Shown: piece after piece, positions 1-39,472 of the stretch | How the letters are laid out: each line of letters begins with the position of its first letter | How positions within the stretch are numbered: the stretch's first letter is position 1 | NCBI GenBank assembly: GCA_003635185.1 | Contig: PYJA01000033.1 | Span: 1 to 39,472, forward strand | Source of the DNA: Candidatus Poribacteria bacterium | GTDB taxonomy: Bacteria; Poribacteria; WGA-4E; WGA-3G | Direction of reading: 5' to 3' | DNA: 39,472 bases | Program-made: the position numbers and the translations under genes | The notes under the pieces: model-generated | Database searches by the model: none | What the model was told of the DNA's origin: nothing | The model's input: only the letters and a program-made list of their open reading frames with translations

Positions 1-450
1 ATACTGTTCCACATGCACACCGTTCTGAGAAACGAGAATATATTCTTGTAGAGATTCAAGAGTCTGATAGGACCAAAATTTCTCATGCCGATCATAATTC
101 TCGGTTGATGGAGATAGCACCTCTACGATAACAGTCGGATTGAGAAGTGTATCAAAATGATTATCTTCAAAGCGCGGTTCATCGCATACAACGACAACAT
201 CAGGATATGTATATAAACCGCTATCACCAACCTTCACCCGCATATCATTGGCAAAAACTTGACATGTTCTATCCAGAAATTGTATAAATATGTGACCAAA
301 TATATTGGCAGCGATAAGATTATGTTTATAACTGGCACCCGGCATCATAACAATTTGCCCGTTACGATACTCGCTTTTGAATTCTGCTTTTCGTTCTTTC
401 ACAATATATTCTTCTGGTGTTAGAAGGATTTTTGCAGCAATAGTTGCCAT
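1..450 (-). CDS. Uma2 family endonuclease (partial, C-terminus beyond window)
   Basis: The reverse strand reads open from an ATG at 450 to the window edge (150 codons, no stop). It matches the neighbouring gene at 513-1082 almost residue for residue: the same MAT(I/V)AAKILLTPEEY start, the same YPDVVVVCDEPRFE block and the same VIVEVLSPSTENYDRHEKF block. Uma2 (DUF820) proteins have a PD-(D/E)XK nuclease-like fold; the acidic YPDVVVV and EVLS segments are the family core. Their biological role is poorly known. The two genes are a tandem duplication with a 632-bp offset. Similarity continues about 30 bp upstream of the start, then ends. Divergence is concentrated around residues 35-50 and 70-80. 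Nothing visible disrupts this copy, but its C-terminus cannot be judged. Confidence 0.85.
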   Translation of the reverse strand, partial: MATIAAKILLTPEEYIVKERKAEFKSEYRNGQIVMMPGASYKHNLIAANIFGHIFIQFLDRTCQVFANDMRVKVGDSGLYTYPDVVVVCDEPRFEDNHFDTLLNPTVIVEVLSPSTENYDRHEKFWSYQTLESLQEYILVSQNGVHVEQY

Positions 451-512
451 TTTTTTCTCCAAATATCTTTATAATTTCTCATAATTGGTTTTCCTTCATT
501 TTCCGATTTACC

Positions 513-1082
513 TCAAAACTGCACTTTCGCATAAATTGCGCGTACAGCCAACTGACATTCTATTGATGCTAACACAAGCATATCATCAAGTGAACGGAAT
601 TCTCTCAAATTCCAGTTTCCATTTTGACGGACATACTGTTCCACATGCACACCGTTCTGAGAAACGAGAATATATTCTTGTAGAGATTCAAGAGTCTGAT
701 AGGACCAAAATTTCTCATGTCGATCATAATTCTCGGTTGATGGAGATAGCACCTCTACGATAACAGCCGGGTTGAGAAGTGTATCAAAATGATTATCCTC
801 AAAGCGCGGTTCATCGCACACTACAACAACATCCGGATATGTGTATAAACCGCTATCGCTTACCTTTACCCGCATATCGTTAGTATAAACTTCACAGGTC
901 CTATCCAGAAATTGTACAAAGATGTGACCAAATATATTGCCTGATAGTAGGTTATGCGGGCGAGTTGCACCGGGCATTGCGACAATCTGCCCGTTACGAT
1001 ACTCGCTTTTGAATTCTGCTTTTCGTTCTTTCACAATATATTCTTCTGGTGTTAGAAGGATTTTTGCAGCAACAGTTGCCAT
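513..1082 (-). CDS. Uma2 family endonuclease (DUF820)
   Basis: This is a 189-residue protein with the Uma2 PD-(D/E)XK-like core: GQIVAMPGATRPHN, YPDVVVVCDEPRFE, then VIVEVLSPSTENYD with conserved acidic and glutamate positions. It is full length for the family. An in-frame ATG exists at 1115, overlapping the trmB 3' end. The tandem copy at 1-450 shows why 1082 is preferred: the run of T just upstream is 8 long here and 7 there, so the upstream extension is out of frame in the copy, while similarity of coding type begins at 1082/450. A GGAGA sequence lies upstream. It is the last gene of a minus-strand run epimerase-trmB-Uma2. Function beyond a nuclease fold is unknown; these genes often behave as mobile or accessory genes. 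Confidence 0.85.
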   Translation of the reverse strand: MATVAAKILLTPEEYIVKERKAEFKSEYRNGQIVAMPGATRPHNLLSGNIFGHIFVQFLDRTCEVYTNDMRVKVSDSGLYTYPDVVVVCDEPRFEDNHFDTLLNPAVIVEVLSPSTENYDRHEKFWSYQTLESLQEYILVSQNGVHVEQYVRQNGNWNLREFRSLDDMLVLASIECQLAVRAIYAKVQF

Positions 1083-1101
1083 TTTTTTTCTCCAAATATC
1101 T

Positions 1102-1800
1102 TTATAATTTCTCATAAACTGCCCGATAGATTTTCCTACCTTCTAAACGATATTTCATTTCAAAATTAGTTGCGATATGTTCATAACCATTCAAATTCAG
1201 CGGGATAGACTTTAACTTATTCAACTGAGCAAGTCGTTCTTGGATTTCGCTGAAATATTCGGCAAAATCTGTTACTACGTACAACTTTCCGTCATTTAAC
1301 GTGAGCGTTCGCGTGATTGCAGAAAGAAAATCCTTGTTACGAAGGATTCTTCGCTTCTGCTGCCGCGCTTTCGGCCACGGGTCGGGGAAGTAGATATGAT
1401 ATGCCTGCACCGATTCATCAGGCACATATCGCGTTAAAAAGTAATTGGCATCAGTCCACGCGAGGCGCACATTCTCAAATATGCCCGAATTCCTGTCTAT
1501 TGAGAAATGCCGCATGTATTTCTCAAACCTTTCCCGTGTAATTTCCACATACTTTTGCGCGCGCTCCACACCGATATAATTTATCTGTGGAAACTGCTTT
1601 GATGCTTCTAATAGAAACCGTCCTTTGCCGAATCCGATCTCGACCTCTACCGGATATGTATTGCCAAAAAGCGTTTGCCAGTCAATAGGGGAAGGCAAAT
1701 CGTGCAAAGAGATAACATCATCTTGCACTGCATCAATTATCTGTGAGTGAGAAGTAGTGCATTTATAGTAGATGTCGTTGTAACGGGGTTCTGCATTCAT
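1102..1800 (-). CDS. trmB: tRNA (guanine-N7-)-methyltransferase
   Basis: This 232-residue SAM-dependent enzyme methylates G46 of the tRNA variable loop in the cytoplasm. Visible family motifs are VEVEIGFGKGRFLLEASKQF (SAM-binding motif I, about residues 51-70), NYIGVER, and the hallmark HIYFPDPWPKARQQKRR with the catalytic/tRNA-binding PDPWPK core (about residues 135-151). The C-terminal LYVVTDFAEYF also fits TrmB. Length is normal. The ATG at 1800 overlaps the stop of the epimerase upstream by 4 nt (ATGA), so translation is probably coupled. The N-terminal 40 residues are less conserved. Confidence 0.95.
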   Translation of the reverse strand: MNAEPRYNDIYYKCTTSHSQIIDAVQDDVISLHDLPSPIDWQTLFGNTYPVEVEIGFGKGRFLLEASKQFPQINYIGVERAQKYVEITRERFEKYMRHFSIDRNSGIFENVRLAWTDANYFLTRYVPDESVQAYHIYFPDPWPKARQQKRRILRNKDFLSAITRTLTLNDGKLYVVTDFAEYFSEIQERLAQLNKLKSIPLNLNGYEHIATNFEMKYRLEGRKIYRAVYEKL

Positions 1801-2570
1801 TCTTCGTTTTGCATAAATTTATGTAGGTGTGTTTTTATCAGGTTATCCTGTGGTTCATAACCTAACACCTCAACTGCACCACTGATGTCAAGGTAACTCT
1901 GCTGATACCCATCTGAATTTGCTGATCGGCCATACGTTATCAGATATTTGACAGGGCCATCGTAATCCACTGCTAACCCGAACAGCTGCACACAATCGCG
2001 TGGTGTCAGGAGTGTACTGCAGTGCCGAATCCCGTTTGGCTCATAAGTGCCGTTAAAACTGCCGATACGGATACTGATAAACCGCATATTATGTGCGTCA
2101 ACAAGGTAGCGTCCTGCTATCTCTGCCATGCCTTTCATTGCGCCATACCAACCGTCCGGTCTGAATTGATCGCCAGTGGAGAACTTAGGCGGTGAACTCA
2201 ATCGTTCATTCCATCCAGACACATGGTTTGTGCTTGCATATACGATCTTTTGAATTCCACCTTCTCGCGCAGCCTCAAACAAGTTCATTGATGCACCAAT
2301 GTCGCTGACTTCATCTGGAACTTTGCCAAGTGAATAGTTGCGGAGATATGCGAGATGTACTAAGACATCTTGTTCTTGACACAACGCTTGCATAGCAGTG
2401 TAATCCCGAATATCCGCCTGCTCTACGCGAGACGTTGACCCCTCAATTGGATTGATGTCCGACAAGGTTAAGGTGTAAGTATCCTGCTTTTCCCATGCCT
2501 TCCAGAGCGCTGAACCGACTGTCCCTGCTGCACCTGTGATAAGTACTCGTTGTTTCATCTTCTTCTCCAA
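1797..2570 (-). CDS. NAD-dependent epimerase/dehydratase (extended SDR)
   Basis: This 257-residue extended short-chain dehydrogenase/reductase has an N-terminal Rossmann motif VLITGAAGTVGSALW. It also has an acidic beta2 end (LSDINP), the segment VYASTNHVSGW, and the catalytic YGAMKGMAE (YxxxK). The C-terminus carries the IRIGSFNG-type substrate region. It resembles the uronate dehydrogenase/NAD-dependent epimerase group that acts on sugars or sugar acids. The exact substrate cannot be read from the sequence. It sits first in a minus-strand run with trmB (4-nt overlap) and Uma2. A GAGAAGAAG-like ribosome site precedes the start; an alternative start four codons later is possible. Confidence 0.85.
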   Translation of the reverse strand: MEKKMKQRVLITGAAGTVGSALWKAWEKQDTYTLTLSDINPIEGSTSRVEQADIRDYTAMQALCQEQDVLVHLAYLRNYSLGKVPDEVSDIGASMNLFEAAREGGIQKIVYASTNHVSGWNERLSSPPKFSTGDQFRPDGWYGAMKGMAEIAGRYLVDAHNMRFISIRIGSFNGTYEPNGIRHCSTLLTPRDCVQLFGLAVDYDGPVKYLITYGRSANSDGYQQSYLDISGAVEVLGYEPQDNLIKTHLHKFMQNEE

Positions 2571-2618
2571 CCCGGTAGGGCAGGACTGTATGCGTGCCTC
2601 TTTTCATAAATTGGCGCG

Positions 2619-2646
2619 TAAGGTGCGGTTTTAAACCGCATTTTAC
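2619..2646. repeat. short GGTGCGGTTTTAAACCGCA palindrome
   Basis: The intergenic stretch between the epimerase and the third Uma2 gene carries a TGCGGTTTTAAACCGCA inverted repeat. The same GGTGCGGTT/AACCGCACC arm occurs at 24500-24647 and 24692-24712, so it belongs to a dispersed REP-like family in this genome. Confidence 0.6.
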
Positions 2647-2687
2647 AGCCACGTGTTCGCGTATTTTGGATTTCACTAATTTAGGTA

Positions 2688-3476
2688 TTAGGTGCGGGCT
2701 TGCAAGCGCGCGATCTGTTCTCGGAGTTTTGCGGCTTCCGCTTCTGCCTGTTCAGCGCGTGCTTCAGCAGTCTCTGCGCGTGTGGTTTCTTGTTCAGCAC
2801 GTGCTTCAGCAGTCTCTGCGCGTGCTTCAGCAGTTTCAGCGCGGACAGATTCTTGTTCTGCACGTGATAGCGCTGACTCCGCAGGTGTCTGGATCCACTC
2901 ATCTGTAGATGGGTCATAAATACCTAAACCCACATTATCAACATGGAAATCTAAACCCAGAGCAGCAGAATGTAAACCACCAGTTGCACCTGCTGAAATC
3001 GGAACATACACATCATCGACCAACTCGAAACCCATCAGCGCAGACGGTAAATACAATCCCTCTGCATCATATAAGAAGTAATCTTGTATGCCCAATAAAC
3101 CGTAAAGTTCCAACTTTTTACCTAAGTCGTCTCGATATGTGTTTTTGCTTGAAAACTCCATCGCGAAATCAGGCACCTTCCCTTCCTCCCATACCTTATA
3201 CGTCCGCCGGAGTTTCTTACCTAAACCGAAAGAGACCAGCACATCTGGCGCAACTGATTTACGCGGGTCCCCCTCCACATAATACATCAGTATATCACCA
3301 GATACATAGACTTCCGGTTTTTCTTCAAAATGTGTATCAAGAATTTGTAATGTTCGCATGAGGATTCGTCTGTGAAGGTCACTAACTGCCATCGGTTTTC
3401 CATCCGTATCTGGATAAATGTCTGAGTCATCTGTCTGTGCGTAAGGGATATCGAGTCCTTTTTGATAAGTCGTCAT
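2688..3476 (-). CDS. Uma2 family endonuclease with C-terminal coiled coil
   Basis: This 262-residue protein has the Uma2 core in its first 180 residues: VAPDVLVSFG, AMEFSSKNTYRDDLGKKLEL and YGLLGIQDYFLYD (the E-S-K and D positions of a PD-(D/E)XK-like site). A tail of about 60 residues follows, made of AETAEARAE-type heptads, strongly alpha-helical and coiled-coil, ending in REQIARLQART. This tail architecture is common in Uma2 proteins. The start at 3476 (MTTYQKG) is chosen because AAAGGAGAAGG lies just before it. An upstream in-frame ATG at 3563 would add 29 residues without a ribosome site. The tail is encoded by imperfect tandem DNA repeats of GCTTCAGCAGTCTCTGCGCG type, which probably allow its length to vary. 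Confidence 0.88.
   Translation of the reverse strand: MTTYQKGLDIPYAQTDDSDIYPDTDGKPMAVSDLHRRILMRTLQILDTHFEEKPEVYVSGDILMYYVEGDPRKSVAPDVLVSFGLGKKLRRTYKVWEEGKVPDFAMEFSSKNTYRDDLGKKLELYGLLGIQDYFLYDAEGLYLPSALMGFELVDDVYVPISAGATGGLHSAALGLDFHVDNVGLGIYDPSTDEWIQTPAESALSRAEQESVRAETAEARAETAEARAEQETTRAETAEARAEQAEAEAAKLREQIARLQART
2741..2870. repeat. imperfect tandem repeats encoding Uma2 coiled coil
   Basis: At least four near-copies of GTGCTTCAGCAGTCTCTGCG, in units of 21-42 bp, encode the AETAEARAE heptads of the Uma2 tail. They stay in frame. Confidence 0.75.
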
Positions 3477-3624
3477 CGGTCCTTCTCCTTTGCCATAAGA
3501 TGCGTGAAAATAGAGGTCGGCAGTTGATACACGGTTTGCATTATGTGTATTAATTGTAACCAAAAATTAAGTAAGGTGTCAAGCACGTTTAGAAGCATTT
3601 TGTCAGAGTCTGATGGCACTTACA

Positions 3625-6396
3625 TTATTTATCTGCTGATAACTCCGCTAAAATTTGATCACGCACCTTTTGCGGATCAGCAACAGGTTGCACATAAAAC
3701 CGATCAATCGCTTGTCCTCCCAAGCCAGAACATTTACACATCTCCACGTTCAACTCCAATTTTGCTAAGATTCCGCTGAAATAGTGTAAAAAACCGACCT
3801 TCTCTTCGCCTGTTACAACGATTTCTGTGTAGTTTCGTGCTGTTTCTACAGTGACATCGTCAATTCGCCATGTGCCTGTCGAGTCTACATAGTGCTTTTC
3901 AAAAATCTGTTCAAGTGTTACTTCTCGTGCCATCAAACTTCGGATGTCAAAATCCAAATCACGTTTTAATTCTTCGTCAAGTGGCATCGGTTCAGCGGTG
4001 GAATGTGGGGGTTGATGTACGAGACGGTAAATTTCCAATTCAACGTGCGTATCCTGTTTTGTGTAGACGCGGGCATCGCGGACATCAATGCTATTCGCAA
4101 AAAACAGACCACTTACTGTGTGCAACTTCCCAATACGGCTATGCCCACAAAGATGTAGTTCCGTAAAACCTGGCTTGTCAACGAATTGGAGGATAGCAGC
4201 GTTTGCTGTCTGATTCGTATCATTAGCGGGTGTTGCCTCCGCTTGTGAAATCATTTTGACATGCATTGAGATTTCCTCAGGTGCAACGCCGATACGATAA
4301 GTGACGGGCATCTGATGAAGAAACTGCTGAAATTCTTCTGGTGGCGCGTAAACACCCCACTGCGATTCCTCTTGTCCACCGAAACGCACCCGTACAACTT
4401 CGTACAATCGCTTGAGATTATGCTTCACAAGATCGCTGAAGTTTTGGGAACCATTCGCTTTTGAATCGCAATAAGTTAGCAGATAAAGTGCTGTCAACCG
4501 TTCAAGTGAATTGACCTTTTCGCAAAACTCTGATATTGTGCTCTCATCCCATTGGTGGTAACGTGCCAGTGTAATCATTGAGAGGTGTTCCTGAATTAGG
4601 AAGGAAATCTCATCTGTTTGTTGTGGATTAAACCCAAATTCTGGGGCGATACGTTTCGCTTTTTCTGCTCCTGTCTGCGGATGAGTCGGGTCAGGTTTAT
4701 CAATATCATGCAGAAAGAGTGCCATGTATAGCGATGCCGGATCGGAAAGTGATCGAAAAGCGGTGTTCAACTCCTCTAACTCAGAACTTGGGGAGGGTGT
4801 CATCGGTTGACCGAGGCGTGCCCCTCCGAAAGGACTACTTGATTCGGTTCGGCGAATTTCATCAAGATGTCCTATCGCGGTGAGTGTATGTTTACCGACG
4901 GTATATGGATCAAGGCTGCGTTCGCTCCGTGTCATCATCGCTTTCTCAAAACGTTCACCTCCCTCACCGAGGCGAGACAAGATACCGAGTCTATGTAGAC
5001 GGGTTAGCGTTTTTTCAACATTTCCGGGTGTGTTAATGAGTTCCGCCATTCTCGGTTTAAAACGTTTCCACTCAAACGCATCTAAGTATGCAAAGATAAA
5101 GGTCGCAAGCGATGGGTCAATCTCAAAATCGTACTGTTGGAAATAGGTGAACAGTTTAAAAATCTCATCTGTATCAAGTTCACCGAAGTTATTATCAATA
5201 CAGTAAAGTACGTCTGTTCGCACACCGAGTACATCGGTAACTGGTATTCCATTGGCGAGAAACTTTCGTATCAATAATTCTGCCTTGAAATGCAAGTACT
5301 TGGCTTTTGCATAGTAGTCCGCCATAAATTCATAACGGGATTCTTCTGTTTCATCTGAATAACTGAGGGCAGAAGCAATTTGTGCCTGAAGTATATCATC
5401 TTGTTCTGGGTAATAGGAGAGCGAATCGTATGGGGCATCTGCTAAAACGTGTAACAAATTGCGAACTTTAAACATAAAATCGAGAGACGGCATCAGCTGT
5501 TCGTCATCATAACGTTCATACAGTTCAAGTATTGAGGTAAACTGCGGAAGTCCGCATATCCAAAGCGCGTACTGAAGTGTGCGTAATCCACCACGTCCTG
5601 TTTTAATATCAGGTTGATTGAGGTAGATGGTATCCTCAGAGGCTTTGAAGGAATCTGCTTTTGATTGCAAGAGGTCTAACACAAGCGAAATATCGGATTT
5701 TTCGGAATGGACGGCTTTTCGGAACTTTTCTGTTAGTGAAGCATCGCCAGCGATAAACCGCATATCAATTAAGGCTGTCATGTCTTGGTAGTTCCATTTT
5801 GCTATATCTGCCATCGGACGATAGATAAAGCTAAACTCAAACCCAGGAATTACTGAATGGAGACTGTCAAAAAAATCGTAGAACCAACGAACAAGTTCCA
5901 GAGTGCCCTCGTCATATACATCCTCAAGATCAACAGAAGAGGTATAGACTACATCTACATCTGAATAGTAGCAGAGTTCATTCCTGCCATAACTGCCTAC
6001 ACCGTAAAGAGCAACATCAGGTGTCCATTCGTCAGGAATGTCATCTGAGAAATCACTGTAATCAACACCGGGTATCTTGAGAAGCTCTTCAACCTGTTTC
6101 GTGTATTCATCCTGAATTTGATAGGCAGCGACTTCGTAAACTTTTTGGATAACGGCATCCCATATCTGTGCGTGCATAGCACATGCAGAAAACCCGCTCT
6201 CTCCATCCAAGATATGGGCTTTGAGCTGTTCCCGCTCAGATTGAATGAAAGCGGCTAACTGTTGCTGCAATACTTGTTGAGCAATATTTAGATTTGGCAC
6301 GAATTGTGTAAGTCGGTTTTCGATGTTTATAGACATTGATTTAAAGATACTTTCTGGTTGAGATAGTTTTTGGGAAACGTCTGTGAGGTTGAACAT
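3625..6396 (-). CDS. glnD: GlnD-like [protein-PII] uridylyltransferase/uridylyl-removing enzyme
   Basis: The 923-residue length matches GlnD. Domains in order: an N-terminal helical region; a nucleotidyltransferase with YGVGSYGRNELCYYSDVDVV (GS...DxD catalytic site, about residues 130-150); the GlnD signature DIKTGRGGLRTLQYALWI (about residue 265); an HD hydrolase domain with HTLTAIGHLDEI and LFLHDIDKPD; and a C-terminal ACT-like domain with EKVGFLHYFSGILAKLELNV. In well-studied bacteria GlnD modifies the PII protein in response to glutamine. No PII or glutamine synthetase gene is nearby, so the target is inferred only from the family. Both the transferase and HD motifs look intact. No clear ribosome site precedes either the ATG at 6396 or the next at 6336, so the start is uncertain. 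Confidence 0.85.
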   Translation of the reverse strand: MFNLTDVSQKLSQPESIFKSMSINIENRLTQFVPNLNIAQQVLQQQLAAFIQSEREQLKAHILDGESGFSACAMHAQIWDAVIQKVYEVAAYQIQDEYTKQVEELLKIPGVDYSDFSDDIPDEWTPDVALYGVGSYGRNELCYYSDVDVVYTSSVDLEDVYDEGTLELVRWFYDFFDSLHSVIPGFEFSFIYRPMADIAKWNYQDMTALIDMRFIAGDASLTEKFRKAVHSEKSDISLVLDLLQSKADSFKASEDTIYLNQPDIKTGRGGLRTLQYALWICGLPQFTSILELYERYDDEQLMPSLDFMFKVRNLLHVLADAPYDSLSYYPEQDDILQAQIASALSYSDETEESRYEFMADYYAKAKYLHFKAELLIRKFLANGIPVTDVLGVRTDVLYCIDNNFGELDTDEIFKLFTYFQQYDFEIDPSLATFIFAYLDAFEWKRFKPRMAELINTPGNVEKTLTRLHRLGILSRLGEGGERFEKAMMTRSERSLDPYTVGKHTLTAIGHLDEIRRTESSSPFGGARLGQPMTPSPSSELEELNTAFRSLSDPASLYMALFLHDIDKPDPTHPQTGAEKAKRIAPEFGFNPQQTDEISFLIQEHLSMITLARYHQWDESTISEFCEKVNSLERLTALYLLTYCDSKANGSQNFSDLVKHNLKRLYEVVRVRFGGQEESQWGVYAPPEEFQQFLHQMPVTYRIGVAPEEISMHVKMISQAEATPANDTNQTANAAILQFVDKPGFTELHLCGHSRIGKLHTVSGLFFANSIDVRDARVYTKQDTHVELEIYRLVHQPPHSTAEPMPLDEELKRDLDFDIRSLMAREVTLEQIFEKHYVDSTGTWRIDDVTVETARNYTEIVVTGEEKVGFLHYFSGILAKLELNVEMCKCSGLGGQAIDRFYVQPVADPQKVRDQILAELSADK

Positions 6397-6453
6397 TTAT
6401 CGGTTAACTGCATTATACACATACAATAAGTAAAATACAAGGTTTTTTCAGGG

Positions 6454-6602
6454 GGTGTTCAGTTTTTGGTATGTGTTGTCTGAATCGCGGGGGACGCGGA
6501 GAGGGGTTTGGCAAGCTAAGTACCTTTTCAAAAGATTGGAGCGGACTTTGAATAGGCGTTTGGGAGTTCCCAATACCGCGATTCAGAAAAGTGAACGCTG
6601 GA
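6454..6602. repeat. dispersed inverted-repeat element (TGTCTGAATCGCGG family)
   Basis: The left arm is GTGTTGTCTGAATCGCGG; the right arm is CCGCGATTCAGAAAAGTGAA. The left arm with its GGGGTGT outer end matches the arms of the element at 24783-25088 and the solo copy near 39034. The core between the arms shows no coding signal. Confidence 0.65.
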
Positions 6603-6765
6603 GACAAGAGCCTATCTAAAATCGGAGGGATGGCTGGTGAGAATTCCGGGGTGCAAACAATAGATATCTAAATTGCCAAATAGGTTGTACTACCATCGGA
6701 AATTTAGGCCACTACCTTAGACAAGATTGTGATATAATGACAATCTAATTGAAAGGAGAAATCCG

Positions 6766-7134
6766 ATGGCAAAACGAAGAAACTTCACTCCCGATTTTAA
6801 AGCTGAAGTTGTGCTTGAGGCACTGAGTGGTGAAAGTTCACAAGCAGAACTCTGTCGCAAACATAACCTCAGCTTGGATATCCAAAAAAAGCCTCAACCT
6901 TGCTGAGTTGACAATGATTATGATGATTTAGCAGATGCTAATACGGACATTGGACATTTTATTGAACAAGTATATAACCAGAAACGACTTCACTCGGCAT
7001 TAGGGTATTTAACACCTATTGAATTTGAGGAAAAACTTGTCTTAACTATAACTGGATTATGGTCTAAAAAATCGATGGCACTTCAAGAATTTATATTGAA
7101 ATGTGAAAAATATAGCCGAAAAACCGAAAACTAA
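6766..7134 (+). pseudogene. IS3-family transposase remnant (OrfA start joined to OrfB end)
   Basis: The 5' part (6766-6906) encodes a 46-residue OrfA N-terminus, KRRNFTPDFKAEVVLEAL with SQAELCRKHNLS, the helix-turn-helix region of IS3-type OrfA. It ends early at a TGA. The following frame encodes the OrfB C-terminus, IEQVYNQKRLHSALGYLTPI plus EFEEKL, the conserved tail after the DDE catalytic core. Everything between, including all catalytic residues, is missing, so the element is dead. A GAAAGGAG ribosome site still precedes the first ATG. The stop of the second part sits in ACTAAATAACCCTG, which matches the terminal repeat seen at 24432 and 24771. That marks it as the probable element end. 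Confidence 0.88.
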
Positions 7135-7218
7135 ATAACCCTGCCTTTGGTCTGATTCTACTTGATAAATTAACAGTAAAGTGATAAGATACAGAAGTTC
7201 ACATTCAGGAAGATTTTC

Positions 7219-8388
7219 ATGACTAAGTGGGCCTCGGAGTACACACAAAACATGAGCAAAATCACACACGTAGAAATTTATCCCACTGCTGTTGGTATGA
7301 AAGACGTTTTTACCATCGGAACAGGTTTTGTTGGTGATACTGAGGCTGCGGGACACCATATCTTTGTCAAGATTACAACAGATGACGGCTATATCGGTTG
7401 GGGAGAACAACGCGCACTTCCGTCATGGAGTTATGAGACAACAGAGTCTATCACAAGCACGATTCGACACCACATTGCACCTTTACTTCTGGGAAAAAAT
7501 CCGCTGAACCGCAACGAAATCCACAACACTATCTATCAGGCGTTAAAACCTGCTGTTAGCAACGGACACCCCTTTGCGAAAGCTGCTGTAGACATTGCGC
7601 TGCATGACTTGTGCGGTCAAATTCTGAACATCCCACTCCATACCCTTTTTGGAGGTAAACAACATAACACGCTGCCGCTCAGTTACGCATTGAGCATTGA
7701 TACTCCAGAGATAATGGCATTGAAGGCAAAAGCCTTATCTCCCTGTACCTGCTTCAAAGTGAAAGTTGCAGGCACGCCAAGAGTAGATGAAAATCGACTA
7801 CGCGCAGTCAACGAAGCTGCGCCCAATGCAAAACTTTGGATTGATGCAAATCAGTCGTATACGCCATCTAACGCATTAGAACTGCTGAAACGTGTGGAAG
7901 ATATTAACGAGGTCTATTGCATGGAACAGCCAGTTGCAAGCCAAGATTGGTTCGGCATGAAGCGGGTGCGGGAGGCAGCCCCAGTTCCCATTGCCATTGA
8001 TGAAGGTTGTTTTACATATTTTGATCTTGGCAAAATCGCACGCCTTGAATGCGCGGATGCTGTCGTTTTGAAGGTATGCAAATCCGGCGGTCTAACTGAA
8101 TGCCTTAAAAGCGTTTATGTCGCAGAAGTCAACGCGCTTGAACTGCTCGGCAGTGGTTTAACAGAAGCAGGCGTGGGTTTCATTGCAAGTGTACATCTCT
8201 TTTCAACTATGGACCTCGTCTTACCTGCCGAGCTGAATGCTCCTGTATTTTTAGAGACTATGGCAATAAGCGGCGCTGAAATTCATGATCATGTCGTCAC
8301 AGTCCCAGATGGTCCGGGGCTCGGCGTTACACCAGACGAAGATTACATCAAAGCGCATCCGCTGACAATCGATTCTTTGATGCAATAA
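7219..8388 (+). CDS. mandelate racemase/muconate lactonizing enzyme family protein
   Basis: This 389-residue enolase-superfamily enzyme has an N-terminal capping domain (IGWGEQRALPSWSYETTESI). Its TIM barrel starts near AAVDIALHDLCGQ. The barrel shows FKVKVAG (KxK general base at the second strand), LWIDANQSY (metal Asp), MEQPV (metal Glu), IAIDEG (metal Asp/Glu) and LKVCKSGG (second catalytic lysine). The KxK plus late lysine arrangement is that of the muconate lactonizing/dipeptide epimerase subgroup. The exact substrate is not evident. AGGA precedes the ATG at 7219 at suitable spacing; a second in-frame ATG at 7252 has none. The 3' end overlaps the convergent MFS gene by 41 bp. Confidence 0.88.
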   Translation: MTKWASEYTQNMSKITHVEIYPTAVGMKDVFTIGTGFVGDTEAAGHHIFVKITTDDGYIGWGEQRALPSWSYETTESITSTIRHHIAPLLLGKNPLNRNEIHNTIYQALKPAVSNGHPFAKAAVDIALHDLCGQILNIPLHTLFGGKQHNTLPLSYALSIDTPEIMALKAKALSPCTCFKVKVAGTPRVDENRLRAVNEAAPNAKLWIDANQSYTPSNALELLKRVEDINEVYCMEQPVASQDWFGMKRVREAAPVPIAIDEGCFTYFDLGKIARLECADAVVLKVCKSGGLTECLKSVYVAEVNALELLGSGLTEAGVGFIASVHLFSTMDLVLPAELNAPVFLETMAISGAEIHDHVVTVPDGPGLGVTPDEDYIKAHPLTIDSLMQ

Positions 8389-9532
8389 TTATTTCTACCC
8401 CAATTGCAATCACAATTACCACAGCACACAACAGATAAGGGCTTTGCGGTCCCAATTTGGAATCCGCAGCCATACCACCTACAAATGGACCTAATAAACT
8501 ACCAATACCCAAGATCGCTTCGTGCCAACCGCTCTTGTTTCCTTTGTCCACATGCCGGTCCAAGCCGTAGTACAGACTACTGAAATAGGAAAACGCCACT
8601 GCCACGCCGATAACTGCAAATGCAAATCCCCAGAAAATAGTGTGTTGGACTCGCCATATTCCCACGAAACTCAAAACCGCCAATCCCTGAACCATTAACA
8701 ATGGACTTAAGCGGTAATGCCAACGAGTCGAATAACCAGTACCGAGAAATAGGAATGTTAGTGTTTGCACACCACCGAGTGCAAGCATCAAGTTTCCGAA
8801 TGTTGTCGGAAGCATGCCCATTTCCTTTGTAAGTTTCGGGGCGAGACTCCGCAATATGCCGAGAGCAAACCACGAGGCAAAATTGGCACACCGTGCCACG
8901 TTGAGATAAGCCTTCCGCGTTACTCGGGGTGGAAATAGTGTCTGTATCGGTTCAGATTGCTCCTTTGCTGTTTGAAAAGTAGAATTGAATTTAGAAAAGA
9001 AAATAATAACAAACGTAAGCAATCCAACAGCACTTGCAAGATAAAAAAGCTTGAACGGATTTGCATCTTGATACAGATAACCCGACACTGCGGGGCCTAA
9101 GGTTATTCCGATACTCCAGAACAGATTAAAAAGCATAACCCGTTGAAGTAATTCACCGTCTCCCTCACGTTCAGCAAGCCACGCTTCATACGCAGGCCAA
9201 AAAAGTGACAGACTGATACCTATCCAAGGAAAAATTAGTAAGAGATGGATTTTTTTATGACAGAGGGGGAGTCCAATACTTACAGTTGCGAGTAAAAGAC
9301 AACCTGCGTATAGCATACGCCGACGTTCAACGCGGTCAGATAACTTCCCGAATGGAATTGCAAGGAACGCGTAAAAGCCTATTGCAATAGCCACGAGCAA
9401 ACCAAGAAAACTTGAGGTAAATTTTAGATAACTGCTATAAAAAGAGGAATTGGTTAAGACGCTGCTAAAAGCGAAATCTATTAACAACGCAGGGAAATAG
9501 ACGATGAAAAGTTGAAAAGGTTTTAAGCGCAT
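8348..9532 (-). CDS. MFS transporter
   Basis: This 394-residue hydrophobic protein has about 12 membrane segments. The loop after segment 2 reads GKLSDRVERRRMLYAG, the MFS motif A (G-x-x-x-D-R-x-x-R-R). A second LFNLFWSIGITLGPAVSGYL segment fits MFS helix 5 (motif C type). It belongs in the inner membrane; the substrate is unknown. The last 41 bp run antisense into the end of the enolase-superfamily gene at 7219-8388, so the two convergent genes share coding DNA. A sugar or sugar-acid role is only suggested by that neighbour. Confidence 0.88.
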   Translation of the reverse strand: MRLKPFQLFIVYFPALLIDFAFSSVLTNSSFYSSYLKFTSSFLGLLVAIAIGFYAFLAIPFGKLSDRVERRRMLYAGCLLLATVSIGLPLCHKKIHLLLIFPWIGISLSLFWPAYEAWLAEREGDGELLQRVMLFNLFWSIGITLGPAVSGYLYQDANPFKLFYLASAVGLLTFVIIFFSKFNSTFQTAKEQSEPIQTLFPPRVTRKAYLNVARCANFASWFALGILRSLAPKLTKEMGMLPTTFGNLMLALGGVQTLTFLFLGTGYSTRWHYRLSPLLMVQGLAVLSFVGIWRVQHTIFWGFAFAVIGVAVAFSYFSSLYYGLDRHVDKGNKSGWHEAILGIGSLLGPFVGGMAADSKLGPQSPYLLCAVVIVIAIGVEIIIASKNRLSADAL

Positions 9533-9608
9533 TTATCGCGTTATTCTTTCAGAGAGGAGGCATAAGAATTTGTACAGACTGGCACGTAATCTGTAGTCCT
9601 GTATTTTG

Positions 9609-10601
9609 CTATGGGTCTACAATCTTTGCATCGACGGTGTGGTAACCTAATATGTCCACTGGTTTGACCTGAATCCCAAACTCATCTTGGGTGACTCCGC
9701 TGTTAGTTGTAGCTCTCGCGTAAACCTCAACGGGCCCTTTTTTCTTCGGTACCTGCCACTTCCACTTCCAAAGCACCCATGCAAGGGGTGTATCCTTCGC
9801 CCAAATTTCTGTTTCTTCCCATGTTTCCCCGTAATCGACACTCACTTCGACTTTCTTAATTCCACCATGGTGCCCCGCATCAAAAGCCGCTCCACTTACG
9901 AAATAAGTGGAACCTGCGATAATCTCTTCTTCCGCACTGGGAGTTCCAATAACTGTTGCAAGTTTCACATTTGCAATAGGATCCCAGCCGCGTTTTTCCC
10001 AATAGCTCTCGTGTTTTTCTGCTAATTGGATATTCACAATCCATTTCGGATTTTTAGTGCCATAATGACCGGGATTCAGCAAACGGACAGGAAATCCGTG
10101 ATCTGTGGGAAGGGGTTCACCGTTCATCTCATAAGCAAGAAGTGTATTTTCGTGCATAGCATCCTCTAACGGAATTGCGGTATGATAACCGTCTGCACAC
10201 CGAAACACTACAACTTTTGCTTCATCCTTGACACCAACTTTCTGGAGCAGATCGCGCAAACGAGCACCTTTCCATTCTGCATTTCCCATCTGCTCGGTAC
10301 CGATCGGATCACCGATGCATTTCAAAGTTCGCATTGTCTCGATAGATTCCATCGCTTTGATGTCCTCAAGTCGAAACGATGTCCCGGGTTTCTCAACCAA
10401 GCCAGTAATCGCCAATTGCCAATTTGCTGCGTTAATGACCTCAGGATCATCTATCTGAAGGATATAGAATTCCTCATTAGGTGTTATTAAAGTGCGAGGC
10501 CTCAGCAGAGGCACATCAGCTACTTGGGCTTCCAACTGAAGCGGTAAAACTATTCCGGCAGCACTTATCGCGCTTAATTTTATGAAGGTTCTGCGTTTCA
10601 T
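9609..10601 (-). CDS. sulfite oxidase-like molybdopterin-dependent oxidoreductase, Tat-exported
   Basis: The 330-residue protein starts with a Tat signal peptide (KRRTFIK followed by SAISAAGIVLPL). The central molybdopterin domain shows MRTLKCIGDP, where Cys95 is the likely Mo ligand. It also has WKGARLRDLLQKVGV, ADGYHTAIPLEDAM and GFPVRLLNPGHYGTKNPKW. The C-terminal Mo-co dimerisation domain reads FDAGHHGGIKKVEVSVDYGE. This is the periplasmic sulfite-oxidase fold; its true substrate could be sulfite or another oxyanion. The canonical CxGN is changed to CIGDP here. The start codon shares one base with the stop of the small membrane gene upstream (TAATG), so the pair is translationally coupled and probably forms one redox unit. 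Confidence 0.88.
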   Translation of the reverse strand: MKRRTFIKLSAISAAGIVLPLQLEAQVADVPLLRPRTLITPNEEFYILQIDDPEVINAANWQLAITGLVEKPGTSFRLEDIKAMESIETMRTLKCIGDPIGTEQMGNAEWKGARLRDLLQKVGVKDEAKVVVFRCADGYHTAIPLEDAMHENTLLAYEMNGEPLPTDHGFPVRLLNPGHYGTKNPKWIVNIQLAEKHESYWEKRGWDPIANVKLATVIGTPSAEEEIIAGSTYFVSGAAFDAGHHGGIKKVEVSVDYGETWEETEIWAKDTPLAWVLWKWKWQVPKKKGPVEVYARATTNSGVTQDEFGIQVKPVDILGYHTVDAKIVDP

Positions 10602-10813
10602 TATATCTCCTTGTTTTGCGAATCTGGCTTGGTTTTATTGGCACGCATCCGCATCGTTATTTTCGTTACACCTCTTATCATAATGGCTGTACCGAATATG
10701 AGAAACAGTGGTAATCCCCACTTCCAATGAGAGAAATGGTATGCAATAAAACACACAACCATCAAGACAATTAAGATATTCAAAAGTGTTCTGTTTTCAT
10801 ACCATTTCTGCAT
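10601..10813 (-). CDS. small two-helix membrane protein, partner of sulfite oxidase-like gene
   Basis: The 70-residue protein has two predicted membrane helices (NILIVLMVVCFIAYHF and WGLPLFLIFGTAIMI) and a basic C-terminal tail. No family is recognised. The TAATG overlap with the Mo-enzyme gene says they are co-translated. It could anchor the exported enzyme or help its electron transfer; the one His in each segment is not enough to claim haem binding. Confidence 0.7.
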   Translation of the reverse strand: MQKWYENRTLLNILIVLMVVCFIAYHFSHWKWGLPLFLIFGTAIMIRGVTKITMRMRANKTKPDSQNKEI

Positions 10814-10931
10814 CTGTTTACAATTCTATTCTGGATGTCTGCAGATTTGACTGATAGTGTGTCCAATCATCAAGTATTCACGACTACCATTTTCTGCCTC
10901 CTTTTATTCTATTATACCATGCGGTGAACTG

Positions 10932-11396
10932 TTAGTCCAGTTCTGTACCGCATCGTGGACAATTATCGTCCCATGTTGAACGTCTACCTTCACCGCAACC
11001 GTGGCATTCCCCAAACGGATGTTCATCCGGTTTTGCGCGGGCACCACCTTTCTTATAGGTGATGATACGCCACACAGTCTCGCCATCCTCTTCCCAACAG
11101 AGCCAAACTCCCTCTTTTCTCCCATCGGATGAAGTACCATCGTGTTTTTTGTAGGGACCGCCCCATTTGCGATTTCCATTTTCATGATAGCAGATATAAT
11201 CGCCTTCGTACTTATCATCACGGAAGTAAGCCACGCTGGAAATGTTCCCATTCTTATGATATAGAATCCATTTTCCATCCTTTTTACCGTGAATGAAGTT
11301 ACCTTCGCTTCTTTTTAATCCACTCGCGAAATAGGTAATCCAATATCCGTGCTTTTTACCGTCAACTATCTCGCCTGTATCTCGTGAGCTCGCCAT
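10932..11396 (-). CDS. MORN-repeat protein with C-terminal zinc ribbon (copy 1)
   Basis: The 154-residue protein is built of MORN_2-like repeats (about residues 10-120; GKKHGYWITY, GKKDGKWILYHKNGN, DKYEGDYICYHENGN, GRKEGVWLCW). It ends in a zinc-ribbon-like tail with CHGC and CPRC pairs (about residues 130-150). It resembles YwqK-type MORN proteins; no function is established. It is about 95% identical to the copy at 15004-15468 (8 differences by eye). Identity continues about 50 bp past the stop, into what is the ribosome site and ATG of the LamG gene in the other locus. Here that leader opens only a 6-codon frame, so this copy looks like the derived one. GGGAGG precedes the ATG. Confidence 0.85.
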   Translation of the reverse strand: MASSRDTGEIVDGKKHGYWITYFASGLKRSEGNFIHGKKDGKWILYHKNGNISSVAYFRDDKYEGDYICYHENGNRKWGGPYKKHDGTSSDGRKEGVWLCWEEDGETVWRIITYKKGGARAKPDEHPFGECHGCGEGRRSTWDDNCPRCGTELD

Positions 11397-11449
11397 TATT
11401 TACCTCCCAGACAGGTTAGAAATGTCTGCCCATTTTTAGGAATACTTAT

Positions 11450-11609
11450 TATGGTGACATTTAGAATTAAAGAGGCATTTTGTAGCATAACCTATTAGGT
11501 TGTGCAGAAACGGAACACAACCTAATAGGTTATAGGACAGCGTCTGCGTTAGTTTCGGTTTTCTGACCGAACTGCTCATAATGTTCAATTAATTCTAAAG
11601 TTTACTATA
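11450..11609. mobile_element. 160-bp palindromic MITE-like element, copy 1
   Basis: The ends are imperfect inverted repeats sharing TTTAGAATTAA with related outer bases (TATGGTGACA and TATAGTAAAC). Inside are two hairpins: CATAACCTATTAGGTTGTG facing CACAACCTAATAGGTTAT, and TTCGGT-TTTCTG-ACCGAA. A second copy lies in opposite orientation at 36514-36672. There is no coding capacity. The mobilising transposase is not in the window. Confidence 0.85.
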
Positions 11610-11613
11610 GATA

Positions 11614-14061
11614 TTATATTCCGAACCAATATCGACATTTAATTAGAAAGATGTTTTGCCCATCATCCGTGAAACTGCTGCCTAATCGATGCAATGGACG
11701 GAATTCGGTATCTGCTTCCTGAACCGATTCCAAGACTGCTTCACGCGATTGTGACCAGACGAAAAACAGTGTGCTGCCGGGACGAAATTCCCAGCGGAGA
11801 ACGGTGTTGCCGCGTAAGGAACGCCGATGGAAGTCACGGTTCTCATTGAGTGGGTACGGTTGAAACTGGTAAGATTTCGGTTCTATCAATTCTTTGAAGT
11901 TAGTATAATCACCAATGGTGATGAAAGGCTGCACGTAGAATTGTAAGCTTAGCGTTGATGTAAAACTGATGTTCGCGCGCGTAGTGAAGTCTAAAGTGCG
12001 GTTCTCGAGTTCCCCATAAACGTAATGTTGCTGTGTTTTCCCATTGATATGCTTTTCAACGATATCCACCCATTGTGCGTCCCGTTTCTGATAGTTATAC
12101 CGTGGACCAACGGTAAACTCAATGTTAGATGCAATCTGAATGCGTAGACCGAACCGGACATCATACCCATACGAACGTTTGTCGTCAACCCACGAGAAGA
12201 TTGGATTCAGTTCTAACTGAACCATTTTGCGGGTGTCAGTTGCCAGCCGGGCGGCAACCCACCAACCCGGTGGATTTTTGATCAGTGTGCCGCCACGTCT
12301 TTCGTCTTCATCACTAAACGATGCAAAGTTACGTGCAGCCGAGAGGTTGTAGTCCCAATAGTTTTTAAAACGACCAATTGTCCATATTTCTGAGAAATTT
12401 TTGATATTCACCCTGTCGTAGTTCCAAGTGTGCCAGCCATAAAGCCCAAATCTGACACGCCGGAAGATGCTAAATGGATTCTCTTTGCGTATCGTGAAGT
12501 CGTAATTCCAATCTATTTTGTCACTACGTTGACTAAAACCGAGGTCATTTGTCTCAAAAGCGGGAGAGAGTGCTTTTAAATCGGTATCAAATCTTAACCG
12601 TCCGCCGCGTTTGGCAAAGTTGAGGTGGGCGAGGTAGCCTGATTTACGGGCATCAAGTTTCCCCGCCTGACTTCCCGCTAAGGTGCCCCTTATTAGGAAA
12701 CGTTCCTGGACAAACTTCAAATCCCAATCAAGCCCACCTACATAAGCAGTGTTGGAATTTTGCCGATGGACAGCTGTGGTTATCAATCCAACACGCGAAT
12801 TCCCCTTTAGCACGTCTTGATTAATTCGCCCTACAAAGTGGTTCGTCAAGGGCTCAATGAGATGTTCATTGCGATTGCCGTTTTCCTTGATTTGGGCATA
12901 TTCGGGTGCGGTGACTACCTCCATGATGCCAAAGGAAGTGTTGTTTTGCGTTCTGCCGACAATTTTGGCAGCACCGAGAATCGTTGTTGATTCAGGTCGG
13001 TTCAGTTCTTCTGCACCAGTGGGGATATCAAAATGTCCCGGGTGCCGTCCAATACGGCGGGAATAAAAGAAACGATGCCCACTGGTTTGAAAGATAGACG
13101 CTCCTTCAACAAAGAAGGGACGACGTTCCTCAAAATACTCTTCATAAGCTGAGAGATTTAAGCTGGCAGGGTCTGCTTCCACCTGTCCAAAATCGGGGTT
13201 GATTGTCGCGTTGAGGGTGGTTCCGGTGCTAATCCCATATTGGATATCAGTGCCAATATTTCCCCACAAATCTGTTTCGCTATTGAGAATTGTCCTGCCC
13301 ATGGCATAAGGCACAATTTCAACATGTCGGGAGGGATGAATATCTTTGATGCCAGTTAGGTCTCCCAAGCGGGCCACCCAGCCGGGTTCATCTTTCTTAA
13401 TCAAACGCCAATGGGCATCCTCTTTTTTTCTGCTAATATACCGATTAACTTGAAGTCCCCAAACATATTCATCCTTTGGAGAAAAACGCAGCACATGAAA
13501 CGGGATTTTATATTCGACTGACCAACCATCCGCGTGAATTTGCGTCTTGGCATCCCACACACCATCCCATGTCCTGTCCGGATATTTATTATCGGAAATG
13601 ATACCGTCTGTCACGGATCCTGAAGGATGCACAGTAAACCAGAAAGCACTCTGTCTGTTGTAGTGTGGGTCAATGTTAATATTAACTTTATCTGAGTCAA
13701 CAAAAACATTGTCACGCCTGATTAATTGCGTATCTATTTTTTTAGGTTCACTGTCATAACACATGATTCCAAAATAGATCGCCTCATCGTCGTAGGCGAC
13801 TTGGAACGTGGTGCGTTCAGATGCGGGTTCTCCTTCATCGGGATCGCGTTGACGAAAACCTTCGTGGAGTGGGGCAATCTTCCAGATGTCATCATCTAAA
13901 ACGCCATCCAATTTTGGCGGTGCACCTTCAATGCGAATAGCTGCCGCTGTGCGGTGTGCTGAGGGTTCTTCGGCTTCAGCCAATAAATCGCCTGAGGACT
14001 GAAACGCGAAAAAAATCGCAAGCAATCCCCAGGCGATTCGGTAGTCTAAATCAATTTTCAC
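11614..14061 (-). CDS. DUF5916 protein: CBM9-like domain plus outer-membrane beta-barrel
   Basis: This protein of about 815 residues has a signal peptide (AWGLLAIFFAFQSSG). A carbohydrate-binding family 9-like domain follows: LDGVLDDDIWKIAP, YDDEAIYFGIMCYD, FWFTVHPSGSVTDGI, then WSVEYKIPFHVLRF. The rest (from about residue 250) is rich in alternating aromatic beta strands ending in CRYWFGI, a C-terminal aromatic as in outer-membrane barrels. This is the DUF5916 layout. Its function is unknown; a surface or export role is inferred. I prefer the GTG at 14061 because AAGGAG lies 12 nt before it and it gives a clean signal peptide. The longer frame starts with a GTG at 14094 without a ribosome site. 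Confidence 0.85.
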   Translation of the reverse strand: MKIDLDYRIAWGLLAIFFAFQSSGDLLAEAEEPSAHRTAAAIRIEGAPPKLDGVLDDDIWKIAPLHEGFRQRDPDEGEPASERTTFQVAYDDEAIYFGIMCYDSEPKKIDTQLIRRDNVFVDSDKVNINIDPHYNRQSAFWFTVHPSGSVTDGIISDNKYPDRTWDGVWDAKTQIHADGWSVEYKIPFHVLRFSPKDEYVWGLQVNRYISRKKEDAHWRLIKKDEPGWVARLGDLTGIKDIHPSRHVEIVPYAMGRTILNSETDLWGNIGTDIQYGISTGTTLNATINPDFGQVEADPASLNLSAYEEYFEERRPFFVEGASIFQTSGHRFFYSRRIGRHPGHFDIPTGAEELNRPESTTILGAAKIVGRTQNNTSFGIMEVVTAPEYAQIKENGNRNEHLIEPLTNHFVGRINQDVLKGNSRVGLITTAVHRQNSNTAYVGGLDWDLKFVQERFLIRGTLAGSQAGKLDARKSGYLAHLNFAKRGGRLRFDTDLKALSPAFETNDLGFSQRSDKIDWNYDFTIRKENPFSIFRRVRFGLYGWHTWNYDRVNIKNFSEIWTIGRFKNYWDYNLSAARNFASFSDEDERRGGTLIKNPPGWWVAARLATDTRKMVQLELNPIFSWVDDKRSYGYDVRFGLRIQIASNIEFTVGPRYNYQKRDAQWVDIVEKHINGKTQQHYVYGELENRTLDFTTRANISFTSTLSLQFYVQPFITIGDYTNFKELIEPKSYQFQPYPLNENRDFHRRSLRGNTVLRWEFRPGSTLFFVWSQSREAVLESVQEADTEFRPLHRLGSSFTDDGQNIFLIKCRYWFGI

Positions 14062-14173
14062 AATGCTTCTGTTCTCCTTCGCGTGTATTCCCACCTTAAA
14101 GCTTTAACGGATGCACTTTATACTAAAACCCTCCTCCCAAAAGGAGTTGTGAATGTTTTTAGGCGTAGATTCA

Positions 14174-14962
14174 CTATTGCATTGCTCTACCTTTTTTGAT
14201 GCTACCCCAAGTTGTTGTTAACCTACCCAAGGGAGAAACAGCCAGTGTTTCTTCAAGCCCTTTTGTCATAATATCATTGATGTCGTCTACATCCAGAGCG
14301 GTGTTGAAAATAGCGACTTCGTCAAGAACACCAGAAAAATCCCAACCCGGTTCACGTTTCCATCGTGCTAACCAGATGGAACCGTTTTCGTTGTTTTTGG
14401 TAAGGTCGGGTTGTCCAACGTTTATGTCCGCAACTTGTTCACCGTCAACATATAATATAAGCGTCTTGCCATCGTGTGTGAGTGCGACAAAACTCCATTC
14501 TCCCATTTCCCAGGTCCCACTCCGTATTTGGCTATTGTCTATTCCGCCATTGATTACAAAACTACCATAGAAATCATTGGGACCGATAAGAATATTTGGA
14601 TTGTGCCAATCTCTTTCTATGAGACGAATATGCGGACCACCGGGCACTCCCAGCGGTTTCACCCAGAGCAGGTAAGTAAATCCATCACGGTAATCGTCAA
14701 TCGTTGCACTTGCGGGAATGACCACATGATTGCTTCCGTCAAATTCTATCCCCATGCCGATCTTCCCTTCTACCCGCTTAGCACCAACAATCTTTCCATC
14801 ATTTCCTTTACCTGAGGAATCCTTAACTTCTGCCCCTTTTCCTGAATCGAAGAGCCACACTCCCATTACAGATTCTGCATCAATTTCCGCACAACTTTCA
14901 TAAACCCACAATCCAGTAATAAAAATTACCAGCATAATCACCAAAATATTTATGACTTTCAT
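14174..14962 (-). CDS. secreted LamG/concanavalin A-like domain protein
   Basis: The 262-residue protein has a signal peptide (NILVIMLVIFITGLWV...SCAE). It then has a single LamG-like jellyroll: GVWLFDSGKGAEVKDSSG, KIGMGIEFDGSNHVVIP, FTYLLWVKP, WSFVALTHDGKTLILYVDGE and FSGVLDEVAIFNTALD. Such domains bind sugars or proteins outside the cell. GGAGG sits 6 nt before the ATG. It is downstream of the MORN copy at 15004-15468 and probably in the same transcript. The C-terminal 30 residues are basic and lack domain features. Confidence 0.85.
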   Translation of the reverse strand: MKVINILVIMLVIFITGLWVYESCAEIDAESVMGVWLFDSGKGAEVKDSSGKGNDGKIVGAKRVEGKIGMGIEFDGSNHVVIPASATIDDYRDGFTYLLWVKPLGVPGGPHIRLIERDWHNPNILIGPNDFYGSFVINGGIDNSQIRSGTWEMGEWSFVALTHDGKTLILYVDGEQVADINVGQPDLTKNNENGSIWLARWKREPGWDFSGVLDEVAIFNTALDVDDINDIMTKGLEETLAVSPLGRLTTTWGSIKKGRAMQ

Positions 14963-15003
14963 TTTTTGCCTCCTTTTATCCTATTATCCCGTACGACGAA
15001 CTG

Positions 15004-15468
15004 TTAGTCAAGTTCTGTACCGCATCGTGGACACTTGTCGCTCCAAGTTGAACGTCTGCCTTCACCGCAACCGTGACATTCTCCAAATGGATGTTCGTCC
15101 GGTTTTGCGCGGGCTCCACCTTTTTTGTAGGTGATGATTCGCCATACCGTCTCGCCATCCTCTTCCCAGCAGAGCCACACGCCTTCTTTTCTACCATCGG
15201 AAGAAGTGCCATCGTGTTTTTTGTAGGGACCACCCCATTTGCGATTCCCATTTTCATGATAACAGATATACTCACCTTCGTACTTATCATCTCGGAAGTA
15301 AGCCACGCTGGATATATTCCCATTCTTATGATATAGAATCCATTTCCCATCCTTTTTTCCATGAACGAAGCTCCCTTCGCTGCGTTTCAATCCACTCGCG
15401 AAATAGGTAATCCAATACCCATGCTTTTTACCATCAACCATCTCGCCTGTATCTCGTGTGCCTGCCAT
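15004..15468 (-). CDS. MORN-repeat protein with C-terminal zinc ribbon (copy 2)
   Basis: The 154-residue paralogue of the gene at 10932-11396 has the same MORN-like repeats and the CHGC/CPRC tail. It starts 11 nt after the stop of the protease/TPR lipoprotein gene, with AAGAGG before its ATG, and leads into the LamG gene. The order protease-MORN-LamG looks like a real transcription unit, and this is probably the source of copy 1. The function of the repeats is unknown; MORN motifs mediate membrane or protein contacts in other systems. Confidence 0.85.
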   Translation of the reverse strand: MAGTRDTGEMVDGKKHGYWITYFASGLKRSEGSFVHGKKDGKWILYHKNGNISSVAYFRDDKYEGEYICYHENGNRKWGGPYKKHDGTSSDGRKEGVWLCWEEDGETVWRIITYKKGGARAKPDEHPFGECHGCGEGRRSTWSDKCPRCGTELD

Positions 15469-15479
15469 AATTTTACCTC

Positions 15480-16997
15480 TTATTTTGCGAAATCCGGATC
15501 AAGTTCCTTCGCTTTTTCAAAATCTGCTTTTGCTGCGTCATGTTGTCCAAGTGCCTCTTTTGCACGTGCGCGGTCATGATATGCTTTAGCATCCAGTGGG
15601 TTTAGTTTGATTGTTTTATCATAATCACTTATCGCACTTTTATGATCGCCAAGATGACCTTTTGCAATGCCGCGGTTATGGTATGCTGTGGCTTCTTTTG
15701 GATTTAGTTTGATGGCTTTATCATAATCATTTATCGCACCTTTATGATTACCAAGTTTGAACTTCACGTGCCCTCGGTTGTTGTATGCTATGGAATACTG
15801 TGGATTTAGTTTGATGACTTTATTGTAATCACTTATCGCACCTTCATAATCGCTAAGTTTGGATTTGGCATACCCTCGGTTGATGTAAGCTATTGCATAC
15901 TGTGGGTTTTGTTTGATAGCTTTATTGTAATCACTTATTGCATCTTTATAATTGCCAAGTTTGGATTTGACGACTCCTCGGTTGATGTAAGCTATGACAT
16001 ACTGTGGATTTAGTTTGATGGCTTTATCATAATCATTTATCGCACCTTTATGATCGCCAAGTTGCCGTTTCGCTAACCCCCGGTTGTAGTAAGCTGTGGC
16101 ATACTGTGGATTTAGTTTGATAGCTTTATCATAATCATTTATCGCACTTTCATGGTCTCTGAGGGCATATTTCGCATTTCCACGTCTAAAGTAGGCATTT
16201 GTAGACTCAGGGTTTAACTGGATAGCTTTATCAAAATCAGCTATTGCCTTGTCATAGCGTTTTTTATCGTAATTCATTACTCCTTTAAGGTAGTGGACGT
16301 AGGAACGAATAGGTTCTCGTTTATGCCAATGTTCCAAAGACTCAGTTGATTCTGACTGGGTGAGCAATCCTTTAAGCATATATGAAGGAATAGCGTCGCT
16401 AAAAGAATCGTCTCCAGATGCTTGAATTCCTATGACTTGTCCCTTGCTGTTTAGCACGGGACCTCCACTACTTCCGCTGACAGCCCTAACTTTTATCCGA
16501 AGCCACTTATCGCTATTCCTTATACTATGCAGTGTTGCCTCAGTAACTTTATACTTCTCATCAGGAAATCCTATAATAGATATAGGTTCGTTACTCCTTA
16601 CAACATCACTATTTCCAAGTGGAAGTGCCTCACCTTCCCCTATAACTTTTAAAATGGCAAGATCATTTTTTACATCATAAGCAGCGACACCTTCGACTTT
16701 CCAAGTCGTCTTTTTGTCTGCTGACTTTATGTAGACAGGTCCCGAATGTGCGATAACATGAATGTTAGTCGCAACCTTGTTCCGTTGCACGAAAAATCCA
16801 CTACCGATACCTTTTGAAAAAAAACCAATTTTATTTTCTACCCTGACGATAGAATTTCTGTGTTTGTGAAATTCTGTAGGCTTTTCAATAATCTGTTGGG
16901 GGGTCTTCGCGCAAGAAAAGAGGATTCCAAAAACGAAAACACCTAAAAATAATTTTATTTGCTGTTTCAAAACGTACTTACAAGTAGAAGTCAACAT
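15480..16997 (-). CDS. lipoprotein: trypsin-like (S1C) serine protease with eight TPRs
   Basis: The 505-residue protein has a lipoprotein-type signal (LFLGVFVFGILFSC, Cys29). An S1C/HtrA-like protease domain follows, with His80 (ATNIHVIAH), Asp112 (DVKNDLAILKV) and Ser177 (VSGSSGGPV), so the triad is complete. No PDZ domain follows. Instead, from about residue 230, there are eight 34-residue TPRs (AxYNRGxAKxxLGDHxxAIxDYDKAIKLNP). The repeats are very alike at DNA level, with a period near 102 bp. The product is probably a membrane-anchored periplasmic protease with a protein-docking arm. AAGGAG precedes the ATG at 12 nt. The MORN and LamG genes follow closely. Confidence 0.9.
   Translation of the reverse strand: MLTSTCKYVLKQQIKLFLGVFVFGILFSCAKTPQQIIEKPTEFHKHRNSIVRVENKIGFFSKGIGSGFFVQRNKVATNIHVIAHSGPVYIKSADKKTTWKVEGVAAYDVKNDLAILKVIGEGEALPLGNSDVVRSNEPISIIGFPDEKYKVTEATLHSIRNSDKWLRIKVRAVSGSSGGPVLNSKGQVIGIQASGDDSFSDAIPSYMLKGLLTQSESTESLEHWHKREPIRSYVHYLKGVMNYDKKRYDKAIADFDKAIQLNPESTNAYFRRGNAKYALRDHESAINDYDKAIKLNPQYATAYYNRGLAKRQLGDHKGAINDYDKAIKLNPQYVIAYINRGVVKSKLGNYKDAISDYNKAIKQNPQYAIAYINRGYAKSKLSDYEGAISDYNKVIKLNPQYSIAYNNRGHVKFKLGNHKGAINDYDKAIKLNPKEATAYHNRGIAKGHLGDHKSAISDYDKTIKLNPLDAKAYHDRARAKEALGQHDAAKADFEKAKELDPDFAK
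15520..16250. repeat. 102-bp-period tandem repeats encoding TPRs
   Basis: Eight in-frame units, about 34 codons each, share long near-identical stretches such as AGTTTGATGGCTTTATCATA. They form the TPR arm of the lipoprotein protease and are prone to copy-number change. Confidence 0.8.
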
Positions 16998-17023
16998 ATT
17001 TTTATAAATCTCCTTAAATACCC

Positions 17024-17309
17024 TGAGGGGTGTGCATAATTATTTGGTGCTTCAACACAGACGGCAAAACACTTCAAGGACTGCTTCATAAGTAGAAGTG
17101 CCGTTTGTAGTAGCACAATTCATTGTGCGTCCATGAACTTGTGGACGGCACACCAAATCAAGAAATCAACGGTATGAACGCCTGTAGGCGTTCCCCGGGG
17201 ATGAATCATGGAGCATGCCACACGCGCATGCTGCTAATAGCATTCCCCGGAGTGTGCCTACTACTTTTAAACGCAAATTTGGCGTTAAATTATTTATGCA
17301 CACCCCTCA
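17024..17309. mobile_element. 286-bp non-autonomous element with 7-bp target duplication
   Basis: The ends are inverted repeats TGAGGGGTGTGCATAA and TTATGCACACCCCTCA. The direct repeat AATACCC flanks it exactly at 17017-17023 and 17310-17316. Inside are a GCACAATTCATTGTGC hairpin (17113-17128), the conserved hairpin at 17176-17193 and a GCATGC...GCATGC hairpin. There is no open frame of note. It fills most of the gap between the protease gene and the third MORN gene; 17317-17543 shows nothing recognisable. Confidence 0.85.
17162..17199 (+). repeat. conserved hairpin motif, locus A
   Basis: AAATCAACGGTATGAACGCC, then loop TGTA, then GGCGTTCCCCGGGG. The stem GAACGCC/GGCGTTC carries compensatory changes against the copies at 24309 and 25010 (T-A there, C-G here). 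Confidence 0.75.
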
Positions 17310-17543
17310 AATACCCGAATGTATCTGTCCCATGTTACCTGATTTTATGCTATTTGTTAAGTCTTTTCGTAGTACTGCGGGAGGTTAGTTCCATTTTGTA
17401 GGAATGGAGGAGGAAATTCAAAGATTGGAAGGAAAAATTGTCTGCATAGTGGGTTTGCGAAGCAACGTAACTATTGGGGATCATGTCCTGATTTACAAAC
17501 TCTACAAACGATCTATAGGATAACTTGTAATTCTTTTTGGTTA

Positions 17544-18008
17544 TCAATCAATTTCTGCGCCACATTTTGGACAATTATCACCCCAACTTAAACGTCTTCC
17601 TTCGCCACAAACGTGGCACGTTCCTTGAGGGTATTCATCCGGTTTTGCACGGCTGCCACCCTTTTTGTAGGTAACGATTAGCCACACCGTTTCGCCATCT
17701 TCTTCGTAACCATAAAATGGTCCTTCCTTTTTGCCATCATAAGATTTTCCCTCATGTTTAGGATAAGCACCTCTGGATCTGAGGTTCCCGTTTTCATGAT
17801 AAGTGATACAAGGACCTTCATATTTCCCATCACGGAAGGAGGCTTCACCCGACTTGTTCCCATTTTTGTGGTAATTGATCCAGGGCCCATCCTTTTCACC
17901 GTGAATGTAGTTACCTTCGCTTCGCTTTACACCATTCGCGTAATAGGTAATCCAATATCCGTGTTTTTTACCATCAACCATCTCACCCGTGTCAAGTTTA
18001 CTTGGCAT
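17544..18008 (-). CDS. MORN-repeat protein with C-terminal zinc ribbon (copy 3)
   Basis: The 154-residue paralogue is more diverged than copies 1 and 2. MORN repeats are GKKHGYWITYYANG, GEKDGPWINYHKNGN, GKYEGPCITYHENGN and GKKEGPFYGY; the zinc pairs are CHVC and CPKC. AAGAGGTG precedes the ATG. It starts 54 nt after the HhH gene at 18063-18518, mirroring the HhH-MORN pair at 19703/19211. So the two-gene unit was duplicated or is kept together by selection. Confidence 0.84.
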   Translation of the reverse strand: MPSKLDTGEMVDGKKHGYWITYYANGVKRSEGNYIHGEKDGPWINYHKNGNKSGEASFRDGKYEGPCITYHENGNLRSRGAYPKHEGKSYDGKKEGPFYGYEEDGETVWLIVTYKKGGSRAKPDEYPQGTCHVCGEGRRLSWGDNCPKCGAEID

Positions 18009-18062
18009 GATTCACCTCTTGTGTAGCGTAGTAAATGTATACCTGTATTCTTGGAATCACTA

Positions 18063-18518
18063 TTACAATTTTTCTTCAAGGTATTCCTCAAATTTTTCTA
18101 TCGTTTTCGGACCGATACCTTTGATCCCCTTTAGTTTACCTTCATCAATTGCTGTTCGGAGTGAAAGCAGGCTATCAATACCCACCTCCTGATACAGAAG
18201 TTTAATTGTTTTAGGACCGAGTCCGGGGATAGGTATAAGTTCAACAATTGTCTGTGGGACGTCACTTGCGTACTCCTGCAATTTTGAGCATGTCCCAGTT
18301 TCAACATATTCCGTGATGATGGTTGAGACTATATCGCCAACACCCGGAATTGCCTCTTGTAACTTTCCTTGAGATGCCAGTTCCGCCACAGACTCCTCCA
18401 TACGAGAAATTGTATACGCTAAACGAGGATAACGGGAAGCATGATCTTCTGGATAATCAGCTACAAGTAGAATCGTATTAAGTTCCATCAACTTCTGTGC
18501 AATTTCTTCGTTCGTCAT
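18063..18518 (-). CDS. stand-alone helix-hairpin-helix protein resembling the PolX N-terminus
   Basis: The 151-residue protein aligns by eye with the N-terminal 8-kDa/HhH part of family X DNA polymerases. It has a helical start with YPRLAYTISRMEESVAEL, a first HhH (IPGVGDIVSTIITEYV) and a second (IPIPGLGPKTIKLLYQEVGI). A third HhH, IKGIGPKTIEKFEEYL, follows. The palm domain with catalytic aspartates and the PHP domain are absent, so it cannot polymerise. A DNA-binding role is likely. AGAGGAAA precedes the ATG. It lies upstream of MORN copy 3 and downstream of the ankyrin gene, all on one strand. Confidence 0.82.
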   Translation of the reverse strand: MTNEEIAQKLMELNTILLVADYPEDHASRYPRLAYTISRMEESVAELASQGKLQEAIPGVGDIVSTIITEYVETGTCSKLQEYASDVPQTIVELIPIPGLGPKTIKLLYQEVGIDSLLSLRTAIDEGKLKGIKGIGPKTIEKFEEYLEEKL

Positions 18519-18564
18519 TATTCAGTTTCCTCTCTATTATTTATTTTGAATCTATATCGGATTG

Positions 18565-19185
18565 TCACTTATCTTCGAAATGAAGAATATTAAGAATTGC
18601 TTCAGGTCGTTCTTTCTGAACAGCAAAATCATAGGGACTCATCCCAGAAAAGTTGCGAATTGTTATGTCTGCGTCATAACTAATCAGAAATCGAATAACA
18701 CCAACTGACGCTAAAGCAGCAGCAATATGCAGCGGGGTTTCTCCATCCATCGGTCCGAACTCCAATTCGGATTCCCCTTTTTTCGCATGCTTATTTACTT
18801 CAGCACCATGCTCAATCAACATATCTATTGCGCTGAGTTGGTTCGCTTCCGCAGCGTTGTGTAAAGGTGTCTCACCGCCTTTCGGCATGGCATGATTGAC
18901 ATCTGCACCGACATGAATTAAGTACTCACAGAACCTTAACTCACCATCTCTTGCAGCGAAACTTAACAGGACACCTTCTGAAAAAGCATCGTGATTGACA
19001 TTGCCGCCCTGTTCTATCAGATATTTAGCAATATCTACGTTTCTTTCAAAATATGCCCACATGAAAGGTGGAATCCAGCTGTAATTGGGATCTGCTCCGC
19101 TCTCTACAAGTTCTCTGACCTGTGCCATATCACCAGCTTTTGCTGCTTCAATTAAACTTTCGCCTAATACTTTCTTATTTTTCAT
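18565..19185 (-). CDS. ankyrin-repeat protein
   Basis: The 206-residue protein has about five ankyrin repeats (AAKAGDMAQVRELVESGADP; YLIEQGGNVNHDAF; GGETPLHNAAEANQLSAIDM; DGETPLHIAAALASVGVIRF; NFSGMSPYDFAVQKERPEAI). There is no signal peptide, so it is probably cytoplasmic and protein-binding. The ATG at 19185 follows GGAG at 6-nt spacing. A longer frame from 19248 overlaps the MORN copy 4 coding end and lacks a ribosome site. It lies between the two HhH-MORN pairs. Confidence 0.87.
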   Translation of the reverse strand: MKNKKVLGESLIEAAKAGDMAQVRELVESGADPNYSWIPPFMWAYFERNVDIAKYLIEQGGNVNHDAFSEGVLLSFAARDGELRFCEYLIHVGADVNHAMPKGGETPLHNAAEANQLSAIDMLIEHGAEVNKHAKKGESELEFGPMDGETPLHIAAALASVGVIRFLISYDADITIRNFSGMSPYDFAVQKERPEAILNILHFEDK

Positions 19186-19210
19186 TTTTTCTCCATTGTA
19201 GAATCCTATA

Positions 19211-19675
19211 CTAATCAGTCTCTGCGCCACACTGTGGGCAACTATCACCCCATTTTAGACGTTTCGTCTCGCCGCAACCGTGGCACGTTCCGAGTGGATA
19301 TTCATCGGGTTTTGCGCGGGCACCACCTTTCTTATAGGTAATGATACGCCACACAGTTTCTCCATCGTCTTCGTACCATTGCCATGCCCCTTCCTTTTTA
19401 CCATCATAAGATTTGCCTTCATGTTTAGGATAAGTCCCAATCATTCCGATGTTCCCATTTTCATGATAGGAGGTATAAGTGCCTTCATGTTTATTATCAC
19501 GGAAAAAGGCTTCAACATAGATGTTGCCATTCTTGTGATACTGAAGCCAAGGTCCGTCCTTTTTGCCATGGATATAGTTGCCTTCGCTGCGTTTTATTCC
19601 ATTCGCGTAGTAGGTAATCCAATATCCATGTTTTTTACCATCAACCATTTCACCGGTTGTGCGTGAATTTGCCAT
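19211..19675 (-). CDS. MORN-repeat protein with C-terminal zinc ribbon (copy 4)
   Basis: The fourth 154-residue paralogue: GKKHGYWITYYANG, GKKDGPWLQYHKNGN, NKHEGTYTSYHENGN and GKKEGAWQWYEDDGE, with zinc pairs CHGC and CPQC. All four copies have the same length and an invariant RAKPDE linker before the ribbon, so length and fold are under constraint. It begins 27 nt after the HhH gene at 19703-20209. Confidence 0.84.
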   Translation of the reverse strand: MANSRTTGEMVDGKKHGYWITYYANGIKRSEGNYIHGKKDGPWLQYHKNGNIYVEAFFRDNKHEGTYTSYHENGNIGMIGTYPKHEGKSYDGKKEGAWQWYEDDGETVWRIITYKKGGARAKPDEYPLGTCHGCGETKRLKWGDSCPQCGAETD

Positions 19676-19702
19676 AATCTACACCCATTTGCAAAATACC
19701 TA

Positions 19703-20209
19703 CTACAAATTCGCGTCAAGGTATTCCTCAATTTTGTCTAACGTTTTCTTGCCTATACCTTTGAATCCTTTGAGTTTACCCTCATCAATTGCTGTTCGGA
19801 GGGAGGCAAGACTATCAACTTCAATATCCTCATATAACCGTTTTATTGTTTTTGCGCCAAGCCCAGGGATAAGGACAAGTTCACCAACTGTCTGCGGAAT
19901 GTCACCTGCGTAGTCCTGTATTTTTGAGCATGTTCCAGTTTGTAGATATTCAGTGATGATAGTCTCAACTATTTCACCAACTCCACCAATTTCTTCTATC
20001 AACCGTCCTTGTTCAACAAGATCCGCGACGGATTCTGGAAAACGGGAGATAGAATGTGCCAAACGAGGATAGCGCGATGCATGATCTTCTGGATAGTCGG
20101 CAATAATTAGAAAGGTGTGAAGTTCCAATAGTCTTAACGCTATTTCATCGTTGACGCGCCATCGGGTGCGTCCCTTTTCGTCTGTGTAAGATTCATTACT
20201 ATTGTGCAT
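19703..20209 (-). CDS. stand-alone helix-hairpin-helix protein resembling the PolX N-terminus (paralogue)
   Basis: The 168-residue paralogue of 18063-18518 shares the ADYPEDHASRYPRLA core, three HhH motifs (IGGVGEIVETIITEYL; LIPGLGAKTIKRLYEDI; FKGIGKKTLDKIEEYL) and TAIDEGKLKG. It has an extra 15-residue N-terminus. AAGGTGG precedes the ATG, which overlaps the end of the beta-propeller-like gene by 11 nt. No polymerase catalytic residues are present. The coupled HhH-MORN order suggests a shared job, perhaps DNA-linked, but nothing shows what it is. Confidence 0.82.
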   Translation of the reverse strand: MHNSNESYTDEKGRTRWRVNDEIALRLLELHTFLIIADYPEDHASRYPRLAHSISRFPESVADLVEQGRLIEEIGGVGEIVETIITEYLQTGTCSKIQDYAGDIPQTVGELVLIPGLGAKTIKRLYEDIEVDSLASLRTAIDEGKLKGFKGIGKKTLDKIEEYLDANL

Positions 20210-21350
20210 CTTTTTTCCACCTTAAAATCTTAATTGTGGTATCCCACAACGCAACTGCCAAATACTCACCGTTGGGTGAGAAGGCTAACGCTTGGATACC
20301 AGTTGAGTAGGTTGCCCAAATTACTGATTTAGTTTCAAGTATCTTTGAAATCCGATAGGGAATTCCCCATACCCGAAGATTACCTTTCTCATCACCAGAG
20401 GCGAGGTAGTACATACGAAGGTAACCTTTCGTTTTCAGGTTTGCATGCATTTCATCCGTAGTTAAGTTATAATTGATTGGTGCAAAAGCAAGTGCGCGCG
20501 TCCAATAAGCTTCAAATCCAGATTTATTAAGAAGTTGTCTACCGGTGTGCATTTCCCAGACGCGAATTCCAGATTTACCATTGAGTTGTGTGTCAACAGC
20601 AAGCATCTGGCTGCCATCTGAAAATATTAGGTTCCACATACCAAGGATTTCACTTGTGTCAAAAATATGTTCAGGTTGCTTTGCAAAGTCTGTCCAAACC
20701 TCAATAATTGTACGATGTCCTTCATCATCTTGGTATGTTCCTTCTGCCGCAGCAAGATATGCATGCCTTGATGAAATAACTATACCGTTCCGTACAGGTA
20801 ATTGTGTTTTCAAATTATAAATTTTCCAAGGAGTCATTTCTATCTTGGTCTTACCATTTTTCCCAGAAATAATTCCTGCGTATAAAAAACGCCATATTTC
20901 AATTTCATTATCACCTTCTGTCAATGCTGCAAGATAGCTTTCTGGTGAAAAATAGCCGATCTCATACTGCCCATCCATCTCATCTCTCATTTTCCCAATC
21001 TGAATCTTATTACCATTTTTTACGTCTATAACAGAGATTCCACCATTCTCTTTTGGGACTAAGAGATAATTCAATCTCTGAGTGTAAGCAGACCATTGAT
21101 CTTCTCCAACAGTGTAAATCACGCGTTTTTGACGGTTTTGAAGGTCCCATTCGACTATGCTGCCACCTATTTCATGTGCAATTAACTTTGTGTTGTCTTT
21201 ATTGAAAGTTATACGGCTTGCAACGTTAGGCAATAATTTATCAAGTCGTGGGTTCTGTTCTTCACCAAGTTGAAAGGCGAACTCCAACGATGCCCCATGA
21301 GCTGACAAGCATATTAGACTAAGAAGAATAAGTAGAACGATTTTTTTCAT
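20199..21350 (-). CDS. secreted WD40/beta-propeller-like protein
   Basis: The 383-residue protein has a clear signal peptide (MKKIVLLILLSLICLSAHG) starting at 21350. The frame is open upstream to 21449, but that part overlaps repeat DNA and is not signal-like. Repeated beta-strand units include IVEWDLQNRQKRVIY, ISVIDVKNGNKIQIG, IEIWRFLYAG, IRVWEMHTGRQL, LRVWGIPYRI, and the clear WD-type ending ALAFSPNGEYLAVALWDTTIKILRW. This suggests a six- or seven-bladed propeller in the periplasm, probably for protein binding. The HhH gene overlaps its stop. Confidence 0.8.
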   Translation of the reverse strand: MKKIVLLILLSLICLSAHGASLEFAFQLGEEQNPRLDKLLPNVASRITFNKDNTKLIAHEIGGSIVEWDLQNRQKRVIYTVGEDQWSAYTQRLNYLLVPKENGGISVIDVKNGNKIQIGKMRDEMDGQYEIGYFSPESYLAALTEGDNEIEIWRFLYAGIISGKNGKTKIEMTPWKIYNLKTQLPVRNGIVISSRHAYLAAAEGTYQDDEGHRTIIEVWTDFAKQPEHIFDTSEILGMWNLIFSDGSQMLAVDTQLNGKSGIRVWEMHTGRQLLNKSGFEAYWTRALAFAPINYNLTTDEMHANLKTKGYLRMYYLASGDEKGNLRVWGIPYRISKILETKSVIWATYSTGIQALAFSPNGEYLAVALWDTTIKILRWKKDAQ

Positions 21351-21366
21351 TTGACAAAAGTAGAGT

Positions 21367-21450
21367 AGAGGCTTTAAACCTCGCCTAACAATATAGGAGA
21401 TTTTAGAATTACTTGGACATTCTGCATCGGCGAGGTTGGGAAATCTCACC
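21367..21450. repeat. inverted-repeat element with GGCGAGGTT arms
   Basis: GAGGCTTTAAACCTCGCC faces GGCGAGGTTGGGAAATCTC about 50 bp away. The arms resemble the palindromes at 24541 and 38940. The element separates the beta-propeller-like gene from the nuclease pseudogene and may supply the nuclease's last codons. Confidence 0.55.
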
Positions 21451-22147
21451 TACCGGGATGCGAAGCTGTTTGTAGTTGTTGACTAAAAATTTGGGTCGCA
21501 ATAAGAGCAGCGTCTGGAACTTTACGGATATTTACCGTGATTTTTTCGCGTCTCGGACTGCCATCGGCATTTCTAAAACCTTTCTGGAATGAACCACAAC
21601 ATTGACTGAGTGTTTCTATATCAAAACAGATAAAGTGGATTTCTGACAAAACAAACTCAGTTTTACGTCTTCGTGACATTGCTCCTCTGTTTATTCGGTT
21701 TACCTCATATTTACTGATTCCCTCTTTCAATTCATCATGTCATTTTTTGAAGGTTCTTTCTTCATCATTGTACTCTACTTCACCTATTGCAAGGATAACA
21801 CCATAGTACCCGTGATCGTTTATCGTGTTTACGATTGCCTCCGCATCATTCGTAATGACCGTATGGTTTGTCGTATTGGCTGCATGTGCCTTGAAGTCCC
21901 ATGAGATACTACTAAAAGCATCAAATTCAGTATTGCCATACTTTTTTCCGGGCATATCAATGATGTTAGCAAAATTTTTTTGACACAAAAATTCAAAGTA
22001 AAATCCCATCCATTCCATTTGCCTCCACTGCTTTGATCCTGCCTCTTTCATTTCTATAATAGAGTTTCTTCCATCCCAAATTTTGGGTATATTTCGCGAG
22101 GCAATTTGTAATTTTTTAACTGTATCCACTATCTTTTTATCTAACAT
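21446..22147 (-). pseudogene. type II restriction endonuclease with in-frame TGA
   Basis: One frame runs 22147-21446, broken only by a TGA at 21740-21742. The first part (135 codons) has EFDAFSSISWDFKAHA, a likely PD-(D/E)XK site (D then D-x-K). The second part (HDELKEGISKYE, INRGAMSRRRKTEFVLSEIHFICFD) continues in the same frame with no shift and reads like the C-terminal half of such nucleases. The stop falls in KK-stop-HDEL, where TGG (Trp) would be one base away. It starts 7 nt after the methylase stop with GAGGAAG upstream. Truncation leaves the motif but loses about 40% of the protein, so the enzyme is probably inactive. A TTG at 21730 could only give a fragment. Confidence 0.8.
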
Positions 22148-22153
22148 GATATA

Positions 22154-23011
22154 TTATTCTTCCTCATTGAACAAATTCCATGAGGGTTCATCTTCGGTTT
22201 TATAAATTAGATATTTTCCAGACTCAAGGCGTTCACGAGCAAATTCATAATACGCTGGCACAATTTCAAATCCTATGTAGTGCCGCCCCTTCATTTTGCT
22301 GACGACAGCTACCTGGCCAGAACCGAGAAACGGATCTAAAACAAGATCCTCTTTTTGGCTGGAATAATCAAGTATTTTTCCAATGAGTTCAGCTGGCAAT
22401 TTAGTTGGTGTTTTCACGGCACCTTGCCAATATTCCCTATTGATTTCCCAAACATCTTCCTTGTCTTTGTAGTGTGCGGATCCACCGTTTTCAGTTTTTG
22501 TGTCTTTATCAAAACGACAGTAGGGATAGAATTGCCGTTTTTTATCGTTTTTACATAAAAAAAGACAGTGGTAGTGGGAAGTTACGTATTTACGCTTGGT
22601 AACGACTCCAAACTGATATTTCCAAATGAGGTGATTGACTGTCGTAAGTTTACACTCATCAATTGCAATCAAGAGATCTTTTAGATAATTCCAACCTGAG
22701 AAGATATACATGCTGCCCGAATCTTTTAGCACTCTTGTTGCCTCTGAAAGCCACTCAAGTGTAAAGGCGAGATAGTTAATCCCATCAATTTCATTATAAC
22801 CTTGAAGAACGCGATTTCCTGTACGATTATAGTTGTTTCGAGTAGCCTTAAAGTCAATAGCAAAAGGTGGATCTGTTATGACAAGATCAACACATTCAGG
22901 TGGCATTTCGGACATCAAGTCAATGCAGTCCCCAAGTTTGATAATATCAATACATTCGGAATGTGTGATACTCACTACGGCTAAAGCCGTGTGCTTCTTT
23001 GAAACACACAA
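22154..23011 (-). CDS. DNA methyltransferase of a type II RM system (5' end altered by TnpB element)
   Basis: This site-specific N4-cytosine/N6-adenine methyltransferase of beta-type order has DLVITDPPFAIDF (motif IV) near the N-terminus and VLDPFLGSGQVAVVSKMKG plus YIGFEI (motif I region) near the C-terminus. It is otherwise intact (about 280 residues). The first 13 or so codons of the open frame (CVSKKHTALAVV) are encoded by the right end of the TnpB element, including its terminal hairpin. The native start is lost or lies in HSECIDII, where no ATG is seen. Translation must begin at a non-ATG codon (TTG 23011, GTG 22975) or fails. It is followed by the broken nuclease gene. Confidence 0.8.
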   Translation of the reverse strand: MCVSKKHTALAVVSITHSECIDIIKLGDCIDLMSEMPPECVDLVITDPPFAIDFKATRNNYNRTGNRVLQGYNEIDGINYLAFTLEWLSEATRVLKDSGSMYIFSGWNYLKDLLIAIDECKLTTVNHLIWKYQFGVVTKRKYVTSHYHCLFLCKNDKKRQFYPYCRFDKDTKTENGGSAHYKDKEDVWEINREYWQGAVKTPTKLPAELIGKILDYSSQKEDLVLDPFLGSGQVAVVSKMKGRHYIGFEIVPAYYEFARERLESGKYLIYKTEDEPSWNLFNEEE

Positions 23012-23160
23012 CTCTCCTGTGTGATTCCTGCTTCCATCTCTCGTGCCTCTTTCCCGAACTGTGTGAGGTCTTATTTGGGCTCCACAGGCGTTTAGACTCT
23101 CTGTCTATCCGACAACGAGGTGGCTTAGGTTGATTGCAGCGTTGACATCTCTATCTATAG
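22973..23160 (-). ncRNA. candidate omega (guide) RNA of TnpB
   Basis: In this group the element's right end is transcribed with the 3' part of tnpB and folds into the guide scaffold; the guide is the host sequence just past the right end. Here the scaffold would end at the hairpin 22973-22991. The guide would be methylase sequence running from about 22970 downward, beginning near ATCACACATTCCG. Position and borders are inferred from the family, not from a transcript. Confidence 0.5.
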
Positions 23161-24181
23161 AAACATCACATTGACTGCAATGATATGTTCTCTCTGAAAG
23201 TGTCAAATCGTCTTTCTTGTGTCCGCAACGGCTACACGTTTTGCTACTTGCAAAGAATTGGGCTGCTTCTGTGATAGATATGCCCCGTGCTTCTGCTTTC
23301 GTCTTAAGTTTAGAGAGAAATCCACCTAACGCACTATCTGATAACGCTTTCGCAAGTTTCCTATTCTTGAGCATATTCGTTATCTTAAGTGTTTCTATGC
23401 CAATAGCACTTGCACGATTGACAATCTCTGTCGTTGCTTTGTGGTGTGCATCGGTTCGGATACAAGCAATGCGGTAGTGGATACGTTCTAATCTGTGTTT
23501 CTGCTTAAACCAATTCTTAGACTTAAACACTTTTCTGCTCAACTTGCGCTGTTCTCGTCTCAGTTTTCTCTCATAGCGTTTCAGGGGTCTCGGGTTATCA
23601 TATTTCGTGCCATTACTCAAGGTGGCCAGTGTGTTAATGCCTACGTCTATACCGATAACAGGGTGTGTTGAGGTGTCAACAACTTCGGTGTCCTCTGTTT
23701 CCACGGTGATAGATGCAAACCAACGATGGGCTGTCCTTGAGATCGTTACCTGGATAATCTTGCCAACAAAACGTAACGCTTCACGCATCTTTATCCACCC
23801 TATCTTGGGTAATCTAATACGTTTGTCTTCAACTCGCACGGATTGCTCGTCTGTTGTCCAACTCTGTTTGTGTCCACGCCCTTTGAACTTTGGAAACTTC
23901 ACACGCTTAGATACCCAATTTGTAATCGCTTGCCCCAGATGCTTGATAGCATATAACGCAGCACGCTGATCTTGGGAACGTGTCCAATCATAACGCTTTT
24001 TTGTCTTATTAAAATTATCATTGAGCGTTTGCCACGACTGAAAGTTATCATGCTCTAAGCCTGCCTTGAAATCGGATAACGCATGGTTATAGGCAAAGCG
24101 CGCATACCCACATTGAGAAGCAAACCAGCGTCTTTCTCTAAATGTTGGGGCTAATGCGATTTTATGGGTTTTGTAGGGCAT
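23105..24181 (-). CDS. tnpB: TnpB, RNA-guided nuclease of the IS605/IS1341 group
   Basis: The 358-residue protein has an N-terminal wedge/REC region (RFAYNHALSDFK), then a RuvC nuclease with complete acidic triad: Asp179 (IGIDVGINTLA), Glu263 (IGIETLKI) and Asp345 (DRDVNAAINL). A four-cysteine zinc finger (CSRCG at 316-319, CSQC at 335-338) lies between the last two. The ATG at 24181 follows GGAG at 7 nt; a frame from 24211 has no better site. TnpB cuts DNA guided by an omega RNA from the element's right end and helps the element persist. Nothing looks broken. Confidence 0.93.
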   Translation of the reverse strand: MPYKTHKIALAPTFRERRWFASQCGYARFAYNHALSDFKAGLEHDNFQSWQTLNDNFNKTKKRYDWTRSQDQRAALYAIKHLGQAITNWVSKRVKFPKFKGRGHKQSWTTDEQSVRVEDKRIRLPKIGWIKMREALRFVGKIIQVTISRTAHRWFASITVETEDTEVVDTSTHPVIGIDVGINTLATLSNGTKYDNPRPLKRYERKLRREQRKLSRKVFKSKNWFKQKHRLERIHYRIACIRTDAHHKATTEIVNRASAIGIETLKITNMLKNRKLAKALSDSALGGFLSKLKTKAEARGISITEAAQFFASSKTCSRCGHKKDDLTLSERTYHCSQCDVSIDRDVNAAINLSHLVVG

Positions 24182-24308
24182 ATCTGACTCCTGTCCGTTT
24201 CTGACTCCCATTATTAGTGGTGTGACGGACCTAATAAATCCGCCACAGAGTCAGTTCTATAAGGATACCACAAAAAATCTCCGAATGTCAAGCGTTTTTG
24301 GACCCGGG

Positions 24309-24338
24309 GAATGCCTTAATGGCATTCATACCGTTGAT
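24309..24338 (-). repeat. conserved hairpin motif, locus B (left end of TnpB element)
   Basis: Read on the minus strand it is AAATCAACGGTATGAATGCC, loop ATTAA, GGCATTCCCCGGG. It is the same motif as at 17162 and 25010. The adjacent AAGCC-TTTA-GGCTT hairpin occurs only here. Confidence 0.75.
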
Positions 24339-24499
24339 TTGAAGCCTAAAGGCTTGGGATTGCCAGAGAAGTCCCTTCATAACTCAATTATATCACGATT
24401 ATACATAATTCGCAATATCCAAACTGAAGGGGACAGGGTTATTTAGTTTTTGGTTTTTCTTGCGAATTTTTAACACTTGCTATATACCTCAGAACGGTA

Positions 24500-24647
24500 G
24501 GTGCGGTTTCATGAAGATTAAAAAATAAATTGGATAATGTGGCGAGGTTAGGAAACCTCGCCAGCAAAGATGTACACCTGCTGCTGGCAAGGTTTCCTAA
24601 CCTTGTCAATTACCGAAATATTTATTTAAACTTCATCTAACCGCACC
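24500..24647. repeat. 148-bp inverted-repeat element with GGTGCGGTT ends
   Basis: GGTGCGGTTTCATGAAGATT pairs with a right end whose reverse complement begins GGTGCGGTTAGATGAAG. Inside, two palindromes of the GGCGAGGTTAGGAAACCTCG type face each other at 24541-24610. It is non-coding. Confidence 0.75.
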
Positions 24648-24691
24648 GAATTTGGATCAAAAATCTTCTATCGACTTTCCCTGTAGGATGC

Positions 24692-24712
24692 GGTGCGGTT
24701 GGAAACCGCACC
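24692..24712. repeat. GGTGCGGTT-GGA-AACCGCACC palindrome
   Basis: This REP-like near-perfect hairpin is extended outward by GTAG/CTAC. The same arm occurs at 2619 and at the ends of the 148-bp element. Confidence 0.7.
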
Positions 24713-24782
24713 TACCGCCCTTGGATATTAACTTTTAGTAAACCTCAATAACGGAAAACTCTTAAAACTGAATAACCCTGTG

Positions 24783-25088
24783 AAGGGGAGTAAAGTTTTT
24801 GTCATGTGTGTTGTCTGAATCGCGGATTATCGCGGATGACACCAAAATAAGCAAGCGTTTGTTCCATAAACTTCCAGTTTGTGCTATCCCCAAAGCGCAA
24901 TCTGGAAGAGGACGGGACAGAAACGGACTATCGGACGAGGAACATCGCCCAGACGAAAAACAACTTGGCATCTCCAGGCATATAATCCGCGCAATCGGTG
25001 AAATCCGGGGAATGCCTAAATGGCATTCATACCGTTGATTTGGCGATAATCCGTGATTCAGACAGATAATTGACAAAACTTTACACAC
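24783..25088. mobile_element. 306-bp inverted-repeat element (TGTCTGAATCGCGG family)
   Basis: The two arms are about 45 bp and imperfect: left GGGGAGTAAAGTTTTTGTCA, then TTGTCTGAATCGCGGATTATC; right, reversed, GGGTGTGTAAAGTTTTGTCA, then CTGTCTGAATCACGGATTAT. The conserved hairpin motif (25010-25041) sits inside near the right arm. Related arms are at 6454 and 39034. No open frame is supported. Confidence 0.75.
25010..25039 (-). repeat. conserved hairpin motif, locus C
   Basis: On the minus strand it is AAATCAACGGTATGAATGCC, loop ATTTA, GGCATTCCCCGG. No tnpB is attached. Confidence 0.75.
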
Positions 25089-25107
25089 CCGCTGCATTTT
25101 GATTTTC

Positions 25108-25136
25108 TTGACAATAGCACTATTGCAGGGTATAAT
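25108..25136 (+). promoter_or_regulatory. consensus sigma-70 promoter with operator palindrome for the TA module
   Basis: TTGACA (25108-25113), a 17-nt spacer and TATAAT (25131-25136) match the consensus exactly. The spacer holds the palindrome CAATAG-CA-CTATTG (25112-25125), well placed as an operator for autorepression by the antitoxin encoded 31 bp downstream. The second antitoxin copy keeps only the TATAAT part. Confidence 0.8.
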
Positions 25137-25166
25137 AAATCTAAACTTTAACACAAGGAGTCATCC

Positions 25167-25469
25167 ATGGAACAGATTCAGACCGTCAAAATCTATGATT
25201 CGGAATACGAAACAACGTATACTGCTTATGTCCAAAGGAATGGGGATGGTTGGATGGGATGGATACAAGAACATCCTAAAGTAAAGTGCGAAGATACCAC
25301 AAAAGAAACACTCCTGGAAACTCTTGAACAAACGCTTTATGAAACTTTAGAGGCTGACTGGAAAGCATGGGATAAGCAATTAGAAGAAGACATCAAAGCT
25401 GGAAAGCTTGATAAATTGGCCGAAAATGCCCTTGAGGACTTGCGTGCAGGAAAGTGTACCGATCTATAG
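25167..25469 (+). CDS. antitoxin of a type II TA module, HicB-like (copy 1)
   Basis: The 100-residue acidic protein begins MEQIQTVKIYDSEYETTYTA. It then has YVQRNGDGWMGWIQEHP, which matches the HicB-type partial RNase H fold (Y-x-x-x-x-DG-x-x-G-x-x-P). The helical C-terminus (KETLLETLEQTLYETL...EDLRAGKCTDL) would bind a toxin. CAAGGAG precedes the ATG. It is driven by the consensus promoter at 25108. It is about 60% identical to the copy at 25633. Its own toxin (25432-25593) is truncated, so it may act only on the second toxin or as a regulator. Confidence 0.8.
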   Translation: MEQIQTVKIYDSEYETTYTAYVQRNGDGWMGWIQEHPKVKCEDTTKETLLETLEQTLYETLEADWKAWDKQLEEDIKAGKLDKLAENALEDLRAGKCTDL

Positions 25470-25593
25470 AACTGATCAAGCGTTTTGGAAATGCTTTCGT
25501 AATCTTTCACAACAACTTCAACAACGTGCAAACAAGAGTTTCGTCCTCTTGAAGCAGGATTCAAACTCAACATCTCAGATTTTCCACTTCTAA
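25432..25593 (+). pseudogene. truncated RelE/ParE-like toxin fused to a dusB fragment
   Basis: The frame matches the toxin at 25898-26221 for its first 40 residues (FWKCFRNLSQQLQQRANKSF, LLKQDSN). It then jumps at TTCAAA|CTCAACATC into NSTSQIFHF and stops. The last 29 bp (AACTCAACATCTCAGATTTT and on) equal the start of dusB at 26229-26257. The core RVGKRWVVRINRDYRAL, which holds the toxin's basic active region, is gone. So this copy cannot be a functional toxin. Confidence 0.88.
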
Positions 25594-25632
25594 GGGTATA
25601 ATGAATCTAAACTTTAACGCAAGGAGTCATCC

Positions 25633-25935
25633 ATGGAACAGATTCAGACCGTTAAGATCCAGTATCTCGATCCTATGGAAACGTATGCTGCTCACATACA
25701 AAAAAACGGTGATGGGTGGATAGGATGGATACCAGAAGTCCCTGAAGTTAAGGGCGAAGAAGGCACCCAAGAAGAACTGCTAAAAACCCTTGAAAATCGG
25801 CTTCATAAGGTCTTAAAAGCTGAATGGGAAGAATGGTGTGAGCAGCTTGAGGAAGACGTAAAAGCAGGAAAATTGGATCATCTTATTGAGGAGGCTGTTG
25901 AAGATCTCCGAGCAGGTAGGTGCAAAGATCTATAA
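25633..25935 (+). CDS. antitoxin of a type II TA module, HicB-like (copy 2)
   Basis: The 100-residue paralogue of 25167-25469 has the same start MEQIQTVKIQ and the same IQKNGDGWIGWIPEVPEVKG fold core. A more charged C-terminal helix set ends in EDLRAGRCKDL. CAAGGAG precedes the ATG. The upstream region keeps TATAAT but not the TTGACA or operator, because a dusB fragment lies there. It is probably read from the first promoter. The stop overlaps the toxin start by 38 nt. Confidence 0.82.
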   Translation: MEQIQTVKIQYLDPMETYAAHIQKNGDGWIGWIPEVPEVKGEEGTQEELLKTLENRLHKVLKAEWEEWCEQLEEDVKAGKLDHLIEEAVEDLRAGRCKDL

Positions 25936-26221
25936 AACGACACCTTATTTTTGGAGATGTTATCAAAACCTTCCGCGAGTGGTCCAACAACAAGCAGGTA
26001 ATAAGTTTGAACTCCTGAAGCAAGATTCAAAACACCCATCTTTGAATTTGAAGAGAGTGGGTAAGCGTTGGGTTGTACGAATAAATAGAGATTACCGTGC
26101 CTTAGCACGTGAAGAAAATGGGACATTGGTCTGGTTTTGGATAGGAAAGCATGATGAATATATCCTGAATATATCCGAAGAATACGACACCAAGACGACT
26201 AAAAAATTATACTTATGCTAA
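25898..26221 (+). CDS. RelE/ParE-superfamily toxin
   Basis: The 107-residue protein has FWRCYQNLPRVVQQQAGNKF, then SLNLKRVGKRWVVRINRDYR and LVWFWIGKHDEYILNI. This is the beta-sheet core with basic Arg/His residues of RelE/ParE-type toxins (mRNA cleavage or gyrase inhibition; which is not readable). No ATG exists. A TTG at 25898, just after GAGGAGG, is conserved in position in the broken copy (25432), so I take it as the start. It overlaps antitoxin 2 by 38 nt. Its stop overlaps the dusB start (ATGCTAA, 7 nt), tying a core tRNA gene to the toxin's translation. Confidence 0.8.
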   Translation: MKISEQVGAKIYKTTPYFWRCYQNLPRVVQQQAGNKFELLKQDSKHPSLNLKRVGKRWVVRINRDYRALAREENGTLVWFWIGKHDEYILNISEEYDTKTTKKLYLC

Positions 26222-27240
26222 CAATTGGTAAACTCAACATCTCAGATTTTCCACTTCTATTAGCTCCGATGGAAGATGTCAGTGACCCACCCTTTCGCGC
26301 TGTGTGTAAGGAAAACGGCGCGGATCTCATGTATACCGAATTCATCTCTTCTGAAGCACTCATCCGCGATGCTGCACAGAGTGTTGCCAAGTTAGACATC
26401 TTTGAAAACGAAAAACCGATTGGCATCCAAATTTTTGGACACGATATTGAGGTAATGCGGGAATCTGTTGAAATTACTGAACGTGTCCAACCTGACATCA
26501 TTGACATAAATTATGGATGTCCTGTCAAAAAAGTCACACGGAAAGGCGCAGGCGCAGGTATCTTGCAGGACATTCCGAAGATGGTCAAAATGACAGCTGA
26601 GATGGTGAAGACCACTGCGTTGCCGATCACCGTCAAAACGCGGTTGGGATGGGATGATAACACAAAGTATATTGTTGAGGTGGCAGAACGTCTGCAAGAT
26701 GTCGGCATCCGTGCCATTGCAATTCACGGACGGACGCGGTGTCAGATGTATAAAGGGGAGGCAGATTGGACGCTCATCGGAAAAATAAAGGATAATCCAC
26801 GCATGAATATCCCCGTTTTCGGCAACGGTGATGTGGATAGTCCTCAGAAAGCCGCACAGATGCGACAACAATACGGTGTAGACGGTATCATGATTGGTCG
26901 CGCTGCGATCGGCTACCCGTGGATTTTCAATGAGATAAAACACTACTTTGAAACAGGCGAACCGCTTCCACCGCCCTCAATAGATGAGCGCATCGCTGTA
27001 TTTAGGAAGCACTTGGATTTTTCTATCAAGTGGAAGGGATTGAAACTTGGATTAGTAGAAATGCGGCGGCACTATACAAACTATTTTAAAAGCATTCCAC
27101 ATGTCAAACCTTTTCGTACTCGTTTGGTCACCTGCGATAGTTACGATGGCGTTTTAGGAATCGTGGAAGAACTCCGCATGCATGCTTACCGAGCCACAGA
27201 ACGGACGGACCAATTTATGCATAGTCCTTCACGCAATTGA
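26215..27240 (+). CDS. dusB: tRNA-dihydrouridine synthase (DusB/NifR3 family)
   Basis: The 341-residue FMN enzyme reduces uridines in the tRNA D-loop using NADPH. Motifs are LLLAPMEDVSDPPFRAVCKE, the catalytic Cys102 in DINYGCPVKKVTRKGAGAGI, VKTRLGWDD, IAIHGRTRCQMY, PVFGNGDVDSP and DGIMIGRAAIGYPWIF. Length is normal. The ATG overlaps the toxin stop by 7 nt. A 29-bp duplicate of its 5' end lies at 25561-25590 in the truncated toxin copy. dapF follows after 62 bp. Confidence 0.94.
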   Translation: MLTIGKLNISDFPLLLAPMEDVSDPPFRAVCKENGADLMYTEFISSEALIRDAAQSVAKLDIFENEKPIGIQIFGHDIEVMRESVEITERVQPDIIDINYGCPVKKVTRKGAGAGILQDIPKMVKMTAEMVKTTALPITVKTRLGWDDNTKYIVEVAERLQDVGIRAIAIHGRTRCQMYKGEADWTLIGKIKDNPRMNIPVFGNGDVDSPQKAAQMRQQYGVDGIMIGRAAIGYPWIFNEIKHYFETGEPLPPPSIDERIAVFRKHLDFSIKWKGLKLGLVEMRRHYTNYFKSIPHVKPFRTRLVTCDSYDGVLGIVEELRMHAYRATERTDQFMHSPSRN

Positions 27241-27302
27241 AAACTTGACAGAATAGCGGAACAATCCTATCATATAATAAAAGATATAAATAAGGACAGA
27301 AT

Positions 27303-28136
27303 ATGAATAAAATACCCTTTATGAAACTCAGTGGTGCGGGGAATGACTTCGTAATCATCAACAATCTAAACCAAGTCGTTGATAGTGCAGATTCTGAATT
27401 CATGAATTTTGTCACAAAGATATGCCAACGTCGTATGTCAGTGGGTGCTGATGGCGTGCTGCTTGTTGAACCGACAGAAGATGTAGATTTTCGGATGCGT
27501 TACTTCAATGCCGATGGTGGTGAAGTTGAAACCTGTGGAAACGGCGCACGTTGTATCTCTAAATTCGCTTACCTGAACGGTATTGTGTCAGAACAGATGC
27601 AATTTCTGACAAATGCTGGTATTTATGAAGCGGAAATTGTTGATGATAACGTAAAAGTACGTATGAGCGATCCGACAGATATTCGGATTAATGTTCCACT
27701 TCGTCTTGAAGATGGAGTCCATAATGTAGGTTTTGCAAATAGCGGTGTACCGCATGTTGTATTCTTTGTAGATGACTTGGAAACGACTGATGTTTTTGAT
27801 CTCGGACAACAAACACGTTATCATAACGATTTTAAGCCCGCAGGTACCAATGCGAATTTTATCTGTATCCATTCACAAGAACTGATTGAAATTCGCACGT
27901 ATGAACGAGGCGTTGAAAATGAGACACTCGCTTGTGGCACAGGTTCCATTGCCTCAGCTATTGTATCTGCAACTTTGGGGAAGGTAAAATCACCTGTTTC
28001 TGTCAAAACAGCGAGCGGTGTCGTTTTGAAAATACATTTTGATTTGGAAAACGACGAAGCCAAAAACGTGTATCTTGAAGGCGATGCGCGCGTAATATTT
28101 GCAGGCGAACTTACATCGGAAGCATGGGATTATTAG
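27303..28136 (+). CDS. dapF: diaminopimelate epimerase
   Basis: The 277-residue enzyme interconverts LL- and meso-diaminopimelate, a late step of lysine and peptidoglycan synthesis. Signature pieces are MKLSGAGNDFVIINN, ETCGNGARC with catalytic Cys78, and ETLACGTGS with the second catalytic Cys. Both cysteines are present, so it looks active. AAGGAC precedes the ATG. dapA follows, so the two lysine/DAP genes form a unit, probably with dusB. Confidence 0.95.
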   Translation: MNKIPFMKLSGAGNDFVIINNLNQVVDSADSEFMNFVTKICQRRMSVGADGVLLVEPTEDVDFRMRYFNADGGEVETCGNGARCISKFAYLNGIVSEQMQFLTNAGIYEAEIVDDNVKVRMSDPTDIRINVPLRLEDGVHNVGFANSGVPHVVFFVDDLETTDVFDLGQQTRYHNDFKPAGTNANFICIHSQELIEIRTYERGVENETLACGTGSIASAIVSATLGKVKSPVSVKTASGVVLKIHFDLENDEAKNVYLEGDARVIFAGELTSEAWDY

Positions 28137-28142
28137 AAGGCT

Positions 28143-28160
28143 GGCACAGTTCATTGTGCC
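28143..28160 (+). repeat. GGCACA-GTTCAT-TGTGCC hairpin
   Basis: This is an 18-bp perfect hairpin in the dapF-dapA gap. It is close in sequence to GCACAATTCATTGTGC at 17113-17128. No T-run follows, so it is not a standard terminator; it could be a processing or pausing site or a repeat remnant. Confidence 0.6.
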
Positions 28161-28183
28161 GTAGTTATCAAGGAGGGATTTAA

Positions 28184-29059
28184 ATGTTTGAGGGCTCTTA
28201 TGTTGCACTCGTTACACCATTTAAGGACGATGAATCGTTAGATGAAGCAAAACTGAAAGAATTGATTCAGTTTCAGATTGAAGGCGGCACACACGGCATC
28301 GTCCCGTGTGGGACAACAGGTGAATCCCCCGCCCTTTCAGAAGCTGAACACGACAGAGTCATAGAAATCACCGTTGAAACGGTAAATAGACGTGTGCCTG
28401 TCATCGCTGGTACTGGCTCAAATTCAACGACACGCACGCTACGCGCGACAGAACATGCCAAAGCTGCAGGTGCGGATGCTGCACTGATTGTCACCCCTTA
28501 TTACAACAAACCTACGCAAGAGGGGTTATACGCGCACTATATGAAAGTTGCCGACACAGTAGATATACCGATTGTTGTCTATAACGTTCCGGGACGATGT
28601 GGTACAGACATCCTCTCTCCCACGATTGCACGTCTCGCTGAACATCCAAACATCGTTGCGCTTAAAGAGGCGACAGGTGAACTCAAACGCGCAAGTGAAG
28701 TTGTCAATCTATGTCCCGATGACTTTGTTGTGTTATCAGGCGATGATGTTAACACACTGCCGATTATGGCAGTAGGTGGAAAAGGGGTTATTTCGGTTGT
28801 CGCAAACATTGCACCCGCTGATATTGCTGAAATGTGCAACGCCTTTCATGCAGGAAATCTTGAACTTGCTCGGAAACTCCACTATAAAACCTTGCCGTTA
28901 GCGGTTAATCTATTTATTGAAACGAATCCTATTCCGGCGAAAACAGCGTTAATGTTGATGGAGAAACTCAATGGAAAAGTCCGGCTTCCGCTTGCACCGA
29001 TGGTGTCTGCCAATCTTGAATCCCTCCGTAAGACGCTTGTGGAAACAGGATTGATTTAA
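28184..29059 (+). CDS. dapA: 4-hydroxy-tetrahydrodipicolinate synthase
   Basis: The 291-residue TIM-barrel aldolase condenses pyruvate and aspartate semialdehyde, the first committed step of DAP/lysine synthesis. Visible are GTTGESPALS (Thr pair at 44-45), PYYNKPTQEGLYAHY, VVYNVPGRCG (Tyr133) and VALKEATGE with Schiff-base Lys161. All catalytic residues are present and length is normal. AGGAGG precedes the ATG. It shares the transcription direction of dapF, with 47 bp between them. Confidence 0.96.
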   Translation: MFEGSYVALVTPFKDDESLDEAKLKELIQFQIEGGTHGIVPCGTTGESPALSEAEHDRVIEITVETVNRRVPVIAGTGSNSTTRTLRATEHAKAAGADAALIVTPYYNKPTQEGLYAHYMKVADTVDIPIVVYNVPGRCGTDILSPTIARLAEHPNIVALKEATGELKRASEVVNLCPDDFVVLSGDDVNTLPIMAVGGKGVISVVANIAPADIAEMCNAFHAGNLELARKLHYKTLPLAVNLFIETNPIPAKTALMLMEKLNGKVRLPLAPMVSANLESLRKTLVETGLI

Positions 29060-29174
29060 TTGTGCTAAACTTTGGGCAATTTTAAAAGTTTCTGTCCGGT
29101 AGGTTAGGTTAAATGAAACGCTGGACAGCTCAGAAAGATTCTGGGACACATTTCGCCCCGCTGGTGAAAGAGGT

Positions 29175-29405
29175 GTGGATCATTGGACTTCTATAAACAT
29201 TTCGCCCCGCTGGAACTACTACTGCCAAGATATTTTTTTCGGGTTCTTTCAGTTTACTAAACCTGTTGTTGAAGAACCGAAGGTATCCTTTAAAGATGAT
29301 ATTATGCCAATTCTTGTTGTGAGATGTGCTATACAAGGATGCCGCCTCGTTGGACATTTCACAAACCTTTACCTACCCACTACGATACTTTTGATGTTGT
29401 GTTAA
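29175..29405 (+). pseudogene. fragment resembling a C-type cytochrome-like/planctomycete cytochrome domain
   Basis: A short open frame contains VEEPKVSFKDDIMPILVVRC and then AIQGC, a pattern seen at the start of cytochrome-C-like domains (VSFxxDIxPILxxxCxxxGCH). The second half drifts out of frame (YLPTTILLMLC, where DLTTYDTLM would be expected). No haem CxxCH is present. With no ribosome site and no continuation, I read it as a gene remnant in the 630-bp gap after dapA. Confidence 0.4.
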
Positions 29406-29457
29406 TGCCAAAATTGACATTTCAAGATTAACTCACCAAATTCTACATAATTTTCAA

Positions 29458-29520
29458 ACTACGCAAATTTTGCCTGATTTACTATGCAATTTTTTCGCAG
29501 TATGCAAATTTTGCGTAGTA
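29458..29520 (+). promoter_or_regulatory. three palindromic enhancer-like sites upstream of the sigma-54 promoter
   Basis: Three related sites lie in tandem: ACTACGCAAATTTTGC (29458-29473), TATGCAATTTTTTCGCAGTA (29483-29502) and TATGCAAATTTTGCGTAGT (29501-29519). Consensus is near TAYGCAAATTTTGCGTA, which is close to self-complementary. They sit 40-105 bp upstream of the -24/-12 box, a usual distance for activator binding. A similar CGCAAATCTGC lies in the promoter of the activator gene at 32609. Confidence 0.7.
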
Positions 29521-29560
29521 AAACAAATGATAAAACCCTTTAACGATACAATTCTTGAAT

Positions 29561-29575
29561 TGGCACGGAAATTGC
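29561..29575 (+). promoter_or_regulatory. sigma-54 (-24/-12) promoter
   Basis: TGGCAC-GGAAA-TTGC fits the sigma-54 consensus in every base, with GG and GC ten nucleotides apart (29562 and 29574). Start of transcription would be near 29587. A leader of about 100 nt follows, with a CTGAG-AAGTT-CTCAG hairpin. It is the only such match I noticed in the window. Confidence 0.88.
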
Positions 29576-29689
29576 GCGTATAGTTTCACAAGGCTGAGAA
29601 GTTCTCAGTCAGAAACAGAGTGTTTTTCCTTAATCGTCTACACAACATGTTTAATTTGCCTGAAAGTTTTTAACAAAGGAGGTATAATT

Positions 29690-29893
29690 GTGAAAAAAAG
29701 AATTTTTACACAAAATACAGATATAGCATTCGTCGCTGCAGGTGGTGGACTTACCGTTATCTCGTACTTTGCACTCTTTTTTTCAGGAGTACGGGATCCA
29801 CCTCAGTATCATAGCATTGGCTATATCGCTCTGGGGTTTCTTGTCCCTAAAACAGATGGACACACCATCACAAGTACCCCCGAAACTGAATAG
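29690..29893 (+). CDS. small membrane protein, first gene of sigma-54 operon
   Basis: The 67-residue protein begins MKKRIFTQNTDIAFVAAGGG. A hydrophobic stretch (FVAAGGGLTVISYFALFFSG) follows, then a second weaker one (IGYIALGFLV), and a Thr-rich polar tail. GTG start at 29690 with a perfect AAAGGAGG seven bases before. No family is recognised. It is the first gene after the sigma-54 promoter. Confidence 0.7.
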   Translation: MKKRIFTQNTDIAFVAAGGGLTVISYFALFFSGVRDPPQYHSIGYIALGFLVPKTDGHTITSTPETE

Positions 29894-29899
29894 GCAGCA

Positions 29900-30181
29900 G
29901 TGGCGAAAGATAGGTTCACCGTGGCACTTATTATTTGTATTGGTGGTGGGCTGCTGATCGGCGCAAACGCTATCAAAAGCAACACCAAGAACCCACCGCC
30001 TTGCATGCAACGGATACAACCGGACTGTATAAAGGATATGCCTGAACCGGTTTGTCCACCTCAACAAGAACGTGTCCCTTGTCCGCTGGACGCAATTCAA
30101 CATCACGTCCCTTGTCCGCTGGACGCAATTCAACATTACGTTCCTTGCCCGTTGGACACAGCGAGGCAAAGGGATAACTGA
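29900..30181 (+). CDS. secreted/anchored Cys-Pro-rich repeat protein
   Basis: The 93-residue protein has a GTG start at 29900, a hydrophobic N-terminus (VALIICIGGGLLIGANA) and then a Cys/Pro-rich domain. The C-terminal half holds three 11-residue repeats, VPCPLDAIQHH, VPCPLDAIQHY and VPCPLDTARQR, encoded by 33-bp DNA repeats that are almost identical in the first two. Four more Cys and Pro residues precede them. It starts 7 nt after the previous stop. No family is recognised; the repeat gives a Cys every 11 residues, which suggests disulfide or metal links outside the cytoplasm. Confidence 0.65.
   Translation: MAKDRFTVALIICIGGGLLIGANAIKSNTKNPPPCMQRIQPDCIKDMPEPVCPPQQERVPCPLDAIQHHVPCPLDAIQHYVPCPLDTARQRDN
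30076..30165 (+). repeat. 33-bp tandem repeat, three copies
   Basis: The unit CGTCCCTTGTCCGCTGGACG plus CAATTCAACATYA is repeated twice almost exactly, with a third diverged unit. It encodes the VPCPLDAIQH(H/Y) repeats. Confidence 0.85.
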
Positions 30182-30201
30182 GAACAAAGGAGTTTATAAT
30201 C

Positions 30202-30975
30202 ATGTTAACTTTGAAAAAGAACTGGCATTGGATGCTTTTTGTTCTTGTTATTTTTGGAGGTATTGGTGTCGTCTTGTTTACACAGTTGAACACCGATACT
30301 GAACCGAAAACCGTATATAAACTACCATCAGAGGAAACGCTACAAAAAATCCGGGAGAAGGCGGCTGCACGGAAAGCACAAGCGGATGATGGAACGAACA
30401 GACCGCCACCCCCCGGTGAAACACATGAAACCGGGTATTGGCACGGGGATCATTGGCACCGCACTGCCCCATCCGTTAACGAAAAGCAGGCAGCGCGGGA
30501 CGGGACAAATGTCCTCCCCAGCACAACTGAGAACCCGAAACGCCGAAAGTGGTTACGGGAAGGAGAGGTCAAACCCGGCCATTTCTATTCCTTTGACGAA
30601 GATGGATACCTTGTTTGTGATGAAAATGGTAACCTTATTCAAACACCCTACGGTGATCCTGCTTTTCATATATTCACAACGATTGGGTTTAGACCCACTT
30701 ACGAGGAATACCAGGAATACAAAAAGTTAGTGACACAAGGTAATGCCGCTTATATGGCGGGAAACATGGCAGAATACAATCGGTTAGTCGCTGAAGTTTT
30801 ACAATTTCGTAGAGATCACCAAGGTGAAGTTCCTGACCTAACAGCATCAACTGTCTTCCCAGATGATCATACCCCCGCTACCCCCGAAGCCAATGCTCGT
30901 TTCGACCGTATGGTAGTCGAAAAGCACAATCAACTCTATAGGGAGTGGGGATTAGGGTACTTACTTGAAGATTAG
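30202..30975 (+). CDS. membrane-anchored periplasmic protein with His-rich GYWHGDHWH segment
   Basis: The 257-residue protein has one N-terminal membrane helix (WMLFVLVIFGGIGVVLF) and then a low-complexity Lys/Ala stretch. A PPPPGETHETGYWHGDHWHR segment follows, with four His and two Trp near residues 72-86 and a likely metal-binding character. The rest is soluble with FYSFDEDGYLVCDENGNL and a C-terminal helical part (EYQEYKKLVTQGNAAYMAGN). CAAAGGAG precedes the ATG. No annotated family is recognised. It is the third gene of the sigma-54 operon. Confidence 0.75.
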   Translation: MLTLKKNWHWMLFVLVIFGGIGVVLFTQLNTDTEPKTVYKLPSEETLQKIREKAAARKAQADDGTNRPPPPGETHETGYWHGDHWHRTAPSVNEKQAARDGTNVLPSTTENPKRRKWLREGEVKPGHFYSFDEDGYLVCDENGNLIQTPYGDPAFHIFTTIGFRPTYEEYQEYKKLVTQGNAAYMAGNMAEYNRLVAEVLQFRRDHQGEVPDLTASTVFPDDHTPATPEANARFDRMVVEKHNQLYREWGLGYLLED

Positions 30976-31014
30976 ATTCCAACGATTTTACACATTTTTA
31001 GGAGGTTTTACAAA

Positions 31015-32298
31015 ATGTTCCGAAAAACGATTTTCACTTTGATTATAGTGCTAACGCTAATGGTAAACTCAAATGAGGTGTCCAAAGCAGGCTTTTTTGA
31101 TGATTCCATTGATTTTGACAAAGGTGCTGTTGCTGCGTGGTGGGAATGTGACGTATCAGACTATTACAAAGTTAAAAGCTGCAGCATAACTGGTGATCAT
31201 GATGCGTCGGACACCTGTACGGGCAGTTCTTACCATAATGTTTCAGAAAACTGGAAAAACAAACCCGAACAGATTGTGGTGAATGGTGTTGCCAACTATG
31301 AAGGGAATGGCTATGTCCGTTTCTCTGCCACAGGTGGACGGATAACATTAAATGGTGGTGTCTATCAACAACTCACCTCCAGGACTACCGCTGGGGAACC
31401 CGTAGGAAGCATGCCTCAACTCAAAAAGAAAGGCAGTAATAAAAAGAAGCCGAGATATACCCTTGTTCACGGCACAGGCACCGTTCGAAAGGCCGTATAT
31501 AAACTGGGTACACCGACATTGATTGGCAGTTATACCCTAACTGTTGATAGTGGGACTGCCATCGGAGACGGTTTTGAGGCATCTGGTGGTGCTTATGTCG
31601 AAATCTCCGCAACTACAGGTGTTACAGAATTTTCGGTTACAGGAACTTACGGGGTGACTGTTGAGTGGAGCAAAGGACGTGAAGTCACCACCACAGGGAT
31701 ACTCAGCAATAGTTGGGATTGGCAGGTCAGTGAAAAAAACATGTGCAATTCACACAATCCCCCGCAAGAGATTAGCGAGGTTCATGCCCATCATTGGATA
31801 TGTCCCGAAGGATCTGGCAGCATGAACGGTGGTTGTGGTGCTCACATCCAATGTGGGAATCCTGAATCAAATATCCCTGACTATCATAAGTTACAGGATG
31901 TCTGTCCTGGACCTTCCACGGATCCCTCAGGACACTGTAGCGTGGGAGCACCCTATCGGAAGTGCACACATAGTTGTGAGTACTACAGCCCTGACGATGA
32001 TAGCAATGACGAACCGATATACTGTGCCAGGGAACTTTGTGGCAAAGTTGTCAGTGATCCCTATGAGCACTATATTAAATGCGGCACACAGGATGCTTCT
32101 AATGCCCCTTCTTGTGGTCAAAAATTCTGGAGTTGTGTCCCGACAATTTATGATCGTCACAAGCCAAGGTCCTGCGACAAAAGCGTCAGAAACGATGATG
32201 GAACACATTCCGAATGTCCGGCATACCTTCGGAATTGCAAACACATCAAGGGATACCATACGGTGTCATGGAAGACGTGGCATCACTCAAATGACTAA
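31015..32298 (+). CDS. secreted Cys-rich protein, last gene of sigma-54 operon
   Basis: The 427-residue protein has a signal peptide (IFTLIIVLTLMVNSNEVSKA). The N-terminal two-thirds is beta-rich (VRFSATGGRITLNGGVYQQL; TGVTEFSVTGTYGVTVEWSK). From about residue 240 there is a Cys/His-rich tail with roughly 20 Cys, in patterns such as CGAHIQCG, CSVGAPYRKC, CARELCGKV and CGQKFWSC. These could bind zinc or form disulfides. TAGGAGG precedes the ATG. A terminator follows at 32326. No known family is recognised; it is probably the main exported product of the operon. Confidence 0.78.
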   Translation: MFRKTIFTLIIVLTLMVNSNEVSKAGFFDDSIDFDKGAVAAWWECDVSDYYKVKSCSITGDHDASDTCTGSSYHNVSENWKNKPEQIVVNGVANYEGNGYVRFSATGGRITLNGGVYQQLTSRTTAGEPVGSMPQLKKKGSNKKKPRYTLVHGTGTVRKAVYKLGTPTLIGSYTLTVDSGTAIGDGFEASGGAYVEISATTGVTEFSVTGTYGVTVEWSKGREVTTTGILSNSWDWQVSEKNMCNSHNPPQEISEVHAHHWICPEGSGSMNGGCGAHIQCGNPESNIPDYHKLQDVCPGPSTDPSGHCSVGAPYRKCTHSCEYYSPDDDSNDEPIYCARELCGKVVSDPYEHYIKCGTQDASNAPSCGQKFWSCVPTIYDRHKPRSCDKSVRNDDGTHSECPAYLRNCKHIKGYHTVSWKTWHHSND

Positions 32299-32325
32299 CC
32301 CTCGTAAGATGAATTCACAGCTTAC

Positions 32326-32358
32326 AGGCAGGTCCCCTTTTGGGTGCCTGCCTTTTTT
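32326..32358 (+). terminator. rho-independent terminator of the sigma-54 operon
   Basis: GGCAGGTCCC-CTTTT-GGGTGCCTGCC is followed at once by TTTTTT. It lies 28 bp after the stop of the Cys-rich secreted protein. Confidence 0.85.
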
Positions 32359-32429
32359 GTTGGTGCCTATGGCGTTTGCGTGCCCAATGCATCATTTTAT
32401 GCACTCTTTCCGACCTAATTTTTTCTCTT

Positions 32430-32562
32430 CAGGACTTACGCAGTTTCTCTTAAAGTCCCACTGATAAGGGGGATTTAGGGGGTTAAATCACTGAAATATC
32501 ATTGAAATAACGACTTTTTAACCCTCCTAACCCCTCTTATCAAGGGGGAATGCGTAAGTCCT
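32430..32562. mobile_element. 133-bp MITE, copy 1 (reverse orientation)
   Basis: The ends CAGGACTTACGCA and TGCGTAAGTCCT are inverted. Inside, a second inverted pair CCCCCTTATC/GATAAGGGGG nearly makes a full hairpin. It matches the copies at 37533 and 39102 when reversed. Here no clean target duplication is seen and the last G is lost. Confidence 0.88.
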
Positions 32563-32597
32563 ATTCAATATTCTGTGTAAATCCTTTTATAATTCGT

Positions 32598-32625
32598 TTG
32601 ACATTTTTCGCAAATCTGCTATGCT
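32598..32625 (+). promoter_or_regulatory. sigma-70-type promoter of the sigma-54 activator gene
   Basis: TTGACA (32598-32603), 16 nt, TATGCT (32620-32625). The spacer holds CGCAAATCTGC, close to the enhancer-like sites at 29458-29520, which could let the activator control its own gene. The -10 covers an ATG at 32621, so translation must start later. Confidence 0.6.
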
Positions 32626-32683
32626 AATTGGTAAGACAAACACGTCCGAAAATGCACCTATTTTTGATGCGTGTGGATATCCT

Positions 32684-33967
32684 ATGGCTGAAAAGCGGAA
32701 AACATTCAAGATGCGAAACGAAAAAGGGCCGTCTATTGATCAAAAGCACATTATTATTGCCAGTGAATCATCCGATACGTTAAAAAGTTTAGGCGATCTA
32801 TTTGAACAGAACGGTTATGAGGTCTCTATCGTCCCCGATGGCAGTGAGGCATTACGGCATATTATGAGCGAAAATCCGAAGGTATACGTGCTGACACCTC
32901 CGCATGCTGCTGATATGCAGTGGACACTGCGTAAACCAACGACGACAGATATGCGTCAAGTTACTCAAACACCCTCTACGTCAAGGAGCATGTTGGATGG
33001 GGATTATTCGGAGATTATCGGTGAGAGTCCACAGATACTTAAAGTTCTCACCCAAATTGACCATATTGTAAACACAAATGCAACGGTGTTAATTTATGGC
33101 GAGACAGGGACCGGTAAAGAGCTGATAGCGCGTGCATTGCACAAAAACAGCAAACGCTCAGAAAAAGCGATGGTTGTTGCGAACTGTGCTGGGTTTCCAG
33201 AGAACCTGATAGAGAGTGAACTCTTTGGGCATGAGCAGGGTGCCTTTACCGATGCAAAATCGCAACATATCGGTAAATTTGAACAAGCACAAGATAGCAC
33301 GCTTTTCCTTGACGAAATCGGGGAATTACCGTTGACGCTTCAACCGAAGTTTTTACGAGCACTTCAAGAACGCGAGATTGAACGTATCGGCAGTACAAAG
33401 TCGATCCCAATAAATTTCCGAGTAGTGGCAGCTACCAATCAAAATCTAAAGGAGTCCGTTGAAAACGGTACGTTTCGCGATGATCTCTATCATCGGTTGA
33501 AAGTGGTCTATATTCATCTGCCGCCATTGCGGGAGCGAAAGAAAGATATTCATAGTTTGGCAAAGCATTTTTTAGAAAAATATAGTCAGGAACCCAAGTG
33601 TCCAAAACATAAAATAGCACCGCAAACACTTGTCCTACTTCATAACTACGCGTGGCCCGGGAATGTACGAGAACTTGAAAACGTTATGATCTACGCGACC
33701 ATATTTGCCAAAAGAGAGGAAATTTTACCTGAACACTTACCAGAAGAAATTCAAGAGCTAAAAATTGACCTACTCAAAGAAGAACAAACACCTAAAGAAG
33801 AACAAACACTTAGCTTTCCAATTGGAACCACAATAAAACAGATGGAAAAAACAGTTATCTTAAACACTTTAGATCGAATGGAAGGAAATCGCATAAAAAC
33901 CGCTGAGATATTGCAAATTAGTGTGAATACATTGCGAAATAAGTTAAAAACTTATGCTAAAAAGTAA
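32684..33967 (+). CDS. sigma-54-dependent transcription activator (NtrC family) with degenerate receiver
   Basis: The protein of about 427 residues has three parts. First, a shortened receiver-like region (HIIIASESSDTLKSLGDLFE, then VYVLTPPHAADM) whose phospho-acceptor Asp and acidic pocket are missing. Second, a full AAA+ sigma-54 interaction domain with Walker A GETGTGKE, the GAFTDA loop, Walker B LFLDEIGELP, and the arginine-finger region LYHRLKVVYIHLPPLRER. Third, a Fis-type HTH (MEGNRIKTAEILQISVNTLR). All the motor motifs are intact. No sensor kinase is near, so it probably responds without phosphorylation. An ATG at 32621 lies inside the -10 box, so 32684 is preferred. The likely target is the sigma-54 operon just upstream. 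Confidence 0.9.
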   Translation: MAEKRKTFKMRNEKGPSIDQKHIIIASESSDTLKSLGDLFEQNGYEVSIVPDGSEALRHIMSENPKVYVLTPPHAADMQWTLRKPTTTDMRQVTQTPSTSRSMLDGDYSEIIGESPQILKVLTQIDHIVNTNATVLIYGETGTGKELIARALHKNSKRSEKAMVVANCAGFPENLIESELFGHEQGAFTDAKSQHIGKFEQAQDSTLFLDEIGELPLTLQPKFLRALQEREIERIGSTKSIPINFRVVAATNQNLKESVENGTFRDDLYHRLKVVYIHLPPLRERKKDIHSLAKHFLEKYSQEPKCPKHKIAPQTLVLLHNYAWPGNVRELENVMIYATIFAKREEILPEHLPEEIQELKIDLLKEEQTPKEEQTLSFPIGTTIKQMEKTVILNTLDRMEGNRIKTAEILQISVNTLRNKLKTYAKK

Positions 33968-34019
33968 GCAGAAATAGGCTGGGATAGAACCCTGTCCCTA
34001 ACGTAAAAGGAATTTGCAC

Positions 34020-35285
34020 ATGAAAGTCACAAATGTAGAACGTACCTTAGTTGATGTCCCGTTTACACCACGCCAACAAGAAATTACCACCCAAAGCGTC
34101 TCAACTGTTTACAACTGGTCCCTCCTTGAACTGTGTAAAGTTACCACAGATACTGGCCACATCGGATGGGGAGAGACGGTCATTCACTATACTTATTCAC
34201 GTGTCAGCGACGCGAGCGTTGAACGTGTGCTCGGTCAAAGTCCCGCTGAACACATGAATGACGACTCACTCGGTGCCGGATTACAGATGGCACTCTTTGA
34301 TGTCGTGGGCAAAATCTTGGAAGTACCAGTATATAGACTCCTCGGAACACAGTGCCGTGAGGTTGTGCCAATTTCATGGTGGAGCATTGACGCATCGCCT
34401 GAAAATTGGGCAGCAGAAGCCGCCGATGCTGTGGCAAACGGTTATACCAGTTTTAAAAACAAACCTCGCCCATGGTGGGATATTATCAAGCAAGTAGAAG
34501 CAATAGCAGAAGTTGTTCCTACTGACTTCAAATTGGATTTAGATCCCAACAGTTCTCTACGCGATGCTGAAACCGCTATCCCGATTTTGCGGAAACTTGC
34601 CGCACACCCGAATGTAGCGATCTTTGAGTCCCCGATTCCGCAGGGTGACGTAGCGGGCAATAAACAGATTCGGCAAGCAGTTGACTGCCCGATTGCGATG
34701 CACTTTGGTTCACCGCCTTATACCACATGTATTCGTGAAAATGTCTGCGACGGTTTTGTTATCGGTGGTGGCAAATCTCGGACGATGTATGATGGGTATC
34801 TCAGCGCAGCAGCCGATATGCCGTTCTGGCTACAGATAGTTGGCAACGGATTAACAACGACTTGGGCGGCACATCTCGGAAGTGTGCTGACGCATGCTAC
34901 CTGGCCCGCAATCACTTGTCTTAATCTCTATAGTGAACATCTACTTACAAAACCCATAGTAGTTTCGGATGGCTGCCATGCTGTTCCTGATGCGCCGGGA
35001 TTAGGCGTTGAAGTTGACGAAGCAGCAATTGAGAAATTCCGTGTGCCTGATGAAAAATTGGATGCCCATGGATATACCATTCATCCCCACCCGCGGATCA
35101 TCAAAACAGTGGTTTATCCGGATGGCAGGCGTATCCGGATGGCAGGCGATGGCTTGAGCTATTTCAATGCTGGAAACGGTGATGCTTACGTTGAGGGGGC
35201 GCGTCTTGAGTTGACATTTGACGATGGCACAAAAGAATGGACTGAATTATATGAGAAGGCATTGGAAACACCTGTACATTGTTAG
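34020..35285 (+). CDS. enolase-superfamily (MR/MLE-like) protein with altered metal site
   Basis: The 421-residue protein has a capping domain (GHIGWGETVIHYTYSR) and a barrel from AGLQMALFDVVGK. Expected second-strand lysine is in FKNKPRP and a metal Asp in FKLDLDPNSS. A metal Glu is in IFESPIPQGD. The third metal ligand is not visible: the position reads IAMHFGSPPY, with His/Ser where Glu or Asp is usual. AAAGG lies before the ATG at 34020; a TTG two codons earlier is less likely. The extended C-terminus (YPDGRRIRMAGDGLSYFNAG) is outside the normal barrel. It could be a divergent dehydratase or epimerase; catalysis is uncertain. Confidence 0.8.
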   Translation: MKVTNVERTLVDVPFTPRQQEITTQSVSTVYNWSLLELCKVTTDTGHIGWGETVIHYTYSRVSDASVERVLGQSPAEHMNDDSLGAGLQMALFDVVGKILEVPVYRLLGTQCREVVPISWWSIDASPENWAAEAADAVANGYTSFKNKPRPWWDIIKQVEAIAEVVPTDFKLDLDPNSSLRDAETAIPILRKLAAHPNVAIFESPIPQGDVAGNKQIRQAVDCPIAMHFGSPPYTTCIRENVCDGFVIGGGKSRTMYDGYLSAAADMPFWLQIVGNGLTTTWAAHLGSVLTHATWPAITCLNLYSEHLLTKPIVVSDGCHAVPDAPGLGVEVDEAAIEKFRVPDEKLDAHGYTIHPHPRIIKTVVYPDGRRIRMAGDGLSYFNAGNGDAYVEGARLELTFDDGTKEWTELYEKALETPVHC

Positions 35286-35341
35286 ATAGATTTTCAAATT
35301 GGTCCCTCTTCATCCGTATTAAGCATCTTTCTTCAAAAAAT

Positions 35342-36475
35342 CTACCAGTTGGTATAAGAACCATCATCGCGTTGATAGCCGTGCGGTGGTCCGTATTCTT
35401 GCGTTGACACATTCGTGAATGCGTCTTCGTTGAATTCTATACCAAGTCCCGGGGCTTCAGGTGGCAAGAGATAACCCGATTCAAATGGCACTTGCACCGG
35501 AAATTCATCGGTCAATGAAGACATTGGGGCACGCGGCAATTCCTGCACACCAACGAGCGATGATGCTAAACAGAGGTGTAGACACGCTGCAGTGGAAACA
35601 GGACCGAGCGGGTTGTGTGGTGCAAGATGGATGTAATGTGTTTCGCACCAACCAGCAATTTTGCGCGCTTCAGTCAATCCGCCAGCGATGCACAGGTCAA
35701 CGCGGCAGTAGTCTATCAGGTCTTCTTCAATAACTTCTCTGAAGGTCCATTTGCTATCAAATTGTTCACCGACAGCAATTGGGACAGAGGTTTGTTGACG
35801 CAGCCGTCTGAGACTTGCAGGGTTTTCACTTCTCAGTGGGTCTTCAATAAAGAATGGGTTATACGGTTCCACTTTGTTGCAAAATTCGAGGCTATCCGCA
35901 GGGTCAAGACGGGTATGTACATCAACGAGTATATTTACGTCATCACCTAATGCTTCGCGGACTGCTTGCACCTCTTCCAATCCAAACTGCACAGCACGTC
36001 TCGGTTCAAATGTGCCTGTACCTGTTCTATCAGCCAAACCCCATCGTACAAATTTCCATCCAGCTTCATGTGTTTGCCGACAGCTTTCAATGAGGGCATC
36101 AAGAGTGCCGCCACCATTATGCGGATAGCAGACAACTTTGTCTCTTGTGCGTCCGCCTAACAGTTCATAGACAGGGACATTCAATGCTTTTCCTTTGATG
36201 TCCCACAATGCAATATCTACGGCACTGACAGCAGCGGATTGAACGACACCTCCTGGGAAAAATCCACCACGGAACATGACTTGCCAAAGATGTTCAATCT
36301 GAAACGGATTAGCACCAATGAGAATGGGTTCAAACGAGCGAACAACTTCTGCTAAGGCAAGGGCACGCCGTCTTATACCGCCCTCACCGACACCGAATAT
36401 ACCAGCATCGGTTTCTACTTTGACAAAGAAATGCCCTGATGCTGAAACGAACGATTTAACATTGGTAATTTTCAT
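35342..36475 (-). CDS. mandelate racemase/galactonate dehydratase-like enzyme
   Basis: The 377-residue enolase-superfamily enzyme has a full metal set: ILVDVHTRLDP (Asp plus His), FFIEDPLR (Glu) and VGEQFDS (Glu). It also has the late catalytic HLAPHNPLGPV (His) typical of the galactonate/mannonate-dehydratase branch. So it probably dehydrates a sugar acid. The ATG at 36475 follows GAGG; a frame from 36511 adds 12 residues without a ribosome site. The stop of the enolase-like gene on the other strand is 57 bp away. Confidence 0.9.
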   Translation of the reverse strand: MKITNVKSFVSASGHFFVKVETDAGIFGVGEGGIRRRALALAEVVRSFEPILIGANPFQIEHLWQVMFRGGFFPGGVVQSAAVSAVDIALWDIKGKALNVPVYELLGGRTRDKVVCYPHNGGGTLDALIESCRQTHEAGWKFVRWGLADRTGTGTFEPRRAVQFGLEEVQAVREALGDDVNILVDVHTRLDPADSLEFCNKVEPYNPFFIEDPLRSENPASLRRLRQQTSVPIAVGEQFDSKWTFREVIEEDLIDYCRVDLCIAGGLTEARKIAGWCETHYIHLAPHNPLGPVSTAACLHLCLASSLVGVQELPRAPMSSLTDEFPVQVPFESGYLLPPEAPGLGIEFNEDAFTNVSTQEYGPPHGYQRDDGSYTNW

Positions 36476-36513
36476 AAAAACCTCATTATGTAAAGCGGAC
36501 AAGCGATGCAATG

Positions 36514-36672
36514 TATAGTAAACTTTAGAATTAATTGAACATTATGAGCAGTTCGGTCAGAAAACCGAAACTACCGCAGACGCTGTAGCATAACCTGTTA
36601 GGTTGTGTTCCGTTTCTGCACAACCTAACAGGTTATGCTACAAAATGTCCCTTAATTCTAAATGTCACCATA
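36514..36672. mobile_element. 160-bp palindromic MITE-like element, copy 2 (inverted)
   Basis: This is the reverse-complement counterpart of 11450-11609, with the same ends (TATAGTAAACTTTAGAATTA and TTCTAAATGTCACCATA). It has the same two internal hairpins, with one arm changed from CTAATAG to CTAACAG/CTGTTAG on both sides. That paired change keeps the hairpin. It fills the gap between the dehydratase and PhyH genes. Confidence 0.85.
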
Positions 36673-36673
36673 A

Positions 36674-37480
36674 TTACACCGCATCTAAAGTTGGTGTATT
36701 GTCTTGACAATAAACGGGACGGAAAAGCGTCTTGCGTTTGAACGGCATTTCCTCTATGTGTTTCGGATGCGGTTCCCATCTGTGCCATTTGTTACCAACG
36801 GTATTGTAGCAACTGAAAATAGCAACGCGGTCGTGTTTATCATCTGTCCATTTTGCACCGGTATGCGTAATTGCTTCCGTAAAAACCAGCATTGAACCAG
36901 CAGGGCAACTGTAATCCTCCCATAATGGCGAATTTCGGTCTGCTGTTGATTGTGGTGCGGGAAATGCCCCTTTGTGGCTACCTGTTAGGAACATTGTTCC
37001 GCCGCCACGTTCTTTAACAGGGTTCAGTTCCCACACTACCCGTGTCAAACCGCTGTGTGCCTTATCATGGTGCAAGTGATAGGTATGTGAATTACCGGGG
37101 AAGTTGAGCATCCCACGTCCGCCGTGCGGACGAAAGTTGTCGTGTCCGTTACCGCGAATTGTAAGGAACGAACCTTCTAATCGGAAGCCGTAGCAGTTTT
37201 CGTTGGCATAACCGGATGTCAAAAATTCGTTCATAAAACCGAACACAACCGGATGGTCGGTCAATGTCTCTAAGGGACCGCCGATTGATGAACGATGATG
37301 TTCTGGAATTGACTCTTTATCCTGTTGAAGTTGGTAACAGAACTCGCGCATCTCTTTGACTTCCGTTTCGCTTAACACACCGGGAAACAGAAGCCATCCG
37401 CGCGTATCAAAGAGAAAACGTTGTTCCTCTGTCAACGGTATTGGTGATAAGTTGTCAGCATTCGTTGTAGGATTTGGCAT
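36674..37480 (-). CDS. phytanoyl-CoA dioxygenase (PhyH) family protein
   Basis: The 268-residue Fe(II)/2-oxoglutarate oxygenase has the HxD...H facial triad: HLHHDKAHSGL (His and Asp) and ITHTGAKWTDDKHDR (His, with an Arg for 2-oxoglutarate near HDRVAIF). The N-terminal GWLLFPGVLSETEVKEMREF is typical PhyH. Such enzymes hydroxylate small molecules or lipids; the substrate here is unknown. Downstream of the MITE at 37533 and between two sugar-acid type genes, it probably belongs to the same catabolic neighbourhood. Confidence 0.9.
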   Translation of the reverse strand: MPNPTTNADNLSPIPLTEEQRFLFDTRGWLLFPGVLSETEVKEMREFCYQLQQDKESIPEHHRSSIGGPLETLTDHPVVFGFMNEFLTSGYANENCYGFRLEGSFLTIRGNGHDNFRPHGGRGMLNFPGNSHTYHLHHDKAHSGLTRVVWELNPVKERGGGTMFLTGSHKGAFPAPQSTADRNSPLWEDYSCPAGSMLVFTEAITHTGAKWTDDKHDRVAIFSCYNTVGNKWHRWEPHPKHIEEMPFKRKTLFRPVYCQDNTPTLDAV

Positions 37481-37532
37481 AAGATTCTCTCACTATAACA
37501 TTATTCCTCATTAGGTGAATTTCTTTTATAAT

Positions 37533-37665
37533 CAGGACTTACGCATTCCCCCTTGATAAGGGGGGCAGGGGGGTTAAATAGTCCGGTATTTCAGTGTTTT
37601 TCGTCTTTTTAACCCCCTAAGTCCCCCTTATCAGGGGGACTTTAAGAGAAAATGCGTAAGTCCTG
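37533..37665. mobile_element. 133-bp MITE, copy 2, with ATAAT target duplication
   Basis: CAGGACTTACGCATT faces AATGCGTAAGTCCTG. The 5-bp direct repeat ATAAT flanks it at 37528-37532 and 37666-37670. The inner hairpin arms are CCCCCTTGATAAGGGG and the matching CCCCCTTATCAGGGGG. It is nearly identical to copy 3. Confidence 0.92.
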
Positions 37666-37680
37666 ATAATTAACGATACA

Positions 37681-38841
37681 TTATTGTCCGTATAACCGTT
37701 CAGTTTCTTGTGATAACCATGTGCCGTAATCGCGCGGCATCTCTTTCGGCGCGCCGAGTCCATTTTCATCGAGCCATCTGAGTAAGGGGTGCTCCCGATT
37801 TTTCTGTGGTAGCTCTACCCGTGTGCCGTAAATTGCAGACTCAAATATACCCATTAAAATCTCAATTACATGACAACCTTCTTCACCGCTGCATTCGTGT
37901 TCACGGTTTTCGTCAAGTGCATTCACATATTCGTCAACGAGGCAGTAATCGTCTGCATTTGCGCCTTTGCTATTATCAAAATGTTCAGGGAAAATAGGTG
38001 TGAGTTTTTCCCATTGGTCGTGTGTGCCATCAGGGACAAAATGTGGCGTAGGTAGCCACCACGAACCTTTTAATTCAGACCAGAATAATCTGCCTTCAGT
38101 ACCGTAGAGTTCTAAAACATACGCGTCGCTACTTACCTTTGGAAATCGCTGTTGGATCAGGGTTCCTGTAACATTGTTATCAAATTGAAGTGTAGAAGTA
38201 GTATATTCAGCGGTGACTATTCCCATACCTGCCGGTGATGGAAGGACATCCTCTGGTGTAAGTTCGCGTCCGCCTGCGGTTGCTTGTGTCATAATGCTTC
38301 GGCAGTGTCCACCAAAACGGAGCATGTTGTTTACTACATGCGTGCCGATGTTCATCAACCCGTAGCCTGCGTAATACCCTTTTCCACATGCGTAGATGTA
38401 CCGTAGGTCCCCAATTTTTCCTTCATCAAGTGCTTTCGCAACAGCCTGCATCGTGGGGCTAACCCGTCTTTGGTGATGCACAACGACACGCGCGTTTTTC
38501 TCTTTTGCTTTTGCTATGATTGCATCCGCTTGCACTAAGTCAACGCATAACGGTTTTTCTACTTCAATGTTTACGCCGTACTCAAGCACGCGCATGCAAA
38601 GCGGATAGTGCATATCTGTTGCTGTCGGGATTGCAACGATATCAGGAGTGGTCTGCTGTATCATTTCATCTAAATCGGTGAAATGTGTTGAGACGTTCAC
38701 GATCTTGCCGAGTGCATCTAACCGTTCCTGAACAAGATCACAAAGCGCCACGATTTCTGTGCGCGGGTGTGCGTGATACGCCTTTGCTGCAGAAGTGCCA
38801 CGGCTACGACACCCCAATATGGTAACGCGGTAGGTTTTCAT
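37681..38841 (-). CDS. Gfo/Idh/MocA family oxidoreductase
   Basis: The 386-residue NAD(P)-dependent enzyme has VTILGCRSRGTSAAKAY (Rossmann motif), VALCDLVQERL, PDIVAIPTATDMHYPLCMRV, EVEKPLCVDL (the EKP motif with catalytic Lys) and GTHVVNNMLRFGG (the His region). The C-terminal dimer sheet follows. It oxidises or reduces a sugar, inositol or related compound. The start at 38841 (MKTYRVTILG) gives a normal family N-terminus; a frame from 38919 would add 26 unrelated residues. Its neighbours suggest shared sugar-acid metabolism. Confidence 0.9.
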   Translation of the reverse strand: MKTYRVTILGCRSRGTSAAKAYHAHPRTEIVALCDLVQERLDALGKIVNVSTHFTDLDEMIQQTTPDIVAIPTATDMHYPLCMRVLEYGVNIEVEKPLCVDLVQADAIIAKAKEKNARVVVHHQRRVSPTMQAVAKALDEGKIGDLRYIYACGKGYYAGYGLMNIGTHVVNNMLRFGGHCRSIMTQATAGGRELTPEDVLPSPAGMGIVTAEYTTSTLQFDNNVTGTLIQQRFPKVSSDAYVLELYGTEGRLFWSELKGSWWLPTPHFVPDGTHDQWEKLTPIFPEHFDNSKGANADDYCLVDEYVNALDENREHECSGEEGCHVIEILMGIFESAIYGTRVELPQKNREHPLLRWLDENGLGAPKEMPRDYGTWLSQETERLYGQ

Positions 38842-38939
38842 AAATGTTTTCGTAAAATTCCGTTTGTATACAATGAAATTTGCCTTTCTCTTAACTTCTC
38901 CGAAAATGCTAATCTGCAAACACTATACACCATAACGCT

Positions 38940-38961
38940 GGCAAGGTTTCCTAACCTTGCC
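38940..38961. repeat. GGCAAGGTT-TCCT-AACCTTGCC palindrome
   Basis: This hairpin of 9-bp arms is of the same family as the palindromes at 24541-24610 and 21367-21450. It lies in the intergenic tail of the window. Confidence 0.7.
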
Positions 38962-39033
38962 AATGTCCAGGTAATTGTGGATTTCACTATAATGTTAACC
39001 CATTTTGAGGATGTAGTCAAGTTTAATTTCATG

Positions 39034-39096
39034 GAGGGATGTGTAAAATTTCTGGCATGTGTGTTGTCTGAGTCGCGGATTTTCGCAGATTTTAAT
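39034..39096. repeat. solo arm of TGTCTGAATCGCGG-family element
   Basis: GAGGGATGTGTAAAATTTCT, then TGTGTTGTCTGAGTCGCGG, matches the left arm of the element at 24783. Its body is cut off by the MITE at 39102, so one repeat inserted into or next to the other. The rest of the tail (39240-39472) shows no supported gene. Confidence 0.65.
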
Positions 39097-39101
39097 TCAC
39101 T

Positions 39102-39235
39102 CAGGACTTACGCATTCCCCCTTGATAAGGGGGGCAGGGGGGTTAAATAGTCCGGTATTTCAGTGTTTTTCGTCTTTTTAACCCCCTAAATCCCCCTTAT
39201 CAAGGGGGACTTTAAGAGAAAATACGTAAGTCCTG
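39102..39235. mobile_element. 133-bp MITE, copy 3, with TCACT target duplication
   Basis: CAGGACTTACGCATT faces ATACGTAAGTCCTG. TCACT flanks at 39097-39101 and 39236-39240. It is in direct orientation to copy 2 and almost identical to it (one arm has ATACG where copy 2 has ATGCG). Confidence 0.92.
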
Positions 39236-39472
39236 TCACTGTCCGATGAAGTGTTTTGTTTGAATCAGCGCCCCGGTGTTTAGAACAAACTCTACCCGTT
39301 TTTCATAGCGTGACCCGCTTTCAAGGTTGATTGTTAGTAGGTTATGCACCATTGTAAGAAATATCAGATTAATTATTTCCAACCTACTTGTTCCAAACAT
39401 TTTGTATTTAACGTTATATAATGAAGTTGAGAAATAGAGACGGCGCAGATTTCATTTTCTGCGTCCTTCATT

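Follow-up and report, generated by a model that had tools for sequence, protein, structure and literature searches.

A probable sigma-54 expression module with its own triple enhancer and exchangeable predicted exported cargo in a sponge-associated poribacterium

The window, the whole stretch of DNA analyzed here (39,472 nucleotides; positions 1 to 39,472 of contig PYJA01000033.1, assembly GCA_003635185.1), derives from an uncultured, sponge-associated Candidatus Poribacteria bacterium. On its forward strand lies a sigma-54 -24/-12 box, TGGCACGGAAATTGC (29561–29575). A first-pass annotation had described this box as full consensus, and it is indeed the only perfect match to TGGCACGN4TTGC found by pattern search in the window; the 16-bp TTGGCACGGAAATTGC is identical in the orthologous locus of another genome (L095, in G034). 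A transcription start predicted near 29587 would agree with where the box lies. In the 4.57-Mb genome, the looser pattern TGGCACN5TTGC has 38 matches, versus 9 for the reversed pattern. Thirty of the 38 were fetched, 10 of which fall outside long ORFs, and 7 of these 10, including the box at 29561, were read by eye as preceding ORFs that carry a ribosome site and encode a hydrophobic N-terminus. The sigma-54 gene rpoN was not found in the window's genome, which is 82% complete; of the 57 family genomes, 53 have it.

Three related palindromes had also been reported upstream of the box, and these were recovered on the forward strand at 29460–29476 (TACGCAAATTTTGCCTG), 29483–29499 (TATGCAATTTTTTCGCA, the weakest copy) and 29501–29517 (TATGCAAATTTTGCGTA, a perfect TATGCAAATTTTGCATA in the G034 ortholog). 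The first is centered 93 bp before the box, a position that matches the first site of the activator's clade. The triplet outscores all 100 Markov shuffles. Nowhere else in the genome do two copies of the site occur together, and of the 13 other places with the site, the 6 that were examined all lack a sigma-54 box in the 400 bp around them. A significant triplet (p<=0.05) is found in none of 8 other sigma-54 promoters of this genome.

The annotation counted four genes behind the promoter; the reading frames indicate three. ORF A (29690–29893) and ORF B (29900–30181), in a common frame, are best read as the remains of one ancestral small membrane/Cys-Pro gene (29690–30181, forward strand) split by frame shifts, unless the shifts are assembly errors. 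A single 195-aa gene at another locus (L099, G043) matches the window between A and B in another frame, at 29778–29924 (40% identity, E 1.9e-13 against this stretch), and aligns on either side of that piece in the frame of A and B. ORF calling places two further genes on the same strand: C (30202–30975; 257 aa), with an N-terminal membrane anchor and a GETHETGYWHGDHWHR motif, and D (31015–32298; 427 aa), with a signal-peptide-like start, 19 Cys and a Cys/His-spaced repeat. The strong ribosome sites claimed for all of these ORFs are, as judged by eye, present for A, C and D and missing for B, which has a GTG start and no good site. No ORF from A to D scores above cut-off in Pfam or NCBIfam, Rfam yields nothing in the window at gathering scores, and AlphaFold single-sequence models are uninformative (mean pLDDT 33.1 for D and 31.3 for the activator). 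Relatives of C occur in 34 of 57 family genomes and those of D in 4 of 84 genomes, its own included; among 25 pattern-matched stretches from a scan of genome contigs, no relative of D was confirmed. The reported strong terminator at the operon end also stands: 32326–32353 (forward strand) folds at -23.3 kcal/mol (z -3.9; 1 of 200 shuffles equally good), and is absent from the list of a separate pattern scan. A MITE-like insertion lies between cargo and activator.

The next gene (32621–33967, forward strand) encodes, as annotated, a sigma-54 activator. Its AAA+ part matches Sigma54_activat (PF00158; 2.4e-69, 232.8 bits versus a cut-off of 20.2) and is accompanied by a lid domain and a C-terminal Fis-type helix-turn-helix (HTH_8, PF02954; 41 bits versus 22). 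The annotated start at 32621 is probably wrong, because its ATG lies inside the -10 element (32620–32625) of a sigma-70-like promoter (TTGACA, 16, TATGCT with TG; 32598–32625, forward strand), the 29-bp core of which the G034 ortholog shares without change; 32684 or 32711 is the likelier start. The loop corresponding to GAFTGA reads GAFTDA, as originally noted; across the clade, GAFTGA (27), GAFTSA (9) and GAFTDA (7) are all represented. A GAFTDA loop can work in NorR, whose variant changed from GAFTGA to GAFTDA is described in PMC2941729 as active without signal.

The locus resembles the E. coli NorR/norVW system in that three enhancer sites precede a single sigma-54 promoter; for NorR, according to PMC2941729, the sites scaffold the activator ring. 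However, Pfam finds no GAF domain in the window's activator, and its NCBIfam NorR score (347.6) is below the cut-off of 476. PspF and HrpR-HrpS belong to a class without an N-terminal regulatory domain, controlled by protein binding in trans (as outlined in PMC7175178), and 31 of 47 module activators are comparable, with just 14–58 residues ahead of the AAA+ part. In contrast to PspF, the window's activator (NCBIfam PspF score 279.3, below the cut-off of 443.55) retains a degenerate receiver (Response_reg 15.2 bits versus a 30.2 cut-off) from which the acidic pair and acceptor Asp are missing, so that it does not have the phosphorylatable receiver of NtrC-type regulators. The clade as a whole, with receivers degenerate or missing, is related to ordinary response regulators: beyond the family, the proteins nearest to it are response regulators that carry receiver motifs, nine of which form its sister group in a tree of AAA+ parts (10 of 11 other-family response regulators, L256 being left out, with one further activator of the window's genome as outgroup). 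Unlike the window's activator, these relatives lack a sigma-54 box close by, in 10 of 11 loci. Control in trans, as in PspF, or via activator abundance would be likelier than phosphorylation.

The arrangement recurs across the family. From 64 family activators at E<=1e-92, 54 were fetched and 10 left out, and 2 more from the fetched stretches brought the set to 56. A sigma-54 box lies within 7 kb of 48 of these; of the 8 with no box, 4 are less than or equal to 300 bp away from where their contig ends. The 54 activator loci contain 57 intergenic boxes, versus 1 for the reversed pattern, and 31 of the 57 promoters are within 1 kb of the activator. A significant triplet (p<=0.05) is present in 37 of the 57 promoters and in 7 of 115 random intergenic segments; 20 family promoters have none. 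Spacing within the triplet is near-fixed, at 22–24 bp in 28 of 37 and 18–19 bp in 31 of 37. Furthermore, 99 of 135 cargo genes behind the promoters encode a hydrophobic N-terminal segment, versus a background of 200 of 571.

Whether a neighboring activator serves its promoter was addressed by covariation. Among 34 same-clade pairs, recognition helix and enhancer sequence correlate at 0.54, with a partial r of 0.36 after AAA+ identity (Mantel permutation p 0.0005, the tree not being modelled). The set takes the best promoter per activator, drops 22 of the 56 activators for want of a significant triplet and includes two hand-matched pairs from L195; the program shifted the register of at least L095, L174 and L186. 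From this covariation, together with the site cluster unique in the genome, the adjoining activator very probably controls the 29561 promoter, as had been proposed. It is quite improbable that the activator is here by chance and acts elsewhere, with the box under another sigma-54 activator. The genome does hold at least 9 activator-like genes, and action at a distance is possible, as one enhancer class in G046 recurs at a promoter that no activator adjoins; yet the covariation in 34 pairs, the joint retention of box, site and activator in the ortholog and the confinement of clusters of two or more sites to this locus all speak against it.

That G046 promoter emerged from a search with one enhancer alone, as a further sigma-54 promoter in which the triplet recurs. 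Paired promoters also occur in L103, L104, L106 and L109. The idea that one enhancer class means a single promoter was therefore rejected, and these cases point to small regulons. Within genomes, the enhancer classes of 16 modules in 6 genomes show no repeats (shuffle probability 0.045), which is weak evidence of distinctness because the classes were hand-assigned and the second G046 promoter lies outside the 16.

The cargo is not bound to sigma-54. On the account of the first-pass annotation, taken here as a co-evolved regulon, the activator switches on four proteins that build a metal- or disulfide-linked cell-surface structure. In its favor are the order of the genes and the promoter they share in the window, three C-family operons of another genus that follow sigma-54 promoters and adjoin a clade activator (L110, L111, L112), and a Cys/His spacing that D has in common with 7 other Cys-rich proteins (8 of 41; 0 expected from shuffles) and that is compatible with either linkage. 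However, among 30 cargo-picked loci, a sigma-54-like box is missing upstream of 37 of 39 C-family genes, one more has an off-consensus box only, and just 1 of 39 has a good box with a clade activator in the same stretch. The result that the annotation had named as refuting it was also found, as B-C-D operons with neither box nor activator (L096, L097, L099). With A and B being one split gene and the orthologous module carrying other cargo, the single-unit proposal is largely refuted by the 37 of 39 and appears unlikely. General sigma-54 control of the C/D pair was rejected on the same count.

Orthologs also bear on whether module and cargo are a decaying relic out of use. The G034 ortholog keeps the box, one site and a broken activator beside different cargo, and a 96%-identical relative (L115) is without the insert, the module having been deleted; the module may accordingly be dispensable or decaying. 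The A/B split and the MITE-like insertion are in keeping with decay. In the window itself, however, box, enhancers and activator are intact, as are the reading frames of C and D, leaving the relic reading only a slim chance.

We regard the locus as probably a self-contained sigma-54 expression module, in which a NorR/PspF-like activator with its own triple enhancer drives exchangeable predicted exported proteins. From the sequence features, synteny, triplet geometry, helix-enhancer covariation and cargo exchange computed here, we infer binding, ring assembly, activation and export along the following lines. The activator would be made from its own sigma-70-like promoter and bind as dimers to three copies of its palindrome (TAYGCAAATTTTGCRTA), where the dimers may assemble into an AAA+ ring. 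The ring would remodel sigma-54 polymerase at 29561 and switch on the split small membrane protein, the membrane-anchored His-motif protein C and the secreted Cys-rich D, up to the terminator. In the Poribacteria family of modules to which the locus belongs, the activators have lost a working receiver, recognition helix and enhancer have probably diversified jointly, and cargo has been swapped. More tentatively, one sponge-associated family may have turned a two-component response regulator into plug-in modules, with sensor-less activators, class-specific enhancers in a near-invariant three-site frame, largely insulated paralogs and swapped exported cargo. If so, the symbionts' secreted and surface repertoire would diversify with each output separately controlled.

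Sigma-54 has been described as controlling the exterior of bacteria (Francke 2011, PMC3162934), and activators predicted in Desulfovibrio vulgaris lie beside sigma-54 promoters with palindromic sites (PMC4641369). The modules share exterior-directed targets with the former and the adjoining arrangement with the latter, but differ from both as a lineage-wide set with near-fixed triple geometry and differing site classes, not described in the available portions of PMC3162934 and PMC4641369. They connect unannotated, putatively exported proteins from a lineage of uncultured symbionts with a switch that can be predicted, and co-regulated exported genes of Poribacteria become findable from a DNA pattern alone, as succeeded once, in G046. 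The helix-to-enhancer table lends itself to study of the code by which Fis-type helix-turn-helix domains recognize DNA, and of the ways in which crosstalk among paralogous sigma-54 activators may be avoided, and the near-fixed geometry offers a testable statement on AAA+ ring scaffolding on DNA. Orthogonal activator-enhancer pairs would serve as useful parts.

The swapped cargo of the family includes an STT3-like membrane protein of 665 aa, with what we take to be STT3 motifs; this likeness comes with a PDB match at E 0.47 and is unsupported by Pfam. Cys-rich secreted proteins, six-Cys peptides and a lasso-peptide-like cluster are found among it as well.

The sigma-54 -24/-12 box at 29561-29575 is the only perfect consensus match in the window, and the switch that the first-pass annotation placed around it is largely upheld: three palindromes lie upstream, centred 93, about 71 and 52 bp 5ʹ of the box, a predicted terminator follows the cargo, and an AAA+ activator gene (32621-33967, forward strand, as first called) comes next. 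The called start at 32621 overlaps the -10 element of the activator's own predicted promoter; the orthologous locus L095 of genome G034 has an identical promoter core. Control of the switch by this neighbouring activator also stands as very probable, but the four exported proteins do not define the system; the recurring unit is an activator with its own triple enhancer rather than a four-protein set. In the 4.57-Mb source genome (141 contigs, 82% complete, the window being part of one contig), TGGCACN5TTGC has 38 matches versus 9 for the reversed pattern. Ten of 30 fetched matches fall outside long ORFs, and 7 of these sit, as judged by eye, 5ʹ of an exported-looking ORF. The rpoN gene was found in 53 of 57 family genomes and was not found in the 82% complete source genome.

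This unit recurs throughout the family. A survey of 54 loci (632 kb, 56 activators) placed a near-consensus box within 7 kb of 48 of the 56 activators; four of the eight boxless activators are no more than 300 bp away from the end of a contig. These loci hold 57 intergenic boxes versus 1 for the reversed pattern, and 31 of the 57 promoters are less than 1 kb from an activator. Three similar upstream sites (p ≤ 0.05 versus Markov shuffles) precede 37 of 57 promoters. Random intergenic segments show such a triplet in 7 of 115 cases, and the source genome's other sigma-54 promoters in 0 of 8. With 17-26 bp allowed in the search, 28 of the 37 triplets have a first spacing of 22-24 bp and 31 have a second spacing of 18-19 bp. 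The 20 promoters lacking a triplet include one entire subclade (with a nearby box in L170, L175, L182, L184, L191, L193, L196, L199, L200 and L202); since some of its members have other upstream words in common, an alternative enhancer layout may exist there.

The activator would bind the enhancer sites, and its AAA+ ring would assemble on all three, presumably in response to some signal. Three sites per promoter are also found for NorR; PMC2941729 describes one NorR AAA+ ring scaffolded by three enhancer sites. PspF and HrpR/S, which have no regulatory domain, are tabulated in PMC7175178 as regulated in trans through the binding of a protein.

Module activators form one clade in the AAA+ tree (support 0.998). 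Their sister group is nine response regulators from other Poribacteria families (support 0.977; joining node 0.908), and a tenth, in L257, branches outside it. These relatives carry receiver motifs, and 10 of their 11 loci have no nearby box. Among 47 module activators, 14-58 residues precede the AAA+ part in 31 and 92-133 in 15, with one truncated call; the long N-terminal part of the window activator differs from response regulators in lacking the acidic pair and acceptor Asp. The loop reads GAFTGA in 27 clade members, GAFTSA in 9 and GAFTDA in 7, so the D is no clade mark. In NorR, according to PMC2941729, changing GAFTGA to GAFTDA gives activity without signal.

The cargo, conversely, is separable from sigma-54. 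The anchored His-motif protein C (30202-30975) has relatives in 34 of the 57 genomes of the family. In 30 loci picked by cargo similarity from more than 100 matches, 37 of 39 C-family genes lack anything box-like in the 1.5 kb upstream. Of the other two, the gene in L205 follows an off-consensus box, and the gene in L212 shares its stretch with a good box and a clade activator. The proposal that the four proteins and the activator form one unit is not supported: sigma-54-free operons of B, C and D are seen in L096, L097 and L099. Module promoters do precede three C-family operons (L110, L111 and L112). Genome G044 (L043, L101) has long arrays of paired anchored His-motif and Cys-rich secreted proteins without sigma-54 boxes. 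Relatives of the Cys-rich, secreted-type D (31015-32298) occur in 4 of 84 phylum genomes, its own included. Of 41 Cys-rich proteins examined, D and seven others have a Cys/His spacing in common (0 expected from shuffles). The genes are present, though three rather than four: A (29690-29893) and B (29900-30181) share a frame, and the intervening piece, in another frame, matches with them a single 195-aa gene of L099.

Among the first three genes behind module promoters, 99 of 135 encode an N-terminal hydrophobic segment, versus 200 of 571 ORFs of the same loci. Cargo includes six-Cys peptides (about 85 aa) together with a membrane protein of 665 aa that weakly resembles STT3. Around 4044 in L204 (G052), a sigma-54 promoter with triple enhancer precedes genes for Transglut_core3, Asn_synthase and PqqD proteins, a combination found in lasso-peptide clusters.

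Enhancer and predicted recognition helix change together. TGGG..CCCA pairs with (H/D)RRTLH(N/K)KL, TGTAAAG with SR(V/T/P)TLxxKL, TTCCAAA with SLSSLYNKL, TGCA mostly with S(I/L/V)RTL(Q/H)NRL, CGTCA with IRTLQRKL, TGGTCA with TRATLR(A/T)KL, TGGAAA with S(R/Q/L)PTLRAKL, and CGGCAA with SARTLRNKL. The window belongs to the TGCA group, yet its helix, SVNTLRNKL, deviates. Over 34 pairs, enhancer similarity correlates with helix similarity at 0.54 and with AAA+ similarity at 0.51; the partial enhancer-helix correlation is 0.36 (permutation p 0.0005). L110 and L180 are close in AAA+ and differ in both helix and enhancer.

Searching genome G046 with TGTAAAGAATCTTTACA alone is an unforced test of the model. 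Besides the known module, it retrieved, on a different contig, a second cluster that repeats the three-site frame and has both a sigma-54 box and genes for Cys-rich proteins of exported appearance; the 9 kb displayed contain no activator. This retrieval by the enhancer alone shows that small predicted regulons exist. In the source genome, the window site occurs with up to 2 mismatches 17 times among the matches listed, at 15 places, 2 in the window locus; six fetched places outside that locus have no box within 400 bp. Three other sigma-54 promoters there (L017, L023, L036) have a different common upstream word, AGACACATAA / TGTGTCTTA, which suggests a regulon of several promoters under another activator.

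Flanking the locus are dapF-dapA (27303-29059; dapF presumably, from its sequence) and a mandelate-racemase-like gene (34014-35285). The latter matched 50 loci, the best 45 by identity being Poribacteria (up to 97% identity). In 7 of these 45, several of which end early at contig ends, a clade-type activator lies 5ʹ of the racemase (L116, the same record as L095; L126; L128; L140; L147, the same record as L108; L148; L154), so the module's position is probably old. L115 (JAPPES010000140.1), 96% identical on either flank, fuses window position 29070 directly to 33959, with 4,888 bp absent; because the activator's final two codons and stop remain, this state looks like a deletion. L095 has a 16-bp box identical to the window's, one perfect TATGCAAATTTTGCATA site, and an activator of 72% identity whose reading frame is interrupted by an in-frame stop and damaged further. 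The cargo of L095 differs: one membrane protein of 251 aa, and one small exported protein that is broken. A remnant of an exported-protein gene lies at 29175-29405, full length in relatives (e.g., L095 1672-2181).

Open-licence literature yielded no co-mention of Poribacteria with sigma54 or enhancer-binding protein; with sigma-54, the single co-mention was in a paper on a Janthinobacterium sponge pathogen. The word sigma does not appear in the text of PMC3909097, a single-cell study of Poribacteria, and neither PMC3162934 nor PMC12316311 mentions Poribacteria by name.

Between cargo and activator lies a MITE-like element with inverted repeats, roughly 133 bp long (32430-32562); further window copies occupy 37534-37666 and 39103-39235. 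The genome has at least 41 other strong copies, scoring having covered 40 of 218 candidates, and the element was not seen in L095. Four minus-strand 154-aa paralogs (10932-11396, 15004-15468, 17544-18008 and 19211-19675) carry MORN-like repeats, recognized by eye, and a C-terminal CxxC pair.
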